A DNA stretch of 64,000 nucleotides, from IMG/VR virus record IMGVR_UViG_3300017917_003053, positions 1 through 64,000 of that record; one strand, given 5' to 3'. Of this stretch, positions 1 through 64,000 are shown piece by piece. The stretch's first letter is position 1. The number at the start of each line of letters is the position of its first letter. Position numbers and translations under genes: made by a program. Origin of the DNA: a virus. The notes beneath the pieces are model-generated. The model was not told the DNA's origin, searched no databases, and was given only the letters and a program-made list of their open reading frames with translations.

Positions 1-7
1 AAAACAA

Positions 8-208
8 ATGAGATTTTCACAAAAACGATTTGTTGATATTGGTCAGACTCTTTTTTTAAATTGGTTGCAGAAAATTTCTGCCCCACCTGATGTTACAGCG
101 GAAGATATGAGACAAGAGTTTAGCAAGGCTGCAAAACTGGCCTTTATGGCAGCAGAAGAATTTGCTTTAGTATTTGATGGTCAGGAGAAAAACAATGAAA
201 CTCTCTAA
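8..208 (+). CDS. Hypothetical protein, possibly 5'-truncated
   Basis: A 66-residue helical, mildly acidic protein of unknown function. The ATG lies only 7 bases from the window edge and the frame is open upstream of it, so the true start may be outside. The next gene begins inside its last codons and its AGGAG ribosome site lies within this gene, which suggests a co-transcribed pair. Confidence 0.6.
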   Translation: MRFSQKRFVDIGQTLFLNWLQKISAPPDVTAEDMRQEFSKAAKLAFMAAEEFALVFDGQEKNNETL

Positions 209-464
209 AGAAGAGATAGATAGTATCATAGTTAATGATATTATGATTGGTAATCATTTTAGGGCGGGATATTTAGAACTATATCCAGAACTATCTGAGG
301 ATATTGCTTTAGGAATCTCTTGTATTCAAGATTATAAGGATACTATTGATTGGGAGGATCAAGAAAAATATAACAGTATCAACACACGAATTCATAGACT
401 ATTACAATTTTACTACAAGATTTACGATTTAACTCATAGGACGAAAAATAAAAATGAAACTTAG
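195..464 (+). CDS. Hypothetical protein
   Basis: An 89-residue protein of unknown function, acidic in its first two thirds with a basic C-terminal end. I chose ATG 195 over an upstream in-frame ATG at 174 because AGGAG sits 8 bases before it and because it gives only a short overlap with the previous gene. The next gene overlaps its 3' end by 11 bases. Confidence 0.7.
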   Translation: MKLSKEEIDSIIVNDIMIGNHFRAGYLELYPELSEDIALGISCIQDYKDTIDWEDQEKYNSINTRIHRLLQFYYKIYDLTHRTKNKNET

Positions 465-798
465 AAAATTAATCATTACAGAAAAGATTGGCGAGATTGA
501 TTTTTGGTCTGATTTATGCGGATCTTTTGATCAAGTAATAGAAAATTTAAAAGTATGTAAAAATGTTTATAGTTCCAAGCATACCCTACAAGAAGGCGAA
601 GAAATTTATATAGACTATAATTCTACTTGGGATGAAGCAAGTTTAGATGTTATGCTTAAAAGATACGAAAATGATAAAGAATATGATAAGAGAGTAAAAA
701 AAGTACAAAAGGAAAAAAGTGTTAAGAAAAAGTTAAAAGAATCAGTAATAAACCAAGAACTTAAAGAGTATGAAAGGTTAAAAAAGAAATATGGATAA
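454..798 (+). CDS. Hypothetical protein with charged coiled C-terminus
   Basis: A 114-residue protein. The first 75 residues are mixed and the last 40 are almost entirely Lys/Glu-rich (repeated KKVQKEK and KKKLKE patterns), which predicts a long charged helix. No family recognised. It overlaps both neighbours by a few bases, as is typical of translationally coupled phage genes. Confidence 0.7.
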   Translation: MKLRKLIITEKIGEIDFWSDLCGSFDQVIENLKVCKNVYSSKHTLQEGEEIYIDYNSTWDEASLDVMLKRYENDKEYDKRVKKVQKEKSVKKKLKESVINQELKEYERLKKKYG

Positions 799-973
799 AA
801 TGAATCAATTAATAGCCTATTTATCGAATCAAATGGGCAAACCGGATTGTCCCATAATAATGGTTGATGATGTTACTGATTTTGGTATTGATGCTGTATG
901 GCAAAGGTGGGTAGAAATAAGATTCAATGATGGAACAACTCTGGAGTTGGTTGAAAAACCTGAGATGAAATGA
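791..973 (+). CDS. Hypothetical small protein
   Basis: A 60-residue protein with an alternating strand pattern at its C-terminus (EIRFNDGTTLELV), which suggests a small beta-rich fold. It overlaps the next gene by ATGA. Function unknown. Confidence 0.65.
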   Translation: MDKMNQLIAYLSNQMGKPDCPIIMVDDVTDFGIDAVWQRWVEIRFNDGTTLELVEKPEMK

Positions 974-1206
974 AAGTTTATGCTATAGTTTGTGAATATG
1001 GTGCTGCGTCGATTTATGAGGGTGTAGAAATGGTTTGTAAAACTCGTAAGATCGCAGAGTCATACTATTTAAATGAGGATTTTATTGGTCGTCCTGTTCG
1101 TGTTGATGAGATGGTTGTTTGGGATAAAAAGTGGGAAAAGATTCCTAAAGCCCCTCAGTCCAGAAAGTCTGAAACAAGATTATCTAAGAAAAAGGCTAAG
1201 AAATGA
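970..1206 (+). CDS. Hypothetical small protein, basic C-terminus
   Basis: A 78-residue protein ending in a strongly basic tail (SRKSETRLSKKKAKK) that could bind nucleic acid. It has a hydrophobic beta-like N-terminus. No family recognised. Translationally coupled to its neighbours by 4-base overlaps. Confidence 0.65.
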   Translation: MKVYAIVCEYGAASIYEGVEMVCKTRKIAESYYLNEDFIGRPVRVDEMVVWDKKWEKIPKAPQSRKSETRLSKKKAKK

Positions 1207-1304
1207 TAACCATACCTCGTTGGGAATATTATCTTCTTTATTTTATTGCGTTTATGCAATGTTTAAATTTTTTAGATAGATTATATGAATGGAGTATAAA
1301 ATGA
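1203..1304 (+). CDS. Small hydrophobic peptide
   Basis: A 33-residue ORF that exactly fills the gap between its neighbours, with ATGA overlaps at both ends; that fit is the main evidence that it is real. It is rich in Tyr, Phe and Leu (residues 7-25) and could be membrane associated. Function unknown. Confidence 0.5.
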   Translation: MITIPRWEYYLLYFIAFMQCLNFLDRLYEWSIK

Positions 1305-1474
1305 AACTTGATATTGAAAGAAATGATTTGCTTCTTATTAGTGAAGCATTAGTTGTTTATCAGTCTGAGGTTGAGGATGATAAAACTGGCTATTATGGAT
1401 TTCCTTATTCAATAGAACGAATTCAAAAAGTATTAGACTACATAGAAAATGAATTGGATAATAATGATGAATAA
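1301..1474 (+). CDS. Hypothetical protein, paralogue of the gene at 2200
   Basis: A 57-residue protein. Its layout (MKLDIERNDLLLISEAL, then a PYSIE motif about 20 residues later) matches the protein at 2200-2415 (MNYYIEKHDMEIILDALEL then PYSIE), so the two look like duplicates. ATG 1301 is chosen over 1289 because of the ATGA overlap and the upstream TGGAG. Function unknown. Confidence 0.65.
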   Translation: MKLDIERNDLLLISEALVVYQSEVEDDKTGYYGFPYSIERIQKVLDYIENELDNNDE

Positions 1475-1667
1475 CTCCCATTCATTCAAAGCAGATTATT
1501 TTAACTTATTCATAAATAGTTATGATCCTGTTGATGGATTAAAGTATGAACATTCTATAATGCTTGCTCCTACAAAAAATCACGTTGTTAGTCCTCCTGT
1601 TACTAAAGACGAATTAAAGGCGTTAGCCGACTTTATTCTAAAGGTCGCTCTTGACAAGTGCCGATAA
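1467..1667 (+). CDS. Hypothetical protein
   Basis: A 66-residue protein of unknown function. ATG 1467 (or the adjacent ATG 1464) overlaps the stop of the previous gene. The gene's 3' end contains the -35 box of the next promoter. Confidence 0.6.
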   Translation: MNNSHSFKADYFNLFINSYDPVDGLKYEHSIMLAPTKNHVVSPPVTKDELKALADFILKVALDKCR

Positions 1668-1678
1668 GATGATATACT
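1651..1678 (+). promoter_or_regulatory. Sigma70-type promoter with CCGATA spacer element
   Basis: TTGACA at 1651-1656 and TATACT at 1673-1678 with a 16-base spacer containing GCCGATA. It lies 20 bases before the gene at 1698, which has an AAAGGAGA ribosome site. Confidence 0.8.
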
Positions 1679-1697
1679 TACGCCAAAGGAGACAAAT

Positions 1698-1985
1698 ATG
1701 ACCACAATGACAGAACAAGTGGCAAGTTATATCTATGACCATAATATAACTTTTGGAACTTATAACATTTTTGCTTGCTATGATAGCCTTGAAGATTATG
1801 ATGAGCGAAAAGTATCCTTTTATGATATTTATGAGAAGGATGGGTCTTGTGTAAATGAGGGCGATCCTCATTATACTTTTCCTTCTTGGCAAGAAATTTA
1901 TGAACTTTATTGGCTTCCATCTGTAAGAGAAGCATCCCAAACTTTCTCCAGAGATTTGAAAAAGGCTACAAATGAGGGACTTTAA
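1698..1985 (+). CDS. Hypothetical acidic protein
   Basis: A 95-residue acidic protein, rich in Tyr and Asp, of unknown function. It is the first gene after the promoter at 1651-1678 and has a strong AAAGGAGA ribosome site, so it heads its own transcription unit. Its end overlaps the next small gene. Confidence 0.75.
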   Translation: MTTMTEQVASYIYDHNITFGTYNIFACYDSLEDYDERKVSFYDIYEKDGSCVNEGDPHYTFPSWQEIYELYWLPSVREASQTFSRDLKKATNEGL

Positions 1986-2142
1986 TACTGAACTTGATAT
2001 TGTGAGTGTTTTTATTAGAGATGCTCATAAATATGGTCTTGTACCAGAGGTTGTTCTTTTTGCTCTTATATATATGAAGGAGAATCCTGATAACAGTATT
2101 GAGGATGCTATGAATTATGGATTTTGGGAATGGATCAAGTAG
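1972..2142 (+). CDS. Small hypothetical protein
   Basis: A 56-residue ORF overlapping the previous gene by 14 bases and ending just before the next promoter. Its sequence resembles a compact helical domain (repeated hydrophobic positions, PEVVLFALIYMKENPD). The fit between neighbours supports it. Function unknown. Confidence 0.6.
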   Translation: MRDFNTELDIVSVFIRDAHKYGLVPEVVLFALIYMKENPDNSIEDAMNYGFWEWIK

Positions 2143-2145
2143 CAG

Positions 2146-2174
2146 TTGACAACTGCCGATAAGTAGTGTATACT
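2146..2174 (+). promoter_or_regulatory. Sigma70-type promoter with CCGATA spacer element
   Basis: TTGACA at 2146-2151 and TATACT at 2169-2174 with a 17-base spacer containing GCCGATA. It directs the unit that starts at 2200. Confidence 0.8.
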
Positions 2175-2199
2175 GGCAGCAGAACGAAGGAAACGAACT

Positions 2200-2415
2200 A
2201 TGGTATACTCATACAAAGGGTTAATGAGAGTTAATATGAACTATTACATTGAAAAGCATGATATGGAGATTATTCTTGACGCATTAGAGTTGCTTTACGA
2301 AAAAATGAAGCAAGAAAAAGATTATAGCAAGCATTACGCTATGCCATATTCTATTGAAGATGTTGATGGTCTTTTTCAGAGTTTTGATAACTCATTCAAG
2401 GAGGATTACGAATGA
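2200..2415 (+). CDS. Hypothetical protein, paralogue of the gene at 1301
   Basis: A 71-residue protein that shares its pattern and a PYSIE motif with the protein at 1301-1474. ATG 2200 follows a GAAGGA site; ATG 2236 is an alternative that aligns better with the paralogue's start. First gene after the promoter at 2146-2174. Function unknown. Confidence 0.7.
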   Translation: MVYSYKGLMRVNMNYYIEKHDMEIILDALELLYEKMKQEKDYSKHYAMPYSIEDVDGLFQSFDNSFKEDYE

Positions 2416-2537
2416 TCTATCTTTATCTTAACGAAACAGAAAAATTAGCATCTATTGTGGCCGAACTTGTTAAACTGAATATGGGTGTTGTAGCCGAACT
2501 GCACGGTGATCGTTGGCATATTGAGGTAACTACATGA
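2412..2537 (+). CDS. Small hypothetical protein
   Basis: A 41-residue ORF with ATGA-type overlaps at both ends, which is the main reason to accept it. The sequence alternates a helix (ETEKLASIVAELVKL) with beta-like stretches ending in HGDRWHIEV. Function unknown. Confidence 0.6.
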   Translation: MIYLYLNETEKLASIVAELVKLNMGVVAELHGDRWHIEVTT

Positions 2538-2773
2538 ATACTGAATATTCTTTTAAAGATTTTGCTCACGAAGTTGCTGATTATATCGACGCCGAATATG
2601 ATGGTGCTGATATGATTAATCTTAATGATGATGAAAGAATGACTATTAAGAATATGCTGGATGCTCATTATCATTTTAATGATAGCGTGAGTAATGCTGC
2701 TAACTATGTTATTCGTTATCTTAGAGAAAGTAGGGCTTGGATTAAGGAAAACACGAATGAATCTGTTGACTGA
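2534..2773 (+). CDS. Hypothetical protein
   Basis: A 79-residue, acidic, mostly helical protein of unknown function. It is coupled by ATGA to the gene before and overlaps the next one by 17 bases. Confidence 0.7.
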   Translation: MNTEYSFKDFAHEVADYIDAEYDGADMINLNDDERMTIKNMLDAHYHFNDSVSNAANYVIRYLRESRAWIKENTNESVD

Positions 2774-3095
2774 AACTAAAAAAGTTCTTAAAGCGTATGA
2801 TAAAAATCCATCTGATGTTAAGTGGATTGGTTCACTCTCTTATGGTTATTTCGATTGGGAATATTTTTCAAAGATTGCCAATATTGATTATGACGATGGT
2901 TTTGGCGGTCAAGAGGTTGCCTCTGATCTAAAAATTGTTGGAGACGATTGGTGGCTTGAAAGACACGAATATGATGGTAGCGAATGGTGGGAGTTTAAGT
3001 CTCTGCCAAACAAGCCCGATCAACTCAAATATCCAAAAACATTAGTTGGTAGTGGTTGGTCAAGTCTTGCAGAAATGAATGATGAACAACCTTGA
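2757..3095 (+). CDS. Hypothetical protein
   Basis: A 112-residue acidic protein rich in Trp, Asp and Gly (DWEYFSKI, DDWWLERHEYDGSEWWEF). I chose ATG 2757 over 2694 because the longer form would overlap the previous gene by 80 bases and adds an unlikely hydrophobic stretch read out of frame. The next promoter begins right at its end. Function unknown. Confidence 0.7.
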   Translation: MNLLTETKKVLKAYDKNPSDVKWIGSLSYGYFDWEYFSKIANIDYDDGFGGQEVASDLKIVGDDWWLERHEYDGSEWWEFKSLPNKPDQLKYPKTLVGSGWSSLAEMNDEQP

Positions 3096-3119
3096 CAACT
3101 GCCGATACTATGGTATACT
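3092..3119 (+). promoter_or_regulatory. Sigma70-type promoter with CCGATA spacer element
   Basis: TTGACA at 3092-3097 and TATACT at 3114-3119, 16-base spacer with GCCGATA. It decides the next start: an ATG at 3126 would be almost at the transcription start, so ATG 3159 after GGAG is used. Confidence 0.8.
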
Positions 3120-3158
3120 GCATCCATGACCTTTAACCCTAACATTGGAGATAAAACC

Positions 3159-3455
3159 ATGACTGATCTTAATATTCCGGCCTATTCGCTTATTTCTTAT
3201 TATCGTGACAAGAAGAATAATCCTCATGGAGTTCTTGTGGCTATTCCATCTGAAAGTGATGATGGTTTTAATATTGGATTTGCCCAGTGTCGAAAGACTG
3301 ATAAGTTTAGCAAGAAGATGGGTCTAAATATTGCTCTTGGACGAGCAAAGGTTGAGAGTCTTGAGAGTTGGGATAATGCCCCACATAATCTGCGTAAGAT
3401 GCTTCCTAAGTTTATTAAGAGATGCGAATCTTATTACAAGATTAAGGCACATTGA
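3159..3455 (+). CDS. Hypothetical protein with KKMG-IALGR motif
   Basis: A 98-residue protein. Residues 45-70 carry a C-R-K-T-D-x3-KKMG-x2-IALGR motif that recurs in the next gene, so this is a duplicated small phage family. The motif is reminiscent of short conserved IA-GR motifs I associate with small phage proteins, but no activity is known to me. The start follows GGAG downstream of the promoter at 3092. Confidence 0.7.
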   Translation: MTDLNIPAYSLISYYRDKKNNPHGVLVAIPSESDDGFNIGFAQCRKTDKFSKKMGLNIALGRAKVESLESWDNAPHNLRKMLPKFIKRCESYYKIKAH

Positions 3456-3473
3456 AAATAAAGGACTAATCCA

Positions 3474-3752
3474 ATGACCGTTCAACAACTGCGTAATATG
3501 GGCTATAAGGTAAAGGTTCTTCATAATCGTCTTTATAATGGCTATCATGCTTGGCAAAATGGAGCAAGAGAGTATCTTTACAATAATGGATATACTGTTG
3601 ATCCAGATAGCAAGGGTGGTTCCACTCAGATAATTATTGATTCTCCAACCGGAGAACATTTTCGTGGCCTTGCTATTTGTAACAAGAAGGATAATTATGA
3701 TAAGAAAATGGGCGTAAGAATTGCTCTTGGGCGAAGCGGAGTTAATGTTTGA
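3474..3752 (+). CDS. Hypothetical protein with KKMG-IALGR motif
   Basis: A 92-residue protein. Its last 35 residues contain C-N-K-K-D-N-Y-D-KKMGVRIALGR, closely matching the preceding gene, while the N-terminal 55 residues are different (QLRNMGYKVKVLHNR, YNNGYTVDPDSKGG). This suggests a shared C-terminal module on different N-termini. A ribosome site (AAAGGA) precedes the ATG. Function unknown. Confidence 0.7.
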   Translation: MTVQQLRNMGYKVKVLHNRLYNGYHAWQNGAREYLYNNGYTVDPDSKGGSTQIIIDSPTGEHFRGLAICNKKDNYDKKMGVRIALGRSGVNV

Positions 3753-4005
3753 GATGGATAATATCTTTGACTATTTTACTGCGTATCAACTTCGTCAAAT
3801 TTTTCAGCAAAAACATTGGCCTGAAGAATTTAAGGACGCTATGCACCAAGAAATAGCATACGAACTTTTAGATAGTTGGCTTGAAAGTGTTGACGAAGAA
3901 ACTTATAACGAAAGAATTCGTGGCATTATTGAGAATATGACTTATGGCTATGAGGATGATGATGGTAATGAGATGACTGATTTTGTTGTAAATGAGTCAA
4001 AATGA
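3745..4005 (+). CDS. Hypothetical acidic protein
   Basis: An 86-residue, strongly acidic helical protein of unknown function. ATG 3745 is chosen because CGGAG lies just before it; the longer form from 3721 would sit inside the previous gene. Its 3' end forms a tandem repeat of AATGAGTCAA just upstream of the next promoter. Confidence 0.7.
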   Translation: MFEMDNIFDYFTAYQLRQIFQQKHWPEEFKDAMHQEIAYELLDSWLESVDEETYNERIRGIIENMTYGYEDDDGNEMTDFVVNESK

Positions 4006-4010
4006 GTCAA
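3991..4010 (+). repeat. Tandem 10-base direct repeat
   Basis: AATGAGTCAA occurs twice head to tail, covering the last codons of the preceding gene and ending 8 bases before the -35 box at 4018. It may be an activator or repressor site, or simply chance in an AT-rich sequence. Confidence 0.4.
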
Positions 4011-4017
4011 GGCCGCA

Positions 4018-4046
4018 TTGACAAACGCCGATAACAGTGGTATACT
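4018..4046 (+). promoter_or_regulatory. Sigma70-type promoter with CCGATA spacer element
   Basis: TTGACA at 4018-4023 and TATACT at 4041-4046 with a 17-base spacer containing CGCCGATA. The gene it serves starts at 4069 after CGGAGG. Confidence 0.8.
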
Positions 4047-4068
4047 ACGTTCAACAACGGAGGAACTG

Positions 4069-4269
4069 ATGAATTGGGTTTTTATTGTTTGTCGTGACAA
4101 CAGTATTGAACAGGTCAAGATTTTTAAGGATTTTTGGGAAGGTGCTAAGTTTACAGACTCTTTCCTTAGTCATATTAATCCTCACTTGAAGAATTTTCCT
4201 GCTTATAATCGCAATGAGAATTATAAGGATGGGAATTTGACTGTGGGACTCTATCGTGAGGGTGCGTAA
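4069..4269 (+). CDS. Hypothetical protein
   Basis: A 66-residue protein of unknown function, with a beta strand at its N-terminus (WVFIVC). ATG 4069 is favoured because a longer frame from 4018 would start inside the promoter, and CGGAGG lies 7 bases upstream of 4069. Confidence 0.75.
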   Translation: MNWVFIVCRDNSIEQVKIFKDFWEGAKFTDSFLSHINPHLKNFPAYNRNENYKDGNLTVGLYREGA

Positions 4270-4665
4270 TTGACTGGTTTAAATATCCAGTATCCTTGGT
4301 CTAATCTTTTAATTGATGGACTCAAAAGCGTAGAGACACGATCATATAGTTTACCATCAAAGTATGAAGGCGTTGAATTATATTTGGTCGAAACTCCTGG
4401 CAAACTTGGAAAATTTAAGGCCAGAGTTATTGGTACTATTACCTTTAGCCATAGTTTTAAATATCCAACTAAAACTGATTGGATTAATGACTATAATAGG
4501 CATCTGGTATCACAAGATGATCCACTTTATAGTTGGAACGATAAGCCAAAATACGGATGGGTAGTTTGTTCTGTCAAGAAATTTGACGAGCCTCTTGACA
4601 TTGTTGGCAAGCGAGGTATAATTTTTACTAGCGATCTGCGTACCATAAGGAGCGTATATGTCTGA
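4270..4665 (+). CDS. ASCH-domain protein
   Basis: A 131-residue protein that resembles the ASCH family, a PUA-like beta-barrel thought to bind RNA or modified nucleosides. Visible features are the N-terminal IQYPWSNLLIDGLKSVETRS (the usual I-x-PW-x-LI-x-G-x-K-x-x-E-x-R pattern) and later strands KARVIGTITF and YGWVVCSV. The start is a TTG directly after the previous stop, with GAGGGTG upstream, so initiation may be by coupling. ASCH proteins in phages are common; the exact substrate is unknown. Confidence 0.7.
   Translation: MTGLNIQYPWSNLLIDGLKSVETRSYSLPSKYEGVELYLVETPGKLGKFKARVIGTITFSHSFKYPTKTDWINDYNRHLVSQDDPLYSWNDKPKYGWVVCSVKKFDEPLDIVGKRGIIFTSDLRTIRSVYV
4595..4622 (+). promoter_or_regulatory. 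Sigma70-type promoter without the CCGATA element
   Basis: TTGACA at 4595-4600 and TATAAT at 4617-4622, 16-base spacer (TTGTTGGCAAGCGAGG). It lies inside the end of the ASCH gene and serves the gene at 4658 (AAGGAG site). Confidence 0.65.
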
Positions 4666-4891
4666 TATTGATTACAAGTCTGCTGCTGCTGAATGTGCCA
4701 GATACATTTTTGATAGTGATTGTGAACAAATTAGTTATCAGGAATATATTGAGAATGGTAATGATCCACGCGATCATATTTTGTATCATGCTGCTTTTGT
4801 TTTGGGCGAATACAAAGAAGAATTTGATAATGATATTAGACTTTATTTGAATGAAATTTCTACTGGAGAATATAATCATGGGAATGGGTAG
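4658..4891 (+). CDS. Hypothetical acidic protein
   Basis: A 77-residue acidic protein rich in Tyr, Asp and Glu, function unknown. It overlaps the ASCH gene by 8 bases yet has its own AAGGAG ribosome site and upstream promoter. Confidence 0.7.
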   Translation: MSDIDYKSAAAECARYIFDSDCEQISYQEYIENGNDPRDHILYHAAFVLGEYKEEFDNDIRLYLNEISTGEYNHGNG

Positions 4892-5306
4892 TTTTGCTGT
4901 TGGGTCTTTTGTGATCGAATATAAGGATCTAAAAAAGATTTGTCCAGATGAAATTAAGGCTATTGAGAAAGAGAAAAATTTTAAGGAAATTGGTTGGGGA
5001 AATATTGGACGATGGCTTGCTTGGGATGATCCAGATAATATTACCTGTATATTTGACGATGAAGTTGCAGAAGAACTTTTGCAAACTTACGATAAACTAA
5101 TTACTAATCTTAAAAACACTTTCAATAAAAAGACCAAACTAACTCTGTACTTTGATAGTTATGATGAAGAAGGTGGAGATAGATATGATAATCCCGGCGA
5201 TAAGGATGGTTGTATTTTCTGTGTAGAAGGAATGGTTCAACTGACTCCTGCTGGCGAGAAGTTTAAGGACATTATTACTGAAAGAAAATGGACCCAATTT
5301 GGGTGA
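4878..5306 (+). CDS. Hypothetical protein
   Basis: A 142-residue protein of unknown function. The N-terminus is hydrophobic and Gly-rich, and the middle is acidic with a DEEGGDRYDNPGDKDG loop. ATG 4878 follows CTGGAGA; a longer frame from 4851 would overlap the previous gene more. Confidence 0.7.
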   Translation: MGMGSFAVGSFVIEYKDLKKICPDEIKAIEKEKNFKEIGWGNIGRWLAWDDPDNITCIFDDEVAEELLQTYDKLITNLKNTFNKKTKLTLYFDSYDEEGGDRYDNPGDKDGCIFCVEGMVQLTPAGEKFKDIITERKWTQFG

Positions 5307-5309
5307 AAT

Positions 5310-5780
5310 ATGGACAATCAACAAGAAAACAAATCTTGGGATACTCTTTATAATGAATATCCCGAAATGTTTAGTAATCGTAACAAGTCTCCGCGAGAAT
5401 CTTGCATGGCTTGGGGATGCGAGATAGGAATGGGTTGGTATGATATTCTGGATGCTATTTGTTGGAAAATTAAACAGCATGAGGAAAATATCGCTTGGGA
5501 TACAGAGTTCAAGCAAAAAAGTAATCCAGATTACAAGAGCGACTATGTTCCTGTCAAGTTTGACCAAATTAAAGAAAAGTTTGGTGGACTTAGGATTTAC
5601 TATTCTGGTGGAGATGATTGTGTTAATGGTATGGTTGCTATGGCTGCGACGATGAGTTATAAGATTTGTGAAAGTTGTGGAGAAAGAGGCGAACCTAATA
5701 AGAATGGATGGATTGTTACTCTTTGCGACAAATGTAGGAACAAAACTTATGACCAAACTCCACTCAATAATGGTGGATGA
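5310..5780 (+). CDS. Zinc-finger phage protein of unknown function
   Basis: A 156-residue protein with a pattern I know from many phages: an N-terminal ESCMAWGCEIGMGWYDIL block, a central QIKEKFGGLRIYY block, and a C-terminal zinc-ribbon-like set of cysteines (CESCG about residue 126 and CDKC near 145). The four cysteines probably bind one zinc. The role is not established in any system I know of. Confidence 0.75.
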   Translation: MDNQQENKSWDTLYNEYPEMFSNRNKSPRESCMAWGCEIGMGWYDILDAICWKIKQHEENIAWDTEFKQKSNPDYKSDYVPVKFDQIKEKFGGLRIYYSGGDDCVNGMVAMAATMSYKICESCGERGEPNKNGWIVTLCDKCRNKTYDQTPLNNGG

Positions 5781-5943
5781 TAAAGTTATTGAAGTCCATT
5801 ACAACAATAGTTTAAAAAACAAACCTTATCTAGTCAGAGTATTTGATTATGATAATTCTTATCCAAATGAATTTAGACTGAACGAAACTGAATTACAGGA
5901 CTTATACAAGATATTAAACTATAATGAGAACTTGGAAAACTAA
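5749..5943 (+). CDS. Hypothetical small protein
   Basis: A 64-residue protein of unknown function with a beta-rich middle (KPYLVRVFDYD). The start is uncertain: ATG 5749 or ATG 5770 both overlap the previous gene and neither has a convincing ribosome site, so reinitiation is likely. Confidence 0.6.
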   Translation: MTKLHSIMVDDKVIEVHYNNSLKNKPYLVRVFDYDNSYPNEFRLNETELQDLYKILNYNENLEN

Positions 5944-6208
5944 AACCATTAAAACGGTTGATGATGTTCATTGTGACGCTTGTGGCAAAAGTACCACAAA
6001 CTATAATGATGTTGGGCCAGACTATGCAACCCTTGAAAGTTGCTGGGGATATGGTTCATCTAATGATGGAAGCAAGTTCAACATTGATCTTTGTGAAAGT
6101 TGCTTCTTTGAAGTATTAACTTTTCTCAAAGAAAAGCGACGAAAAGTATTAGGCCCATTCAAATATCCGTATGACAATGATCCTCTAGATGGCATAGAGT
6201 ATTTGTAA
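5924..6208 (+). CDS. Zinc-binding hypothetical protein
   Basis: A 94-residue protein with two cysteine pairs, CDAC (residues 17-20) and CESC (near residue 60), spaced around a WGYGSSNDG block. This looks like a small treble-clef or ribbon zinc domain that I associate with uncharacterised bacterial and phage proteins. No function assigned. Confidence 0.7.
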   Translation: MRTWKTKTIKTVDDVHCDACGKSTTNYNDVGPDYATLESCWGYGSSNDGSKFNIDLCESCFFEVLTFLKEKRRKVLGPFKYPYDNDPLDGIEYL

Positions 6209-6456
6209 TGGATAATTTCTCATATTTAACCGCCGCTAGTATCTTTGCTACTTATGTGGTGATAGATATGTTGTACGCTTGGTATATTATGAGCGTCAAC
6301 AAGAAACGAGCATTGACTGCGGCTTTCCTTACCGCTATAATTTACAGTCTGCTGGCTTTCGGAGTAGTATCATATAGTAAAAACATCTACTATTTAATTC
6401 CGTTAGCCTCTGGAGCATTTACTGGAACATATCTTATGGTAAGATTTAAGGAGTAA
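6208..6456 (+). CDS. Small membrane protein
   Basis: An 82-residue protein with about three transmembrane segments (residues 5-28, 36-55, 59-77). The lysines and arginines lie between segments 1 and 2 and at the C-terminus. It starts by a TAATG overlap. Function unknown; a holin cannot be excluded from topology alone, but no lysin is adjacent. Confidence 0.65.
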   Translation: MDNFSYLTAASIFATYVVIDMLYAWYIMSVNKKRALTAAFLTAIIYSLLAFGVVSYSKNIYYLIPLASGAFTGTYLMVRFKE

Positions 6457-6457
6457 T

Positions 6458-6679
6458 ATGAAAGCCACATTTGAATTTGATCTGCCCGAAGATGAACACG
6501 AATATGATATAATGAACCAAGCATATAAAACGCACAGATTCCTTCAGCAATTTAGTGAAGAATTACGCACTTGGGAAAAATATGGACATGAATTTACAGA
6601 TGCACAGGATGCTGTATCTAAAATCAGAGAAGAATTTTACAAAATACTCAATAACTATCAAGTAAATCTGGATTTGTAA
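6458..6679 (+). CDS. Hypothetical protein
   Basis: A 73-residue helical acidic protein of unknown function. An AAGGAG ribosome site precedes the ATG. Confidence 0.65.
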   Translation: MKATFEFDLPEDEHEYDIMNQAYKTHRFLQQFSEELRTWEKYGHEFTDAQDAVSKIREEFYKILNNYQVNLDL

Positions 6680-6680
6680 A

Positions 6681-6866
6681 ATGACTTTAACTCAAGAAGA
6701 TATAAACGATATTAAATCTATCGTTGTTGAAATTCAACAGTTAGCAGTAGGGTTTGATTACCATGATAGTAAAGTTGCTGAGTTATGCTATCATGTTGAT
6801 ATGAGCATGAGAGCAATATTGGAAATAATTAATGGACCTAGTGGAAAGATAGAAAGAATGATATGA
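6681..6866 (+). CDS. Hypothetical small helical protein
   Basis: A 61-residue helical protein of unknown function, coupled by an ATGA-type overlap to the next gene. Confidence 0.6.
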   Translation: MTLTQEDINDIKSIVVEIQQLAVGFDYHDSKVAELCYHVDMSMRAILEIINGPSGKIERMI

Positions 6867-7099
6867 GTTGGTCATATAGAGTAATAAAAACAGTTACTAA
6901 AATTCCTCTTGGGGATATTGATACATCTTATGCTATTCACACAGTTTACTCTGATGAAAATGGAGACATTGTAAATATATCAGAACAACCAACATATCCT
7001 ATTGGTGACGATACTGAAAATCTAGTATGGCAATTACAAAGAATGATGGAGGCTTGTAAAAAACCCGTACTTGATTATAATACTGGAGAAGAAATATGA
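6863..7099 (+). CDS. Hypothetical protein
   Basis: A 78-residue protein with a beta-rich first half (SYRVIKTV, YAIHTVYSDENGDIV) and a helix near the end (LVWQLQRMMEACKKPVLDY). It resembles small uncharacterised phage proteins. Coupled to both neighbours by 4-base overlaps. Confidence 0.65.
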   Translation: MSWSYRVIKTVTKIPLGDIDTSYAIHTVYSDENGDIVNISEQPTYPIGDDTENLVWQLQRMMEACKKPVLDYNTGEEI

Positions 7100-7350
7100 G
7101 CAACTATAAAATCTGCAAATTTGTTGATGGAAACGGATCAGAATGGTATCAGATAAAAAAGAAGGGCTGGTTATTTTGGAGTTATCTCTCAGGATATGAA
7201 TTTAGTCCATATGATTATCCTCCTTTAAGAAGAATATTCAAGTTTGAATCTGTGGAGAAAGCATCAGAATATATTAAAAATGATATAGAATACATGAAAG
7301 CAGGACAAATTAAGAAAGTAAACTGTTTTGATTATGATACAAATAGGTAA
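7096..7350 (+). CDS. Hypothetical protein
   Basis: An 84-residue basic protein with many aromatic residues (GWLFWSYLSGYEF) and an alternating strand/helix pattern. Function unknown. Confidence 0.65.
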   Translation: MSNYKICKFVDGNGSEWYQIKKKGWLFWSYLSGYEFSPYDYPPLRRIFKFESVEKASEYIKNDIEYMKAGQIKKVNCFDYDTNR

Positions 7351-7933
7351 TAGAGACATAAGCGATATTATTTCACTAATAGTATTAACAATAGCAATAT
7401 TTCTTTTTTCTCTAGTTTGTATAGATCGTTTCAGTTCTCTACATAAAAAGGATACAAAAAAACCCATCAAACCCAAACCAGTTGATAGACAAACAATAAC
7501 ATCAACAGAAATTACTGGGACTGCGGAAAGTATTCATCCTTGGGGACGCACAGAAGTTGTCCCCATGAAAAGCATAGAGTTAGAATATTTTGAATATTGC
7601 GATGAATGGGTTATGTATGGTGATGTTGTTCAGCCAGTTGGTCGCAAAGGTTATTTTATGCCTGTAATGAGAGGCAATCTTAATCTTAATGTTAAAGACC
7701 TTACTCAAACATGGGTTGCACATGAGAAATATGAAAGTGGCCTAATAGAAAACCCAGAAACTTTTGAGGATTTTAGAGTAGCAGATATTAGAGTAAAAGA
7801 AGGAAAAATTATTGATATAAACTACTTTCATTATAGATTATTACCAGACCATACATGGAATATAATAGCATCATGGAAAGCAATAGTTAATCCAGAAAAA
7901 ATAAAGGAACCAAATGATGAACCTAACAACTGA
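7334..7933 (+). CDS. Membrane-anchored hypothetical protein
   Basis: A 199-residue protein with one N-terminal transmembrane helix (about residues 9-29), a Lys/Pro linker (KKDTKKPIKPKPVD) and a soluble domain of about 150 residues with alternating strands. The likely topology is a single anchor with the large domain on one side of the membrane. ATG 7334 is used because the in-frame codon at 7328 is TTG. Function unknown. Confidence 0.65.
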   Translation: MIQIGNRDISDIISLIVLTIAIFLFSLVCIDRFSSLHKKDTKKPIKPKPVDRQTITSTEITGTAESIHPWGRTEVVPMKSIELEYFEYCDEWVMYGDVVQPVGRKGYFMPVMRGNLNLNVKDLTQTWVAHEKYESGLIENPETFEDFRVADIRVKEGKIIDINYFHYRLLPDHTWNIIASWKAIVNPEKIKEPNDEPNN

Positions 7934-8081
7934 ACAAAAGTTTGCTATCCTTTGGTGTTTCAATAATGCCATGAAATATATGGAAACTGATGAATATGAT
8001 TCTGACAAAACGATGGTTGTAAATGGAGTCAATATTAATCAAACTATCACAGAATTACTCAAAGATAGATTATTTGTATGA
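7914..8081 (+). CDS. Small hypothetical protein
   Basis: A 55-residue ORF that fills the space between its neighbours and overlaps both. It is helical and acidic. ATG 7914 or 7917 could be the start. Function unknown. Confidence 0.55.
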   Translation: MMNLTTEQKFAILWCFNNAMKYMETDEYDSDKTMVVNGVNINQTITELLKDRLFV

Positions 8082-8278
8082 GTTACTATCCCTGCCCAAA
8101 TTGTGAAGAACCAATAGGCGATCTAATTAGTTGGGAAAATCTTACAGACCAATATAATAGTTCAAAACAGTTGTATTGTCCGCATTGTAAAATTCCACTA
8201 AGATTAAACTATGATGAGGAATGGGATGGAGAGGAAGAATATTGTTATTGGAGTTTTGAAAGGAAAGAAATAATATGA
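8078..8278 (+). CDS. Small zinc-ribbon protein
   Basis: A 66-residue protein with CPNC (residues 6-9) and CPHC (near residue 36), the layout of a small zinc ribbon, and an acidic C-terminal half. Such proteins often contact nucleic acid or other proteins. Coupled by ATGA to both neighbours. Confidence 0.65.
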   Translation: MSYYPCPNCEEPIGDLISWENLTDQYNSSKQLYCPHCKIPLRLNYDEEWDGEEEYCYWSFERKEII

Positions 8279-8616
8279 ATGCAAAAGACTTTGAAAAACT
8301 AATACAGATACGAAAACTTCTTAAAGAAGCATATGACCATTATTTTGAGTTCAGCGATGGATACTGTAAAATTAGTGAAGGACATATTGGTTTAGATTTT
8401 GGAGACTACTGGAAAGACAAAGATTGTGAATGTAAAATTACCGGAGTTGAAATATACTCCTATGTTCTAGGGCCGTCCAGAAGCCACTATTTTGATAATC
8501 TGGACGAAGCACTAGAAGCAGTAAAAGAGTGGCACAGAAACGAAATGGCAGCATCCTATGATGAATACGGCGAACCACAAAAACAAGGATATTTGGAGAA
8601 TCCAGATGCAAATTGA
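8275..8616 (+). CDS. Hypothetical protein
   Basis: A 113-residue acidic protein of unknown function, with a central DYWKDKDCECKITGVEIYSY stretch and a C-terminal helix. Coupled to the gene before. Confidence 0.65.
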   Translation: MNAKDFEKLIQIRKLLKEAYDHYFEFSDGYCKISEGHIGLDFGDYWKDKDCECKITGVEIYSYVLGPSRSHYFDNLDEALEAVKEWHRNEMAASYDEYGEPQKQGYLENPDAN

Positions 8617-8752
8617 TATTAGCAAAAATGAAGCGTGGAAAATACTAGATGCGTTAGCCTCATATAAAAAAGACTACGCATTAAGTGGGGCTGTTGTTAA
8701 AACTATTGATAGTGCTATTAAGAAACTAAAGGATTTTATAGATGAAAATTAA
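8606..8752 (+). CDS. Small hypothetical protein
   Basis: A 48-residue helical protein. ATG 8606 is chosen over 8558 since TTGGAG precedes it and the overlap is short. The pattern IDISKNEAWKILDALASYKK resembles the helix in the small paralogues at 1301 and 2200. Function unknown. Confidence 0.55.
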   Translation: MQIDISKNEAWKILDALASYKKDYALSGAVVKTIDSAIKKLKDFIDEN

Positions 8753-8957
8753 TAATAAAAAACATATATCTTTAACAGCAGAAGATGTTAAGGACTTACT
8801 AATTAAACAACTATATCACTCTCAGGGCATTAGTGGTATATTCAAAGTTGATTTTAAAATTGTAAAACAAGCAATTCCATCTCAATATCCACAAGACTCT
8901 AATTATATTAATATTTTTGATGGAGCAGAAATAACGGTGGACTTAAATGAAAAATGA
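8742..8957 (+). CDS. Hypothetical protein
   Basis: A 71-residue protein that could be a small alpha/beta domain (LTAEDVKDLLIKQLY helix, then beta strands). Function unknown. Confidence 0.6.
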   Translation: MKINNKKHISLTAEDVKDLLIKQLYHSQGISGIFKVDFKIVKQAIPSQYPQDSNYINIFDGAEITVDLNEK

Positions 8958-9168
8958 ATCTATAAATTTTCTGCTAATTATGATATCTTATTTTACTATA
9001 GGACTACTATTGTCACAAACTTATATCCAAAACCAGAGACTCAAAGTAATGAATGACTCTATTAATAGACTCATTATGATAGAAATTATTACAGAGGAAC
9101 AGTTCTCTATTCTTAGTGACAAAGTTCAACAATTAGAACGCAACAATAACAGAATTAGTCTAAAGTAA
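8947..9168 (+). CDS. Single-pass membrane protein
   Basis: A 73-residue protein with an N-terminal transmembrane helix (about residues 6-25) followed by a coiled-coil-like tail (QLERNNNRI). Function unknown; size and topology fit a spanin-like or holin-accessory part, but there is no lysis gene beside it. Confidence 0.6.
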   Translation: MKNESINFLLIMISYFTIGLLLSQTYIQNQRLKVMNDSINRLIMIEIITEEQFSILSDKVQQLERNNNRISLK

Positions 9169-9171
9169 AGG

Positions 9172-9199
9172 TTGACAACCGCCGATAGTGTGTTATACT
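9172..9199 (+). promoter_or_regulatory. Sigma70-type promoter with CCGATA spacer element
   Basis: TTGACA at 9172-9177 and TATACT at 9194-9199, 16-base spacer containing CGCCGATA. It serves the gene at 9227, which has an AGGAG site. Confidence 0.8.
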
Positions 9200-9226
9200 G
9201 GGTTTGTACGCTAACAGGAGACAAAA

Positions 9227-9463
9227 ATGAATAGATTTGATCTAGAAGAAAAGATTAATCAGACCTATAATTTTGTAGATACTATTAACGATATTAGTTA
9301 TGGTGTTATGGAAGTGGGTATGACTAATGATGAAATTGTTAATGCTCTGGATGGATTAGCGGTTATGCTTAAACTTCATACTCAAAAACTATTCGATACT
9401 TTTACTCAGGTTCATCAACTTGATAATCATAAACCTAAATATGAAATAGATTTTCCGGGCTAA
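9227..9463 (+). CDS. Hypothetical helical protein
   Basis: A 78-residue acidic, helical protein of unknown function. First gene of a unit under the promoter at 9172. The next tiny Cys-rich gene starts on its stop codon (TAATG). Confidence 0.7.
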   Translation: MNRFDLEEKINQTYNFVDTINDISYGVMEVGMTNDEIVNALDGLAVMLKLHTQKLFDTFTQVHQLDNHKPKYEIDFPG

Positions 9464-9579
9464 TGAGTAAACCATTAACTAGAGAATTTTTGCTTAGTTG
9501 CGGTAAATGTTGTGGGCGAAGATGCGTAAATTGCCCATATATTCCGAAATACATAAAAGGAAATACAAAATCAAAATGA
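9463..9579 (+). CDS. Tiny Cys-rich protein (DUF5522-like motif)
   Basis: A 38-residue ORF with the motif SCGKCCGRRCVNCPY, which resembles the CCG-x-C-x-NCPY motif of a short bacterial family (I recall it as DUF5522). Five cysteines in 13 residues suggest metal or Fe-S binding. It overlaps the gene before by one base and the metallophosphoesterase after it by 4 bases, so the three are probably co-translated. Confidence 0.65.
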   Translation: MSKPLTREFLLSCGKCCGRRCVNCPYIPKYIKGNTKSK

Positions 9580-10196
9580 GTATAACAATCATTGGAGATG
9601 TTCATGGTAAGTATGAGCGTTACCATAAAATTATTCGCCAAACTGAGCGTCATCCTTATACTATCCAAATTGGTGATTTCGGTTTTAAGTATGATACTTT
9701 GTCAAATGTTGATTCAACAAAGCATCTTATTTTACCCGGTAATCATGATAATTATGACACTTGCTATAATTACTCTCATTTCTTGGGCGACTATGGATAT
9801 ACAAGTCTCAATAAAATAGAGTTCTTTTATTATCGTGGTGCTTATAGTATTGATAGACAATATCGTACTATAGGCATTGATTGGTGGGAAAATGAACAAG
9901 TAGGTATTGAAGATTTTATGAAGGCAAGAGAATTTTACCGTGAGACTAAACCTGACATAATGATAACTCATGATTGTCCAACAGATATTGTTTCACAAAT
10001 GCTGAGTATGGATCAGAGAGTGATTGAAAATAATACTACATGGGCATTACAAGAGTTGTTTAATATCCATCAACCAAAGTTGTGGTTTTTTGGACACTGG
10101 CACAGGTCTAAAACTATCCAATATGGTAATACCAAGTTTATGTGTTTAGATGAGTTGGAAACATACCAGTTGACCAAAGAGGAACTGCTGGTATAA
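9576..10196 (+). CDS. Metallophosphoesterase (calcineurin-like)
   Basis: A 206-residue dinuclear-metal phosphoesterase. All five signature blocks are visible: GDVHG (residues 7-11), GDFG (near 32), GNHDN (near 55), THD (near 130) and GHWHRS (near 174). Family members act as phosphodiesterases or Ser/Thr phosphatases, and phage examples can act on nucleic-acid ends; the substrate here is unknown. ATG 9576 is used because the longer frame from 9507 covers the Cys-rich gene. Followed by a 109-base gap with a possible RNA hairpin. Confidence 0.85.
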   Translation: MSITIIGDVHGKYERYHKIIRQTERHPYTIQIGDFGFKYDTLSNVDSTKHLILPGNHDNYDTCYNYSHFLGDYGYTSLNKIEFFYYRGAYSIDRQYRTIGIDWWENEQVGIEDFMKAREFYRETKPDIMITHDCPTDIVSQMLSMDQRVIENNTTWALQELFNIHQPKLWFFGHWHRSKTIQYGNTKFMCLDELETYQLTKEELLV

Positions 10197-10203
10197 TAAC
10201 AAT

Positions 10204-10247
10204 GTTGATGCCGAAAGGTTGTGGTCGCGGGTATCCACTCAATCAAC
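10204..10247 (+). other. Possible structured RNA in an intergenic gap
   Basis: The 109-base gap 10197-10305 can fold: GTTGAT (10204-10209) pairs with ATCAAC (10242-10247), and GTGG (10221-10224) pairs with CCAC (10235-10238). It is more GC-rich than its surroundings. No promoter or known riboswitch core was recognised. Confidence 0.35.
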
Positions 10248-10305
10248 TTCCGTAGAGGTTTAAGCCCAATTTTCTGTATACATTGAAAACGAGGCTAACA
10301 ATACA

Positions 10306-10494
10306 ATGAAAAATACAAAACAATATGACAAATTAAAACTCACAGTGGAAAAACTTTGTCTTGAAGCGATACAAAAGCAAAAGAAAAGAGAATCTACTGT
10401 AGGATATGGGTTAGACGATTACACGGAAGGCAGAATAGTAGGAGGTGCTGCGTTGGCACGAAAAATTATTAGGGAAATTAGGAATCAATTTTAA
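10306..10494 (+). CDS. Hypothetical protein
   Basis: A 62-residue basic helical protein of unknown function. Residues 34-50 (GLDDYTEGRIVGGAALA) include a Gly-rich turn. It follows the structured gap. Confidence 0.6.
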   Translation: MKNTKQYDKLKLTVEKLCLEAIQKQKKRESTVGYGLDDYTEGRIVGGAALARKIIREIRNQF

Positions 10495-10505
10495 AGAGGT
10501 GATTT

Positions 10506-10664
10506 ATGAAAAGTGAACATTATTTTATTGTGGCAGCATTTGCTAGTTTCGTTTTTAGTGTTGGTCTTTGGTTCTTTGGCGATCCAGCAGTTGCTAAAGA
10601 TCAGGCTATTTTTGTGGGACTGTGGGTTCCAAGTATTCTTAGTCTAGGAAATTTGCTCAAATGA
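10506..10664 (+). CDS. Small membrane protein
   Basis: A 52-residue protein with two hydrophobic segments (about residues 6-24 and 33-50) separated by GDPAVAKDQA. It resembles tiny membrane proteins I know from other phages. An AGAGGTGA ribosome site lies upstream. Function unknown. Confidence 0.6.
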   Translation: MKSEHYFIVAAFASFVFSVGLWFFGDPAVAKDQAIFVGLWVPSILSLGNLLK

Positions 10665-10801
10665 GCGACCTTACTATATTTATAGTTGGTCTAGTTGTAA
10701 CCCTTATCGCTGGTATGGGGGTTATAACTAGCCAAGTATTTGTTGCATATCAACGCAAACCAAAAAATTATGTTGTATCTGAGTCTATCCAAAATATTTG
10801 A
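10661..10801 (+). CDS. Small membrane protein
   Basis: A 46-residue protein with one transmembrane helix (residues 4-26) and a short basic tail. It is coupled by ATGA to the previous membrane protein, so the two may work together. Confidence 0.55.
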   Translation: MSDLTIFIVGLVVTLIAGMGVITSQVFVAYQRKPKNYVVSESIQNI

Positions 10802-10867
10802 GGTTAGTCTTGGAATTATACTTGCAAGAACAATAATACATTTCTTGAAAAAAATTAATATACACAT

Positions 10868-11326
10868 ATGAAATACCGTACTAGTCCAGAACGATATTCT
10901 TTTCATCAAAAATGCGATAAGCAAAGTTTTGAAGAAGGAAAGATGAATCATGATACATATGTGCAATTTCTAAATTATTGGGAATTAGCAAAGGTGAAAA
11001 ATAATCTACCTACAAACGATTTACCAGATTTAGAATATGAACTACGAACTAGTGACTATATTCACAACAAGTGCGTAGCGTCAGAAGATTATTGCAAAGA
11101 TTTGTATGCAGCCTTATGTAATAATGAATTCTTTAAAGATAATAAAGAATGTAGTTATAGTTGGAGAAGAGTTGGCGGAATTATTGCTGACATCTTAGAA
11201 AAGGGCGATTATATTGATTGGTATCTTTCTGGAAATGAAGGATATGTTACTGACGAAATAAGACAAGATTTAACAAATATGGGCTGGAAGATAGCCCCAA
11301 TAGTATTGGATACAAACAATGATTAG
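10868..11326 (+). CDS. Hypothetical protein
   Basis: A 152-residue protein of unknown function, acidic with several Cys, Trp and Tyr. The end (GYVTDEIRQDLTNMGW) looks like a helix-turn-strand. It overlaps the next gene. Confidence 0.65.
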   Translation: MKYRTSPERYSFHQKCDKQSFEEGKMNHDTYVQFLNYWELAKVKNNLPTNDLPDLEYELRTSDYIHNKCVASEDYCKDLYAALCNNEFFKDNKECSYSWRRVGGIIADILEKGDYIDWYLSGNEGYVTDEIRQDLTNMGWKIAPIVLDTNND

Positions 11327-11954
11327 ATCACGAATCAAACACTGGACTTGCTCAAAACTTGCTGACCTTATAAGAGGCGAGAAAAAACCACTTGCTCTTG
11401 GATGGGACGAATGGGACGAATGGCATGAAGCAGCAGAAAGAAAACATCCTTTTCGATATTGGATAGCAGAAAATGGCTTGAAAAAGTTGCAAAATTTCTT
11501 TATGTTTCCAGTAGATATTTATAGGACAGTAGAGGTCTACATCAGAAATCGTTTTATTGATAAACTTCATTATCTTCATACCGGATTAAAGCCCGGAGAA
11601 TATTATGATCTTGATTATAGAATTCTTCATGGTTTATTTAATGAATTAGTATTTTTTGTTGAGACAGAATGTGCTTGGTCTTATGGAAAACCCAAAGAAG
11701 TTAAACATCTTTACAAATTCAAGAATGGATCATGTAAACAAGCCGGATTGGATTATTTGAACTGGGGTATCAAAGACAAGTACAAAGGAAAACTAACTCC
11801 TTTTGCTAAAAGTTGCAAAGAGATTAAGCGTTTGTATCTTTGGTGGACAGAGAAAAGACCAAACCGTAAAAATCCATACTTAGATAAGTGGTATGAAGAA
11901 GATACTAAAATGTTAGTTGATCTTATCAAGATACGAAAGGATTTGTGGATATGA
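11319..11954 (+). CDS. Conserved phage protein of unknown function
   Basis: A 211-residue protein very rich in Trp, Tyr, Lys and Leu. Its layout (an N-terminal CSKLADLIRGEKKPLAL, then DEWDEWH, then a central ILHGLFNELVFFVE) resembles an uncharacterised protein I have seen in several large phages. No catalytic motif is visible. It overlaps both neighbours by 4-8 bases. Confidence 0.7.
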   Translation: MIRSRIKHWTCSKLADLIRGEKKPLALGWDEWDEWHEAAERKHPFRYWIAENGLKKLQNFFMFPVDIYRTVEVYIRNRFIDKLHYLHTGLKPGEYYDLDYRILHGLFNELVFFVETECAWSYGKPKEVKHLYKFKNGSCKQAGLDYLNWGIKDKYKGKLTPFAKSCKEIKRLYLWWTEKRPNRKNPYLDKWYEEDTKMLVDLIKIRKDLWI

Positions 11955-12163
11955 ATAAAAAAATGATGAATGATATTACCAATTTCTATAATAACGTTGG
12001 CGATTATATTTATCTAGAATACAAACTTAAATATCATAAAATGTTTTTTGACGATAACAATATTAATAAACTATTTGATATGGTTGGAGATTATTATATG
12101 GGCGGAAATAATGTTCCAGATACGGCGGGTATGATTGTTGACTATTTTAGGATGATAAAATGA
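11951..12163 (+). CDS. Hypothetical protein
   Basis: A 70-residue helical protein of unknown function. ATG 11951 is chosen because it makes an ATGA overlap, and the in-frame codon at 11945 is GTG. Confidence 0.6.
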   Translation: MNKKMMNDITNFYNNVGDYIYLEYKLKYHKMFFDDNNINKLFDMVGDYYMGGNNVPDTAGMIVDYFRMIK

Positions 12164-12363
12164 ATATTTTTCAAGAATTATGGGATAATTTTACAAATTT
12201 CAATCATAAGAGTACTAACGAGATTGTTGAACCTTCAGTATACGTTTATAATGATATGTATCCTTACACTTTTGAGCAGACAATAAGAGTTACTCATCAT
12301 AGTAAACCTAAAAGGCGTGATCCTGCAAGACAATGGAAAAAAATCAAGAATTACCGATTTTAG
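12160..12363 (+). CDS. Hypothetical protein, basic C-terminus
   Basis: A 67-residue protein with a basic tail (KPKRRDPARQWKKIKNYRF), which could bind nucleic acid. ATGA-coupled to the gene before; the next ORF overlaps it by 31 bases. Confidence 0.55.
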   Translation: MNIFQELWDNFTNFNHKSTNEIVEPSVYVYNDMYPYTFEQTIRVTHHSKPKRRDPARQWKKIKNYRF

Positions 12364-12443
12364 GAAATAGTATTAATGGGGATACTGAGCCATTTGCTGA
12401 AATATATTTACTGGAGTTTGAAGAATGGTACAGTGTAGAATGA
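12333..12443 (+). CDS. Tiny acidic ORF
   Basis: A 36-residue acidic ORF bridging its neighbours, ending by ATGA overlap with the next gene. The only evidence is this fit; it could be chance. Confidence 0.4.
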   Translation: MEKNQELPILGNSINGDTEPFAEIYLLEFEEWYSVE

Positions 12444-12712
12444 ATACTCTTGCAGATTGGGTTCAAGAAAAGAATAAATTTGATGGCGTAAGCATGGTAA
12501 GACTAATTCATAATGGTCAAGCACATGATTATACCAAGTGGAAATTTAGCGGCCAAAATATTTTCTTTTTTGAAAATGATATGAAAGTTGGTCACATTTT
12601 ATGGACAACCGACAAGATCAAAATTATTGATGAAAATCATATTATAGGTAATGAAGACAATGATAAATATGTATATGCTTTAACCATATACTATGGAGGA
12701 GCAATATTATGA
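12440..12712 (+). CDS. Hypothetical protein
   Basis: A 90-residue protein with a beta-rich middle (SMVRLIHNGQAHDY, NIFFFENDMKVGHILW). ATG 12440 is used because of the ATGA overlap. Function unknown. Confidence 0.65.
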   Translation: MNTLADWVQEKNKFDGVSMVRLIHNGQAHDYTKWKFSGQNIFFFENDMKVGHILWTTDKIKIIDENHIIGNEDNDKYVYALTIYYGGAIL

Positions 12713-12927
12713 TGTCTTTTAAAGAATTTTTGGATTTGGTTGATAAAACATATCACGAACATAGTTTTGAATGGCGTTATGGTCAAACTCTAATGAATGT
12801 TTTACATGGTGTTGATCCAAAACAGTACGGGAATATAACACGAACAGATTATGATTGTTATTATGATGATGGCATTGTTCGTTTCACACTAAATAAATTA
12901 GAAAAAGAGTGGTGCAATGGATGTTGA
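12709..12927 (+). CDS. Hypothetical protein
   Basis: A 72-residue protein of unknown function, helical at the N-terminus and aromatic-rich (FEWRYGQTLMNVL). ATGGAGGAG upstream gives a strong ribosome site. Confidence 0.65.
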   Translation: MMSFKEFLDLVDKTYHEHSFEWRYGQTLMNVLHGVDPKQYGNITRTDYDCYYDDGIVRFTLNKLEKEWCNGC

Positions 12928-13138
12928 TGATTATATTAATTCTTTGATTAAAGAAAATGAAAATCTCAAAAATACTGTCGATAGTCTGAAACTAGAGATA
13001 AGAACCCAAAGAAAAGAAATTGCATTACTTAGAGAAGAAAGAAGAACAATCATTCATAATGATCTACCTCCGGGTTTTGATCCAGAATGGAATGTCCCAG
13101 ACTCAGAACAAGACGCTAAAACACTAGGATTAAGATGA
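12917..13138 (+). CDS. Coiled-coil protein
   Basis: A 73-residue protein whose residues 6-45 form a heptad-like charged coiled coil (LIKENENLKNTVDSLKLEI), followed by an acidic, Pro-containing tail. Function unknown. Confidence 0.6.
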   Translation: MDVDDYINSLIKENENLKNTVDSLKLEIRTQRKEIALLREERRTIIHNDLPPGFDPEWNVPDSEQDAKTLGLR

Positions 13139-13755
13139 TTAATTGTAAACCACAACCTTATAATAGCGTATGGGTTTGGGCCGATTCTCAAGACGAATTG
13201 GGCTTAACTTTCATGCGTTTTCAAGAATACTATGAAAGTGCTAACCCGGATTTTAGAGAAAAAATCTTTACTCAGGGACAATTGAGACGATGGTATTCTG
13301 AAACTTATGGTAGCAATAGTTACCACAGTCATTGGGTAGGTTTTAATTTTCCTAGTAAAGTTTTAATTCCCTTCAAAGAAGGACTGTTTGATCCACTAAC
13401 GGTGGAAGAACAAAGACTATTAGATTTATTTAAATACCGTAGTGATAATTTCTATATTATAGGTGCTCAAAGTAATTCCACTTTAAGACACGAACTAGCA
13501 CATGCACTATATGCTTCTAATCAAAAATATCGTGATGAAATAAATAAATTCCTTAATAAAAATAAAAATAAACTAAAATCAACATCAAAATATATTTTAA
13601 ACAAAGGATATTGTCCAGAAGTTTTGTATGACGAGATACAGGCTTATATTACAGATAATGACGATAATGAATTAATAAATAATACCTGTCCATCAATTAT
13701 TGCTGGAGTCAATAAAATTTTTAATAAGTACAATACAGAGAAAGTTAAAAAATAA
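13135..13755 (+). CDS. HExxH metallopeptidase-like protein
   Basis: A 206-residue protein with HELAHA (about residues 122-127), a zinc-metallopeptidase HExxH site. It is followed about 35 residues later by VLYDEIQAYITD, which offers a possible third zinc ligand (Glu) as in gluzincin or SprT-like folds. The N-terminal 110 residues have no recognised domain. No signal peptide, so it should act inside the host cell. The substrate is unknown. ATGA-coupled to the previous gene, TAATG-coupled to the next. Confidence 0.7.
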   Translation: MINCKPQPYNSVWVWADSQDELGLTFMRFQEYYESANPDFREKIFTQGQLRRWYSETYGSNSYHSHWVGFNFPSKVLIPFKEGLFDPLTVEEQRLLDLFKYRSDNFYIIGAQSNSTLRHELAHALYASNQKYRDEINKFLNKNKNKLKSTSKYILNKGYCPEVLYDEIQAYITDNDDNELINNTCPSIIAGVNKIFNKYNTEKVKK

Positions 13756-13943
13756 TGTGCAATAATAATGAAGAAATGTGCGATGAAGAAAAAAGTTACC
13801 ATGAATGGGTGGCTAACAATTTAGAATTTATGCAACAAAATAAATCACATATTAGTGTGATGAAAAAACTTTATATGCAAGGTTTTGCAGCAGGATTTGA
13901 ATATAAGAAGAAATTAACAGCACAGGAGTATCTGCAAAAATGA
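13755..13943 (+). CDS. Hypothetical small protein
   Basis: A 62-residue helical protein of unknown function (HEWVANNLEFMQQNK, YMQGFAAGFEYKKK). Starts on the stop codon of the metallopeptidase-like gene. Confidence 0.6.
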   Translation: MCNNNEEMCDEEKSYHEWVANNLEFMQQNKSHISVMKKLYMQGFAAGFEYKKKLTAQEYLQK

Positions 13944-14239
13944 GTCCAATGTATAATCCAGATGATTGGAGCGAGGAATTTGACATTGTTTTAAAGTACG
14001 AACCGATGAGCGAAACCAATGTTAATAGAATTTTGGTTCAATATAAACATGATGATGTTCTAGATTATATTAAACAATTATGGAATTTAATTGATTATCA
14101 ACGCAAATATATTGCAGAACAGACTAAAACAATTGTGGCTATAAAACATAAAGTAGCATGGAAAAGATACGACAAAGATGAATCTGTTTTCACAGAGCAT
14201 CTTGACAAACCCAAACGAACTGATACAATGGGTTGTTGA
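13940..14239 (+). CDS. Hypothetical protein
   Basis: A 99-residue protein of unknown function with a central helical stretch (DVLDYIKQLWNLIDYQRKYI). An AGGAG site precedes it inside the previous gene. Confidence 0.6.
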   Translation: MSPMYNPDDWSEEFDIVLKYEPMSETNVNRILVQYKHDDVLDYIKQLWNLIDYQRKYIAEQTKTIVAIKHKVAWKRYDKDESVFTEHLDKPKRTDTMGC

Positions 14240-14240
14240 T

Positions 14241-14498
14241 ATGTTCAAGATTACAGAAATCAAGCGTTGGGCCAAAGAAAAAGGATATACTATCATTAAA
14301 GAAAAAGATGATAGTATTAATGGTGCTAGTTATTATTGGTGCAAAGATAATGATCCATCTGTTACTGGTGTTGCTTTGAGCGTTAGTAAAGTTGCTATCG
14401 CAATTTATAATCATCTTAGCGACAATAAGTGGTTGGATCATCAAAAACAATTTCAAGAAAATAAAGAAGCAATAAAATTTACTACTGGTGATTATTGA
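14241..14498 (+). CDS. Hypothetical protein
   Basis: An 85-residue protein of unknown function. Residues 1-20 (ITEIKRWAKEKGYTIIKEK) form a helix-strand unit as in small DNA- or RNA-binding folds. ATG 14241 directly follows the previous stop; a candidate promoter (TTGACA 14202-14207, TACAAT 14224-14229) lies just upstream but would give an almost leaderless message. Confidence 0.65.
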   Translation: MFKITEIKRWAKEKGYTIIKEKDDSINGASYYWCKDNDPSVTGVALSVSKVAIAIYNHLSDNKWLDHQKQFQENKEAIKFTTGDY

Positions 14499-14503
14499 CC
14501 ATT

Positions 14504-14740
14504 ATGTATGTAAAATTCATAGCAAAAACCAATACTTGGTTTGATGTTGGAACAGAAGTTTTTGATGCTTCAATATGTGATTGGGGCAGAACCAGTAAAA
14601 GATTAAATAAACAAGACTATGAAAATATCTGGATCAAAGCAGGACACATTCTTGGCAGAGGTTTAAGAAATGGTTTTTGGGATGAAGAATTATGTCCTTT
14701 AGAAGAATTTGAAATATCGTATACAAAGGATCAAATATGA
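14504..14740 (+). CDS. Hypothetical protein
   Basis: A 78-residue protein with a beta-rich start (YVKFIAKTNTWFDVGTEVF). ATG 14504 is used; an in-frame TTG at 14495 that overlaps the previous stop is an alternative. It overlaps thyX by ATGA. Function unknown. Confidence 0.6.
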   Translation: MYVKFIAKTNTWFDVGTEVFDASICDWGRTSKRLNKQDYENIWIKAGHILGRGLRNGFWDEELCPLEEFEISYTKDQI

Positions 14741-15384
14741 ATGTAAAGTTAGTAAGTGTGACTCCAGATGCTGAAAAGTTAATGGCTTATTGTGCGAGAG
14801 TAAGCAACCCAAGCAATCAAAATAATGAGAACTATGCTAAACTACTAAAGTATTGCATAGATCATCAGCACTGGAGTATTTTTGAGCATGGATTTATGAC
14901 AGTAGAGATAAACACTACTAGAGGACTTGCTGCTCAGATTCTTCGTCATCGAAGTTTCACATTCCAAGAATTTAGTCAGCGTTATGCCGATACTACATTA
15001 TTAGCAGAAGAAATTCCACTATTTGAACTTCGTCGCCAAGACACTAAAAATAGACAAAATAGTATTGATGATATGGGAGATGAGATACGAGCAAAGTGGA
15101 ATACTAAAATTCGTGAGCATTTTGGTAAAGCAAAAGCAATATACGATGGAATGATCGTTGATGGTATTGCTAAAGAGTGTGCTAGATTTGTACTTCCACT
15201 AGCAACTCCTACTAGACTATACATGAGCGGTACAGCACGTTCATGGATTCATTATATCCAATTACGTTCTGGTCATGGAACTCAAAAAGAACATATGGAT
15301 ATTGCTAACGAATGTAAAACTATTTTTGTAGAACAATTTCCTACTATTGGAGAGGCTTTGGGATGGAAAAATGAAACAGTATAA
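14737..15384 (+). CDS. thyX: Flavin-dependent thymidylate synthase ThyX
   Basis: A 215-residue ThyX, which makes dTMP from dUMP using methylene-tetrahydrofolate and FAD/NADPH. The diagnostic RHRX7S motif is present at residues 70-80 (RHR, seven residues, Ser) and is followed by QR. Length matches the family (about 200-250). Later conserved blocks are also visible (ARFVLPLATPTRLYMSGTARSW). It supplies thymidylate for phage replication and fits with the dCMP deaminase and NrdJ later in the window. AAAGGA precedes the ATG. Confidence 0.95.
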   Translation: MNVKLVSVTPDAEKLMAYCARVSNPSNQNNENYAKLLKYCIDHQHWSIFEHGFMTVEINTTRGLAAQILRHRSFTFQEFSQRYADTTLLAEEIPLFELRRQDTKNRQNSIDDMGDEIRAKWNTKIREHFGKAKAIYDGMIVDGIAKECARFVLPLATPTRLYMSGTARSWIHYIQLRSGHGTQKEHMDIANECKTIFVEQFPTIGEALGWKNETV

Positions 15385-15547
15385 CGTGACTGCTCAAGTT
15401 TATAATAAATTTGATCCAACAAAACAAACTATTCTTATGAATGAGATTGTTCCTGCAATTTCAAAACATAATGCTATAGATTATTTTACAGAAATATTCA
15501 CAATAGACTATTTCATAATGAAAATTTATAGCGTTGAAGAGATATGA
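15371..15547 (+). CDS. Hypothetical small protein
   Basis: A 58-residue protein of unknown function. ATG 15371 overlaps the end of thyX by 14 bases; a longer frame from 15347 is less likely. Confidence 0.6.
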   Translation: MKQYNVTAQVYNKFDPTKQTILMNEIVPAISKHNAIDYFTEIFTIDYFIMKIYSVEEI

Positions 15548-16278
15548 CTACTAATTTTATAGTATTCATTTTATGTAAGAATATTTCAGATAGAATTGAA
15601 ACATTTTCTCAAATATTAAGACTCAATCATATAGAATATTCTATTATTTGTGATGATTGTTCTATCAAAGATGATTTAAGTTTGCTAAATCAAGGTTTTT
15701 ATAATTTAACGCGATCTCCATATATTAAAAAGCCCAGTGCTTGGGATAAGTCTTTTTATTCTATAGATAAATATGCTTGGCTAGAAAAATATCAATATTT
15801 CTATTTTATAGAAGAAGATGTTTATAGTAAAGACTATCATACAATAGTCTCTTTTATATTATATGCTCAAAAACTTGTAAACATTGATTTTTTATCCCAA
15901 AAAATTAAACCTAAATCTCATCATCCAACATGGAAACATTGGAAAGAAGATTATATTTCACACCTAAAAAGTCCACATCAATCATTTAATCCATTATGTA
16001 GACTATCCTCTAAACTTATTAAACAGGTCTTAGAATATAAATTAATACATAACCAATTTAATTTTCATGAGATATTATTTCCATCTTTATGTATTGAACA
16101 TAATATGACTCATTTAAATTATATGGAAGATGAAAAATTACAAAAATATGTTGGATACATTAGATATAATCCTATTATTTTAGAAAATGATATTTCAGAT
16201 AATCTTATATATCATCCCGTAAAATATTCCAAATCTGACAGAGAAAAAAGTATAGTTCCGCTTGACGAAAGACGATAG
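15544..16278 (+). CDS. Glycosyltransferase-like protein
   Basis: A 244-residue protein resembling GT-A-type glycosyltransferases: an N-terminal NFIVFILCKN strand, IICDDCS (like the DDGS block) and a FIEEDVY block in the position of the metal-binding D/E motif. It lacks membrane segments. It is ATGA-coupled to the previous gene and ends inside the -10 region of the next promoter. The substrate is unknown. Confidence 0.6.
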   Translation: MTTNFIVFILCKNISDRIETFSQILRLNHIEYSIICDDCSIKDDLSLLNQGFYNLTRSPYIKKPSAWDKSFYSIDKYAWLEKYQYFYFIEEDVYSKDYHTIVSFILYAQKLVNIDFLSQKIKPKSHHPTWKHWKEDYISHLKSPHQSFNPLCRLSSKLIKQVLEYKLIHNQFNFHEILFPSLCIEHNMTHLNYMEDEKLQKYVGYIRYNPIILENDISDNLIYHPVKYSKSDREKSIVPLDERR

Positions 16279-16289
16279 TATGGTATACT
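16262..16289 (+). promoter_or_regulatory. Sigma70-type promoter with CGATA spacer element
   Basis: TTGACG at 16262-16267 and TATACT at 16284-16289 with a 16-base spacer (contains GACGATA). It places the UV-endonuclease start at 16307, after CGGAGG. Confidence 0.75.
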
Positions 16290-16306
16290 CCCATTCGGAG
16301 GCTGAT

Positions 16307-17218
16307 ATGAAATATGGTTTGTGTTGTATTTCGCTTAAACTTAAAGAACAAGGCATTGGTCATCAGACCATGACTTTTAAAAGATTCAATTCTCTTCCAA
16401 GAGAAGAAGCATTACAGATTCTTGGATATAGAATTCTTAACAACTTGAGAACTACCAATGAAACAATCAAATTTTGCGGAAATCATGGGTATGTTTACAG
16501 GGTTAGTAGTGATATTTTTCCTCTTATTACTTATGATGCAGCAAATGTTTCGCTAGACGATCTTCCTAATCATGATGAAATTCAAGACGAGTTTGATAAT
16601 ATTGCACAAACTATTACCAGTAGTAATGTTCGTGTTTCTTGTCATCCTAGTGAATTTAATTCACTCTCCAGCCTCACCGATAAAGTTGTGGAAAAAACAA
16701 TCACAGAACTCAATTTCTACAGCAGTTTCTTCGACAGAATCGGCTTGCCAGCAAATACTCTCAGTCCAATGAATTTGCACGTTCATAATAATAACGGTAC
16801 TAGAGAAGAAATTTCTCGCCGCTTTTATGAAAATTTCAAACGTCTTGATGAGAATTGTCAGGCTAGACTTACTATTGAAAACGACGACAAACTTAATTGT
16901 TGGAGTGTGCGTGAACTGGTAGATATTTTTCATCCTATTACTCGCATCCCCATTTGCTTCGACTATCTGCACCATAAGTGTCATCCTAATAACTTAACAG
17001 AAGTTGAGGCTATTAATATGTGTTATGATACTTGGCAAACTCGTCCTCTTTTTCATTATAGTGAAAGTCGAGAAGGAAATAATCCAAGGGCTCATGCTGA
17101 TTATGCTGAAAATATCTTTGATAATTATGGATTAGAATTTGACGTAGACATGGAATTGAAAGCAAAAGATCATGCAATCGAAAAATATGAACAAATAACT
17201 AAAGGAGTATTAATATGA
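16307..17218 (+). CDS. uvsE: UV-damage endonuclease (UvdE/UvsE family)
   Basis: A 303-residue TIM-barrel endonuclease that nicks DNA 5' of UV photoproducts. Recognisable blocks: N-terminal GLCCISL, then RISSDIFPL-like VSSDIFPLI, SCHPSEF, NLHVHNNNG, IENDDK, ICFDYLHHKCHP and HYSESREG, which give the His/Glu/Asp metal ligands of the family. Length matches UvsE (about 280-320). The start is set by the promoter and CGGAGG; the longer frame from 16262 would begin inside the promoter. Likely role: repair of phage DNA in sunlit environments. Confidence 0.9.
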   Translation: MKYGLCCISLKLKEQGIGHQTMTFKRFNSLPREEALQILGYRILNNLRTTNETIKFCGNHGYVYRVSSDIFPLITYDAANVSLDDLPNHDEIQDEFDNIAQTITSSNVRVSCHPSEFNSLSSLTDKVVEKTITELNFYSSFFDRIGLPANTLSPMNLHVHNNNGTREEISRRFYENFKRLDENCQARLTIENDDKLNCWSVRELVDIFHPITRIPICFDYLHHKCHPNNLTEVEAINMCYDTWQTRPLFHYSESREGNNPRAHADYAENIFDNYGLEFDVDMELKAKDHAIEKYEQITKGVLI

Positions 17219-17364
17219 GTGCTTGGCTAATAGGACTAACAGGTTGTATTTATTTGTATGTGGCATTAGAGCAATATCTTGTTCATCGTAATATTGGTAT
17301 GCTAATTACATACATAGGTTATGCTTTTGCTAATGTTGGTTTGTATATGCTGGCAAGTAAGTAA
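17215..17364 (+). CDS. Small membrane protein
   Basis: A 49-residue protein with two hydrophobic helices (about residues 3-22 and 27-47). It is ATGA-coupled to the UV endonuclease gene and TAATG-coupled to the next. Function unknown. Confidence 0.6.
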   Translation: MSAWLIGLTGCIYLYVALEQYLVHRNIGMLITYIGYAFANVGLYMLASK

Positions 17365-17822
17365 TGAAAATCATTAATAAAACGATTCGTAAATCTTACC
17401 AGAATTGGAGTCCTAATCCTATGATTAGGTGCTACCATTATGCTGCCGCATTTGATGGTAACAAGATGATTTGTTTTAGCAAAAACAACCCGATTAAAAC
17501 CAATGCGAGAGCGTATCGTATTGGAGAACAATTTAATTTGCCTAAGTATAAGGAATTCCCATTTGTTCATGCTGAATCTCATCTTATTTCTAAATTGTTG
17601 GATAAGTATAATACCATTGATTCTAATTGGTCAGTTGTTGTTATGCGAATTAATCGAAAAGGACTAATTTTAGGAAGTAAGCCTTGTGAGAATTGTGGAA
17701 AACTTTTATGTGCAGTTGGTCTGAATACAGTTTATTATAGTAATGATGACGGCACTTTTACTGACGGTGTTGGCAATTTGATTGAAGCAGAGTCCTTGAC
17801 AATGCCGATGCTCATGGTATAA
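17364..17822 (+). CDS. Cytidine deaminase-fold protein
   Basis: A 152-residue protein with the zinc site of the deaminase superfamily: HAE (in FVHAESHLI, near residue 72) and PCENC (near residue 110). Residues 20-35 form a beta strand pair before it. The fold covers deaminases for cytidine, dCMP, guanine, tRNA and others; the substrate is not clear. A clear dCMP deaminase is present separately at 57203, so this one probably has another job, for example an RNA or free-base substrate. Confidence 0.75.
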   Translation: MKIINKTIRKSYQNWSPNPMIRCYHYAAAFDGNKMICFSKNNPIKTNARAYRIGEQFNLPKYKEFPFVHAESHLISKLLDKYNTIDSNWSVVVMRINRKGLILGSKPCENCGKLLCAVGLNTVYYSNDDGTFTDGVGNLIEAESLTMPMLMV

Positions 17823-17823
17823 T
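17796..17823 (+). promoter_or_regulatory. Sigma70-type promoter with CCGAT spacer element
   Basis: TTGACA at 17796-17801 and TATAAT at 17818-17823, 16-base spacer with GCCGATG. It lies in the end of the deaminase-fold gene and serves the gene at 17843 (AAAGGAGG). Confidence 0.8.
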
Positions 17824-17842
17824 CCGTTCAAAGGAGGCTACC

Positions 17843-18061
17843 ATGAACTGTATTTATTGCAATGATATTATTCCAGAAGGTCGAGTTGAATTTTTGGTTG
17901 ATACAGGACGTAAAATGACTTGTAAAGGATGTACTATGGAAAGTCGTGCTGTGGGATTTATGGATTGGGGACATAAAACCGCCCCTTCTCTGGTAATGGT
18001 CCCAGCAAATGCAAAAGAAACTATTCGTATTCTTGATAGAGCCAATAGGAGAGCAAGATGA
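17843..18061 (+). CDS. Zinc-finger protein
   Basis: A 72-residue protein with CIYC at residues 3-6 and CKGC near residue 32, a typical zinc ribbon. It resembles DksA/TraR-type short zinc-finger proteins only loosely (PEGRVEFL fits), and no acidic coiled-coil tip is present. First gene after the promoter, with a perfect ribosome site, so probably well expressed. Confidence 0.65.
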   Translation: MNCIYCNDIIPEGRVEFLVDTGRKMTCKGCTMESRAVGFMDWGHKTAPSLVMVPANAKETIRILDRANRRAR

Positions 18062-18276
18062 AAAATAAAATGACTTGGTTAGATTTATATAATTTTCTTT
18101 ATGAAAAGGCTAATGATATTAATGGTGAAGGAAGTTTTCCTTGGCAAGAATCTGTACAAGTATTTGATTTTGAAACCCTAGAATATTATAATACAGATTT
18201 TATTGAAATGCCAAATAATAAAATTTCTCTATCCATTGATACTGCACAAATTACGGAGCCAACTTATGGATCTTGA
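18058..18276 (+). CDS. Hypothetical protein
   Basis: A 72-residue acidic protein of unknown function. ATGA-coupled to the zinc-finger gene. Confidence 0.6.
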   Translation: MKNKMTWLDLYNFLYEKANDINGEGSFPWQESVQVFDFETLEYYNTDFIEMPNNKISLSIDTAQITEPTYGS

Positions 18277-18502
18277 AATTGAAAGCCTTCTTTTTAAGCA
18301 AGTAGAAAAACCAAAACATCATCTTATGACTAAGATTATTAATGTTTGGGAAAATCGTTACAGAATTAATGTCTATATTGAAATTGAAGAAGATAATCTA
18401 ACTAAGAAGCGTATTCATAGTAGTTATTTTTGTCACTATAATCCTGGCAAACTTCAAATTATGAGTGGCTCTAGCGGAATTTTTCTAAAGACTACCCCTT
18501 GA
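18266..18502 (+). CDS. Hypothetical protein
   Basis: A 78-residue protein with a beta-rich middle (NRYRINVYIEIEEDNLTKKRI). ATG 18266 is preferred over 18203 because the latter lies far inside the previous gene and GGAG precedes 18266. The next promoter starts at its end. Function unknown. Confidence 0.6.
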   Translation: MDLEIESLLFKQVEKPKHHLMTKIINVWENRYRINVYIEIEEDNLTKKRIHSSYFCHYNPGKLQIMSGSSGIFLKTTP

Positions 18503-18526
18503 CAGGACCGATAACTGAGGTATACT
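18499..18526 (+). promoter_or_regulatory. Sigma70-type promoter with CCGATA spacer element
   Basis: TTGACA at 18499-18504 and TATACT at 18521-18526, 16-base spacer with ACCGATA. It serves the gene at 18557 (AGGAG). Confidence 0.8.
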
Positions 18527-18556
18527 TAGAACATAACGCTAACACAGGAGATAACC

Positions 18557-18964
18557 ATGCCAAAGGGTAAAAAGACTTGTCCGAAATGCAATCACGAAAC
18601 TGGACCGCGAGCCTATTGCTGTCCTAAGTGTAATCATGTTTTTGCTTTTAAGCCCAAGAGCAAAGAAGCCAAAAACACTAAGATGATTCAGAATGTTAAT
18701 TGGCGTGAATTGGTTAAGGGTGATCGTATTAAGGTTAATGGAGGCCCGTACTTTGTTAGTAAGGGGGAATTTATCCCTATGGGTTATAGAGGACGATTTG
18801 TGGTTGAGAGTGTTGATAAAAATGGTATTCTTGCTTGGGGTATTGACAAGAGTGCTGGATTCTGCCATATTTATATGGGCGGAGATATTCAGAACAAGGA
18901 AACTGGTGTTTGGAAAACCAAGCACAAGTTGATTAAACTCAAACAGAAAGAGCCTGTGTCGTGA
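18557..18964 (+). CDS. Zinc-ribbon plus beta-barrel-like protein
   Basis: A 135-residue protein. Residues 8-27 are a double CxxC zinc ribbon (CPKC ... CPKC), followed by a Lys-rich linker and a C-terminal beta domain that starts ELVKGDRIKVNGGPYFV. That looks like an SH3/KOW-like barrel with a GDRIKV strand. The arrangement suggests nucleic-acid or ribosome binding, but this is inference. Confidence 0.65.
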   Translation: MPKGKKTCPKCNHETGPRAYCCPKCNHVFAFKPKSKEAKNTKMIQNVNWRELVKGDRIKVNGGPYFVSKGEFIPMGYRGRFVVESVDKNGILAWGIDKSAGFCHIYMGGDIQNKETGVWKTKHKLIKLKQKEPVS

Positions 18965-19233
18965 ACGATAAAAAAGCAGCACTAGAAAAACTACTCTGTA
19001 AAAGAGATCAAATATTTAATGAATTAGCCGAAATTGAGTCTTTACTTCAAGTTTATTTTAGTGATGATTTTTCCGTTGCGTATCAGCATTGGATTCCTCA
19101 GATTAAAACTGCATTGACCGATAATACAGTATGGTTGCCAAGAGGACAGTATAGTATGGATTATACTATTAAGTCTATTTTGGATAGGTTGTCGATTGAC
19201 ACTAATAAAGGTGTATCTAAATTTATCAAATGA
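18961..19233 (+). CDS. Hypothetical protein
   Basis: A 90-residue protein that starts with GTG overlapping the previous stop (GTGA). Residues 3-30 are a coiled coil (KKAALEKLLCKRDQIFNELA). Function unknown. Confidence 0.6.
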   Translation: MNDKKAALEKLLCKRDQIFNELAEIESLLQVYFSDDFSVAYQHWIPQIKTALTDNTVWLPRGQYSMDYTIKSILDRLSIDTNKGVSKFIK

Positions 19234-19245
19234 TTGGAGTATACA

Positions 19246-19662
19246 ATGAATGAAGAAGAAATGTATGCTATTACTAATTTAGAGGGCTATGCTCTTGAAA
19301 TGAGACAGGCTGCTGCTAATAGTTTGTGTGAAAATAATGAAGATAATTTAGATGATTATATTAGTATTTCTCAAATGATTAATCTTGTTAAGGAACATTG
19401 TGTTGGTTTCGATAGCAACAATAGACCTTTATTGAATGAAGATACAAATGAAGAAATTTATGAATCTACAGTAATATGGATACAAAATGTGGGTTTGGCT
19501 AAACTAGCCGCAAAAGATTTGGTTCAGTGTGCTTGGGATACAGATACCAACGAAATGGTATTTTGGGCTAATCCAAAAATAACAGACACAAAAACCAAAA
19601 AGAGAAAAACTCATGGTACAACTAACAAACGAAGAAATAAGAAGAAAGATCAGGGATCTTGA
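19246..19662 (+). CDS. Hypothetical protein
   Basis: A 138-residue protein, acidic at the start and strongly basic at the end (KKRKTHGTTNKRRNKKK). A VQCAWDTDTNEMVFW block near residue 100 resembles VETAYDAEQDDFVFW in the protein at 34040, so the two may share a small C-terminal domain of winged-helix type. ATG 19246 has TTGGAG upstream. Confidence 0.65.
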   Translation: MNEEEMYAITNLEGYALEMRQAAANSLCENNEDNLDDYISISQMINLVKEHCVGFDSNNRPLLNEDTNEEIYESTVIWIQNVGLAKLAAKDLVQCAWDTDTNEMVFWANPKITDTKTKKRKTHGTTNKRRNKKKDQGS

Positions 19663-19792
19663 AGATAAAATACATGATTGTAAATCATATATCTCATCAG
19701 ACTTCTGCGTAAGTTGTAATGAAATGTATAATAACATTCAAAAATATGAAGCAGAAATATCGACACTAAAGCAATTGTATCACAACGATTGA
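19613..19792 (+). CDS. Small coiled-coil protein with CVSC motif
   Basis: A 59-residue ORF with two helical coiled stretches (EEIRRKIRDLEDKIHD, YEAEISTLKQLY) around a CVSC pair. It overlaps the previous gene by 50 bases and ends just before the tRNA promoter. Function unknown. Confidence 0.5.
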   Translation: MVQLTNEEIRRKIRDLEDKIHDCKSYISSDFCVSCNEMYNNIQKYEAEISTLKQLYHND

Positions 19793-19806
19793 TTTTGTTT
19801 CAAGTG

Positions 19807-19834
19807 TTGACAGGCCGATGGACGATGGTATAAT
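19807..19834 (+). promoter_or_regulatory. Sigma70-type promoter for tRNA-Ile, with CCGAT element
   Basis: TTGACA at 19807-19812 and consensus TATAAT at 19829-19834, 16-base spacer holding GGCCGATGGACGATGG (two CGATGG copies). The tRNA begins 10 bases after the -10 box, so transcription starts almost at its 5' end. Confidence 0.8.
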
Positions 19835-19844
19835 ACAAGAACAT

Positions 19845-19918
19845 GGGGCGTTGCCGCCGGTAGTGGCACATACTCTTATAAGGTATTCAAAAGGTAGGTT
19901 CGACTCCTACACGCCCTA
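19845..19918 (+). tRNA. tRNA-Ile(UAU)-like, decoding AUA
   Basis: A 74-base cloverleaf. Acceptor GGGGCGT pairs with ACGCCCT (one G-U), the anticodon stem ATACT/GGTAT encloses loop CTTATAA with anticodon TAT, and the T arm is GTAGG-TTCGACT-CCTAC. The D arm is short (GCC/GGC). AUA is a common codon in this AT-rich genome and rarer in most hosts, so the tRNA likely supports phage translation. A perfect 7-bp hairpin (19923-19943, ATATTAG/CTAATAT) follows and may aid 3' processing. Confidence 0.85.
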
Positions 19919-19982
19919 TTCCATATTAGGTGTATTCTAATATAGCCTTCCAGATATTATCCCACCTAATAGAAAGAAAAAC

Positions 19983-20159
19983 ATGAAATATAGATTATTG
20001 TTTATTTTTTTAGTTGCCATTTTATTTGCTTCATTAACTATGAATGTTATTCATTCAGAATCTTTAGATGCTGCACATAAAACAATCGAAATACATGATA
20101 TGGTTCAAACAAAAGTAATCAATAGTCTGCATGATAGACTTATGCAATTGGAAGATTGA
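19983..20159 (+). CDS. Small secreted or membrane protein
   Basis: A 58-residue protein with an N-terminal hydrophobic segment (residues 5-20) like a signal anchor, then a short helical acidic tail. It ends one base before the tmRNA. Function unknown. Confidence 0.55.
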   Translation: MKYRLLFIFLVAILFASLTMNVIHSESLDAAHKTIEIHDMVQTKVINSLHDRLMQLED

Positions 20160-20514
20160 GGGTGCGTAAAGGTTTCGACTACATATCGGAGATTATATTA
20201 GCAAGTAGTGGTTGATCGACAGGCCACTTTAAAAGTCGATTAAACGCTTTAACTGGCGAAACTCAGTTAGCACTTGCTGCCTGACAAAAAAGGGCAGTAA
20301 CAGACTGCGATACCGAATGAGGGTAGGGATCAAAAGTCTGTCGTTAAATCCCTCTGCACTTACAATATCCAACGGGTTGTAGGTTAAGAGCAGTTGGTAA
20401 GGCTAGAAAAATCTTGTGTGTTCTATATTCTAGTTTAACTCATGAATACAATAAACTTGTAGAAGATGTTTTTGATGCTATGATAGGACGCGGGTTCGAC
20501 TCCCGCCGCATCCA
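20160..20514 (+). ncRNA. ssrA: Transfer-messenger RNA (tmRNA), tag GETQLALAA
   Basis: A 355-base tmRNA. The ends form an alanine tRNA-like domain: 5' GGGTGCG pairs with 3' CGCATCC, including the G3-U70 pair read by alanyl-tRNA synthetase, and the T arm is GCGGG-TTCGACT-CCCGC. GGTTTCGACT near the 5' end is the usual signature. The tag frame starts after TTTAACT at 20255 and reads G-E-T-Q-L-A-L-A-A-stop (20255-20284), a proteolysis tag ending in ALAA. CCA is not encoded. With SmpB it rescues stalled ribosomes and marks the peptide for degradation. Confidence 0.95.
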
Positions 20515-20556
20515 TTAAAAAGTGTATTTATTAGTATTTACTTACTACTAATAAAT

Positions 20557-21156
20557 ATGTTTAAATTAATTACAGCCTATAATAATAGATATGAAACATT
20601 AGCCAAAATTGTTACTCCAATTTTTCGTGACTATTGTACATATCATAAATATCAATATCAGGAATATATTATACCAGATAACTATTCTAGGCCAGCACCG
20701 TGGGCAAAAATAGAATATCTTCTTAAAGAAATAGATCAAAGACCCAATTACTATACTTTATGGATAGATATTGATGCTGTTATAGTCAATAAACAAATTG
20801 ATTTATGGTCATTTATCAAACCTAATAAATTTTTATATCTGTCCAAAGATCACAACAATATCAATAGTGGAGTTGTATTGATAAAAAATCATACAGAAAT
20901 TAAAAAACTTCTTAAAAAAACATGGACATTAACACAATATCTTAATCATGAATGGTGGGAACAGGCGGCTTTAATACATCTTATTGACCAAAACTTTAAT
21001 AATATCAAATATCATATTGAATATATTCCATCCATAAAATTTAATACCATAGATCAAGAACCTAGTCAAAGTTCTTTTATAGCACATTTGGCGGGTCCAT
21101 TTATGGAAAGAAAATTACACTATCTTACAAAATATTCTCAGACGTACTGGACTTGA
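20557..21156 (+). CDS. Glycosyltransferase, GT34-like
   Basis: A 199-residue protein like the galactosyl/xylosyltransferase family GT34 (GMA12/MNN10): N-terminal FKLITAYNNRYE, DYCTYHKYQYQEY, the substrate block PAPWAKIEYLL, the DxD metal motif in LWIDIDAVIVN, and NINSGVVLIKN with HEWWEQAAL later. It lacks the transmembrane anchor of the eukaryotic members and so should be cytosolic. It is one of several glycosyltransferase-like genes in the window. Confidence 0.75.
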   Translation: MFKLITAYNNRYETLAKIVTPIFRDYCTYHKYQYQEYIIPDNYSRPAPWAKIEYLLKEIDQRPNYYTLWIDIDAVIVNKQIDLWSFIKPNKFLYLSKDHNNINSGVVLIKNHTEIKKLLKKTWTLTQYLNHEWWEQAALIHLIDQNFNNIKYHIEYIPSIKFNTIDQEPSQSSFIAHLAGPFMERKLHYLTKYSQTYWT

Positions 21157-21181
21157 CAAGACGCAACCATAGTGGTATATT
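21153..21181 (+). promoter_or_regulatory. Sigma70-type promoter for the DNA ligase gene
   Basis: TTGACA at 21153-21158 and TATATT at 21176-21181, 17-base spacer (AGACGCAACCATAGTGG) without the CCGATA element. AGGAG precedes ATG 21206. Confidence 0.75.
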
Positions 21182-21205
21182 GCATAGACACAGGAGTAAA
21201 ATTAG

Positions 21206-22522
21206 ATGATCCACGATTTTGATTATGTTTGGAATATGGTTCGTGATCTTAGGGCTACTAGTAGCACTATTGATAAGCAAGAAATTATTGAAGATTATTG
21301 CGGTCATAATTCTGCCGCTGCAAATTTTGCTAAGAAAATTCTTCTTTATACCTATCATCCATTGTGGCAGTATAATGTTACTAGCGATAATCTCAAGAAG
21401 AAAAACTCTTTGAGAGGAAAGTCTTATAAGAATTTTTTTGATCTTCTAGACGATCTAAAGAGTCGAAAGATTACTGGTCACGATGCTATCGGGGCAGTCC
21501 ATACTTTTATTGATAGTCAGTCAAATAAAAGCAATATTGAAGAACTGATTTATTGCATCATCGACAAGGATTTGAAAACCCGTGCTGGTGATAAGATTAT
21601 CAACAAGGCTATTCCTGACCATATTCCAGAGTTTAGTGTTGCTCTTGCTGATAAATACGAGCCTAAACTTGTAAGTTGGAAGGATGGTTGGTATGTCTCA
21701 CGAAAAATTGACGGTGCTAGATGCGTTGCTATTGTTGATAGTAATGGTGACGCTACCTTCTATTCCCGCACAGGAAAAGAGTTTGATACTCTTGGCGTTG
21801 TCGCTGGTGGCATTAAGGCTCTTGGCGTTAAGGATGTAGTATTTGATGGTGAACTTTGTCTGGTTGATGACGAAGGTAATGAGGATTTTCAGGGAATTAT
21901 GAAGCAACTGAAAAAGAAGGATCATACTATTCCTAATCCATCATATAAGATTTTTGATATGATCTCTCATGATGAATTTTATAGTAAGAAGGGCGAGAAA
22001 AATAAGCCATATTCTGTTCGTTTATCTAATCTGAATGAAGTTATGAAAAAGAATGAGTGTCCATGTCTTACTGTTCTTTATCAGGAATTGATTGAGGACG
22101 ATGAACATTTTGCAGAGTGGTCTGTGACAGCACAAAATGATGGTTGGGAAGGACTGATGCTTCGTGCTGATGAACCGTATAAAGGCAAGAGGTCTAAAGA
22201 CCTCCTCAAATTTAAAAGTTTCTTTGATGACGAATATGAAGTTGTAGACGTTGAAATGGGGCCATTTCGTTATGTATTGAATGGAAAGGAACATGAGGAA
22301 ACTATGCTTAGTTGTGTGATGATTAAGCATAAAGATCATATTGTTCGTGTTGGTAGTGGTTTCTCTATTGACCAAAGGCAGGAGTTTTATTGCGATCCAT
22401 GTAAAATTCTTGGAAAAATTATTACCGTTCAATATTTTGAAGAAACTAAGAACCAAGATGGTGGGATCAGTTTGCGTTTTCCAACATTTAAAATTCTGCA
22501 TGGAACTACACGATCAATCTAG
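21206..22522 (+). CDS. ATP-dependent DNA ligase
   Basis: A 438-residue ligase. The nucleotidyltransferase motifs are in order: motif I RKIDGAR with the adenylated Lys at residue 167, motif III VVFDGELC, motif IV WEGLMLR and motif V LLKFKSF. An OB-fold tail follows, and a helical DNA-binding domain of about 150 residues lies at the N-terminus. It seals nicks in phage DNA during replication and repair. It begins a unit with its own promoter. Confidence 0.93.
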   Translation: MIHDFDYVWNMVRDLRATSSTIDKQEIIEDYCGHNSAAANFAKKILLYTYHPLWQYNVTSDNLKKKNSLRGKSYKNFFDLLDDLKSRKITGHDAIGAVHTFIDSQSNKSNIEELIYCIIDKDLKTRAGDKIINKAIPDHIPEFSVALADKYEPKLVSWKDGWYVSRKIDGARCVAIVDSNGDATFYSRTGKEFDTLGVVAGGIKALGVKDVVFDGELCLVDDEGNEDFQGIMKQLKKKDHTIPNPSYKIFDMISHDEFYSKKGEKNKPYSVRLSNLNEVMKKNECPCLTVLYQELIEDDEHFAEWSVTAQNDGWEGLMLRADEPYKGKRSKDLLKFKSFFDDEYEVVDVEMGPFRYVLNGKEHEETMLSCVMIKHKDHIVRVGSGFSIDQRQEFYCDPCKILGKIITVQYFEETKNQDGGISLRFPTFKILHGTTRSI

Positions 22523-23494
22523 ATGAAAAATATACTATTAATTAAAAATACAGAATATCATTTTGAAGTACTTTTAGCACTATATCAAACCATTAAAAAT
22601 ATAGGCTATAATCCTATTATTTATGAAGCCGCCCCGGATGTATTCTGTCAACATAAATTTTTACAGACACATAATTTATCTATTAAAACAGATCATGATA
22701 TTTCAGATATCTATTGTGGTATTATAGTCTCTACATATCCGAATCCGACCACCAATAATAGAGATCCTATTCCTTATTTAAATGATCCTATATTTGATAA
22801 ATTGAAACGAATAATTTATCTTACTCATAGGTTTAAATATTCAGAAGATTTTACAGGGTTTATTAATTCTTCAAATACAATATCTTTATCTCCTTTGTCT
22901 AAAAAAGTTAATATAGATCATCTACACTTATTAGATTATCCATTCTCTGGAAAGAATAACTTTGATGAAAAGAGAATAAAACTTACAGTACAATCTCATT
23001 TTCAATACAAAAATCGTAATCCAAAAATTCTACTCAATATAATAGAACAGATACAAAATAAAATACATATTAATATCATCGGAACACATACCGATACAAT
23101 ATATTCTGCTATACCAAAGTCATTAATTCAGTCCAAAGACATTACTTTTTCAATACTTGATTCTGTTACGGAACATAAATTATATGAAATCCTAATAAAT
23201 TATACAGATTTTATTGTGAATTGTTTTGATAGTTCTACAAGATATAGCACTTATTATACAGAAAGATATAGTACGAATTTCTGTCATTCTATGTGCCTCA
23301 ATAAGCCAATCATTTGTCATGAATTTTTTCAAAACATACACCATATACCAGGAATCTATTACTCTAATAAATTACCTCATACATATATATCAAACAAAGA
23401 TTATGACAAATTCATCTATGATTTTAGTTTAATCAAACCTAAATTATATGAAGAAAACATAAATGTCTTTGATCAAAAAATTCAAAAGTTATAA
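22523..23494 (+). CDS. Glycosyltransferase-like protein (GT-B type)
   Basis: A 323-residue protein. The N-terminal half has a Rossmann-like start (NILLIKNTEYHFEVLLALYQTIKNIG), and the C-terminal half has a GT-B-like order (INIIGTH, then DFIVNCFDSS, then MCLNKPIICHEF). The first codon follows the ligase stop directly, so it may be co-translated. Sugar donor and acceptor unknown. Low-complexity AT-rich coding limits certainty. Confidence 0.55.
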   Translation: MKNILLIKNTEYHFEVLLALYQTIKNIGYNPIIYEAAPDVFCQHKFLQTHNLSIKTDHDISDIYCGIIVSTYPNPTTNNRDPIPYLNDPIFDKLKRIIYLTHRFKYSEDFTGFINSSNTISLSPLSKKVNIDHLHLLDYPFSGKNNFDEKRIKLTVQSHFQYKNRNPKILLNIIEQIQNKIHINIIGTHTDTIYSAIPKSLIQSKDITFSILDSVTEHKLYEILINYTDFIVNCFDSSTRYSTYYTERYSTNFCHSMCLNKPIICHEFFQNIHHIPGIYYSNKLPHTYISNKDYDKFIYDFSLIKPKLYEENINVFDQKIQKL

Positions 23495-24229
23495 ATGATA
23501 ATGAATAAATTTGTTTTTATTATACCATCATTTAATAATGAAAAGTGGTGTGAAAAAAATATTCTATCTATCTTAGATCAAGATTACCAAAATTGGAGAA
23601 TAATTTATATAAATGATTGTTCTATAGACAATACGGTATTTCAGATCAATTATTTAGTCGATAAATATCATTTACAAAATAAGTTCACTCTAATTCATAG
23701 CGAATATAATGAAGGTCCGGCTGCATCAAGATACAAAGGATATACACAAACTGAAGATAATGAAATATGTTGTTTTTTAGATGGAGATGATTGGCTATAT
23801 AGTAAAAAAGCGTTAAATATTATTAATGCATGTTATGAGTATGGGTATAATTATACATATGGTTCTTATGTAAGATTTAAAAATAGTCAAATACACAGCC
23901 ATCCTTTACCAACTATTAGTATAGACTATCCTTTTATTAGATCATCATCTCAATGGAGATGTCAGCATCTAAGAACTATGAGGTCTTATTTAATTAAAAA
24001 CATAGACTACAAAAAATATTTACAAATTAATGATCAATGGATTAGATACGGGACAGATATGGCTGAGAGTATCTATGTATTAGAACAAAAAGATGTTTTT
24101 CCATATATGATTACAAGTCCATTGTATGTCTACAATATAGACAATTCTATCTCCTACGATACCTCATATTTTTGTAATACAAATATCATATATAAGGATC
24201 AAATCATCAAACATATTAGGCATCTATGA
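23495..24229 (+). CDS. Family 2 glycosyltransferase
   Basis: A 244-residue GT-A glycosyltransferase. It shows the family 2 layout: IIPSFNNEKWCEKNILSILDQ, the YINDCSIDNT nucleotide block, NEGPAASRYKGY and the metal-binding DGDD (in CFLDGDDW). No membrane segment. It overlaps the next gene by ATGA. ATG 23495 or 23501 may be used. It likely transfers a hexose from a nucleotide sugar; the acceptor is unknown. Confidence 0.85.
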   Translation: MIMNKFVFIIPSFNNEKWCEKNILSILDQDYQNWRIIYINDCSIDNTVFQINYLVDKYHLQNKFTLIHSEYNEGPAASRYKGYTQTEDNEICCFLDGDDWLYSKKALNIINACYEYGYNYTYGSYVRFKNSQIHSHPLPTISIDYPFIRSSSQWRCQHLRTMRSYLIKNIDYKKYLQINDQWIRYGTDMAESIYVLEQKDVFPYMITSPLYVYNIDNSISYDTSYFCNTNIIYKDQIIKHIRHL

Positions 24230-24735
24230 TAATAGATCAAAATAATATCATATATCTTATTAAATATATTTCTCAATTATTTGATAACAAATGTATTCTA
24301 ACAGGTAGTGCTGCTGATTTTTTGCATTTAAACTATCAATATGTACAAGACATAGATTTTGTAGTCGAACATAATTTATATTATGACATTAGAAAATTAT
24401 CTAGTATCAATAAAAATCATCCATTTAATTTATTAACAAGAATAGGATCGTTAAAAAATACAAAAGACCATCATTTGCTACATACTTATTTATATGATAA
24501 TATTTATCAAATTGATTTACTAATTAAAGAACAAAATCTCATAAGTAAAAATATACAAACACTACAAATCAATACTCAAACTATAAACTTATTCAGTCCA
24601 GAAACCAGACTTGAACAACTTAAAAAATATAATTATAGAAATACTATTCCTGAGTTTCATATAAAATATGCCAATATTATGGCTAGGATTGCTCAATATA
24701 ACGAGATGCTAGAAAAACTGAATAGTGGCGATTGA
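24226..24735 (+). CDS. Nucleotidyltransferase-fold protein
   Basis: A 169-residue protein with the pol-beta nucleotidyltransferase pattern: GS-x-AADFLHL (residues 27-34), then DIDFVV about 14 residues later and IDLLI further on as the third acidic strand. Such proteins transfer nucleotides to antibiotics, RNA or proteins; small members also act in MNT/HEPN modules. No HEPN partner is next to it. ATGA-coupled to the glycosyltransferase before it. Confidence 0.65.
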   Translation: MIIDQNNIIYLIKYISQLFDNKCILTGSAADFLHLNYQYVQDIDFVVEHNLYYDIRKLSSINKNHPFNLLTRIGSLKNTKDHHLLHTYLYDNIYQIDLLIKEQNLISKNIQTLQINTQTINLFSPETRLEQLKKYNYRNTIPEFHIKYANIMARIAQYNEMLEKLNSGD

Positions 24736-24760
24736 CAAGCCGATACCTGTATGATAGAAT
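24732..24760 (+). promoter_or_regulatory. Sigma70-type promoter with CCGATA spacer element
   Basis: TTGACA at 24732-24737, GCCGATA in the spacer and a weak -10 TAGAAT at 24755-24760 (17-base spacer). It argues for ATG 24789 as the next start. Confidence 0.7.
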
Positions 24761-24788
24761 CAGAGCATACACGCTTTTGGAGGAAGTT

Positions 24789-25493
24789 ATGATTGTTGCA
24801 AACACTGTTATTCCGATTCAGAATACTACAATGGACAAGACCAAGGCCGATATTTTCTTTCAAACTTTTCCGCGAGACAAGGTTGTTTCGTATAAGGAAT
24901 ATTGGGAGAGTGTTCGTCCTCAAAATGTCGAAGATATTTTTCGTCGTTATCTTTTTGCTTATTGCTCTGTTCATACTACATGGAAGGGCAATTGTGCAGG
25001 ATATAACGCTATCAAGAATTTTGATGAGTGGATCGACAGCAAGGAAACTCTGCTAAATAAACTACACAAAAGCGGAGTCGGTCTACACAATAATCGTACT
25101 AATTATATTTGGGATTTTAGTGAGAAGTTTTGGGCTAATCCTAAAGATTTTTATTTTACTACCAAGAAGGGTCATGTCAAGAAGCGTGATAGTATTCTGA
25201 GCAAGATCAGCGGTATTGGTTTGGCTAAAATTAGTTTTGCTCTTGAGATGATCCATCCTAATGAGGCAAGAGTATTGTGTGGTGATATTCATCAACTTCG
25301 CCTTTACGATATGGAGCATCTGAAATATAATAAGAGTAAGAACGGATCGACCATGTATAAAAAAATGGAACGTCATTGGATGGTTAATTGTGGTAAGCAC
25401 AAGGTTCCATCCTATATTGCAAGATCAATCTATTGGGATCATTTGCAAGATAAAGATGATAGCAGATACTGGAGTTTTGTATTGGAGAACTAA
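24789..25493 (+). CDS. Candidate HhH-GPD-type DNA glycosylase
   Basis: A 234-residue protein. Near residue 145, ILSKISGIGLAKISFALEMI has the form of a helix-hairpin-helix, and VLCGDIHQLRLYDM about 15 residues later matches the position of the VDxHVxR block with its catalytic Asp in HhH-GPD glycosylases. That order suggests base-excision repair of damaged or modified bases. The N-terminus has no known domain. GGAGG precedes ATG 24789, and a longer frame from 24732 would start in the promoter. The call is by pattern only. Confidence 0.6.
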   Translation: MIVANTVIPIQNTTMDKTKADIFFQTFPRDKVVSYKEYWESVRPQNVEDIFRRYLFAYCSVHTTWKGNCAGYNAIKNFDEWIDSKETLLNKLHKSGVGLHNNRTNYIWDFSEKFWANPKDFYFTTKKGHVKKRDSILSKISGIGLAKISFALEMIHPNEARVLCGDIHQLRLYDMEHLKYNKSKNGSTMYKKMERHWMVNCGKHKVPSYIARSIYWDHLQDKDDSRYWSFVLEN

Positions 25494-25496
25494 ATA

Positions 25497-25673
25497 ATGT
25501 CTAATGGCAAAGGAAGTAAATTTAGGCCGAAAACTGTGGATTACGGCACATGGGATAAAAACTGGGAAAAAATTTTCGGCAAACAGAAAAAAAATTCAAG
25601 GACGGGTGTTGACAAGTCGATAACACAGGATAGAATGAAAGAGTCAATGAGAGAGAATCAGTCGCGTGACTGA
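25497..25673 (+). CDS. Small conserved-type phage protein
   Basis: A 58-residue basic protein beginning SNGKGSKFRPKTVDYGTWDK and containing NWEKIFG. I associate this short G-x-K/P-x-P...W-x-x-IFG pattern with small proteins found in many phages, of unknown function. A promoter with the CGATA element lies inside its 3' half, and its stop codon lies in the right arm of a hairpin. Confidence 0.6.
   Translation: MSNGKGSKFRPKTVDYGTWDKNWEKIFGKQKKNSRTGVDKSITQDRMKESMRENQSRD
25609..25636 (+). promoter_or_regulatory. Sigma70-type promoter with CGATA spacer element
   Basis: TTGACA at 25609-25614 and TAGAAT at 25631-25636, 16-base spacer with GTCGATA. It gives a leader of about 70 bases for the gene at 25714; the leader contains a 6-bp hairpin TCAGTC-GCGT-GACTGA (25658-25673) flanked by GAGTCA/TGACTC. 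Confidence 0.7.
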
Positions 25674-25713
25674 CTCAAATTGACAAAGGTTGGAAATGAT
25701 TTGGAGGTTGATT

Positions 25714-25995
25714 ATGGCTGAAGTTACTACGGTTGAGAAGCAAAAGCGTGTTCGTTGTTCCGATGAGCAGTTCCTTGAGGCTGTTTATTCTTCCAGAACT
25801 TATGCGGAAATCGCAAGTAAGACTGGTCAGAAGGTTGCCTCAACAATGGCACGATATGCTCGTACCAAGGATGCTCTGAAGGAAAAGGGTATTGAACTTC
25901 CTACTATGGAACGTGCAAAGCCCGTTAAGACTGTCGATAATGTTGAGGCTATGGCTGAAGTGGTTCGTAGAATCAAGGCTAGCACTAACACTTGA
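25714..25995 (+). CDS. Helix-turn-helix-like small protein
   Basis: A 93-residue basic protein. Residues 20-57 (FLEAVYSSRTYAEIASKTGQ and the following helix ending RYARTKDALKEKG) look like a helix-turn-helix in which the second and third helices would contact DNA. GGAGG precedes ATG 25714, and the leader has a hairpin. It is a candidate regulator of the phage's promoters, but nothing shows its target. Confidence 0.6.
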   Translation: MAEVTTVEKQKRVRCSDEQFLEAVYSSRTYAEIASKTGQKVASTMARYARTKDALKEKGIELPTMERAKPVKTVDNVEAMAEVVRRIKASTNT

Positions 25996-26020
25996 CATAC
26001 TTGTAATCGACTACTATAGT
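25992..26020 (+). promoter_or_regulatory. Sigma70-type promoter upstream of tRNA-Leu
   Basis: TTGACA at 25992-25997 and TATAGT at 26015-26020, 17-base spacer without the CCGATA element (it has AATCGAC). The -10 box lies in the left arm of an inverted repeat. Confidence 0.65.
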
Positions 26021-26073
26021 TAATATGATGAGGCACACTAATATCAACCTCAAATCAAAGATTATAGTAGTCG
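26008..26073 (+). repeat. 11-base inverted repeat spanning the tRNA-Leu leader
   Basis: CGACTACTATA (26008-26018) is the exact reverse complement of TATAGTAGTCG (26063-26073), with a 44-base loop between. The left arm overlaps the -10 box, so the transcript itself would lack most of the left arm. It is more likely a DNA-level operator pair than an RNA stem. Confidence 0.6.
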
Positions 26074-26085
26074 GTTACTTTTTAT

Positions 26086-26158
26086 GGGAGTGTAGTCCAA
26101 AGGCAGAGACAGTGGACTTAAAATCCATACAGTGTGGGTTCGACTCCCACCACTCCTA
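26086..26158 (+). tRNA. tRNA-Leu(UAA)-like with short variable loop
   Basis: A 73-base cloverleaf: acceptor GGGAGTG/CACTCCT (one G-U at the end), D stem GTC/GAC with GG in the loop, anticodon stem GTGGA/TCCAT with loop CTTAAAA (anticodon TAA, codon UUA) and T arm GTGGG-TTCGACT-CCCAC. Discriminator A at 26158, CCA not encoded. Bacterial tRNA-Leu normally has a long variable arm, but here it is only about 5 bases, so charging by host LeuRS is uncertain. UUA is frequent in this genome. Confidence 0.85.
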
Positions 26159-26181
26159 CTAATTTATCTTAATATAAACAA

Positions 26182-26565
26182 ATGTCTAGACAAACTAAAA
26201 AATGCAATAAATGTAAAATAGAGTTAGACATATCGTGCTTTTCTCCTTCTGGTGGAGGGAAATACAAAAGACCGGAATGTAGAAAATGTGCATCTAAATT
26301 AGCAAAAATTCGTAAAAAAATTAGATCAGAATCTGGAAATCCTCCACAAGATTACCAATGTCCAATATGTCATAGAAATGCAGATGATCTTCATGGTACT
26401 GGTGGACGAGCAGGAACATGGGCAGCAGATCATAATGACGAAACTGATAGATTCAGGGGTCATTTATGCCACAATTGTAATCGTGCAATAGGTAATTTCA
26501 ATCACGATAAAGAAAGATTGTGGAGAGCAATAGAATATTTAATGAAAGATGAGGCATCACAATGA
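26182..26565 (+). CDS. Recombination endonuclease VII-like nuclease
   Basis: A 127-residue protein. The C-terminal half matches the T4 endonuclease VII (gp49) nuclease fold: CPIC zinc ligands (near residue 60), AADHNDETDRFRGHLC with the catalytic Asp-His and Asn, CHNCN, and AIGNFNHD. An N-terminal zinc-ribbon-like CNKC...CRKC segment precedes it. The family resolves Holliday junctions and branched DNA before packaging. It has no promoter of its own and probably reads from the tRNA promoter. Confidence 0.85.
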   Translation: MSRQTKKCNKCKIELDISCFSPSGGGKYKRPECRKCASKLAKIRKKIRSESGNPPQDYQCPICHRNADDLHGTGGRAGTWAADHNDETDRFRGHLCHNCNRAIGNFNHDKERLWRAIEYLMKDEASQ

Positions 26566-26870
26566 ATCAAAATTCTAATCCAATAGATTATCTCATAGAA
26601 TTATGTGAGACTGCTATCAATACTGGTAAATGGAACTTAACCAAATTTACTATTCTTAATGCCAAAGACGAACTTCGTCGCCTGAGACAAACAAATAAAA
26701 ATGTCAATTATGATAATGTCGCTTGGGCTAGTATTAATGATCGTGGAGATTTGTTTAACTTGACTACCCACTATAATAGGTTCCAAGACGAAAATACCAT
26801 TTTACCTCTTTACTGTGACAAGCAGGAGTTTAAAGAAAAATATGACAAGTTATCCAAACAGACTATTTAG
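26562..26870 (+). CDS. Hypothetical protein
   Basis: A 102-residue protein of unknown function, helical at the N-terminus. ATGA-coupled to the endonuclease gene and overlapping the next gene by 29 bases. Confidence 0.6.
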   Translation: MNQNSNPIDYLIELCETAINTGKWNLTKFTILNAKDELRRLRQTNKNVNYDNVAWASINDRGDLFNLTTHYNRFQDENTILPLYCDKQEFKEKYDKLSKQTI

Positions 26871-27183
26871 AGGTTGGTGTTCTAATGAAGGTAATCAACG
26901 ATCTCATATTCTTCATTATCATGTATATACTGTTAGAGATATTACTGACTATAATGGTGGAAAAATTCCAGAAGAAGTAAATACCCTAGAAGAATACTTT
27001 AATACAGACTTGTTGGGTATAGATGAACCATACTATGCGGTATATGCCACATTCAAAATGGACATACCAAGAGGGCCAATTAAAATTTTTGAAACACCCG
27101 ATTTGAGGGTTGCAATTTATGTTGTGGAACAACTCACTGGGAATAAGGTAAAAGAAAACGAACATGAAACCTTGGATGGATGA
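26842..27183 (+). CDS. Hypothetical protein
   Basis: A 113-residue protein with a beta-rich core (YYAVYATFKM, PIKIFETPDLRVAIYVV). ATG 26842 is chosen since 26815 lies further inside the previous gene. Function unknown. Confidence 0.6.
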   Translation: MTSYPNRLFRGWCSNEGNQRSHILHYHVYTVRDITDYNGGKIPEEVNTLEEYFNTDLLGIDEPYYAVYATFKMDIPRGPIKIFETPDLRVAIYVVEQLTGNKVKENEHETLDG

Positions 27184-27631
27184 TAAAGAGATAGATAAAA
27201 TAGTATCTTATTTAAGACCAGAACATAAAGTTTTTGAATGGGGATGCGGAGGATCAACATTATATTTTAGTCAATATGTTTCGTCATATCGCTCTATTGA
27301 ACATAATAAAAAATGGTACTATGAGTTATACAAGTTAAAAACGCCCAATATTGACCTGCATCACTATTCTATCAAAAATAATCCTGATGAATATATTAAT
27401 GCTATATCTAATTATCCAGAACAATATGATATTATTTTAATTGATGGCAGATACAGAGTTAAGTGTGCTTTAACAGCAAAAAAGTATTTGATAAATAATG
27501 GCATTTTATTAGTACATGACTATTTCAATCGACCATATTACTCTGATATAGAAAAATATTATTCTCTAATAGATTCAATTAAAGATACAGAACAAACACT
27601 GGCTATTTTTAAAAATGAAATACACAATTGA
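27164..27631 (+). CDS. Class I SAM-dependent methyltransferase-like
   Basis: A 155-residue protein with the Rossmann methyltransferase layout: KVFEWGCGGSTLYF (motif I, glycine-rich SAM loop), SIEHNKKWYYEL (acidic end of strand 2) and YDIILIDGRYRVKC (motif IV), then ILLVHDYF. No target domain is visible, so the substrate is unknown; the size suggests a small molecule or a partner protein. Confidence 0.75.
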   Translation: MKPWMDDKEIDKIVSYLRPEHKVFEWGCGGSTLYFSQYVSSYRSIEHNKKWYYELYKLKTPNIDLHHYSIKNNPDEYINAISNYPEQYDIILIDGRYRVKCALTAKKYLINNGILLVHDYFNRPYYSDIEKYYSLIDSIKDTEQTLAIFKNEIHN

Positions 27632-28136
27632 TACAGAGAGTGATGGGGAGGGCGGTTGTGCTGAGTTCTATAGAATAAAAGAAAACCCAAATTTAGGATT
27701 TAAACAATTTAGAAATAAAACATTTGCTACATCAGCATATAAGAAGCAAAAAATGCTGAGTAAGTTGGGATTGGCTCCCAAAGTATATGGAAAAGTTTGT
27801 AAAATCAAAATTGAATATCCTCATTTTTCATCAGAAACAAATTGGGGATATATCACAGAAAAAGCCAAAATCTGTAAACCAAGTTTAATGGAAAAAAGAT
27901 TGAAACAAATTCAGTCATTGGTTGAAGATATTGAAAAAAATACCAAATTAAAATTTTGGGATTGTCATTATTGGAATATTGGATATATAACTAGAAAAAA
28001 TAAGGCTAAACTAGTCTGTATAGACACTGGCACAGAAAGTTTTGACCCAGATTGTAATGCTTGGGGTAACGAAAACCCTGGGCCAAAATGCACAGAATGT
28101 AATAACTTTTTTTGTGAATGTTCCAAATACTACTAG
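27615..28136 (+). CDS. Kinase-like-fold phage protein
   Basis: A 173-residue protein with traces of a protein-kinase/APH fold: GFKQFRNK (nucleotide-binding Lys), then the catalytic-loop-like FWDCHYWNIGY (Asp, His, Asn) and VCIDTGTE in the place of the DFG motif. The C-terminus has a Cys cluster (CTEC...CECS). The N-lobe is very short, so it may be an atypical or degenerate kinase. Related short kinase-like proteins occur in other large phages. Confidence 0.6.
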   Translation: MKYTIDTESDGEGGCAEFYRIKENPNLGFKQFRNKTFATSAYKKQKMLSKLGLAPKVYGKVCKIKIEYPHFSSETNWGYITEKAKICKPSLMEKRLKQIQSLVEDIEKNTKLKFWDCHYWNIGYITRKNKAKLVCIDTGTESFDPDCNAWGNENPGPKCTECNNFFCECSKYY

Positions 28137-28185
28137 TGGTGTATAAAACTAGACGAGTTATTTAAATTTTATTAGGAGATAAAAT

Positions 28186-28500
28186 ATGTCAAATGACTAT
28201 TCAGATATCGTAAATCAAATTAAGGAAATGAAAGAAAATGATCTGAATGTGTCTAAAGATATACTCAAAATAAAAAAATCAATCAAAGATATTGAAGACA
28301 AAATATATAATATTGATGATACAGTAAGCAGAATGTTTGAGATATTAAATACTATCTCTCTATTTATAGAGGAAGCAGAAGAACAGGGCGATTTGGATTC
28401 AGACGAAGAAGCAGAAGAATCATGGAATCCATATAGTATACAATCAGAATATGATGAATATTATGATGACGAAGATGATGACTCAGAGAGTGGATATTAA
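28186..28500 (+). CDS. Acidic coiled-coil protein
   Basis: A 104-residue, very acidic protein. Residues 5-65 are a coiled coil (IVNQIKEMKENDLNVSKDIL) and the tail is Asp/Glu-rich (YDEYYDDEDDDSESGY). TAGGAG precedes the ATG. Such tails are seen in DNA mimics and scaffolding proteins; no assignment is made. Confidence 0.65.
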   Translation: MSNDYSDIVNQIKEMKENDLNVSKDILKIKKSIKDIEDKIYNIDDTVSRMFEILNTISLFIEEAEEQGDLDSDEEAEESWNPYSIQSEYDEYYDDEDDDSESGY

Positions 28501-28742
28501 TGGCTAGTTTAGCATTGTTGGTTACTTTAATGCTTTTATTTGTGGTTTTATTGGGTCCAGCCACATACTTATTGAGTTTGTCATCTTATATTCCTGAATT
28601 TATTATTTGGATATTAGGATTATTGAGCATAGGAATAGGGATATATTGGTTTTTCTTGCCCATTAATTTTTTAAGATTTTTTGGATTACTTACAGCATAT
28701 TTAGGATGGTTAGCGATACAAACTAAAGACAAAGGGGGTTGA
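28500..28742 (+). CDS. Small membrane protein
   Basis: An 80-residue protein with two or three transmembrane helices (about residues 3-25, 32-52 and 55-72). It starts on the stop codon of the coiled-coil protein and ends in the rIIA promoter. Function unknown; proximity to rII genes makes a lysis-timing role conceivable. Confidence 0.6.
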   Translation: MASLALLVTLMLLFVVLLGPATYLLSLSSYIPEFIIWILGLLSIGIGIYWFFLPINFLRFFGLLTAYLGWLAIQTKDKGG

Positions 28743-28766
28743 CAACCGATAACAGTATGCTAAGAT
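28739..28766 (+). promoter_or_regulatory. Sigma70-type promoter for rIIA-rIIB, with CCGATA element
   Basis: TTGACA at 28739-28744 and a weak -10 TAAGAT at 28761-28766, 16-base spacer ACCGATAACAGTATGC. The leader is about 40 bases and TTGGAGA precedes ATG 28810. Confidence 0.75.
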
Positions 28767-28809
28767 AGGACTATCACAGGAACGATTCACAGGATTTTGG
28801 AGAAAAACA

Positions 28810-31470
28810 ATGAAGTTGGCTGATCGCGTTATTGAGACTCATAGTGCTGGTATTCAGAGTGCGTCGGGTTTTACGATTGCTCAAACCAGTAAAATGTTTA
28901 AGATTCTGTCGGACTCTCTTTATTCCGACAAGGTTATGGCAGTTATTCGTGAACTGTCTACTAATGCTTATGACAGTCATATCAGTGCTGGCAATAAGAA
29001 TCCTTTTAAGGTGACGTTGCCTACTGCTGCTAATCCTAATTTTATTGTGCGTGACTATGGCACAGGTCTTAGTCAGGCAGATATGGAGAACCTGTATACT
29101 ACTTATGGTGCTTCTAACAAAAATGACAGCAACGATTTTGTTGGTTGTCTTGGTCTAGGGTCTAAGAGTCCTTTTGCTTATACTAAGAGTTTTACGACCA
29201 GTTCTTATTACAACGGTCAAAAGTATACCTATATCGCCGCTATTGATGATAATGGTGTGCCTACTCTTAATCTTTTTAATGTGTGCGATACTGACGAGCC
29301 TAATGGTCTTGAAATTAGTTTTGCTGTTAAGCAGTATGACTTTAGTGAGTTTAGTCAGAAGGCTATTCGTATCTTCCATTATTTTAAGATGAAGCCGATT
29401 ATTGAGGGTGGTGTTATTCCTTCTCTCAAGGATCATGCTTATAGCAATAAGAACATTGTGATTAGTGGTGAGGGTTGGAGGGTCTGCCGACTTTCTAATA
29501 GCACCGACCATTATCCTAGCACATATCATCGTATTGATAGTGGTATTGTTGCTCTTATGGGTAATATTGCGTACCCTGTTGTTGCATCTCAACTTGTTGG
29601 TGAACAAAAAGCCGATCAACCTGAACATATTGCCAAGTGGAATAGGGCTTTTGGCAAGGCAGATATTGATAGTTGGAAGAGTTTTGTGACAGAAATTCTT
29701 AACCAGAATCTTTATCTTGAACTGGATTTTGGTATCGGGGAACTTGAGATGGATGTTTCCCGTGAAGGATTGCAGTATACCAAGGCTGTTATTAAAGCCC
29801 TTCGTGAAAAGACTCAGGGTATTTATCTTGAGATGAAGGAAGAATTTAGTAAGAAAATTGCTGCTGCAAAGACCAGAATTGAAGCGATCAGCACATATTA
29901 CCAGTTGAATGATCTTGCTGGTGGATGGGGCGTTGGTGCTTCATGGACTGATAATAAGGGCAAGGTTCATAATATCAACAGCGGCGAAGATATTGAGTAT
30001 AAGATTCCCGCAGGAAAGGCTCTGTATGTTTTCAACTACAGAAGTGCTGGGTATCGTTCTCGTCGCATGGTTTATATGACGAATCATCTTCACCACAATA
30101 CTCTTACTGGTAAGGGTGAATACTACTATAGTAGTCAGCGTAAAACTGGGCCACTTAGTTTCTTTGTATGTGATATTAAGAGCGAAGAAACAGCCAAGAA
30201 GATTGTGACTCGTTATTGCAACGAGAAGGACTGTTTTGCATATCTGATGATTGATACTAAGGATACTTCAAAGTCTAATGAGGGTTTTGACAAACTCATT
30301 GAAGATGTTGGTAGTCATAATATTCTCAAGGTCAGCGACTATAAGGACTTGATTAAGAGTAACTCTCCAAGAAACTCTGGAGTCAGAGGTTCTAAGGGTA
30401 GCGTTAGCGATCAAGATGTGTTCTTTATTGTTGGAGAGTCTAAGAATTCTGGTAAACTTAGTGTAGAATACAATGATGCTCTTAATCTCAAGACTCTTAC
30501 AAGTGACGAACTAGATGACTTTAATGATAGTGATTCTATCATTTATGTGCCTATTCTTCGTTATCAAAGCACACCAGAGTTTCCAAAGATCAAGAATATT
30601 GTATCATTGTTTAATAATGAGAATACTAAGAATCTTTTTGGGGATGTCAAGATTTATGCTATCAAGAGCAATTTTGTAGCAAAAATGACTAGTGAAGGAT
30701 ATAATCTGATTGATTTCAATACTTGGCTCAAGAAGATTCTATCAACAACAATCAAAGACTATTTCAATAATACTAATGAGTATAACTCTATTGTTGAATT
30801 CTACAAAAAGGAATTTATCACTAGGGATGACGAACAATATAGTCATTACTGGAATCATGGTACATTGGTTAATCAGTTCTCTTGTCATATGTTGAGTATT
30901 TTTGGTCTTGATTATAAGAACTATATCCAGAATACTGAACTGTGCAATATTATTGACAATTTTCTTGTTATGGAATTTTTTGCTGATACTGTTCACAGAC
31001 CGACTTTTGATCTAAACTTATTCACTCAGGCTGAGTATTTTAATCATATTAATACTTTGCTAAAAGATAGAGGTATTGATAATCTTGATAGCAAGGAACT
31101 TAAGAAGAAAAATGTACAATACAATACTCTTGTCAATAAGATTGAGCATGAGATGTTTGACCATTCTGATGATATTGAATCGTATATCAAATTGTTTAAG
31201 TCTGGGACTAAAGCAACCAAGCATAAGTTGACTAAGGTGGCGGACTTGAAGAAAATTCTTAAAGTTGAGGTTGACAAGAACCCGATGTTGAAGTATATTA
31301 TGGGAACCAACCAGAATAAGGGCAATCTTAGAGATTTGGATAGCAAGAACAATCCTATCTCTCAATTTGGCGACTCTTACTATGGTAAGAAAAATAATAC
31401 TTGGATTGAGAGTATGGATAGTGATAAGGTTGAGTTGTTTAAGATTCAGTTGAGTAGTCTTATTAAGTAA
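28810..31470 (+). CDS. rIIA: RIIA-like protein (GHKL ATPase)
   Basis: An 886-residue protein like T4 rIIA (725 aa). Its first 150 residues are a GHKL-type ATPase domain: AVIRELSTNAYDSHI (Bergerat N-box), FIVRDYGTGLS (motif II DxGxG) and GCLGLGSKSPF. The remaining 700 residues have no recognised motifs. T4 rIIA is membrane associated, with rIIB affects lysis inhibition and is needed on lambda lysogens; its biochemical role is unsettled. It is about 150 residues longer than T4's. Followed by rIIB after 29 bases. Confidence 0.9.
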   Translation: MKLADRVIETHSAGIQSASGFTIAQTSKMFKILSDSLYSDKVMAVIRELSTNAYDSHISAGNKNPFKVTLPTAANPNFIVRDYGTGLSQADMENLYTTYGASNKNDSNDFVGCLGLGSKSPFAYTKSFTTSSYYNGQKYTYIAAIDDNGVPTLNLFNVCDTDEPNGLEISFAVKQYDFSEFSQKAIRIFHYFKMKPIIEGGVIPSLKDHAYSNKNIVISGEGWRVCRLSNSTDHYPSTYHRIDSGIVALMGNIAYPVVASQLVGEQKADQPEHIAKWNRAFGKADIDSWKSFVTEILNQNLYLELDFGIGELEMDVSREGLQYTKAVIKALREKTQGIYLEMKEEFSKKIAAAKTRIEAISTYYQLNDLAGGWGVGASWTDNKGKVHNINSGEDIEYKIPAGKALYVFNYRSAGYRSRRMVYMTNHLHHNTLTGKGEYYYSSQRKTGPLSFFVCDIKSEETAKKIVTRYCNEKDCFAYLMIDTKDTSKSNEGFDKLIEDVGSHNILKVSDYKDLIKSNSPRNSGVRGSKGSVSDQDVFFIVGESKNSGKLSVEYNDALNLKTLTSDELDDFNDSDSIIYVPILRYQSTPEFPKIKNIVSLFNNENTKNLFGDVKIYAIKSNFVAKMTSEGYNLIDFNTWLKKILSTTIKDYFNNTNEYNSIVEFYKKEFITRDDEQYSHYWNHGTLVNQFSCHMLSIFGLDYKNYIQNTELCNIIDNFLVMEFFADTVHRPTFDLNLFTQAEYFNHINTLLKDRGIDNLDSKELKKKNVQYNTLVNKIEHEMFDHSDDIESYIKLFKSGTKATKHKLTKVADLKKILKVEVDKNPMLKYIMGTNQNKGNLRDLDSKNNPISQFGDSYYGKKNNTWIESMDSDKVELFKIQLSSLIK

Positions 31471-31499
31471 ATTTCACAGGTAACAAAGGAGTTATAATT

Positions 31500-32372
31500 A
31501 TGGCTGTTCCATTTATGTTCGTTGATGGCAACCTTACGGTTGTTCTGAATAATAAGAGTTATCAGGTTCTTCCTGACCACATTAACTATAAGATGATTCT
31601 GGAAGCACTTCCTACAGCAACCGCTGATGAACTGCTAAAGATTGTTGATGTAGAAAAGGCAGTCGCCGCATTTAGCGACGGTCTTGTTGAGATTAAGAAT
31701 GGCAAGGTTTACTACGAGGGTGATGAAGTTCATGGCAGTATTAGTAAGCGTATTCTAGAGTTTATGAGTAAGGGTCTGCCTTTCCAGCCTCTTGTCACAT
31801 TCCTAAATAACCTTATGACAAATCCTAGTATGCAGAGTCAGAAGGAACTTTATGATTTCCTTGAGCATGAGCATCTGCCTATTACTGAGGATGGTCATTT
31901 TCTTGCCTATAAGGCAGTCAGGAATGACTACATGGATAAGTATCGCGGAATTTTCGACAACCATGTTGGAAATGTTTGCGAAATGACACGATCAAAGGTT
32001 GACGATGATCGTGGCCGAGGTTGTTCTAATGGACTTCATGCTGGTGCATTGAATTATGTTGCTGGTTATGGTAGTCTTGAGGCTGGCGATAAGATCGTCA
32101 TTGTCAAGATTAATCCCCGTGATGTTGTGAGTGTTCCTAGTGATTGTAATTTTGAGAAACTTCGCACTTGCCGATATGAAGTAGTCGGAGAGTATCAAGG
32201 CGAACTTCTCAAGCCACTTTATTCGGCTAGTCTAGATAATGGTGTTGAATATGACTATGACGATGAAGAGGAATATGATAACGATTATGATTGGGGATGG
32301 AATGATGAAGAAGAAGATATTGATGATGAATACTATGAAGATGATGAGGAAGATTACGACGATTATAACTAA
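31500..32372 (+). CDS. rIIB: RIIB-like protein with acidic tail
   Basis: A 290-residue protein like T4 rIIB (312 aa). The recognisable part is the central EHLPITEDGHFLAYKAV and the later CSNGLHAGALNYVAGYG with DKIVIVKINPRDVVSVPSD, which recur in rIIB-type proteins. Residues 245-290 are nearly all Asp, Glu and Tyr, an acidic low-complexity tail. AAAGGAG precedes the ATG. It works with rIIA in lysis inhibition or exclusion phenotypes in T4; the role here is inferred. Confidence 0.85.
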   Translation: MAVPFMFVDGNLTVVLNNKSYQVLPDHINYKMILEALPTATADELLKIVDVEKAVAAFSDGLVEIKNGKVYYEGDEVHGSISKRILEFMSKGLPFQPLVTFLNNLMTNPSMQSQKELYDFLEHEHLPITEDGHFLAYKAVRNDYMDKYRGIFDNHVGNVCEMTRSKVDDDRGRGCSNGLHAGALNYVAGYGSLEAGDKIVIVKINPRDVVSVPSDCNFEKLRTCRYEVVGEYQGELLKPLYSASLDNGVEYDYDDEEEYDNDYDWGWNDEEEDIDDEYYEDDEEDYDDYN

Positions 32373-32384
32373 TCGTTGAAATGA

Positions 32385-32441
32385 AGATGGGCTGCTGGTG
32401 CGGATACTAGTTATTGATTGGTTCGATTCCAATCCTATCTT
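32385..32441 (+). ncRNA. Compact tRNA-like structure (possible pseudo-tRNA)
   Basis: A 57-base element in the rIIB-primase gap. It has a complete T arm (ATTGG-TTCGATT-CCAAT) and a 7-bp acceptor (AGATGGG with CCTATCT, one G-U), but only 25 bases remain for D and anticodon arms. These can form one 5-bp hairpin CTGGT-GCGGAT-ACTAG. It is either a decayed tRNA or a deliberate tRNA mimic. Confidence 0.45.
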
Positions 32442-32453
32442 TTTGCTGATTAT

Positions 32454-32474
32454 GATAGTAATGGGGTTGCTATC
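32454..32474 (+). other. Hairpin upstream of the primase gene
   Basis: GATAGTAA (32454-32461) pairs with TTGCTATC (32467-32474) around loop TGGGG; eight pairs with one G-U. It lies 35 bases before ATG 32509. It lacks a U-run, so it is not an intrinsic terminator. It could regulate primase translation. Confidence 0.4.
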
Positions 32475-32508
32475 CCGGCATGGTTAATTAATTACAGGAA
32501 TAAGAATT

Positions 32509-33654
32509 ATGTTTAATGGAAATCTTGGGTTTAATCCTTATAGCAAGACTAACGACGTTTGGAATCAAAATGATTGTCAAACGAGAGGAAAGTTCATCAA
32601 CTCTTTTGGTGGTCAGCAAATTTATTGTTACAATGGTAATCCTCGTAAGAAGATTAGTAGCATGGCTCATACAGACAATCTAACCACAGCGGTTCATGCT
32701 AATCTGAATAACGACTCAGATGTTTACTTTTATGTAAATGGTGGACGAAAGCAGTATGCTATTAATGAGGTACGAGCCTGTTTCGTTGATATTGATGCTG
32801 GACGAGATACTAATGGAAATTATCTACCTTCTAAAGAAGTGATGGCTAAGAAGCAAGAGTTTCTTGACAAGATCAACAACTTTCCTGTTAAACCTAGTTG
32901 GGTAGTTGATACTCGTAATGGTTATCAGGTTTATTGGGTTCTTGATAAAATTAGCAGACAGTCTCTTAATAAGACTCGCTGGAATGGTATTCAGAAGAAA
33001 CTGGTAAATTACTTTGGTGGAGATGCAAGAGCCATCAAGATTAATCAGATTTATCGTGTTCCTTATACTTGGTGGCGTAAGTGCTGGGAGAAGAAGGCTC
33101 CTTATTACTCTACTATTCTTCAAGGATCAACTGGTCAAACAGTTAATGTTAAAGATTTGATTGAGGCGTTAACTGGTCAACCAGCAACAGTTAATATTGT
33201 TCCTAACTCAACAAGTGATGCTTGGTTTGACCAATGGAGAAAGAAATATAAGCAGTCTGATATTACAGGAGTTCCTGTCTCTCATAATGCTGCTGCTGAT
33301 ATTTGTAGAGCACTATCTGGTCAGGATTGTGGTCAAAAGAATAGTGTTAGTATCAATTCTAACAAGATTTGGTCTGATTTTACTGTTGATGATAATGGCG
33401 AATATACCACAATTGATGTTACCAACCTTGGAAGAATTTACGAAAAGACTTATGGTGATCCGTCGCCAGTGCTTCCCTCTCATGCTGGTAACGGCCATTT
33501 AGATTTGAGTGAGTCCCAGGCCAAACTTTTAAAAACGGTGGTCGAGTACCTCAACCAAGCGTCTACAGCGTTGTATTTCAGCAACAACCGATTCCTTTCT
33601 GGTGCTGCCCGTGATCTGGCAAATCAGATTAGCGATCAATTCTGTATTGGATAA
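32509..33654 (+). CDS. AEP-superfamily primase-like protein (RepB_primase type)
   Basis: A 381-residue protein whose residues 65-200 look like a RepB/archaeo-eukaryotic primase domain: CFVDIDAGRD (catalytic DxD), SWVVDTRNGYQVYWVL (GYQ-WL block), then GGDARAIKINQIYRVPYTWW (Asp, Arg and the RVP block). The C-terminal 180 residues contain no helicase Walker motif, so any helicase would be separate. It may make RNA/DNA primers for phage replication. ACAGGAA is a modest ribosome site. Confidence 0.75.
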   Translation: MFNGNLGFNPYSKTNDVWNQNDCQTRGKFINSFGGQQIYCYNGNPRKKISSMAHTDNLTTAVHANLNNDSDVYFYVNGGRKQYAINEVRACFVDIDAGRDTNGNYLPSKEVMAKKQEFLDKINNFPVKPSWVVDTRNGYQVYWVLDKISRQSLNKTRWNGIQKKLVNYFGGDARAIKINQIYRVPYTWWRKCWEKKAPYYSTILQGSTGQTVNVKDLIEALTGQPATVNIVPNSTSDAWFDQWRKKYKQSDITGVPVSHNAAADICRALSGQDCGQKNSVSINSNKIWSDFTVDDNGEYTTIDVTNLGRIYEKTYGDPSPVLPSHAGNGHLDLSESQAKLLKTVVEYLNQASTALYFSNNRFLSGAARDLANQISDQFCIG

Positions 33655-33656
33655 TT

Positions 33657-34031
33657 ATGCACGAACCTTACGATGATGATATGTCTGACGATCCTTATAA
33701 GTTTTACTTTCAGTTTGATACTGAATGGATAGCAAAGTATATTGATGAGATAGTCAAGAAGTTGTCGGAGTCAGGTTGGGATTATAAAATAACTAATATA
33801 GAAGGATTTCCATACAAATCGTTACCTGTGAATAGTTGGCTCTCCAGTACAGCGGGGGATAAAAACTCCCTGTACTTGGGGAACAACTATTGGAATGAAG
33901 GAGTATGGAAAAAACAACATTTTATAACAGATAAATTACAAAACGAATATGTATTACATTTACAATCTAACGCTGGGTATTTTTTACGCCAGCCTAAATA
34001 TTATAAGGGACTTTACGAAATACTTAACTAG
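33657..34031 (+). CDS. Hypothetical protein
   Basis: A 124-residue, aromatic-rich protein of unknown function, with an acidic N-terminus. It starts 2 bases after the primase stop. Confidence 0.65.
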   Translation: MHEPYDDDMSDDPYKFYFQFDTEWIAKYIDEIVKKLSESGWDYKITNIEGFPYKSLPVNSWLSSTAGDKNSLYLGNNYWNEGVWKKQHFITDKLQNEYVLHLQSNAGYFLRQPKYYKGLYEILN

Positions 34032-34039
34032 GATATATT

Positions 34040-34444
34040 ATGGATTTTACCAATGATGAATGGTTCGTAGTCAAAGATATAGACGGTTTTATAAACTCGT
34101 CTAGAGCATTAGTATTTAATGGGTTTGGTAAAACTAAGGAACAAAGCAAGGAAATATTAGATATAGAGATTGATGATAAGGATCAAGAAGAATTAGATAA
34201 AGTTCTATCGTTCAATGAATCCAAAATTATTATAATTGATATTCTAGAAAAAGAATACCATAAGAATTCTAAAATCAAATATTTATTGAATGATAATTTG
34301 TTTATCAAGATAATAGAATCTCTAAACGACCGAATGACTAGCAATATTTTAAATAGTCTGGTCAATAGAGGCTTAGTGGAAACAGCATACGACGCAGAGC
34401 AAGATGATTTTGTTTTTTGGATTAAAGATCAACAATTGGAGTAA
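34040..34444 (+). CDS. Hypothetical protein, possible winged-helix end
   Basis: A 134-residue acidic protein. Its end (ILNSLVNRGLVETAYDAEQD followed by DFVFW) has the helix-wing shape of a small winged helix and resembles the end of the protein at 19246. Function unknown. Confidence 0.6.
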   Translation: MDFTNDEWFVVKDIDGFINSSRALVFNGFGKTKEQSKEILDIEIDDKDQEELDKVLSFNESKIIIIDILEKEYHKNSKIKYLLNDNLFIKIIESLNDRMTSNILNSLVNRGLVETAYDAEQDDFVFWIKDQQLE

Positions 34445-34447
34445 ACA

Positions 34448-35338
34448 ATGGCAAATTCTATCAGACCTACACAGTTTTCAGACATTATTGGACAATCAGA
34501 CGTAATTAATAGACTCAATATTATTATTTCTGGATGCAAAATTACTAATAGCGTAGTACCTCATATATTAATTGACGGTCCTCCTGGCCTTGGTAAAACA
34601 ACTATTGCTAGTGCTATTGCAAATGAACTAAATGTAAATCTGCACACTCTTAACGCAGCAAGTATTAGAAGTGCTAAGAATATTGTTCCATACCTTATGG
34701 GTATCGCCCCAAGGTCTATTCTTTTCATAGACGAAATCCATAGACTGCCTAAGTTAGTAGAAGAATTTTTGTATCCTGTAATGGAAGATTTTGTTCTAAC
34801 TTTATCAGATAAAGACGATCAAGAAATCGTAGAGTTGCCCATGTTCACTTTTGTTGGGGCAACAACTAGTGGAGGTAGTTTAAGTCAACCTTTTTATGAT
34901 AGATTTTCTATCAAAGAACATTTGTCTTTTTATAATGATGATGAGTTAGCCAAACTAGCAGGATTGAACGCCAAAAAGTTCGGACTAAATGTTTCAGAGG
35001 ATGATCTATTAGAGATTGCCAAAAGAAGCAAAGGAACTCCTCGCATCCTTAATGCCAGACTACAATGGTACAGAAATTGTGTACTCACACAAAAGAGTAG
35101 TATGTCCGTAGATGAAATTTTTACTATCCAAGGCATAGACTCTAACGGATTTGATATTTATGATCGTTCATACATTAGTGTTCTAAAAAAGAATATTGGC
35201 AATCCTCTTGGTCTGAAAAGTATTTCATCAATAACAGGCATCGCTATAGACACCATCGAAAATAGTATAGAGCCTTTTTTACTCAGAAAAGGATTCATAC
35301 AGAAAACAAGCAAGGGAAGGGTTTTAGGTAAAGTATGA
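34448..35338 (+). CDS. ruvB: RuvB-like Holliday-junction branch-migration ATPase
   Basis: A 296-residue AAA+ ATPase with a RuvB-style order: RPTQFSDIIGQ, Walker A GPPGLGKT (residues 45-52), Walker B LFIDEIHRL, sensor 1 FVGATT, YDRFSI (arginine finger region), sensor 2 GTPRILNARL and a winged-helix C-terminus ending FIQKTSKGRVLG. Bacterial RuvB is about 335 residues. It should drive branch migration at junctions; no RuvA or RuvC gene is seen in the window, and endonuclease VII may do the cutting. Starts 3 bases after the previous stop. Confidence 0.9.
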   Translation: MANSIRPTQFSDIIGQSDVINRLNIIISGCKITNSVVPHILIDGPPGLGKTTIASAIANELNVNLHTLNAASIRSAKNIVPYLMGIAPRSILFIDEIHRLPKLVEEFLYPVMEDFVLTLSDKDDQEIVELPMFTFVGATTSGGSLSQPFYDRFSIKEHLSFYNDDELAKLAGLNAKKFGLNVSEDDLLEIAKRSKGTPRILNARLQWYRNCVLTQKSSMSVDEIFTIQGIDSNGFDIYDRSYISVLKKNIGNPLGLKSISSITGIAIDTIENSIEPFLLRKGFIQKTSKGRVLGKV

Positions 35339-35655
35339 CTATAAAAAATATAGATATTATCCATATAGTATTAATTATTCTAAATATAGCCTTTTTTCTT
35401 TTTGGTTATATTTTAGGTCGATTAAATAATACCAATGGTGTATATCATAGTCAGAATAATACCCAATCCTTTTTCACAAAACATAAAACCCAAGAGCAGG
35501 ACAGTAACAAAAAAATTGATATTGACTCTACAAAAGTAGTGATAGATATCAAAACGGACAATATGCAAAAAAAATATGATAATCTTGGAGAAACCAAACA
35601 AAGTAACGAACAAATATCTTCAGCAATAAATAAACTAAAAAATATGAGGGGATAA
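35335..35655 (+). CDS. Membrane-anchored coiled-coil protein
   Basis: A 106-residue protein with one N-terminal transmembrane helix (residues 6-27) and a polar, Gln/Lys-rich tail with coiled-coil character. It overlaps the ruvB stop by ATGA and ends one base before the actin-like ATPase gene. That suggests a membrane partner for the filament-forming protein, but this is inference. Confidence 0.65.
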   Translation: MTIKNIDIIHIVLIILNIAFFLFGYILGRLNNTNGVYHSQNNTQSFFTKHKTQEQDSNKKIDIDSTKVVIDIKTDNMQKKYDNLGETKQSNEQISSAINKLKNMRG

Positions 35656-35656
35656 T

Positions 35657-36658
35657 ATGGCAAAAGGTTTAGATGTAGGCACAAGTTTTATAGTACTTTC
35701 TTCAGATTCTGAGAATGGTGTGATCTATAAAGATTTCAGAGATGCTTTTTATATTATTAAACCTACAACACCAGTAGCCACAAAAATGATTGAAAAAGGA
35801 TTATCTGGTAAAATCTTTATTAAAGATGCTGACGGATCATTTATTCTCTTAGGCAAAGACGCTATAGAGAAAGCCATAGAAAGAAATGATACAGCCAAAA
35901 GACCCATGTTTAAAGGCGTAGTGTCAGCAAAAGAAAAAGACGCAAAAAGAATCTTAGCATTTATACTGAAGGAAGTAGCGGGTCAAGCATCAGAACCAGA
36001 TGAAAAACTAGTCTTTTGCGTTCCTGCTCAACCAGTTGACCAAGAAGATGAAGATTTTGATGTCGGGTATCATGAAGACGTAGTAAAAACTATTTTAGCA
36101 GAATGTGGTTATGATGCAAAAGCAATCAATGAAGCAGAAGCATTATGTTATGCTGAATTAGAAGATACAGATTATACTGGAATAGGTATTAGTTGTGGTG
36201 CTGGAATGACAAATGTTTGCGTCATGTTAAACGGTGAACCTACTGTGGTTTTTAGCACAACCAAGTCAGGAGACTGGATTGACCGTATGAGTGCTGTGGC
36301 GACCGGAGAGCCTGACAGTGTTGTTCAAGCAGAGAAAGAGGGCGGGAACTTTAAAATAGGTGAACCTAACGAAAATCCAGTATTAGCAGCAGTATCTGCT
36401 TACTATGATAGACTCATTGATTATACAACAAAACAATTAAGTTCTGCTTTAACAGGACATAAACTTTTACCAAAATTTAAAGACCCTCTGAATATTGTTG
36501 TTGCTGGAGGGACATCACAGGCTAATGGATATATAGAAAAATTTGCAGAAAAATTGAAAGATAATAATTTCCCCTTGGCTGTTAAGGAAATCAAACACGC
36601 AGCAGATCCATTACACGCTGTTTCAAAAGGGTGCCTAATAGCGTCAAAAGTTTTATAA
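35657..36658 (+). CDS. Actin-like ATPase (ParM/FtsA-type)
   Basis: A 333-residue protein of the actin/Hsp70 ATPase fold: phosphate 1 loop KGLDVGTSFIVL (residues 3-14), connect 1 region EAEALCYAEL, phosphate 2 loop GIGISCGAGMTNVCVML and adenosine loop NIVVAGGTSQANGYIEKF. Length fits ParM or an MreB-type filament. Phage actins or tubulins can centre DNA or segregate plasmid-like genomes; here the preceding membrane protein could anchor the filament. Its exact function is unknown. Confidence 0.8.
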   Translation: MAKGLDVGTSFIVLSSDSENGVIYKDFRDAFYIIKPTTPVATKMIEKGLSGKIFIKDADGSFILLGKDAIEKAIERNDTAKRPMFKGVVSAKEKDAKRILAFILKEVAGQASEPDEKLVFCVPAQPVDQEDEDFDVGYHEDVVKTILAECGYDAKAINEAEALCYAELEDTDYTGIGISCGAGMTNVCVMLNGEPTVVFSTTKSGDWIDRMSAVATGEPDSVVQAEKEGGNFKIGEPNENPVLAAVSAYYDRLIDYTTKQLSSALTGHKLLPKFKDPLNIVVAGGTSQANGYIEKFAEKLKDNNFPLAVKEIKHAADPLHAVSKGCLIASKVL

Positions 36659-36682
36659 ACCTTTTTCACGAAGGATCGTACA

Positions 36683-37489
36683 ATGAGACAATTCATGATA
36701 TTTTTATGCTTGTTTTTTGTCTCATACAGTATAGTTCTTGGAGGAACAAGACATCCTCATACTCCAGACTCAAGACATCTTGAATACGGTAAAAAATTTA
36801 AGTGTGTTGCTAAATTAGCCGGAACATATAAAGATAAAAAATATTATGAAGCATCTTCTGTCATAATTCGACCAAAAGTTATATTGACAGCAGCACACGT
36901 TGTATCCAATAGTCAAGAATGTTATGTGGTCCTTAATGACAATAGAATTTATTTGAATAAAATTATTATTCCCAAAGACTTTAAAGAACATGCTTTTGGC
37001 TTAAATGATATAGCAATAGGATTTACATCTGAAGATATGAAACAAGATTTTTATCCAGAGTTATATACAGATAGAGATGAAGTCGGCAAAGTGGTTTCTG
37101 TTGCAGGATTTGGAGTATATGGAACATTTGATACTGGAGCAACAGATGTTGATGTTCAAAGAAGGGCAGGGTCAAATGTTGTAGATTATATTGATCAAGG
37201 ATTATTAATATGTAAACCAGATGATCAAAACAGAACATCTTTAGAATTTTTAATTGCAAGCGGAGATAGTGGAGGTGGATTGTTTATAGCTAAAAAAATA
37301 GCAGGAATTAATTCTTGTGTTATGGCTTCAGACAAAATAACTAATTCGTCATATACTGACGAGTCTGGACACACAAGGGTCAGCGACCATGCAGAATGGA
37401 TAGAAAAAATTATTGCCCTTGAGACAGAAGGACTTGACAAAGAACTGCCTTCTGCTACAATAGTATTGAATACTCTACAAAGTAAATAG
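36683..37489 (+). CDS. Secreted trypsin-like serine protease
   Basis: A 268-residue protein with a signal peptide (residues 1-20, FMIFLCLFFVSYSIVLG) and an S1-type catalytic triad: His72 in LTAAHVV, Asp109 in NDIAIGF and Ser196 in SGDSGGGLF. Cys41, Cys80 and Cys177 are the only visible extra cysteines. The signal peptide points to the periplasm or outside. Trypsin-fold proteases are uncommon in phages. Possible roles are lysis, cell-envelope entry, or cleaving host surface proteins. AAGGA precedes the ATG. Confidence 0.85.
   Translation: MRQFMIFLCLFFVSYSIVLGGTRHPHTPDSRHLEYGKKFKCVAKLAGTYKDKKYYEASSVIIRPKVILTAAHVVSNSQECYVVLNDNRIYLNKIIIPKDFKEHAFGLNDIAIGFTSEDMKQDFYPELYTDRDEVGKVVSVAGFGVYGTFDTGATDVDVQRRAGSNVVDYIDQGLLICKPDDQNRTSLEFLIASGDSGGGLFIAKKIAGINSCVMASDKITNSSYTDESGHTRVSDHAEWIEKIIALETEGLDKELPSATIVLNTLQSK
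37434..37461 (+). promoter_or_regulatory. Possible promoter in the end of the protease gene
   Basis: TTGACA at 37434-37439 and TACAAT at 37456-37461, 16-base spacer without the CCGATA element. It would serve the small genes from 37495. It lies in coding sequence, so it is less certain. Confidence 0.45.
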
Positions 37490-37494
37490 ATATT

Positions 37495-37692
37495 ATGTAC
37501 AATAACGATTTTGAAGATAGAAAAAATTACCGTCGAGAAAAACTGTCTAATAAGAAAAAGACCTCCAAAGACCTGGATCAATCTTATAGAGACATTAAAA
37601 AGATCAAGAAAGAATATAGATCAAAAATAGAAGAGATGGAACAGGAAGAATTATGGGAAGAGTGGGAGAATGAAATACATAGAAGAAATTGA
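37495..37692 (+). CDS. Charged helical protein
   Basis: A 65-residue protein made almost entirely of Lys, Arg, Glu and Asp (KKIKKEYRSKIEEMEQEEL), a predicted long helix. Function unknown. It overlaps the next gene by 23 bases. Confidence 0.55.
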   Translation: MYNNDFEDRKNYRREKLSNKKKTSKDLDQSYRDIKKIKKEYRSKIEEMEQEELWEEWENEIHRRN

Positions 37693-37918
37693 TATTGGCA
37701 GTGCTTTTGCATATCAAAATAGTATTTTCATTCTTACGTCTGACTTTAAACATAATGGACAACGAAATGCTATTGACTTATCTAATGGATTGTCAAGATG
37801 GTTCGCAGGAAATACTATATGTGAGGTTATAGATTTATTTGTCTTAGACAAAAACAATAATCTCATTAAGGTAAAAACGACACATGAAACTATTATACAA
37901 AGTCAAAACATTTTGTAG
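37670..37918 (+). CDS. Hypothetical protein
   Basis: An 82-residue protein, probably beta-rich (IGSAFAYQNSIFILTSDF), of unknown function. GGGAG lies just before its ATG. Confidence 0.55.
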   Translation: MKYIEEIDIGSAFAYQNSIFILTSDFKHNGQRNAIDLSNGLSRWFAGNTICEVIDLFVLDKNNNLIKVKTTHETIIQSQNIL

Positions 37919-38135
37919 ATCTTTATTTTGGCATATTTGGGCAGGATTTCCAAAATCCACAAAGGAACAAATACAGTATAGATTTAATATTTGCAAAAGT
38001 TGTGATATGTTTGACGAGAAAAATAGTCAGTGTTTAGTATGTGGATGTAATTTATCTACTAAAAAGGTTTTTATGAACAAATTGGCTTGGGCAGATCAAG
38101 AATGTCCACAACAAAAATGGAGTAAGATCTCATGA
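37884..38135 (+). CDS. Zinc-ribbon protein (DUF6171-like)
   Basis: An 83-residue protein with a cysteine layout C-x2-C-x8-C-x2-CGC-x-L-x18-CP, beginning RFNICKSCDMF. I associate this with a zinc-binding family in phages (recalled as DUF6171), function unknown. The N-terminal 35 residues are aromatic and basic. Confidence 0.65.
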   Translation: MKLLYKVKTFCRSLFWHIWAGFPKSTKEQIQYRFNICKSCDMFDEKNSQCLVCGCNLSTKKVFMNKLAWADQECPQQKWSKIS

Positions 38136-38668
38136 AAATTAAAAACAAAAATGTTGAAACAAAATTTCCTATTCTGAAAACAGACATCTTTCGAGCAGCA
38201 GCAGAAAGAATTAATGCTGGACGTAATGGTTCAAGCGTAGTTATTCCTCATGTTTGTAACAATGTAAATGTTTTTGGAGGAGGATTTACTAGAGATCTAA
38301 GTATTAACTATCCTTTAGTTAAAGAAAACTTTCATATGTTATCCAACCCTAAATTGGGTAAGGTACAGTATGTTGAAGTTGCTAAGAATAATGTCTATGG
38401 TTACAAAATTATTGTAGCCAATATGATAGCACAAAATGGAACTATTGGACAAAAAAATCCTAGACCTCTTAATTATGCCGCATTAGCATTTTGCATGACG
38501 GAAGTAAAGCAATATTGCTTAGATTTAAGGAAGTTATTGGATTCTACTAAGGTAGAAATTCATGCTCCAAAATTTGGTTCTGGTCTTGCTGGTGGAGATT
38601 GGAACTTTATTCAAGAATTAATCATAGATACATGGAAATCATTCGATACCTTTATATACATAAAATAA
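38132..38668 (+). CDS. Macro-domain protein
   Basis: A 178-residue macro domain, a fold that binds ADP-ribose and often hydrolyses ADP-ribose-phosphate or ADP-ribosyl esters. The N-terminal part has VVIPHVCNNVNVFGGGFTRD (conserved Asn and the Gly-rich loop), and later GSGLAGGDWNFIQELI matches the second ribose/phosphate loop G-S-G-L-A-G-G. Roles in phages could be recycling of ADP-ribose products or reversing host ADP-ribosylation-based defence. This is inferred from fold only. Confidence 0.8.
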   Translation: MKIKNKNVETKFPILKTDIFRAAAERINAGRNGSSVVIPHVCNNVNVFGGGFTRDLSINYPLVKENFHMLSNPKLGKVQYVEVAKNNVYGYKIIVANMIAQNGTIGQKNPRPLNYAALAFCMTEVKQYCLDLRKLLDSTKVEIHAPKFGSGLAGGDWNFIQELIIDTWKSFDTFIYIK

Positions 38669-38669
38669 T

Positions 38670-38951
38670 ATGCCAAACTTAAATAACAAAGAGATAATTA
38701 CAAATTTTTCATTATCTACAATGAATATCAAAGTCATTACACAGTCTTCTCTTAATCAAGAAGAAAGTGTGAGGGAACATATGTCTGATTTTAATCGTAT
38801 GTCAGCGATCTTTAAAAAATATATGTCTGCCACCATAGCAAACATTGACGCTATTCTTGCAGAACTATCTAGTATAGATTCAATTAGGAGTGTAGAAATT
38901 ACTAATCCCAATAATAACAATGGTTTCATCTTTTACTTTGGGCTATCATGA
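38670..38951 (+). CDS. Hypothetical protein
   Basis: A 93-residue protein of unknown function, with a helical middle (FKKYMSATIANIDAILAEL) and a beta end. It starts on the second base after the macro stop, without a clear ribosome site. Confidence 0.6.
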   Translation: MPNLNNKEIITNFSLSTMNIKVITQSSLNQEESVREHMSDFNRMSAIFKKYMSATIANIDAILAELSSIDSIRSVEITNPNNNNGFIFYFGLS

Positions 38952-39040
38952 ATATTGATATCAAGCTTTATTATATCTTTATGGCAATAATACTATTAGG
39001 AATTTTAAATGGACTCGGATGTTTCGGACAAAAAGAATAG
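38948..39040 (+). CDS. Tiny membrane peptide
   Basis: A 30-residue ORF, one predicted transmembrane helix (residues 5-24), with ATGA overlap upstream and a 32-base overlap with the next gene. Accepted on fit alone. Confidence 0.45.
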   Translation: MNIDIKLYYIFMAIILLGILNGLGCFGQKE

Positions 39041-39563
39041 ATTATTAAATCAGAGAGTTTATTTGGCTGGGGCTATGGACAGAGTTGCAGATAGAGGGAA
39101 TGGATGGAGAGATAGTATAACTCCCTTTTTGCATAGCCTGGGCATTATTGTGTTTAATCCCATCAAAAAACCAACAGACATAGGCAAAGAAGATAATGAA
39201 GTTCATAAGCATAAAGTTTACTTAAAAAAAGAACAGAAATATGCAGAGTTATCTTCTTTAATGAAGACTATACGATCTGTTGATTTGAGGCTGGTAGATA
39301 TTAGTGATTTTTTGATAGTGAATCTAGATTTAGATATTCATCCTTGTGGCACTTATGAAGAAATTTTTTGGGCAAATCGACAGAAAAAACCTATAATAAT
39401 CCATATGGTTCAAGGTAAAAATCATGCTCCTGATTGGTTATTTGGAACAATACCTCATGAAATGATTTTTTCATCATGGAATGAAGTTCAAGATTACTTA
39501 ATAAGTATTAACAATTCACCAATAATCAACACTTTTAATAGATGGTATTTTTTTAAATCATGA
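39009..39563 (+). CDS. Nucleoside 2-deoxyribosyltransferase-like protein
   Basis: A 184-residue protein with an NDT-like fold: VYLAGAMDRVADRGNGWRD (the YLAGAM nucleoside loop), FNPIKKP, DISDFLIVNLDLDIHPCGTYEEIFWANRQKKPIIIHM (catalytic Glu in GTYEEI). Enzymes of this family swap bases between deoxyribosides or act on nucleotides. It would serve base salvage for the phage. It overlaps the SET gene by ATGA. Confidence 0.8.
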   Translation: MDSDVSDKKNRLLNQRVYLAGAMDRVADRGNGWRDSITPFLHSLGIIVFNPIKKPTDIGKEDNEVHKHKVYLKKEQKYAELSSLMKTIRSVDLRLVDISDFLIVNLDLDIHPCGTYEEIFWANRQKKPIIIHMVQGKNHAPDWLFGTIPHEMIFSSWNEVQDYLISINNSPIINTFNRWYFFKS

Positions 39564-40042
39564 CAGAAAAAATAATTACATTACACGGTGACACAAAAGT
39601 AACTAAAGAATATGATTTTGTACCTGTTTATAAAATCAAATTTGGACATTCTTCTGTAGGAGGTAGAGGCGTATTTGCCACAGATAATATTGAAGAAGGT
39701 GAATTAATTGAAAGATGTCCCTTAGTACCTTTAGAACATCGTTCCAGATACCAAGCAGATCCATCAATATGGAGATACTGTTATACAAAACCCATGTGCG
39801 ATTGTTCTGAATGTAAAAACCATGGATTTATGTTTTATATGGTTTTAGGACACGGCATGATTTATAATCATCAAGATAATCATAATGCAGATATGAAGTT
39901 TCATCATAAAGATTTATATGTTGATATTATTGCTAATCGTCCAATAGCAAAAGATCAAGAAATTTTTGTTACATATGGCGATAAATACTTCAAGAATAAA
40001 GAAAAAGTTGTTGTAGAAAAAGAAAATATCTCCAATGAATAA
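39560..40042 (+). CDS. SET-domain methyltransferase
   Basis: A 160-residue protein with the SET signature blocks: GRGVFATDNIEEGELIE (residues 35-51), CDCSEC, YNHQDNHNAD (near residues 102-111, the N-H motif that binds SAM and substrate) and TYGDKYF (about 138-144). SET proteins methylate lysines. In phages, candidates are host ribosomal, nucleoid or RNA-polymerase proteins, or own virion proteins; this is inference. SET domains are eukaryote-type and rare in phages, though known. Confidence 0.85.
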   Translation: MTEKIITLHGDTKVTKEYDFVPVYKIKFGHSSVGGRGVFATDNIEEGELIERCPLVPLEHRSRYQADPSIWRYCYTKPMCDCSECKNHGFMFYMVLGHGMIYNHQDNHNADMKFHHKDLYVDIIANRPIAKDQEIFVTYGDKYFKNKEKVVVEKENISNE

Positions 40043-40739
40043 TCTCTCGATAGGAATAACGTTTACAGCGTTTAGAAGATTAGACTATCTGAAACAAACG
40101 GTTGAGGCTTTACACAGAAGTTTTAAATATTGTAATATATATTTACCAATTCTATTTTCTATAGATTATTATGATGATTCCATACTAAACTATGTACAAA
40201 ATATAGATTGGTCAGATATAACCTTATCTGTTAATAATCCCAGTGTTGGTTGTAATAAAAATACAAAACTCGCCATCTCTATGGGCTTAAATGAATATGA
40301 TGCCATTATTCATTTAGAAGATGATACAGTACCATCAAAAGATTGTATTAGGTTTTTTGTTGATAATATACATAGATATTATTCAGACGAAGACATTTTA
40401 TGTGTAGGAGGATACAATAAAACCTTAGAGCCAAATACGACCTTACTTGATCAGGTTACTAAAAACATAGGATTTACATGTTGGGGTTGTGCCTTTTGGA
40501 AACACAAAAGTCAAATTTTATTAGACAATTGGATTCCTGCTATGAATAGAGAAAATAATTCTATGTCATGGGATTCTCATTTAAATGAAAATGTTTTTTT
40601 AGCCAAAAAATTATATCAAATTCGCCCACTGATATCTCGTATACAGAATATTGGGGCAGAAGATGGTACTTGGGTTCCTAATGCGGTATTTCATCAGAAC
40701 AGTCATCATACCCCGTATACTTCGGATGACATATTATGA
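40035..40739 (+). CDS. Glycosyltransferase (GT-A)
   Basis: A 234-residue protein: GITFTAFRRLDYLKQTVEAL, SIDYYDD, the nucleotide and metal region IIHLEDDTVPSKDC (HLEDD in place of DxD) and GGYNKTL, plus TCWGCAFWKHK later. It lacks membrane segments. It resembles GT-A glycosyltransferases such as families 2 or 13. ATGA-type coupling to both neighbours suggests one operon with the cupin and HAD/nucleotidyltransferase genes. Confidence 0.75.
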   Translation: MNNLSIGITFTAFRRLDYLKQTVEALHRSFKYCNIYLPILFSIDYYDDSILNYVQNIDWSDITLSVNNPSVGCNKNTKLAISMGLNEYDAIIHLEDDTVPSKDCIRFFVDNIHRYYSDEDILCVGGYNKTLEPNTTLLDQVTKNIGFTCWGCAFWKHKSQILLDNWIPAMNRENNSMSWDSHLNENVFLAKKLYQIRPLISRIQNIGAEDGTWVPNAVFHQNSHHTPYTSDDIL

Positions 40740-41056
40740 AACTATTTCATCTGAAAAATTTTATAGGCGGTTGGGTTGTTGGTAATTTTGATCCATCAAT
40801 TATTAAAACAGATCAATTTGAAGTTGCTATCAAACATTATAAAGAAGGTCAACTTGAACAGAGACACTTGCATAAACTTGCAGAAGAAATTACTATCATT
40901 GTGAGTGGTAAAGTAAGAATGAACTCTGTTATGTATACTTCTGGAGATATAGTCTTTATAGATAAAGATGAATCAACCGATTTTGAAGTTTTACAAGACA
41001 CAATAACATGTGTAATTAAAATACCGTCCATTTTAAATGATAAATACATAATATGA
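40736..41056 (+). CDS. Cupin-like protein
   Basis: A 106-residue single-domain cupin: HLKNFIGG start, then HYKEGQLEQRHLHKLAEEITIIVSGK (cupin motif 1, with HxH and E), GDIVFIDKDES (motif 2 region). Sugar isomerases and epimerases of nucleotide-sugar pathways often have this fold. Its place between glycosyltransferase and nucleotidyltransferase genes makes a sugar-handling role plausible. Confidence 0.65.
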   Translation: MKLFHLKNFIGGWVVGNFDPSIIKTDQFEVAIKHYKEGQLEQRHLHKLAEEITIIVSGKVRMNSVMYTSGDIVFIDKDESTDFEVLQDTITCVIKIPSILNDKYII

Positions 41057-42420
41057 ATACAAAATTAATTATTTTTGATATGGATGGAGTTTTGGTTGAT
41101 ATTAAAGATATACATTTCCATACGTTGAACGAAGCCTTATTGTCTGTCAATGAAAAATATGTGATTAGTTACGATGAACATCTTTCTACTTTTGATGGAC
41201 TAAAAACCATAGATAAGCTTAAAATTTTGACAGAATCTAAAGGGTTGCCCATAGAATATCACAACCATATTTGGAATATTAAACAGCAAAAAACTATATC
41301 ATATCTCAAAAAATTAGAATGTAATCCTAAGATTTTTGATACATTAAAGAAACTCAAACAACTAGGATTAACAATAGCCGTAGCATCAAATTCTATCAGA
41401 GAAACAGTCAAACATGTTTTAGTATCCACTAAATATATTGAACATATAGATTTTTTCTTATCAAATGAAGATGTGAAAAATGCTAAACCAAACTCTGAGA
41501 TATATTTGCAATGTATGATTAAAGCAGGTGTGTCTCCCAAAGAAACTATTATATTTGAAGATTCTCCTCTTGGTATTAAAGCGGCACAAAACACAGGAGC
41601 AGAAGTAATTATGGTTAAAAATACTAAAGATATTAACGAAAATATTTTTGACAAAATTAATAAAACACATACTCCTCAGAATAATAGCAAGTGGCTCAAT
41701 AAGAAACTAAATATTGTTATACCTATGGCTGGTGCTGGCTCTCGTTTTGAACAGGCTGGGTATACTTTTCCAAAACCATTAATTGATGTTAATGGCGAGC
41801 CTATGATAAAAGTTGTAGTAGATAATCTTAATATTGATGCAACTTATACTTTTATAGTACAAAAATCTCACTATGAGAAGTATAATCTGTATCATATGTT
41901 AAATTTAATAACTCCAAAATGCAATATCATTCCTATTGATGGAATCACAGAGGGTGCGGCATGTACAGTATTGTTGGCCAAAAAGTTTATTGATAATGAT
42001 AATCCTTTGCTGTTAGCAAATTCTGATCAGTTTATAGAATGGAATAGTCATGACTTTATGTACACTGTAGAAAATTCTACAACAGATGGAACTATTTTAA
42101 CATTTAAATCAACTCATCCCAAATGGTCTTTTGCTAAATTAGACAGTAATGGTTTTGTTGCTGAAGTAGCAGAAAAAAAACCAATATCAGATATCGCCAC
42201 TGTAGGTATTTATTATTGGACGAAAGGATCAGATTTTGTGAAGTATGCAGAACAGATGATACAAAACAATATCAGAGTAAACAATGAATTTTATGTTTGT
42301 CCAGTATATAATGAAGCCATAGCAGATGGTAAAAAAATCAGAACATATAATATCAATAATATGTATGGTTTAGGTACTCCAGAAGATTTATCTATATTTT
42401 TAAAATCACATGGTAGATAG
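41053..42420 (+). CDS. HAD phosphatase / sugar nucleotidyltransferase fusion
   Basis: A 455-residue two-domain protein. Residues 1-205 are a HAD phosphatase of the beta-phosphoglucomutase type: DMDGVLVD (nucleophile Asp9), AVASNS, NAKPNSEIY (Lys) and FEDSPLGIKAA. Residues 215-455 are a nucleotide-sugar pyrophosphorylase: IVIPMAGAGSRFEQAGYTFPKPLID (NTP-binding loop) and LLLANSDQFIEW (metal Asp). Such enzymes make XDP-sugars from sugar phosphates. The fusion links dephosphorylation or isomerisation with activation of a sugar. Confidence 0.85.
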   Translation: MNTKLIIFDMDGVLVDIKDIHFHTLNEALLSVNEKYVISYDEHLSTFDGLKTIDKLKILTESKGLPIEYHNHIWNIKQQKTISYLKKLECNPKIFDTLKKLKQLGLTIAVASNSIRETVKHVLVSTKYIEHIDFFLSNEDVKNAKPNSEIYLQCMIKAGVSPKETIIFEDSPLGIKAAQNTGAEVIMVKNTKDINENIFDKINKTHTPQNNSKWLNKKLNIVIPMAGAGSRFEQAGYTFPKPLIDVNGEPMIKVVVDNLNIDATYTFIVQKSHYEKYNLYHMLNLITPKCNIIPIDGITEGAACTVLLAKKFIDNDNPLLLANSDQFIEWNSHDFMYTVENSTTDGTILTFKSTHPKWSFAKLDSNGFVAEVAEKKPISDIATVGIYYWTKGSDFVKYAEQMIQNNIRVNNEFYVCPVYNEAIADGKKIRTYNINNMYGLGTPEDLSIFLKSHGR

Positions 42421-42421
42421 T

Positions 42422-43030
42422 ATGAAAAAAATTATATTTGATGTTGGTGCTAATCATGGAATTGATAGCATACCAAGAGCACAAGAGGATATAGAAAATA
42501 CAATTGTATATGCCTTTGAGCCAACTCCATTTTTGATAGATGTGCTTAAACATAAAGCATCATCTTTATCAAACTATATTATTGTAGAAAAGGCAGTATC
42601 AGATTTTAATGGAACGGCTAAATTCAATGTTGCTGGAAATGATGATTGGGGATGTAGTTCATTACTAGAATTTTCTGAACAATCTTTTGTTCAATGGCCA
42701 GGAAGGACAGACTTTAGTGTTACAGATATTATAGAAGTAGAAGTAATAAGATTAGATAATTTTATTTCTCAACATAATATATCTCAAATAGATTATTTAC
42801 ATATTGATACGCAAGGGTCTGATCTAAAGGTATTGCATGGATTGGGCCAGTATATTGATTTAGTAAAAGAAGGTTTGATGGAAGCCGCATACAAGAAGGA
42901 CATTCTATATAAAAATCAGAATACTGTAGAAGATTCAGTGGAATTTTTAAAACAGCATGGATTCTCTATTACCGCAATTACCTCAAATGATATATTTAAT
43001 AATGAAGCTAATATAAGGTTCGTAAGATGA
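42422..43030 (+). CDS. FkbM-family methyltransferase
   Basis: A 202-residue protein with the FkbM layout: IIFDVGANHGIDS (SAM loop), VYAFEPTPFLIDVL, EKAVSDFNGTAKF, IEVEVIRLDNFI and DYLHIDTQGSDLKVLHG. These methylate hydroxyls of sugars and polyketides. It sits between the HAD/nucleotidyltransferase and glycosyltransferase genes, which fits sugar O-methylation. ATG 42422 follows the previous stop; an in-frame ATG at 42410 is also possible. Confidence 0.85.
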   Translation: MKKIIFDVGANHGIDSIPRAQEDIENTIVYAFEPTPFLIDVLKHKASSLSNYIIVEKAVSDFNGTAKFNVAGNDDWGCSSLLEFSEQSFVQWPGRTDFSVTDIIEVEVIRLDNFISQHNISQIDYLHIDTQGSDLKVLHGLGQYIDLVKEGLMEAAYKKDILYKNQNTVEDSVEFLKQHGFSITAITSNDIFNNEANIRFVR

Positions 43031-43779
43031 GAATTGCTCTTTGTCTGTCTGGTCATTTAAGAACATATAACTCTTCAATGGTTCATCAGTCATTTATAGA
43101 TTTTAAAAATTATTTATCCCGATTTGGCTCTATTGATATTTTTATAGCATCATGGAATCGACAAAATACAAAAAATAGTTGGTCTGCATCTCATAATTTG
43201 AATGATGTAAACACTGCTGATTGTATAGTAGACAGTACTCTGATCCAAAAACACTATGAAACAGAGAATGTTTGGTTGTATAATTATGATTACTATGATG
43301 ACATTAATTATAGTCCTTTAAAATACTACTATTTTACTAATAAAGAATATATTTGGGATAGTAGAGGGATTAATAATGAGATTATACATTCTACGAAAAT
43401 GTTTTACTTGATATATCAATGTAATCTCAAAAAGATGCAATATGAGTATAATAATAAATTTAAATATGATTGTGTTTTTAGAATTAGACCAGATCATGCT
43501 TTTGATATGAGCCAATGCCAACAGATTAATCTAGAGAATATTAAATCTGATAGATTATATATTCCTAAACATAATGATAGATTTGCTTATGGATCATCTG
43601 ATATAATGAACAAATATTCATACTCAATACATCATATGTCTCACTTTTTTCAGCAAGGAATATTTGGAGATCCTGAAACTATACAAAAATCCTGTATAGA
43701 ATCTGTGATTAATCCGGATCATATAGTATACATACCTATGTGCGGAGTGTTGGTATCAGATACAGGATATATAAGATAA
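43027..43779 (+). CDS. Glycosyltransferase-like protein, member 1 of a pair
   Basis: A 250-residue protein with ALCLSGHLRTY at the start and YDCVFRIRPDHAFD in the middle, the position of the donor-site acidic residues. The protein at 43800 has the same layout (ILYSGLP ... ILIRHRLDVTVD), so the two look like a tandem family. They resemble polysaccharide-biosynthesis proteins without assigned activity. ATGA-coupled to the FkbM gene. Confidence 0.6.
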   Translation: MRIALCLSGHLRTYNSSMVHQSFIDFKNYLSRFGSIDIFIASWNRQNTKNSWSASHNLNDVNTADCIVDSTLIQKHYETENVWLYNYDYYDDINYSPLKYYYFTNKEYIWDSRGINNEIIHSTKMFYLIYQCNLKKMQYEYNNKFKYDCVFRIRPDHAFDMSQCQQINLENIKSDRLYIPKHNDRFAYGSSDIMNKYSYSIHHMSHFFQQGIFGDPETIQKSCIESVINPDHIVYIPMCGVLVSDTGYIR

Positions 43780-43799
43780 TATCAAAGTAAGATATAATA

Positions 43800-44456
43800 A
43801 TGAAAATAGCCATACTGTATTCTGGATTGCCTATTTGTAATGAATCAATACTTCTGTCTCACAAAAAATATATCTGGGATCTATATGATACCGATTTATA
43901 CTTATCAACATATTCCCAAAGTGCTTTTGACCAAGATATAATTGATCAACTGTGCAATTTTACATCTTTTAAAACGATACACATAGAAAATTTTGATACT
44001 GTCTATGCGAATTGTTTATCTTCCATTGAACAAAATATACACATCAAAAAAGATGAAACAAAAACTATTAACACTCTGTCTATGTTTTATAAAATTAGTA
44101 GTTGTTTTTCTTTAGTCCCTGACTCTTATGATATCTTAATAAGACATAGACTTGATGTAACAGTAGACGAACCTCTTACTTTATACAATAACGACGGGGT
44201 TAATGTACCACGCGGAGGAGATCATCATGGAGGATTGCTTGACTTATTTGCCTTTGGTTCATATACTTCTATGAGCGTATATTGCCGATTGTTCAATCAT
44301 TTGCATCACTATATTCATAATTTGTCTTGCGTTTTTCATCCAGAAAGTTTATTGCGTTTTCACTGTAACTATCACCAATTACCAATTCACAGGTTTAATT
44401 ACAACCTCTATCTTAGAGGACAACTTTTTAATACCACAGCACCATGTGTAGAATAA
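43800..44456 (+). CDS. Glycosyltransferase-like protein, member 2 of a pair
   Basis: A 218-residue protein paralogous in layout to the previous one: IAILYSGLPICNESI, LYLSTYSQ and ILIRHRLDVTVDE (compare FRIRPDHAFD), then GSYTSMSVYCRLF. It has no signal peptide. The 20-base gap before it holds no promoter. Donor and acceptor unknown. Confidence 0.55.
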   Translation: MKIAILYSGLPICNESILLSHKKYIWDLYDTDLYLSTYSQSAFDQDIIDQLCNFTSFKTIHIENFDTVYANCLSSIEQNIHIKKDETKTINTLSMFYKISSCFSLVPDSYDILIRHRLDVTVDEPLTLYNNDGVNVPRGGDHHGGLLDLFAFGSYTSMSVYCRLFNHLHHYIHNLSCVFHPESLLRFHCNYHQLPIHRFNYNLYLRGQLFNTTAPCVE

Positions 44457-44457
44457 T

Positions 44458-45576
44458 ATGCAAAAAATAATTAATGAAATTAAACTAGATTTTGATGACG
44501 TTCTAATACGACCTAAAAGATCAACTCTTAACAGTAGATCAGAGGTTGATTTAACAAGAGAGTTTAAATTCAAATACTCTCCGAGAAAATTATCAGCCGT
44601 ACCAATCATGGTGGCTAATATGGATACTGTTGGAACTTTTGCTATGGCAAAATCATTAGTCAAGCAAAATGCTATCACATGCTTACACAAGCACTATTTA
44701 CCATATGAATATATTGAATTCTATAGTGATCCAAATATTCCTAATAAAGATTTAGTTTTTTATTCGATAGGCACTGGACAAAAAGATCTAGAAAAACTCT
44801 CTTACGTTCACAACCATCTTACAGAAGGTAAGCATTGTCCAGGACCAAATATATGCTTAGATATTGCAAATGGATATACTGAACAATTTGTTAAAACAGC
44901 AGCAAGTATAAGAAAATTATTTCCAGATTCTATATTAATGGCTGGAAATGTTGTTACTCCAGAAATGACAGAGGAATTGATCATTCATGGTAAAGTTGAT
45001 ATAGTCAAGGTTGGTATAGGTTCGGGTAGTGTGTGTACCACTCGTTTAAAAACTGGCGTGGGATACCCTCAATTGAGTGCTGTGATGGAGTGTGCTGATG
45101 CTGCCCACGGTCTTGGTGGACATATTTGTTCTGATGGTGGTTGCAAAGTAGTTGGAGATATTTGCAAAGCATTTGGTGGTAATACAGACTTTGTAATGTT
45201 GGGCAGTATGTTTGCTGGTGCTGATGAGTGCGAAGGAGAATGGAAATATGAATATCGTACCAGTATGGGATTTTGGCAACCTTTAGACCCGGAACACGAA
45301 TTTGAATGTGAGAAAAGAAAAGTATCATTACAATATTATGGTATGAGTAGTGAAAACGCTATGAATAAACACCATAATGGAGTAGCAAGATATAGAACAG
45401 CAGAAGGTAAATGTACAACTGTTTCATATAAAGGAACCGCTGAAAGTATCATTCAAGATATTTATGGCGGTTTAAGAAGCTCATGTACATACATTGGAGC
45501 AACAAAAATCAAAGATTTCGGTAAAAAAACAACATTTATACAAGTCAACAATACCCATAATAAATTATATGAATAA
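44458..45576 (+). CDS. guaC: GMP reductase
   Basis: A 372-residue IMPDH/GMPR-family TIM-barrel enzyme. Typical blocks: KLDFDDVLIRPKRS, PIMVANMDTVGTFAMA, HKHYL, KVGIGSGSVCTTR (catalytic Cys in the GSxCTTR loop), CSDGGCKVVGDICKAFGG, FVMLGSMFAG and QYYGMSSENAM. GuaC converts GMP to IMP with NADPH. In a phage it would recycle host guanine nucleotides to purine pools. Its place within the sugar cluster could instead mean it serves GDP/GMP balance. Length fits GuaC. Confidence 0.9.
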   Translation: MQKIINEIKLDFDDVLIRPKRSTLNSRSEVDLTREFKFKYSPRKLSAVPIMVANMDTVGTFAMAKSLVKQNAITCLHKHYLPYEYIEFYSDPNIPNKDLVFYSIGTGQKDLEKLSYVHNHLTEGKHCPGPNICLDIANGYTEQFVKTAASIRKLFPDSILMAGNVVTPEMTEELIIHGKVDIVKVGIGSGSVCTTRLKTGVGYPQLSAVMECADAAHGLGGHICSDGGCKVVGDICKAFGGNTDFVMLGSMFAGADECEGEWKYEYRTSMGFWQPLDPEHEFECEKRKVSLQYYGMSSENAMNKHHNGVARYRTAEGKCTTVSYKGTAESIIQDIYGGLRSSCTYIGATKIKDFGKKTTFIQVNNTHNKLYE

Positions 45577-46657
45577 ATCTATACTAATTAATAGTCCTAT
45601 CGGATATACTGGTTACGGAGTAGTTGGATGGAATATATGCAAAGAATTATATTCTAGACCAGATGTAGATCTTACTGTGTTTCCTATCACAACTCAAAGA
45701 TTTACAAATATGCCCAAACTAGATAGCGAAGAAGAAGACCAAATACTGTCTAGTATGATGCACAAGAGTTTTGATCCCAAAGGAGCGTGTGTTAGGATTT
45801 GGCATCAATTTGATTTAGCAGAAAGGATCGGCACAGGGAAATATATTGCTTTCCCATTTTTTGAATTAGATACATTTAATCCTAGGGAGTTGTTACACCT
45901 TAAGGTTCCTGATCATTTTGTAGTTGCGTCTAATTGGGCTAAGAATATATTAATTTCTAACAATGTTAATACTCCTATAGACGTTGTACCATTGGGGGTT
46001 AATACAGAAATATTCGATCATAAATTATGCAAAGATAAAAACGATGATGACCCATATATATTTATGGTTGGAGGTAAGTGGGAAATTAGAAAAGCTTATG
46101 ATGTATTATTGGATGTATTTACTAAAGCATTTACTAAAGATGACAATGTTGAATTATGGATAGCAGCATCTTCTGATAAAACATGTTTTTCAGAAAAAGA
46201 ATTGACAGATTGGCATAATTATTATTTAACATCTACTTTAAAAGAAAAAATTACTATTATCCCAAGAGTAAAAACTCAAAAGGATGTTGCTGAGAAAATG
46301 GCAAAAGCAGACTGTGGTATATTTTTATCCAGAGCAGAAGGTTGGAATCTGGAATTGTTAGAGATGATGAGTATGGGTAAACCAATTATCACAACTAATT
46401 ATTCCGCACATACAGAATTTTGCAATAGTCAGAATTCTTCGCTGATAGAAATTACAGAGACAGAACCAGCATTTGACGGAAAATGGTTTTTTGGTAATGG
46501 AAATTGGGCTAAGTTAGGCAAAGATCAAATAGAACAAGCCGTACAGTATATGAGAAGTATGTATAAGGAAAGAAAAAGAACCAATCCAGAAGGTATTAAA
46601 ACTGGTCAAGTGTTCTCTTGGAAGAATTCGGTTGATCAACTCTTAAAGTGTATATAA
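45569..46657 (+). CDS. Glycosyltransferase family 4-like (GT-B)
   Basis: A 362-residue GT-B enzyme. The N-terminal domain begins NSPIGYTGYGVVGWNICKEL, and the C-terminal domain has DVVPLGVNTEIF, FMVGGKWEIRKAYDVLLD, the GT4 core IFLSRAEGWNLELLEMMSMGKPIITT (E-x7-E type donor site). No transmembrane helix. ATG 45569 overlaps the guaC stop; the longer frame from 45494 runs inside guaC. Last gene of the sugar cluster. Confidence 0.85.
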   Translation: MNKSILINSPIGYTGYGVVGWNICKELYSRPDVDLTVFPITTQRFTNMPKLDSEEEDQILSSMMHKSFDPKGACVRIWHQFDLAERIGTGKYIAFPFFELDTFNPRELLHLKVPDHFVVASNWAKNILISNNVNTPIDVVPLGVNTEIFDHKLCKDKNDDDPYIFMVGGKWEIRKAYDVLLDVFTKAFTKDDNVELWIAASSDKTCFSEKELTDWHNYYLTSTLKEKITIIPRVKTQKDVAEKMAKADCGIFLSRAEGWNLELLEMMSMGKPIITTNYSAHTEFCNSQNSSLIEITETEPAFDGKWFFGNGNWAKLGKDQIEQAVQYMRSMYKERKRTNPEGIKTGQVFSWKNSVDQLLKCI

Positions 46658-46675
46658 AGATTAAGGAGATACTAT

Positions 46676-47188
46676 ATGCCAATTCCTAGCCCAGAATCAA
46701 ATGAAGATAAGAAAAAGTTTGTTTCTCGCTGTATGAGCAGCGAAGTAATGAAAAAGGACTACCCAGATACTGCTCAAAGAGTTGCTATTTGCTTGGGACA
46801 AACTAAAAAAAATAAATCTTCATTAATAGAAGAAGTACATGATGAGTTATTTGCTAAAAATTGCTCATGGGATGATGAGTGGGATGAATTTGTTTGGGAA
46901 ATTGAAGCATCGGAAATTTATGATGAAGAGGGCAAGGTTATAGCCGCAGAAAAAGAAGGCAGAAAAGTTACTCTCAATAAACCTTTTCGCACTCCTGATG
47001 GGCCAAAAAAGTTTAGTGTTTATGTCAAGAATGAGAAGGGTAATGTAGTCAAAGTCAATTTTGGCGATCCCAATATGAAAATAAAGAAAAATATTCCAGA
47101 ACGTCGAAAAAGTTTTAGGGCCAGACATAATTGTGACAATCCCGGCCCTAAGTGGAAGGCTCGCTACTGGGCTTGTAAAGCATGGTGA
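46676..47188 (+). CDS. Phage protein with basic C-terminal motif
   Basis: A 170-residue protein. Its first 40 residues (MPIPSPESNEDKKKFVSRCM and on to AICLG) and its last 60 (KFSVYVKNEKGNVVKVNFGD, then RARHNCDNPGPKWKARYWAC) are motifs I know from conserved phage structural-region proteins, sometimes near prohead protease or capsid genes. The middle is acidic. Function unassigned. AAGGAG gives a strong start. Confidence 0.65.
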   Translation: MPIPSPESNEDKKKFVSRCMSSEVMKKDYPDTAQRVAICLGQTKKNKSSLIEEVHDELFAKNCSWDDEWDEFVWEIEASEIYDEEGKVIAAEKEGRKVTLNKPFRTPDGPKKFSVYVKNEKGNVVKVNFGDPNMKIKKNIPERRKSFRARHNCDNPGPKWKARYWACKAW

Positions 47189-47192
47189 AATT

Positions 47193-47732
47193 ATGAAAAA
47201 AATAGAAGAATTACTCAAAGAACAAGAAAGTCATCCTATGCAAACGTCTGCACAAAGTATAGAAAATTATTCTAGTCCTAATATAGTAGATTTATTAAAA
47301 CAGTCATTAAATATACACTGGCAACAAACTACTGCTCTTTCTGCACAGGCTGTTCATCTTGACAGATGGGGTTATAAAAAATTAGCTGCCATAATTAAAG
47401 AAGATGCTTTACAAGAGCATGAACACGCAATGATTAATTTATCTAGATTAGAATTTTTTGATGCAGATTATCAACCATTAATAGTTTCTCCTCCAACTTG
47501 GAGCCGTCATGATATGGTTGCTATGATAAAATATAATCTAGATTCTGTAAGAGAAGCAGCATCAGCAGAAAAAGCAACCATCTTGGCAGCAAGATCTGCG
47601 GGAGATGAAATTACAGCAAATATTATGATTCCATTACTACAGGGTAGTGAAGATGGTATTGCTCTTTATGAAGGATTCTTAAAGCTAATTGACCAAATGG
47701 GTATTGACAACTTCTTAACATTACAAGTTTAA
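47193..47732 (+). CDS. Ferritin-like four-helix protein
   Basis: A 179-residue protein with ferritin/bacterioferritin spacing: LNIHWQQTTALSAQAVHLDRWG in helix A, the metal-ligand run KEDALQEHEHAMINL in helix B, and later LDSVREAASAEKATI and EDGIALYEGFLKLI helices. The ExxH pairs could hold two irons. It may store or detoxify iron, or serve as a virion/decoration protein on this fold. ATG 47193 is chosen because the longer frame overlaps the previous gene. Confidence 0.7.
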   Translation: MKKIEELLKEQESHPMQTSAQSIENYSSPNIVDLLKQSLNIHWQQTTALSAQAVHLDRWGYKKLAAIIKEDALQEHEHAMINLSRLEFFDADYQPLIVSPPTWSRHDMVAMIKYNLDSVREAASAEKATILAARSAGDEITANIMIPLLQGSEDGIALYEGFLKLIDQMGIDNFLTLQV

Positions 47733-47735
47733 CTC

Positions 47736-48167
47736 ATGTTTAGATCAAGAGCAGAAGAAATATTAGACAAAGTACAAAATAATATAGAGTGTCCTCCAGC
47801 GACACAAGATATTAGTCTAAACTTATCTAATAGAAAAATTTGTGTAGATAAAGCAAACTATGGACCAGCAAATCCTAATATAGATAATCTAGATTTTTGG
47901 AAGAAGAAAGCGGAATTATTTAAAACATCGGTACAAGAAGCACAAACTATGAGATGCAAAAATTGTGCTGCTTTTGTTATTAAAGATAAAATGCGTCAAT
48001 GTATTGAAAAAGGTATTGCTTCTCAATCTATTAAAGAAGAAGATATAGCAAAAGAAATTGTAGACGAAGCTAATCTAGGATACTGTGAATTATTTGACTT
48101 TAAATGTGCTGGTGATCGTACTTGTGATGCTTGGATAACTGGTGGCCCTCTATCTAATCAAAGGTGA
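47736..48167 (+). CDS. Cys-rich phage protein
   Basis: A 143-residue protein with CKNCAAF at about residues 70-76, then a single Cys, and a C-terminal GYCELFDFKCAGDRTCDAWI. Seven cysteines in all, in a layout known to me from phage structural-region proteins of unknown function. It may bind zinc or an iron-sulfur cluster. It is in line with the ferritin-like gene. Confidence 0.6.
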   Translation: MFRSRAEEILDKVQNNIECPPATQDISLNLSNRKICVDKANYGPANPNIDNLDFWKKKAELFKTSVQEAQTMRCKNCAAFVIKDKMRQCIEKGIASQSIKEEDIAKEIVDEANLGYCELFDFKCAGDRTCDAWITGGPLSNQR

Positions 48168-48171
48168 TATT

Positions 48172-48645
48172 ATGGATCGTATTCATGACATTTTAAATTC
48201 TGTTAATCAAACCGTAAGTAAAAAAACTGCAAAAGCAGACGATGGAGACTTTACCAAAATAGAGGACACAGAAATTGAGACTCCAGAAACAGAATTAATG
48301 GAATACAAGAATGATTTTTATCAAATGAGTATAGGATCTCTCAAAGCCATAATGAGCCATAGTCAGGCCATTTTGGAGGCCCTTGATGATCCCAAAGTAA
48401 AAGAAAACTTGACAGAAAGTTGGCTACAGGGTAAAATCGCCATTACTGAGGATTACATGAGAACGATTCACGATTTTATCATGTATGTCTCTGAGGCTGC
48501 CGATACTATATCTGCTGCTGACAAGCCCGGTCTTTGGGAAAACATTCGTAAGAAAAAAGAGAGGATGGGTAAAAATTATAAACCAGCAAAGCCTGGAGAT
48601 AAGGATAGGCCAGATAGTGAACAGTGGAAGAAGTTGACCAAGTAA
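48172..48645 (+). CDS. Phage structural-region protein
   Basis: A 157-residue helical acidic protein ending in a basic tail (GLWENIRKKKERMGKNYKPA, then KPGDKDRPDSEQW) similar to tails of conserved phage proteins in structural operons. ATG 48172 has AAAGGTGA upstream. Function unknown. Confidence 0.6.
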   Translation: MDRIHDILNSVNQTVSKKTAKADDGDFTKIEDTEIETPETELMEYKNDFYQMSIGSLKAIMSHSQAILEALDDPKVKENLTESWLQGKIAITEDYMRTIHDFIMYVSEAADTISAADKPGLWENIRKKKERMGKNYKPAKPGDKDRPDSEQWKKLTK

Positions 48646-48688
48646 ATATTAATTAAAAGATTTTAGGACTTTACATTAAGGGGATTTT

Positions 48689-49249
48689 ATGGAATTTGAT
48701 ACTCTGTCTAATTATACAACTATAGCTAAAAAAACTATTTCAAAGTTTGGATCAAAAATGTATCCTGGCTTAGTTAAGGAAATGCTATCTAATGACGAAA
48801 CTGTCTATGAGATTGCAGAAGCGATTATGATGGCTGATTGGAACTGGGATAAAGATAGAAAAGGACTTAAGTCTGGTAAAGGTAAAAACTTATATTCTTA
48901 CAGAAACCAGTGTGCTATTTGGGCGATCAAAACTTATGTAACACAAAAATATAAGAAAAATCAAAAAAGCAAAAAGCAAATGGATTATTTGATTGATAAT
49001 GCTGACTATGTAGATTATAATAATCCAGCAAAGCAAATAGAGCACCAAGAATCACAAGCAAATCTTGTTGAAGATATGCAAACTCTACTTAATATAGCAC
49101 CGCTGTCTGGTAAGCAAAGAGAACAGATTAAACTTTATTATTATGACAATAAGACTCTATCAGAAATCGGTAAAGAATATGGAGTTACTAGAGAAGCCGT
49201 TAGACAGAATATCAACAAAGGAATTAATATCTTAAGAGAATTATGCTAA
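48689..49249 (+). CDS. Sigma70-family sigma factor (late-type)
   Basis: A 186-residue sigma factor. Region 2-like sequence lies around NLYSYRNQCAIWAIKTYVTQ (residues 70-90), and a clear region 4 helix-turn-helix is at the end: LSEIGKEYGVTREAVRQNINKGINILREL. Region 1 and 3 are short, as in the small T4 late sigma gp55. It probably redirects host RNA polymerase to phage promoters that lack -35 boxes. It sits just before genes for structural-type proteins. AAGGGG precedes the ATG. Confidence 0.85.
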   Translation: MEFDTLSNYTTIAKKTISKFGSKMYPGLVKEMLSNDETVYEIAEAIMMADWNWDKDRKGLKSGKGKNLYSYRNQCAIWAIKTYVTQKYKKNQKSKKQMDYLIDNADYVDYNNPAKQIEHQESQANLVEDMQTLLNIAPLSGKQREQIKLYYYDNKTLSEIGKEYGVTREAVRQNINKGINILRELC

Positions 49250-49614
49250 AAATAGTAAATATAGAATTTATACTGTATTCAAATAATGAAGAAAATTTCT
49301 GTCTTTTGTCAACAGACTCAGACAGTTTGGTGCTTCCTAATATCACATTCCATAATATAGACCCTGTTAAACTAATGGATCGTACTAAAGAGTTTTTCAT
49401 AGAACAAACATTCTCAAAGTATGTATCTTTAGACTATAAATGGGCCAATCTGAGATTATTAGACTGTGATATTCAAAGTGATGGAGAAAATATTTATACT
49501 CATATCTTTTATGGGTGTTTTGTTCCCAGACATAGTATTACAAAAGATGCGTTTTGGATCGTATCTAATGATCTCTTAAAAACTAGTAAAATCATTAAAA
49601 AAATTCTTATATGA
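49243..49614 (+). CDS. Hypothetical protein
   Basis: A 123-residue protein of unknown function, alternating strands (FILYSNNEENFCLLST, HIFYGCFVPRH). It overlaps the sigma factor gene by 7 bases. Confidence 0.65.
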   Translation: MLKIVNIEFILYSNNEENFCLLSTDSDSLVLPNITFHNIDPVKLMDRTKEFFIEQTFSKYVSLDYKWANLRLLDCDIQSDGENIYTHIFYGCFVPRHSITKDAFWIVSNDLLKTSKIIKKILI

Positions 49615-50024
49615 TCAATTATATTAGACAGTGGTTTCGTAGATCATCTGATAAACCTAAAGTATTAGAAATATCTAATGATAAAAATATTATAGATATT
49701 AATTTTGTATTTGATTTAGAAACCGAAAATATTATTCCTGTTTTTCAGGTGGATCCATACGATTTTGCAGCAGAGGAAGATCAGTTTTTGTCTCAAGCAG
49801 AGTCTTTCGCCACTTTACTTAATTATTTTTGTGGCGATAATAACTATATGCGAGAATTATTAATTCAGTCAATGGAGATTCTATCCAAAGAGTCTGATAA
49901 TCATTCTTTATTTGTTAGCAACGTATTATTTTATTGGAAGTCTCAATACGAAATACAAAAACAAAAAGATAGAAAAAATAAACTACCATTAGTAAGACCC
50001 ATAAACGTATTCAGAAATAAATAA
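49611..50024 (+). CDS. Hypothetical protein
   Basis: A 137-residue protein, helical in its second half (AESFATLLNYFCGDNNYMREL) and with a basic N-terminus. ATGA-coupled to the previous gene. Function unknown. Confidence 0.6.
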   Translation: MINYIRQWFRRSSDKPKVLEISNDKNIIDINFVFDLETENIIPVFQVDPYDFAAEEDQFLSQAESFATLLNYFCGDNNYMRELLIQSMEILSKESDNHSLFVSNVLFYWKSQYEIQKQKDRKNKLPLVRPINVFRNK

Positions 50025-50449
50025 TGAACAATAAAAAAATTATATGGGAAAAATGGAGAGATCCATTCTTAGGTTATGACGAAAATGAAATAGATATAGA
50101 AAATACAAATTTTACCAATACTATTTCTGATAATTTTGACAATGATGATGAAGAAACCTCAGAAACAGAACAACAAACAGTAAAGCATAGTGATCCTGTG
50201 CGAGTGATAGCCACTCCTATGGGAATTATACCTTACAATGAGTATACAGCAAGTAGTAAAATATTCAATTTTTGGACAGGGCATACAAACTTCAACATTA
50301 TTGATTCTGTAGCTTTTGCAATAGAAACCACAGATGGAGTTGAAACGTTAGATATCTTTACTAGATATAGATTCCGAATTGGAATAGGAAAAGCTTTTGA
50401 AGATAGACAAGTCATGCAAGCCATAGAAAAAAAACTATATAAACTATGA
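50024..50449 (+). CDS. Hypothetical protein
   Basis: A 141-residue protein with an acidic, Glu/Thr-rich first half and a beta-rich end (TLDIFTRYRFRIGIGKAFED). It shares single-base overlap with the gene before and overlaps the ClpP-like gene by 4 bases. Function unknown. Confidence 0.6.
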   Translation: MNNKKIIWEKWRDPFLGYDENEIDIENTNFTNTISDNFDNDDEETSETEQQTVKHSDPVRVIATPMGIIPYNEYTASSKIFNFWTGHTNFNIIDSVAFAIETTDGVETLDIFTRYRFRIGIGKAFEDRQVMQAIEKKLYKL

Positions 50450-51132
50450 CAAATTCAGCAGAAAAAACCACAATAGAAACAGCACTTAACTCAATTCATC
50501 TATATAATATTGATGTCTATAATAGAGAAATATACCTACATTCATATTATGGAGATGAAGAAGAAGGTGGTGTGGACTATAGAAGTGCTGTAACATTAGA
50601 AAAAAATATTAGATATTTAGATAGTATTTCTTTAGAACCTATTTTAATTCATATGCACCTTCCTGGTGGTATGTGGTCTGATTGCTTAGGTATTTATGAC
50701 GCTATTAGATTTTCAAAGTCTAAAACAATAATTCTTGCATATGGGAGTGTTGAGTCCGCGAGTAGTGTAATTTTACAATCTGCAAATCTTAGAATATTAA
50801 TGCCTAATACTAATGTTCTAATTCATTATGGTTCTTTTAGTATTAATGATGAACACTCCAAGGCTGCTGCTAGTAGCATACAGTGGAACGAAAGAGAGTG
50901 TGATAAGATGGTAGAAATATTTACAGATAAATGTATGACAGGAAACTTGGCCAAAGACAAAAATTGGAAAAGGATGATGGCAAGAAAACATATCGTTTCA
51001 CAGTTGGCCAACAAATGTGATTGGATATTAAATGCTGATGAATCAGTCGATTATGGTTTTGCTGACGGTGTATTAGGAAGTAAACAGTTTCCTAATATAG
51101 ACTATCTCAAAACATATATAAAGAAAAAATAA
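50446..51132 (+). CDS. ClpP-like serine protease
   Basis: A 228-residue S14-type protein. It has LPGGMWSDCLGIYDAI (the oxyanion PGG loop), the catalytic Ser probably at residue 104 in YGSVESASSVILQSAN, and His127 in VLIHYGS; DYGFADGVLG near the C-terminus fits the ClpP end. In phages, ClpP-like proteins often act as prohead (head maturation) proteases, but no major capsid is in the window to support that. It overlaps the previous gene by ATGA. Confidence 0.8.
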   Translation: MTNSAEKTTIETALNSIHLYNIDVYNREIYLHSYYGDEEEGGVDYRSAVTLEKNIRYLDSISLEPILIHMHLPGGMWSDCLGIYDAIRFSKSKTIILAYGSVESASSVILQSANLRILMPNTNVLIHYGSFSINDEHSKAAASSIQWNERECDKMVEIFTDKCMTGNLAKDKNWKRMMARKHIVSQLANKCDWILNADESVDYGFADGVLGSKQFPNIDYLKTYIKKK

Positions 51133-51133
51133 A

Positions 51134-51811
51134 ATGAAGATTATTGAATTTGGTCATTATGATACAGCAAGTAATGACGCTGAAGTAAAAAATCTTATAT
51201 TAGATGTGATCAAGTATGGTCCTCAAACTATATCTGTTTATCCTCACAATTTAAAATTAATCAAACCATTACTACCAAATTATATTAAACTATCTTCTGT
51301 TATAGATTATCCATACGGGCAGTCTGATATTAATACAAGATTATCTAGTGCTGAGTTTTGCATCAAAAATGGGGCAAAGATTTTAGAGGTTGTGGCACCC
51401 AACAATTATTTATGCAATAGAAAGTATGACAAATTTAGAGATGATATTGCTTCCTTTAAAGAGCTTTGTGTCAAAAATGATGTAGAATTAAGATATGTAT
51501 TAGAGTACAGGGTTTTTACATTAGAATTGATGTATAAAGTTGCTCAAATATTACTTGAAAATGAAATTTCTACAATCTATCCGTCTACGGGTAATTTATT
51601 TGATGATATTTCAGACAATATTATTGCTACCGTATTAGTTAATAAAAAGGTTCCAAATATTAAGATAATATCTACAGGTAATCTTTGGAATGATAAACAA
51701 GCACAAAATATATGCAAAAATTCAGACATATACGGATTTAAATGCTTTGCACTAAACAGTTTGAGCAGAATAAACGACTGTTTACACTCTTTAAATAATA
51801 GGTCAAATTAA
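51134..51811 (+). CDS. DeoC-like TIM-barrel protein lacking the usual lysines
   Basis: A 225-residue protein with the deoxyribose-phosphate aldolase layout: TISVYPHNLKLIKPLL, KLSSVIDYPYGQSDINTRLSSAEFCIKNGAKILEV, then VLEYRVFT. In real DeoC the Schiff-base Lys lies in KTSTG and another Lys in GFKPAGG; here the corresponding places read IYPSTGN and KIISTGN, so both seem to be absent. It may have lost aldolase activity or use another mechanism. Confidence 0.65.
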   Translation: MKIIEFGHYDTASNDAEVKNLILDVIKYGPQTISVYPHNLKLIKPLLPNYIKLSSVIDYPYGQSDINTRLSSAEFCIKNGAKILEVVAPNNYLCNRKYDKFRDDIASFKELCVKNDVELRYVLEYRVFTLELMYKVAQILLENEISTIYPSTGNLFDDISDNIIATVLVNKKVPNIKIISTGNLWNDKQAQNICKNSDIYGFKCFALNSLSRINDCLHSLNNRSN

Positions 51812-51892
51812 TTTTGATAAAAAACCATTAAAATCAAAATTTTAGGGGTATTATAGATATGGAATTAAATACCATCTTTCATGGAGATTACA

Positions 51893-52474
51893 ATGGCCTC
51901 AATTCAACAAAATGGTAGCCAAACCACAGGCACTTATTGGCTCGGCACATCAACAAAGAACACTGGCGGTGCTGCTGTAAATACAGGTTCAGTATCAACT
52001 CTTATTGACCAAGTATCTCTAGGTAAGACTAAAGATACAGGTTTCGGTTCAACTGTAGTAAACAACAATTCTGCTGATCCAGCCGTTTCTGCTGGTACTT
52101 TTAAGTACGATAACCAAAGACCAGTAGCCAAGAGATTAACAACAACACTTTCTGGCGTTAGTAACACCGCTCTTCAAAGCGGAGCATCTAAGCCAGCACT
52201 AGTGAGAAGTATTCATAAGCTTGAAACTCTACGCACACGCAGACTAACAACTGCTATTAGAGCTGGCCTATGGAATATCTACTCTGGCAAGTTTGCTAAT
52301 AACCAAAATGGTAATGTTCAAAATCCAACAGTTGCAGTCGATACTCTTGCTACAGACGTTGCCGCAACACCAACTCAGGCTGCTCCTGGTCAACTTGTCT
52401 ATATGACAGGCAATACCAAGCCAGTTTCTGGTAGCGATGCTAATTCTGCATACAAGAACAAGACTAACTGGTAA
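51893..52474 (+). CDS. Likely abundant structural protein
   Basis: A 193-residue protein rich in Ala, Ser, Thr, Gly and Asn with few cysteines or aromatics, the composition of phage virion proteins. It has a GGAGA ribosome site before ATG 51893, an 80-base leader, and a strong intrinsic terminator right after it, which fits high-level expression of a single message. It is too small for a major capsid protein; a decoration, tail-tube or capsid-cement protein is possible. Confidence 0.65.
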   Translation: MASIQQNGSQTTGTYWLGTSTKNTGGAAVNTGSVSTLIDQVSLGKTKDTGFGSTVVNNNSADPAVSAGTFKYDNQRPVAKRLTTTLSGVSNTALQSGASKPALVRSIHKLETLRTRRLTTAIRAGLWNIYSGKFANNQNGNVQNPTVAVDTLATDVAATPTQAAPGQLVYMTGNTKPVSGSDANSAYKNKTNW

Positions 52475-52501
52475 ATTTTACTAAGGCTTTAAAATGGAAT
52501 T

Positions 52502-52540
52502 AAGCCATCATACTGAAAAGTATCGGTGGCTTTTTTTCTT
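52502..52540 (+). terminator. Rho-independent terminator
   Basis: AAGCCA (52502-52507) pairs with TGGCTT (52527-52532), with an inner stem ATACT/AGTAT around loop GAAA, followed by a T-rich run to 52540. It is the only convincing intrinsic terminator seen in the window and closes the unit of the abundant structural-type gene. Confidence 0.9.
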
Positions 52541-52554
52541 GAAAGGGTAAAATC

Positions 52555-52875
52555 ATGAGCGAAACTATTATACATTTTTGGGAGAATATAGCCACCACAA
52601 GTATTGGTATAATTGTAACCATGATTGGTTTTTGGGTGGCCATAGGTAAAAATATGGCAACTAAAGCAGAAGTTGCTGATATGATAGAGACCAAATCACC
52701 ATATCTGCAAGATCGTCAGTTTATTATGGAAAGACTTGCTATTAACAAAGAAAGTCAGGCAGCACTAACCAATATGCTTCAGAAAAATACTGAAGTAATG
52801 AATGAACTTAAAGTTCAAATTGCAATGTTGGGTAAAACATTAGAAGCACTAGAAGACAGAATAGAGAATAAATAG
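52555..52875 (+). CDS. Membrane-anchored coiled-coil protein
   Basis: A 106-residue protein with one transmembrane helix (about residues 14-32) and a C-terminal coiled coil (LKVQIAMLGKTLEALEDRIE). A GAAAGGG ribosome site lies upstream. It could be a small tail, spanin-like or lysis-accessory protein. Confidence 0.65.
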   Translation: MSETIIHFWENIATTSIGIIVTMIGFWVAIGKNMATKAEVADMIETKSPYLQDRQFIMERLAINKESQAALTNMLQKNTEVMNELKVQIAMLGKTLEALEDRIENK

Positions 52876-52906
52876 TTTGGTGTAATATAACTTATGGAGA
52901 AAACAA

Positions 52907-53110
52907 ATGACTAACGATATTCAAAAAGCAATTTCTACAAACGATATTAAAAACGGCACTCTTGTCGTAACAACATCATGGACAGGAAAGTATTCTACAT
53001 ATAATCAATATGTAAATAATGCACCGTCTTTAACAAATATTCAATCTAAATTTGATGCACGATTTGACGATCCAAGTTACTACTATGGTAATGGTGTTAA
53101 AGGTTCATAA
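52907..53110 (+). CDS. Hypothetical protein
   Basis: A 67-residue, Asn/Tyr/Thr-rich protein of unknown function. GGAGA lies before its ATG. Confidence 0.6.
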   Translation: MTNDIQKAISTNDIKNGTLVVTTSWTGKYSTYNQYVNNAPSLTNIQSKFDARFDDPSYYYGNGVKGS

Positions 53111-53112
53111 AA

Positions 53113-53472
53113 ATGATAAAACCTGGATATAAAACAAGTGAATTTTGGTTCACTCTAGTTAGTTTTATATTTAGTGGTCTGTACTTAGTGGGCCTCATTG
53201 GTGATAGTAGTCAAAAAGAAGATTTGATTAGAGATGTTAGTCATGGTGTTGAAAGCATCATACTGATTGGTGGTCAATTGGCTATCTTATGGAAATACAT
53301 AAATAGTCGAAAACAGATCAAAGAAACATGGTGGAGTACAGCAACTCCAGAAGAAAGAATCACCACTATCAAATCTGCTCCAATAAAATCACCACCCAAA
53401 AAAGCTAAAAAGATTACTAAATCTAAAAAAAGGACTACTAAAAATGACCCCAAAAGAAATACTACAAGCTGA
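53113..53472 (+). CDS. Two-helix membrane protein, holin-like
   Basis: A 119-residue protein with two transmembrane helices (residues 11-28 and 49-64) and a highly basic tail (KKAKKITKSKKRTTKND). That is the topology of class II holins, and the cytosolic basic tail fits. Function is inferred from topology and nearby genes only. Confidence 0.6.
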   Translation: MIKPGYKTSEFWFTLVSFIFSGLYLVGLIGDSSQKEDLIRDVSHGVESIILIGGQLAILWKYINSRKQIKETWWSTATPEERITTIKSAPIKSPPKKAKKITKSKKRTTKNDPKRNTTS

Positions 53473-53848
53473 ATCAGAACTTTTAGTTGTTAAAGCAAAA
53501 GAGTCTGTTGGAAATGTTAAAAAAGTGGCTATGGATGAGGCTTGGAAAATATTACAGATAGCAACAGCATCTGTTGTTCAAGTTATTGAAAAAACAGCTA
53601 TTAATTTAGAAGGAAAAGATAAAAAGACTTTAGCATTAGAAGCATTAAACAGTTTTTATGATAAAGTTTTCGTAGTGATTGACATTCCTTTTGTTCCTCA
53701 ACTTGTTGAACCTATTATACATAGGTATGTTAAAGCGATACTGATGATTATGGTCTCAGCATCAATTGACGCTACCGTGACGATTTTTAGAAATACTGGT
53801 GTTTTTATCAAGAATAATCTTAATAACAAGAATGAGGAGATCAAATGA
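53444..53848 (+). CDS. Hypothetical protein, amphipathic
   Basis: A 134-residue helical protein with a hydrophobic stretch (KAILMIMVSASIDATVTIF) near the C-terminus. It overlaps the holin-like gene by 29 bases. Function unknown. Confidence 0.6.
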   Translation: MTPKEILQAESELLVVKAKESVGNVKKVAMDEAWKILQIATASVVQVIEKTAINLEGKDKKTLALEALNSFYDKVFVVIDIPFVPQLVEPIIHRYVKAILMIMVSASIDATVTIFRNTGVFIKNNLNNKNEEIK

Positions 53849-54222
53849 ATTACGCTCAAAGTTTTGAAGAATTCAGCAAGTCTGTCACCACTTTAGATTT
53901 AGCTTTGTATGCTGGAGCAGGATTAGTGATCTGGGTTTTATTCAAAGAAAAACTTAGTCCTGTACAACAGTTTATTGCTAGTTTAGTATCAAAGGCAAAG
54001 AATAGTCTACCTGCAATAAAGACAACAGAAGCAACAGTTACTCCGGTAACAACCGTTGTTGAAGTAGATCAGAGTAAACTATTTTTTGATTTAATAGCCT
54101 CATGGAAACAAACACGAGATTTAGCTATTAAGAGTAATTGTCCAGAAGCCGTAAAGGTTGTTGACCAGATGTTTCCATATCTAAGTCCAACAGTATGCGG
54201 ATCAAATAAGGAGAATAACTGA
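53845..54222 (+). CDS. Membrane protein
   Basis: A 125-residue protein with one hydrophobic segment (residues 16-33) and a Thr/Val-rich central stretch. It is ATGA-coupled to the gene before and overlaps the next start by one base. Function unknown. Confidence 0.55.
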   Translation: MNYAQSFEEFSKSVTTLDLALYAGAGLVIWVLFKEKLSPVQQFIASLVSKAKNSLPAIKTTEATVTPVTTVVEVDQSKLFFDLIASWKQTRDLAIKSNCPEAVKVVDQMFPYLSPTVCGSNKENN

Positions 54223-54716
54223 TGAATAAGAATGTTTTGTTAGCTGTGGGCGTAGCATTAATAGCAATAGGTTTGTTCAAACCTAATCTTGAGTCTTGGG
54301 TTAAGCCAACCAATGTTGATACCCCAGCAGTAGTTATAGTAGATAAACCAACCAATAAAGATTTGGCTGCATTAGCTGTTGATGTTGTAGACTCTCTACA
54401 AGAAGGTGGAGCAGATCGTAAGCAAGATGGAGTCAAATTAGCACAATTATATAATGATTTAGCTACTTTGATTTCATTAAATGGAGAAGATATTGTTATT
54501 AAAAATACTGATGAAATACGTCAAGCTAATTCTTTAGCTGGACTAATGTTGAAGATGGATATGAAAAATAAATATTCTAACTTGGCTAAAGCTTGTAATA
54601 ATTTAGTTGTTAGTGTTATTGGAGACGATTCAGTTCCATTAAACGATGATCTACGATCCAAATCTGTAGAAGCCTTTAAGGCTTTATCATGGGCCTGTTA
54701 TGAAGGAAGCAAATAA
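54222..54716 (+). CDS. Membrane-anchored or secreted protein
   Basis: A 164-residue protein with an N-terminal signal-anchor-like segment (residues 5-18), a Pro/Val/Asp linker and a helical domain. AAGGAG precedes the ATG. Function unknown. Confidence 0.6.
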   Translation: MNKNVLLAVGVALIAIGLFKPNLESWVKPTNVDTPAVVIVDKPTNKDLAALAVDVVDSLQEGGADRKQDGVKLAQLYNDLATLISLNGEDIVIKNTDEIRQANSLAGLMLKMDMKNKYSNLAKACNNLVVSVIGDDSVPLNDDLRSKSVEAFKALSWACYEGSK

Positions 54717-55645
54717 TGCCAAGATATACTCCTGAAGAATTATATAATAATTATAGAAAAGGTTTTAGCGGCTGTTTATGGGAACAGCACGTTTTTGATC
54801 ATTTGATGGAAAATAGTAAATATCCATTATTTGGAGACGGTGCTAGTAAAAGATTAGTTGGTAGTGGTAAAGGTAAATTATCTACTCCATATAAGAGCGT
54901 ATTAAAATTTGATAAAAAAGCTTACGAAGAGAGACAAACTACTGGTGATTGCGTAAGCCATGGAACAAGAAACGCATGTGATGTTAGTCGTGCAGTAGAG
55001 ATTGATGTAGTTGGAGAAAGAGAAGCATGGATTGCAAGAGGTGCTACAGAAGCAATTTATGGTGCTAGAGGTCATGGTGGACAAGGAATGAGTTGTTCCA
55101 GAGCCGCAGAATTTGTTAGTAAAAATGGCGGTATAGTTTTAAGAAAAAATTATAAAGGCGTAGCAGACTTTAGTAAATATAATGGTAATCTAGGTGCTGG
55201 ATGGGGTGCTAGGGGATTGCCAGATCCTGTTATTGATCTTGCCAATGATCATCAAATTAAAACTGTCAGTTTGATACAAACCATAGAAGAAGCTAGAGAT
55301 GCTCTTGCTAACGGTTATGGATTAGCTGTATGTTCTAATTATGGTTTTAGCAATAAACGAGATAAAAAGGGTATTGCTAATGTAAGTGGTAACTGGGCTC
55401 ATTGTATGGCTTGGATAGCCTGTGATGATACTGGAAGTGAACCACTATTTTTAGTGCAAAATAGTTGGGGTAAGTGGAATGATGGTGGTCATCCAGAATG
55501 GGGTCCAATTCCTGACGGTTCGTTTTTAATACGAGCAGAAGTGGCTGCTGGTATGTTAGCGGCTAATGGAAGTTACGCTTTTAGTAACTTCGATGGCTTT
55601 CCTGTACAAAAATTACCTTCTTATGGCTTTGAGGATTATCTATGA
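54716..55645 (+). CDS. Papain-like cysteine protease
   Basis: A 309-residue protein with a C1-type catalytic set: Cys79 in TTGDCVSHGTRN, His in SGNWAHCMAW (near residue 225) and Asn in FLVQNSWGKWND (near 245). Those are the papain triad with the NSWG block. There is no signal peptide. In phages such proteins have been seen as virion-associated or lysis proteins; here it follows four membrane proteins. Substrate unknown. Confidence 0.8.
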   Translation: MPRYTPEELYNNYRKGFSGCLWEQHVFDHLMENSKYPLFGDGASKRLVGSGKGKLSTPYKSVLKFDKKAYEERQTTGDCVSHGTRNACDVSRAVEIDVVGEREAWIARGATEAIYGARGHGGQGMSCSRAAEFVSKNGGIVLRKNYKGVADFSKYNGNLGAGWGARGLPDPVIDLANDHQIKTVSLIQTIEEARDALANGYGLAVCSNYGFSNKRDKKGIANVSGNWAHCMAWIACDDTGSEPLFLVQNSWGKWNDGGHPEWGPIPDGSFLIRAEVAAGMLAANGSYAFSNFDGFPVQKLPSYGFEDYL

Positions 55646-56028
55646 GTAATATATATGTTTCTTGTGCTGGAAGCACAGAAGTCAATGGTCTTTATACTCC
55701 CATAGTAGGAGGTTATCAAAACTCAAGTAATTCTTCCATAACATTAACTGTGGACGGAAATTATTGGAAATTTATAGATAACTCTTATTCTGTAGGTTTA
55801 GTATTATATAGATTATATCAAGCCACAATTACAGATCCATTGAGTTTAACTGCGTGGGAAGTTGTGGGCGGTATTGCTCCAACACCAAAAACAGCATTAG
55901 GTAGTTATGCTTCTTGTTCTAGTGAAGGAGGAGGAGGAGCCTCAGCGGGTTCATATACTCTTTACAGACAAAATAACACAAACTACATATATAAAAATAA
56001 TAATACCTTTTATATTAGAAAAAATTAA
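55642..56028 (+). CDS. Small beta-rich virion-like protein
   Basis: A 128-residue protein with GlyAsn-rich repeats and beta strands (STEVNGLYTPIVGGYQN, NYWKFIDN, TAWEVVGGIAP) and a Gly/Ser-rich end with FYIRKN. The layout resembles lectin or tail-fibre add-on modules. It overlaps the previous gene by ATGA. No further assignment. Confidence 0.6.
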   Translation: MSNIYVSCAGSTEVNGLYTPIVGGYQNSSNSSITLTVDGNYWKFIDNSYSVGLVLYRLYQATITDPLSLTAWEVVGGIAPTPKTALGSYASCSSEGGGGASAGSYTLYRQNNTNYIYKNNNTFYIRKN

Positions 56029-56030
56029 CT

Positions 56031-56195
56031 ATGAAAATTTTGGATCAAATAGTATTGAATAGATTAATTAGTATTATTACCAACTTTATCTTGGGCCTAC
56101 TCAAGATATTTGCTCCAAAGTCTGTCGATAACATAGATATTCCTCCTGTTCCAAAGAAACGCAAAAAAATATTACCATGGAGAAAAAACAAATGA
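56031..56195 (+). CDS. Small membrane-associated basic protein
   Basis: A 54-residue ORF with an N-terminal hydrophobic helix (residues 6-24) and a basic, Pro-containing end (PKKRKKILPWRKNK). It lies 3 bases after the previous gene and overlaps the next by ATGA. Confidence 0.5.
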   Translation: MKILDQIVLNRLISIITNFILGLLKIFAPKSVDNIDIPPVPKKRKKILPWRKNK

Positions 56196-56530
56196 ATTAT
56201 TTCATTTTAATCTTAACTTTATTTATGTTTGTTTCTGGAACTGTGGAAACTTTTGCCGTATCTCCAACAGCAGCAGTAACCGTTGCCGGAAGCATTATTA
56301 AATCCAAAGATGCTGATACTGTCAAAAAATATAAACGTAAAGATTGTCCAGTATGCAAAGGCAAAGGTTGGTATATCAGTGGAGATGGTATTAAAAAAGT
56401 AGATTGCGGATATTGCGAACCAGAAAAAGCCGAGCCGCCAAAAACAACAGTAATAGTTCATCCGCCAGCAGTTATAAAACAAGAATGTCAGAACGGAGTC
56501 TGCTCACCTCAATATAGAAATGTGAGATAG
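56192..56530 (+). CDS. Secreted protein with DnaJ-type zinc motif
   Basis: A 112-residue protein with a signal peptide (residues 1-22) and a CPVCKGKGW plus CGYC pair, a CxxCxGxG zinc motif as in DnaJ. ATG 56192 is chosen because it makes an ATGA overlap and has TGGAGA upstream. No J domain is present. Function unknown; it may help folding or redox in the envelope. Confidence 0.6.
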   Translation: MNYFILILTLFMFVSGTVETFAVSPTAAVTVAGSIIKSKDADTVKKYKRKDCPVCKGKGWYISGDGIKKVDCGYCEPEKAEPPKTTVIVHPPAVIKQECQNGVCSPQYRNVR

Positions 56531-56532
56531 AT

Positions 56533-56925
56533 ATGAATTATGACAAAGATGTAAAGAATGTAGCCGAGAGAGTTTTAAAACAATCAAATATTCCAGATGA
56601 TCAAAAATTTGGTAGTGTTATTGCTATTCTCATGATGATCAGTATAGTCTTAACAGTGATCCGAGTGCTACAAGAATGCAATAAAAATAAAACACAAAAT
56701 ATGACCTGTAAAGATAAATCTTCTGTATATGGAGAAGCCATAAGAACTTATAGTAAGAAACGAGGATGGTTCACTAGATTACGAATCAAGAGAATCTTAA
56801 AGAAACAATTATCATCAGAAGATTACAATAAATATGGTATCAAAATTACCGAATCATTAATGGATGTTGGCGAAAATCTCACGGATGAAGAAGTTTATTC
56901 CTTAGTGGAGGCATCAAATGTTTAA
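56533..56925 (+). CDS. Hypothetical membrane-associated protein
   Basis: A 130-residue protein with a hydrophobic helix (residues 27-44, SVIAILMMISIVLTVI) and a basic second half. It overlaps the next gene by 8 bases. Function unknown. Confidence 0.55.
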   Translation: MNYDKDVKNVAERVLKQSNIPDDQKFGSVIAILMMISIVLTVIRVLQECNKNKTQNMTCKDKSSVYGEAIRTYSKKRGWFTRLRIKRILKKQLSSEDYNKYGIKITESLMDVGENLTDEEVYSLVEASNV

Positions 56926-57166
56926 TATTCTTGTGTGGTGTGTATACGGTTTATTTGTCGGATCTATTGCTAAAAGCATAGTACCCGGTGAAGAAAATTT
57001 CGGCTTTGTTAAAACCGTAGCGTTGGGAGTTGCCGGTTCATATATGGGCGGTGCAATATTGTATCTTTTAGGACAATACAATGCTGTATCACCAGCGGGT
57101 ATAATAATGGGCATAGCCGGTGGTATCATAACGCTCATTTTGTACAATAAGCTCACAACAAAGTAG
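56918..57166 (+). CDS. GlsB/YeaQ/YmgE (transglycosylase-associated) family protein
   Basis: An 82-residue, three-segment membrane protein with the family pattern: G-L-F-V-G-S-I-A-K-S-I-V-P-G-E, then GFVKTVALGVAGSYMGG and a C-terminal GIIMGIAGGIITLI. The family is a small membrane protein group of uncertain function, often stress induced. It may affect the envelope in late infection. It ends just before the dCMP deaminase promoter. Confidence 0.75.
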   Translation: MFNILVWCVYGLFVGSIAKSIVPGEENFGFVKTVALGVAGSYMGGAILYLLGQYNAVSPAGIIMGIAGGIITLILYNKLTTK

Positions 57167-57168
57167 TC

Positions 57169-57196
57169 TTGACTTAGACACAGACACCACTATAAT
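57169..57196 (+). promoter_or_regulatory. Sigma70-type promoter for the dCMP deaminase-NrdJ unit
   Basis: TTGACT at 57169-57174 and consensus TATAAT at 57191-57196, 16-base spacer without the CCGATA element. The ATG follows 7 bases after the -10 box, so the leader is very short; translation may be leaderless or start from an upstream transcript. Confidence 0.65.
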
Positions 57197-57202
57197 AATT
57201 CC

Positions 57203-57670
57203 ATGCGACCAACATGGACTGACTACTTCTTAGGACTTGCTAAAGTGGCTTCTCAAAGGAGCCATGATATACATACTCAACATGGTTGTGTGATCACTGA
57301 TCAATACAATCATATTTTGGGCATGGGATATAATGGATTTCCAAAAGGTTTAGATGATGCTGTATTGCCATTAACTAGGCCGGAAAAATATAAGTGGATG
57401 ATACATGCTGAACGAAATGCTTTATCCAATTGTATTGTTCGTCCAGAAAATGGTATAGCATATGTCACTGGTCAATGCTGTAACGATTGTATAATGGCCT
57501 TATGGCAAGAAGGAATTCGCAAAGTGGTCATGAGCAATAGTCACGGCACACATCAATTTGATGAAGAGGCACAAAAATTATTTGACACCTTTATTAATCT
57601 TAGTGGCCTAAAAATAGAAAGAGTAACACCAAATCTTAGTTGGCTGAAAGAGTTGTGTGGTGTATTATGA
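57203..57670 (+). CDS. Deoxycytidylate (dCMP) deaminase
   Basis: A 155-residue zinc enzyme: HTQHGCVITD, GYNGFPKG (typical for dCMP deaminases), HAERNAL (zinc His and catalytic Glu) and CCNDCIMAL with the two zinc cysteines. Only the residue before the first Cys differs from the usual Pro. It makes dUMP, the substrate for ThyX. It begins a unit with NrdJ downstream. Confidence 0.9.
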   Translation: MRPTWTDYFLGLAKVASQRSHDIHTQHGCVITDQYNHILGMGYNGFPKGLDDAVLPLTRPEKYKWMIHAERNALSNCIVRPENGIAYVTGQCCNDCIMALWQEGIRKVVMSNSHGTHQFDEEAQKLFDTFINLSGLKIERVTPNLSWLKELCGVL

Positions 57671-57825
57671 GATTAGAAAAGGTAATGTTTTATATTTTAT
57701 GTTTGATTTTTTTCTATAATGGTATTACTGAAAATATAACAATGATAGAACGCTCTTTTAAAGGAATAGTAATACTCGGCTTTATAAACGTATTCAACGA
57801 TCTTGATAAATTAAATAGGAGATAG
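57667..57825 (+). CDS. Small membrane protein
   Basis: A 52-residue protein with hydrophobic helices (about residues 5-20 and 32-43). It is ATGA-coupled to the deaminase gene; the longer frame from 57640 is disfavoured. Function unknown. Confidence 0.5.
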   Translation: MRLEKVMFYILCLIFFYNGITENITMIERSFKGIVILGFINVFNDLDKLNRR

Positions 57826-57826
57826 T

Positions 57827-60022
57827 ATGTCGGCACTTCAAGAACTTCAAAATTATACATTTGTTAGTAAATATGCTCGTTGGTTAGAAGATAAAAATCG
57901 CAGAGAAACATGGAAGGAAGCGGTTGATCGTGTGCGTAATATGATGCATACAAAATATGCTGATTTCGGAATTTCCGAAGAAATTGATTGGGCATACGAT
58001 ATAATGTATAAAAAGAAGGTGCTTGGTAGTCAGAGAGCATTACAATTTGGAGGTGAGCCGATTTTAAAACGTCATGCCAAAATTTACAACTGCACAAGTT
58101 CATACTGTGATAGACTTCGTTTCTTTCAAGAATGTTTTTGGTTACTATTGTGTGGTAGTGGCACAGGATTTAGTGTTCAAAAGCACCACGTTGCTAAATT
58201 GCCAACATTAGAACACGAAGTAGATGAAAACGCAGTTGGCGTTAAATATGTAATAGAAGATAGTATCGAAGGATGGGCTGATGCTCTAGGCGTTCTTCTT
58301 AGTAGCTATTTTAGTAAGCCTGTTGAAGAATTTAAAATGTATAAGAATAGTTATGTAGTATTTGACTATTCACAGATTCGTGCCAAAGGTACATCATTAA
58401 GTTCTGGCGTTGGTAAAGCCCCAGGGTTTGAACCACTACAAAATGGTCTAGAAAAAATAAGAGCACTATTAGATCGTTGCATCGCTAATGGACAAAAGAA
58501 ACTTCGTCCTATTGACGCTTACGATATTGTTATGCACAGTAGCGATGCTGTTCTTAGCGGCGGTGTCCGTAGAAGTGCTTCATTAGCATTATTCAGTCCA
58601 GACGATGAAGAAATGGCCAGAGCAAAAACTGGTAATTGGTACATTGAAAATCCACAAAGAGCAAGAAGCAATAACTCAGCCTTACTGCTAAAAGAAGAAA
58701 CCACTTTTGAAGAATTCCAAACACTAATGGAAAGTGTGAAAGAATTCGGAGAGCCAGGATTTATCTGGAGTGAATCTACAGAGATGATTTTTAATCCTTG
58801 CGTAGAAATAGGCATGTGGCCTGTTGACGAAGAAAGCGGAAAGAGTGGATGGCAAGGATGTAATCTTTCTACAATTAATTGTTCAAGTGTAGAAGATGAA
58901 GATGATTTCTTTGAAAGATGTCGTGCTGCTGCTATTATCGGTACATTACAGGCTGGTTTTACCAAGTTAGATTATTTAGGTGAAATTAGTCAAAAGATCT
59001 TTGAAAGAGAAGCCCTATTAGGAGTATCGTTAACTGGTACTATGGAAAAGCATGATCTAGTATTAACAGAAAAAGTACTTACCAAGGGTGCTAAAATTGC
59101 TGTTGAAACTAATAAAGAGATTGCCAAAAAGATCCAGATCAATCAGGCTGCTAGAGTGACTTGCTTAAAGCCAGAGGGTACTAGTAGTAGTATGCTTGGT
59201 ACAAGTTCGGGTATTCACCCGCATCACGCCAAACGATACATACGCCATGTACAGGCCAATGTTTTAGAAGCACCATACCAACACTTTAAGAAATATAACC
59301 CACAGGCTTGTGACAAGTCAGCATGGTCAGCCAACAATACTGATGAGATTATTAAGTTCCCAATAGAAGTACCAGACGGTGCTAAACTTAAGAATCAATT
59401 ACCAGCAGTAGAAATGTTGGCAGTAGTAAAAGAAACCCAAAAGAATTGGGTAAATTCTGGTAAAAATAGAGCATTATGTACTCAAGATTATCTTAGCCAT
59501 AATGTTAGCAATACTGTCACAGTTAAACCTGATGAATGGGATGATGTCACAAAGTATATCTATACTAATAGAAAATATTTTGCTGGTATTAGTCTTATTC
59601 CACAAAGCGGAGACAAAGACTATCCACAAGCACCATTCACCACAGTTTATACTAGTCGTGAAATTGTTAAGGAATACGGAGATGCCGCCTTGTGGTGCTC
59701 TGGATTAATTGAACTAGCATTAAATGCTTTTGATAATAATCTATGGGCTGCTTGTGACTATGTAACATTAAATCAAGCAAATAAAGAAGATCCAGAACCC
59801 AAATTAATATTTGTTACCAAAATGAAAAATTTTGCTGGTAAATATTTTGATGGGGATACCAAAAGGCTAACATACTGTATGAAGGATGTTCATAACTGGA
59901 AGTTATACTGTGATTTATTCGGTAGTTTCAAAAAGGTTGATTATACACAACTATCTGAGACTGAGGACAATACGGTTGGTATAGAGGAAATTAGTTGTGC
60001 TGGTGGCGCTTGTCTAATTTAA
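57827..60022 (+). CDS. nrdJ: Class II (B12-dependent) ribonucleotide reductase
   Basis: A 731-residue enzyme of the adenosylcobalamin-dependent class: YNCTSSYC (N-terminal redox Cys), LSGGVRRSASLALF, NPCVEIG (active-site Cys in the NPCxE block), CLKPEGTSSSMLGTSSGIHPHH (KPEGT loop), and a CAGGAC C-terminal thiol pair. Length and layout match the monomeric Lactobacillus-type enzyme (about 740 residues). It makes deoxynucleotides without oxygen and needs cobalamin from the host. The ATG follows a GGAGA site. Confidence 0.95.
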   Translation: MSALQELQNYTFVSKYARWLEDKNRRETWKEAVDRVRNMMHTKYADFGISEEIDWAYDIMYKKKVLGSQRALQFGGEPILKRHAKIYNCTSSYCDRLRFFQECFWLLLCGSGTGFSVQKHHVAKLPTLEHEVDENAVGVKYVIEDSIEGWADALGVLLSSYFSKPVEEFKMYKNSYVVFDYSQIRAKGTSLSSGVGKAPGFEPLQNGLEKIRALLDRCIANGQKKLRPIDAYDIVMHSSDAVLSGGVRRSASLALFSPDDEEMARAKTGNWYIENPQRARSNNSALLLKEETTFEEFQTLMESVKEFGEPGFIWSESTEMIFNPCVEIGMWPVDEESGKSGWQGCNLSTINCSSVEDEDDFFERCRAAAIIGTLQAGFTKLDYLGEISQKIFEREALLGVSLTGTMEKHDLVLTEKVLTKGAKIAVETNKEIAKKIQINQAARVTCLKPEGTSSSMLGTSSGIHPHHAKRYIRHVQANVLEAPYQHFKKYNPQACDKSAWSANNTDEIIKFPIEVPDGAKLKNQLPAVEMLAVVKETQKNWVNSGKNRALCTQDYLSHNVSNTVTVKPDEWDDVTKYIYTNRKYFAGISLIPQSGDKDYPQAPFTTVYTSREIVKEYGDAALWCSGLIELALNAFDNNLWAACDYVTLNQANKEDPEPKLIFVTKMKNFAGKYFDGDTKRLTYCMKDVHNWKLYCDLFGSFKKVDYTQLSETEDNTVGIEEISCAGGACLI

Positions 60023-60044
60023 CTCTATAGTCAAAGGGTAACCA

Positions 60045-60782
60045 TTGAGAAAAAATACTAAAGGCAAAAAGAAAAAAGTTTTAGATGCTACTAATGATTT
60101 ACAACAGCCTCAAAATACGGGCCATGCTTATAGAAATAGACTGAAACCTCGTACAGACAATCAAAAAGAATACATTAGAACCATAGCAGAAAACACAATT
60201 ACTTTTTGTCAGGGTTTAGCTGGAAGCGGTAAAACACATATTGCTATAGGTATGGCTTTAGAATACCTTTTGGAAAACAAAGTTAAAAAAATTATTATCA
60301 CCAGACCTGTTTTAGAGGCTGGCGAAAAAATTGGATACTTGCCAGGAACAGCAGAAGAAAAACTTCATCCATATTTATTACCTATATTAGATGAAATTAA
60401 TCATTTTATTAGTCAGGCTCATTATGCTAGTCTAAAACTTGCAAATAAGATAGAAGTTGTTCCTTTAGGTTTAATGAGAGGACGAAATTTCCACAACTGT
60501 TTTATTGTTGCTGACGAATGTCAAAATGCTACATATGAACAATTGAAAATGCTCTTGACACGCACAGGTAATGATAGTAAAATGGTATTAACCGGAGATG
60601 CTGGCCAGAGCGATTTGCACAGACATATCAGGGGCGGTTTTACTGATATGATTGGTGCTCTTTCTAATGTGGAAGGCATAGGTATTTCCGAATTGGAGCA
60701 CAAAGATATTGTGAGAAATCCAATCATAGTTAAAATATTAAGTCGTTTAGATTCTTACGAAAATGCAGCCACAAAACAGTAA
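60045..60782 (+). CDS. phoH: PhoH-family ATPase
   Basis: A 245-residue protein with the PhoH motor domain: Walker A FCQGLAGSGKTHIAIG, ITRPVLEAGEKIGYLPG, Walker B FIVADECQNATYEQL, MVLTGDAGQSD and the end GIGISELEHKDIVRNPI. PhoH proteins are RNA/DNA helicase-like ATPases widespread in phages; the role is not settled. The start is a TTG 10 bases after AAAGGGTAACC. There is no in-frame ATG close by. The next gene begins before its stop. Confidence 0.9.
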   Translation: MRKNTKGKKKKVLDATNDLQQPQNTGHAYRNRLKPRTDNQKEYIRTIAENTITFCQGLAGSGKTHIAIGMALEYLLENKVKKIIITRPVLEAGEKIGYLPGTAEEKLHPYLLPILDEINHFISQAHYASLKLANKIEVVPLGLMRGRNFHNCFIVADECQNATYEQLKMLLTRTGNDSKMVLTGDAGQSDLHRHIRGGFTDMIGALSNVEGIGISELEHKDIVRNPIIVKILSRLDSYENAATKQ

Positions 60783-61347
60783 ATGTCTAGTCTTAAATGC
60801 GGATTATACTCCATTAACCGTTATTGATTGGACAAAAGCTATTATATGGTCATTAAAATATAATGAAAATAAATCTGTAGGTATAGAGATCATTGATTTC
60901 TATAAACACGATTATATTTTAGGAGCCAACAATAAAAAATACCCTATACCAGCAGTAGCTAAAACAGCCAAATATTTTAGGATATCGAATTATAGAGTTA
61001 AATTCTCACGGAAAAACCTTTTCGTTAGAGATGATCACACATGTCAATATTGTGGAAAAATATATGATATCAAAGATTTAACATATGATCATGTAATTCC
61101 CAAATCTTTATGGTCTGATAGCCACGGAGCAACTCCAACAACTTGGACAAACATAGTGACATCATGCGTACATTGTAACAGAAAAAAGGGCAATAAGACC
61201 CCCAAACAAGCCAATATGCCATTAAAGAATCTTCCATGTGTACCACAGAAGCATTTCAAATACTTGCCAATCACCCATCACCTGCTTAAAATAAAAAGTA
61301 ACATACCGGATGAATGGTTAACTTACTTGCCAGAATCATATACATAA
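60763..61347 (+). CDS. HNH endonuclease
   Basis: A 194-residue protein. The C-terminal HNH core has CQYCGKIY (zinc), LTYDHVIPKSLW (His of HNH), TTWTNIVTSCVHCNRKKGNKTP (Asn, His and CxxC) and the second zinc pair. The N-terminal 90 residues resemble the accessory part of bacterial HNH family 5 proteins. It may be a homing or phage-encoded nicking enzyme. It overlaps phoH by 20 bases. Confidence 0.85.
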   Translation: MQPQNSKCLVLNADYTPLTVIDWTKAIIWSLKYNENKSVGIEIIDFYKHDYILGANNKKYPIPAVAKTAKYFRISNYRVKFSRKNLFVRDDHTCQYCGKIYDIKDLTYDHVIPKSLWSDSHGATPTTWTNIVTSCVHCNRKKGNKTPKQANMPLKNLPCVPQKHFKYLPITHHLLKIKSNIPDEWLTYLPESYT

Positions 61348-61700
61348 TGCCTACTTATTCATACCAATGTGAAGATTGTCATAAGTCTTTTGAGTTATTT
61401 TTTTATATCAAAGACTATGTTGCAAATCCTGCTTGTATTAAATGTGGTTCATCTCAAACTAATAGAGAATATGTCAAGGATGTAGCTACACAAGCATCGT
61501 CAGTCAGAAAATCTGATAGTGAGTTAAAAACTCTAGGAGATTTAGCTAATAGAAATAGAGATAGATTGTCTGATGATCATAAGCAAGAATTATACAAAAA
61601 ACATAACGATTACAAAGAAGCCGAATCGGACAAACCCTTACCAAAGGGTATGAGCAGAATGAAGAAACGACAAGGGAAAATTAAATGGACAGAATCTTAA
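61347..61700 (+). CDS. FmdB-type zinc-ribbon protein
   Basis: A 117-residue protein whose first 40 residues (MPTYSYQCEDCHKSFELFF, then PACIKCGS) match the FmdB/CxxC_CxxC_SSSS-type zinc ribbon. The rest is basic, Asp/Lys-rich and low in hydrophobics. FmdB-type domains have a putative regulatory role. ATG 61347 overlaps the HNH stop; the frame from 61314 is less likely. Confidence 0.75.
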   Translation: MPTYSYQCEDCHKSFELFFYIKDYVANPACIKCGSSQTNREYVKDVATQASSVRKSDSELKTLGDLANRNRDRLSDDHKQELYKKHNDYKEAESDKPLPKGMSRMKKRQGKIKWTES

Positions 61701-62113
61701 CAGACTCGATTGCTCAAGATCTAATTACTTCAGTTATTTCTATAGAAGATTTGATGACGTATTTTCAATTAAGAGAAAAGGTCATAGAAGCAGAAAAACT
61801 ATTAGCAGCAAAAGAGTATGAAGTAAACAAATCTCTATATGAGCCAAATAATGAGCAATATTCTGGCCCAGTGCCATATACTGTAAAGATTAATATCACT
61901 ACAGATATTTTACAAGCTCATAATGATAAATATAAGGAACCAAGACTAGTAGAAAAAATTAACAAAGATTATATTATTGATTTTATAACAGAAGATTATT
62001 CTAAATTAATAGATGAATTTTATGCTTCTATACAAAAAACATTAGAACAAGCGTGTGCCAAAATTTTCCAAAAGGAGGAAGTGAAAGATGGGAATATACA
62101 ATCCGAAGCCTGA
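61685..62113 (+). CDS. Hypothetical protein
   Basis: A 142-residue helical acidic protein of unknown function. Residues 15-50 look coiled. It overlaps the previous gene and the next by about 16-26 bases. Confidence 0.6.
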   Translation: MDRILTDSIAQDLITSVISIEDLMTYFQLREKVIEAEKLLAAKEYEVNKSLYEPNNEQYSGPVPYTVKINITTDILQAHNDKYKEPRLVEKINKDYIIDFITEDYSKLIDEFYASIQKTLEQACAKIFQKEEVKDGNIQSEA

Positions 62114-62459
62114 AGAAGATCAGTCCAGAACAGTTTATGCGTATACGATACTAGGCAAACAACAATCGTTTGACCAGGATAATAATCCTCTAGTATCAGA
62201 AGAATCAAAAGATGCACTAGCCAAGAAGATCGAATATGCCGACAGAGCACGATATTTTATTAAGGTTGGTGCTCATGGTAAGATTTATAATCCAATTGGT
62301 ATATTTTCAGAAGGACGAGGAAACAACTTCTCTAAAAGAACAGGAAAGCCAGAATGGGATTTTACAGAAGTAAACCAAAAGATATTTGATATGTATTTAT
62401 CTTTTCTAAGAACAAAAAACGTAGCACATCTCAATATTGCAGAAAGAGAACTCCGATGA
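62088..62459 (+). CDS. Conserved-type phage protein
   Basis: A 123-residue protein with a PRxEED-like N-terminus and RARYFIKVGAHGKIYNPIG (residues 50-70), a sequence I associate with uncharacterised proteins of large phages near recombination genes. An AAAGGAGGAA site gives strong initiation. Function unknown. Confidence 0.65.
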   Translation: MGIYNPKPEEDQSRTVYAYTILGKQQSFDQDNNPLVSEESKDALAKKIEYADRARYFIKVGAHGKIYNPIGIFSEGRGNNFSKRTGKPEWDFTEVNQKIFDMYLSFLRTKNVAHLNIAERELR

Positions 62460-62782
62460 AATTAAATAAAACCCAATCTTATGCTATACAGTATCTATTA
62501 TCTCAAAATAAGACAGCAATAGATATTTCTACTGAACTTAAGATACCTTTAGCGAATGTAGAAAAGTTTATAGAAAAGAATAAGCCAGCGGCGGTAGAGA
62601 ATGCTGTTCCTACTACAACCTCTAAAGTAACAGCAAGCGATTTAATGATCAGGCATACTAGAGACAAAAAGACTAATAGTGTTGCTATTATGACCAAGGA
62701 GGCTTCGGAACTGTCCGACGCTGCCAGAGCAACCTATGTTAAGAAAACAGACTCAAATCATATTTACAAGCCTAGACCCTGA
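62456..62782 (+). CDS. Helix-turn-helix-like small protein
   Basis: A 108-residue protein; residues 6-36 (QSYAIQYLLSQNKTAIDIST, then LKIPLANVEKFIEKN) have the helix-turn-helix spacing of small DNA-binding regulators. The tail is Thr/Ala-rich with LMIRHTRDKKTNSVAIM, a short motif I know from phage proteins. ATGA-coupled to the gene before. Confidence 0.6.
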   Translation: MKLNKTQSYAIQYLLSQNKTAIDISTELKIPLANVEKFIEKNKPAAVENAVPTTTSKVTASDLMIRHTRDKKTNSVAIMTKEASELSDAARATYVKKTDSNHIYKPRP

Positions 62783-62787
62783 TATAG

Positions 62788-63207
62788 ATGCAAAAATATC
62801 TATCTAAGTATTCAAACGGCAAGAGTGTATCTGCTGCTCAATATATTACAGAGATAATATGCGAGCATCTGGCCCTCAAGGATAAAAAAGATTTACATTA
62901 TAAGTTTTGGCTGAATAAAGAATGGTCTAAATTTTATAGATCACAAATTTTTACTGCCAATAAGTTGCTTAAAACGTATCATCCTAAAGCGATTATCAAT
63001 GCTTTGAAAACAACGAAGGCTCAAAAAATTTATTCGTTGAGGGCACCACACCTACTTGCTATAATACAACAAGAACAAACCAAATTGGATCAACAGACTA
63101 CTGAGCAAACTCAAGACATCAAAAGAGTTTCCAACTCTAGTGGTGAAAAACACATCAAATCAAAGAACATATTAGATCTTATAAAGGAAATAGATAATGA
63201 GCACTAA
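62788..63207 (+). CDS. Hypothetical helical protein
   Basis: A 139-residue basic helical protein of unknown function. It is 5 bases after the previous stop and overlaps the RecA-like gene by 11 bases, so it may assist recombination, for example as a loader or mediator. This is inference. Confidence 0.6.
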   Translation: MQKYLSKYSNGKSVSAAQYITEIICEHLALKDKKDLHYKFWLNKEWSKFYRSQIFTANKLLKTYHPKAIINALKTTKAQKIYSLRAPHLLAIIQQEQTKLDQQTTEQTQDIKRVSNSSGEKHIKSKNILDLIKEIDNEH

Positions 63208-64000
63208 ATTAAAAGATAGCGTAACTAAAGATTTTGGAGCAAATATTATACTTAGTGCGGCGTCGGTTGTAGATAAAAAATCTATTATCATTCCGGTAAG
63301 TCCATCTTTAGATATGGTTCTTGGAGGAGGTATTCCAGAGGGAAGTTTTGTTGTTTTAACTGGCCAGCCAAAATGCGGAAAGACCACAACTAGTTTAGCA
63401 TTTGCAGCAACCGCACAAAGACCAGAATACGGATCAGACTCTTTTGCTGATGGCAGAAATGTGTACTACCTAAATATTGAAGGTAGATTGAAGAAGAGAG
63501 ACTTAGAAGGTATCCCAGGATTAAATCTAGAAAAATTCCAGGTTATTGGATCTCAAACAGGTAAAATCCTTCATGCGGAAGAATATTTGCAAATAGCAGA
63601 AAGAATTATTAATCAAGAGCCAGGAAGCGTACTTATCATAGACTCCTACTCTGCATTATGTACAGAAGCAGAGATTACAACTGATATGGATAAAATGCAA
63701 AGAGCAGATGGAGCTAAACTATTAGCTAAATTTTGTCGCAAGGTTGCTAACGTTATTCCTGTAAACAAAAATGTTGTCATAGGTATTACTCACCTTATGG
63801 GGAACCCCACAGGATACGGAGCAGAATTTAAGGAAAAGAGTGGACAGGCTATTGCTTATCAGACAGACATTAAACTAAGAGCAAAAACTTTCAAGCCTTG
63901 GCTATTAGGAACCGATAATACCCAGATCGGACAAGAAGTAGAATGGCAAGTTATATGTTCAGCATTGAGTCCTCCGGGTGGTGTTATTACATCCTACTTA
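63197..64000 (+). CDS. RecA/UvsX-like recombinase, 3' end outside the window
   Basis: The first 268 residues of a RecA-fold recombinase; the frame is open to the window end. Walker A is GQPKCGKTT (about residues 56-64), Walker B LIIDSYSAL (near 150), and GIGGGIPEG-type start LDMVLGGGIPEGSFVVLTG. Later ITHLMGNPTGYG with KSGQAIAY fits the L1/L2 DNA-binding loops of UvsX-type proteins. It catalyses strand exchange in phage recombination. Confidence 0.88.
   Translation, partial: MSTKLKDSVTKDFGANIILSAASVVDKKSIIIPVSPSLDMVLGGGIPEGSFVVLTGQPKCGKTTTSLAFAATAQRPEYGSDSFADGRNVYYLNIEGRLKKRDLEGIPGLNLEKFQVIGSQTGKILHAEEYLQIAERIINQEPGSVLIIDSYSALCTEAEITTDMDKMQRADGAKLLAKFCRKVANVIPVNKNVVIGITHLMGNPTGYGAEFKEKSGQAIAYQTDIKLRAKTFKPWLLGTDNTQIGQEVEWQVICSALSPPGGVITSYL

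Follow-up and report, generated by a model that had tools for sequence, protein, structure and literature searches.

The gene cluster and its two-domain protein

The stretch of DNA analysed here (the window) comprises positions 1 to 64,000 of a virus record of 153,002 bases (IMG/VR IMGVR_UViG_3300017917_003053). It encodes a protein in which a HAD phosphatase-type domain and a sugar nucleotidyltransferase domain (NTP) are joined in one open reading frame (Table 1), as had been stated in the initial annotation. End-to-start overlaps of 4-11 bases join the genes from position 39009 to 43779 and the genes up to 46657 follow close behind, an arrangement as expected for a cluster that is read as one transcript. 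For the terminase, even the best matches, to Bacillus, Clostridioides and Microcystis phage proteins, reach no more than 22-25% identity, too distant to point to a host.

Table 1. Position and assignment of the fusion, its domains, its neighbours and further features of the window
Feature	Position	Strand	Evidence and remarks
tRNA-Ile	19844-19919		near the tmRNA
tmRNA	20160-20517	+	complete; Rfam RF00023, 116.6 bits; tag GETQLALAA
tRNA-Leu	26086-26159		near the tmRNA
SET-domain protein	39560-40042	+	Pfam E 4e-13; 62% identical relative in L090
Glycosyltransferase-like gene	40035-40739	+	weak sub-threshold MGAT2 match (Pfam); overlaps cupin start
Cupin, 106 aa	40736-41056	+	phrog_24762; homologue in the bacterial HAD/NTP cassette; 4-base overlap with the start of the fusion
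HAD-nucleotidyltransferase fusion	41053-42420	+	one uninterrupted ORF, ATG start, 455 aa plus stop
HAD domain, residues 1-205 (about)	41053-41667	+	Pfam HAD_2/Hydrolase; beta-PGM structure alignment; conservation; model
Inter-domain linker, residues 206-216	41668-41700	+	low confidence at 207-210; length and sequence variable
Sugar-1-phosphate nucleotidyltransferase domain, residues 217-455 (about)	41701-42417	+	Pfam NTP_transferase; 4evw by sequence and fold; conservation
FkbM-type methyltransferase	42410-43030	+	overlaps fusion end by 11 bases
DUF7796-like putative glycan gene	43027-43779	+	no own Pfam match; family beside the fusion in 53/80 viral loci
phrog_13607 protein, probable glycan gene	43800-44456	+	no own Pfam match; relatives in 21/80 viral loci
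GMP reductase-like gene	44458-45576	+	within the glycan cluster; 476 bits, NCBIfam equivalog cut-off 397 bits
GT4-type glycosyltransferase	45494-46657	+	above Pfam cut-off; PHROG glycosyltransferase
Ribonucleotide reductase	57827-60022	+	best sequenced relatives Rhizobium phage RHph_I1_18 (47%) and Pseudaeromonas phage KLEP7

The cupin and the FkbM methyltransferase that had been named as neighbours are both present. At least four glycosyltransferase-like genes had also been counted; the GT4-type gene stands, whereas the gene in front of the cupin stays below threshold and the DUF7796-like and phrog_13607 genes lack a Pfam match. The suggestion that the cluster makes a methylated sugar nucleotide is unsupported as it was put; FkbM genes accompany the fusion optionally, in 19 of 80 viral loci.

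Within the fusion, Pfam places HAD_2 at residues 6-188 (E 1.1e-31) and NTP_transferase (PF00483) at residues 225-393 (E 1.6e-9; 38.2 bits against a curated cut-off of 21.2). The profile phrog_3980, of unknown function in PHROG, matches with E 4.8e-78. An AlphaFold2 model computed from 59 aligned relatives consists of two confident domains (mean pLDDT 90.6), and pLDDT falls below 50 only at residues 207-210 between them. The pTM of 0.68 leaves the relative placement of the domains uncertain, and channelling between the two sites is not supported, as the linker is predicted to be flexible. In an alignment of 93 fused proteins, on which all conservation counts are based, this linker is the least conserved part.

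The HAD half belongs to the HAD_2/PGMB-YQAB group: D9 and D11 of the DxDGx(V/T) motif, S/T112 of motif II, K145 and the E169-D170 pair occur in 93/93 proteins, and a C1-type helical cap is visible in the model. Nucleophile D9, acid/base D11, H21, K77, K145, E169 and D170 are invariant in all 93. Its sequence matches in the PDB include the phosphorylated-carbohydrate phosphatase TM_1254 and beta-phosphoglucomutases. No HisB-type (HAD-IIIA) model appears among the best matches shown for this half; a GmhB-type heptose bisphosphate phosphatase fused to a nucleotidyltransferase was considered as well and does not fit the assignment to HAD_2/PGMB-YQAB rather than HAD-IIIA.

The C-terminal half, described before as an NDP-sugar pyrophosphorylase, is of this type by its Pfam match and its RmlA/4evw fold. 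Its site comprises GAGSR (227-231), K241, NSD (323-325) and E374-K375. The GxGxR...K signature and the metal-binding Asp are conserved (G227, G229, R231, K241, D325), with G227, K241, D325, E374 and K375 in 93/93 proteins and R231 in 92/93. The closest solved relative is 4evw of Vibrio cholerae (E 2.1e-20 by sequence), a nucleoside-diphosphate-sugar pyrophosphorylase that, unlike the window protein, is a stand-alone structural-genomics entry with no HAD domain; a fold search returned 4evw (TM 0.80 by target) and RmlA structures. None of the curated equivalog models is reached by either half, and for all listed models of RmlA, GalU, GlmU and similar enzymes the score stays far short of the cut-off (rmlA_long, 47.8 of 320 bits). 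Another fold match of the NTP half is the BFVD entry A0A2H4UUJ1 of Bodo saltans virus, called 'Glycosyltransferase/phospholipase' and, judged by this name, possibly an NTP-GDPD fusion.

Occurrence and origin of the fusion

A search for the same fusion in other genomes was successful in phages, environmental viruses and bacteria. In the phage collection, 11 records match at least 80% of the query, all from Synechococcus phages; nine of them are 56-57% identical to the window protein and the remaining two reach 49% over two joined places, a second HAD gene included. In each of the six phage records inspected the fusion is annotated as one CDS, and the inspected records label it either by one half (glucose-1-phosphate thymidylyltransferase, HAD hydrolase, pyrophosphorylase) or as hypothetical. 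A scan of IMG/VR with the single sequence yielded no relatives, whereas the alignment-based scan did, and a single-ORF fusion was present in all of the best 80 loci. Six bacterial contigs have it in the same form, including the cultured SAR11 genome Pelagibacter HTCC9565, which together with the larger contigs AG-895-O20 and AG-910-L19 provides a longer bacterial context. The bacterial matches L010 and L011 are short MAG contigs and may be of viral origin.

About 30 further bacterial loci encode HAD and NTP in separate neighbouring genes, in examples with polysaccharide exporters and WavE nearby. In quick trees of both domains, computed without bootstrap, 34 of 35 fused proteins (29 viral and five bacterial) are placed together on the same side of a branch whose SH-aLRT support is 97.8 in the HAD tree and 85 in the NTP tree. 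The outlier L015 may join this group without being rejected (p-AU 0.80, NTP tree). Because the fused proteins group in both trees and the inclusion of L015 is not rejected, a single origin of the fusion is likely, although not proven. In the trees, the window protein pairs with that of the 186.8-kb IMG/VR record L090.

The NTP family is also found in other combinations. It is joined to a C-terminal RpiB/LacAB isomerase in SynMITS9220M01, L237 and L241, and to a C-terminal HAD of another type in L204, L225 and L239. Tandem NTP domains occur in Azospirillum, and the divergent relative NTP-a (see below) carries a SnoaL-like domain in Grimontia. Such repeated joining to sugar-phosphate enzymes supports a putative role of the family in sugar-phosphate activation. 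In the case of SynMITS9220M01_192 (L006, 6007-7164), the NTP-isomerase protein is labelled 'phosphatase' in its record.

The bacterial cassette and its GDPD-like partner

Besides the HAD, the set usually seen in bacteria comprises a GDPD-like protein (~210 aa), a 106-aa cupin and two nucleotidyltransferases, of which one is a divergent relative (NTP-a) and the other is closer to the NTP of the window (NTP-b). Two NTP-a sequences were inspected directly, and both deviate from the GxGxR signature. On the P. aeruginosa plasmid NZ_CP017294 the annotations run phosphodiesterase, HAD family phosphatase, 'glycosyltransferase family 2' and cupin; the third of these (L170, 8642-9376) takes the NTP-a position and is probably misannotated. 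For the Citrobacter cassette, no DNA match was found in E. coli genomes, and thus no known K-antigen structure is tied to the cassette.

The GDPD-like phosphodiesterase, which had not been mentioned before, is the most constant partner of the fusion. As a control for this association, 80 bacterial loci from one search were divided into 38 with an NTP relative and 42 with only a generic, unrelated HAD: a GDPD-like gene accompanies 37 of the former and none of the latter. It lies nearby in 65 of the best 80 viral fusion loci in IMG/VR. In the reverse search, the best 80 loci of the viral form (mini-GDPD) included 46 with the full fusion and 26 more with an NTP relative. Among 50,697 phage records the mini-GDPD is present in 16, and all 16 have an NTP relative. 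As related phages are not independent, we give the association without a probability.

The mini-GDPD is a protein of 150 aa from the same neighbourhood as the fusion, with the motifs HR, ExD, GHD and HxK. It is located in L090 at 5547-5999 and in 59 other viral loci, and most sequenced phages have it annotated as hypothetical. In profile comparisons it matches solved GDPDs with E 5.7e-4 and the bacterial GDPD-like family with an hhalign probability of 97%. The model (pLDDT 96.8) matches solved GDPDs in part (best E 8.7e-3, TM 0.43), and because so confident a model covers them only partly, the mini-GDPD is probably a reduced form. The name 'GDPD-like' is accordingly a putative one, taken mainly from motifs and profile matches.

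No GDPD-like gene was found among the ORFs of the window or by a profile search of the 153-kb record; as a positive control, the profile recovered the gene in four other genomes or records. Lacking this partner, the window phage may follow another route than its relatives.

Proposed role and alternative readings

On balance we think that the protein is probably a two-step enzyme of a glycan-building cluster. The HAD domain would remove (or move) a phosphate group of a phosphorylated sugar or polyol. The nucleotidyltransferase would then couple the phosphate ester so formed with an NTP, and the neighbouring glycosyltransferases would use the product as a nucleotide-activated donor. It is the gene neighbours that point to a host-surface or phage-directed polysaccharide as the most likely target. 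The fusion would have arisen from two neighbouring genes of bacterial capsule/LPS-type loci, where HAD and nucleotidyltransferase(s) share a cassette with a GDPD-like phosphodiesterase and a cupin. That a fusion would couple phosphate handling with sugar activation had already been suggested, and the two active sites kept in 93 proteins, together with the separate neighbouring genes elsewhere, support this view. A comparable succession of phosphatase and nucleotidyltransferase for a surface glycan is known from heptose activation, where GmhB acts together with HldE or HddC. The window protein differs from it in that its HAD belongs to the HAD_2/PGMB-YQAB group and is fused to the NTP, and the window shows neither a heptose isomerase nor a heptose kinase next to the fusion.

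The HAD half may instead be a true phosphomutase that interconverts sugar-6- (or 5-) phosphate and sugar-1-phosphate, which would lead straight from a central sugar phosphate to the NDP-sugar. PGMB-YQAB-SF is the best subfamily model, bPGM is among the top models, and the hinge histidine and cap lysine of beta-phosphoglucomutase (H20 and K76 in the L. lactis enzyme) correspond to the invariant H21 and K77. The earlier label 'beta-phosphoglucomutase-type' therefore holds at the subfamily level. It does not hold beyond, as the HAD half scores 78.5 of the 189.4 bits required by the bPGM equivalog model and the column of R49 is occupied by T52, invariant in every fused and separate cassette HAD aligned. 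In beta-phosphoglucomutase, R49 binds the second phosphate, and its replacement by threonine favours phosphatase over mutase activity. We thus regard a mutase as rather unlikely.

Still less probable is that the HAD half is a pyrophosphatase which, by destroying the PPi from the nucleotidyltransferase reaction, would pull sugar activation forward. An inorganic pyrophosphatase does belong to this HAD group, and both the NCBIfam model InDiPhoBT2121 (E 1e-20) and PDB 3qu2 with its relatives match the sequence. However, the score of 74.2 bits is far from the equivalog cut-off of 245, sugar phosphatases score equally well, and a separate bacterial HAD gene with dedicated neighbours suggests a specific substrate.

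An equally improbable reading concerns the destination: the activated sugar could be meant for the phage's own DNA, as has been put forward for the arabinosylated or pentosylated cytosine of T4-like phages. Nucleotidyltransferase genes of T4-like phages are used or proposed for this purpose (TH1_063, TH1_060, RB69 ORF052/053c; PMC12838424), and a fold search links the NTP half distantly to RB69ORF053c. TH1_063 of Shewanella phage Thanatos, a UDP-xylose pyrophosphorylase, is likewise a phage-encoded sugar nucleotidyltransferase; it is described for DNA modification with no HAD fusion reported, and the likeness is one of description, with RB69, which has the related system, not being a sequence relative. 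Against this reading, RB69 is not recovered at E 1e-3, SAR11 and other bacterial contigs have the fusion too, separate homologues lie in capsule/LPS-type loci, and FkbM and GT4 genes are among the neighbours.

We consider it very improbable that the HAD half is catalytically dead and only a platform for oligomerisation. The precedent is vertebrate CMP-sialic acid synthetase, whose HAD module was reported as a non-catalytic platform with no detectable phosphatase activity (PMC8636478), and the HAD half is more variable than the NTP half (64% vs 82% mean column identity). The vertebrate enzyme belongs to a glycan donor pathway, as is proposed for the window protein, and likewise unites a HAD phosphatase-like module with a nucleotidyltransferase on a single chain, but its order is the opposite (NTP N-domain, HAD C-domain) and the families differ on both sides. 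In contrast to its inactive HAD, the catalytic HAD residues are kept in 93/93 fused proteins here, which a pure scaffold would not need. Finally, a frameshift or misassembly, for which a site at residues 205-215 and separate genes in all relatives had been envisaged, can practically be dismissed: the halves are indeed separate genes in most other bacteria found, but the same single ORF was recovered independently in 93 proteins, including those of sequenced phages and of a cultured SAR11 genome.

Returning to the two-step enzyme, a wider and more tentative reading, which we would stop short of calling probable, is that GDPD-like phosphodiesterase, HAD, NTP and cupin form the core of an undescribed activation pathway for a new activated unit. 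It would be common to phages and to capsule/LPS-type loci of many bacterial phyla, and compressed in phages by the fusion and by the 150-residue mini-phosphodiesterase. For cyanophage clusters with epimerases, kinases, nucleotidyltransferases, cupins and glycosyltransferases, a role in changing the surface of the host was proposed (Iyer et al. 2021, PMC7824862); in the parts of that study considered here, the nucleotidyltransferases are of the HIGH superfamily, and neither a HAD-NTP fusion nor a GDPD partner is mentioned. Neither domain family is new, and CMP-sialic acid synthetase (PMC8636478) is an earlier example of a HAD-nucleotidyltransferase fusion. In the open-access literature we found no description of a fusion in this arrangement or of a GDPD/HAD/NTP/cupin cassette.

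Annotations that cover only one half, or that read hypothetical or glycosyltransferase, keep the pathway hidden in databases. The fusion makes the question of the substrate directly testable, since two linked steps are expected of one protein. A conserved two-domain protein with a constant partner gene would point to a specific building block of surface sugars that is carried by phages.
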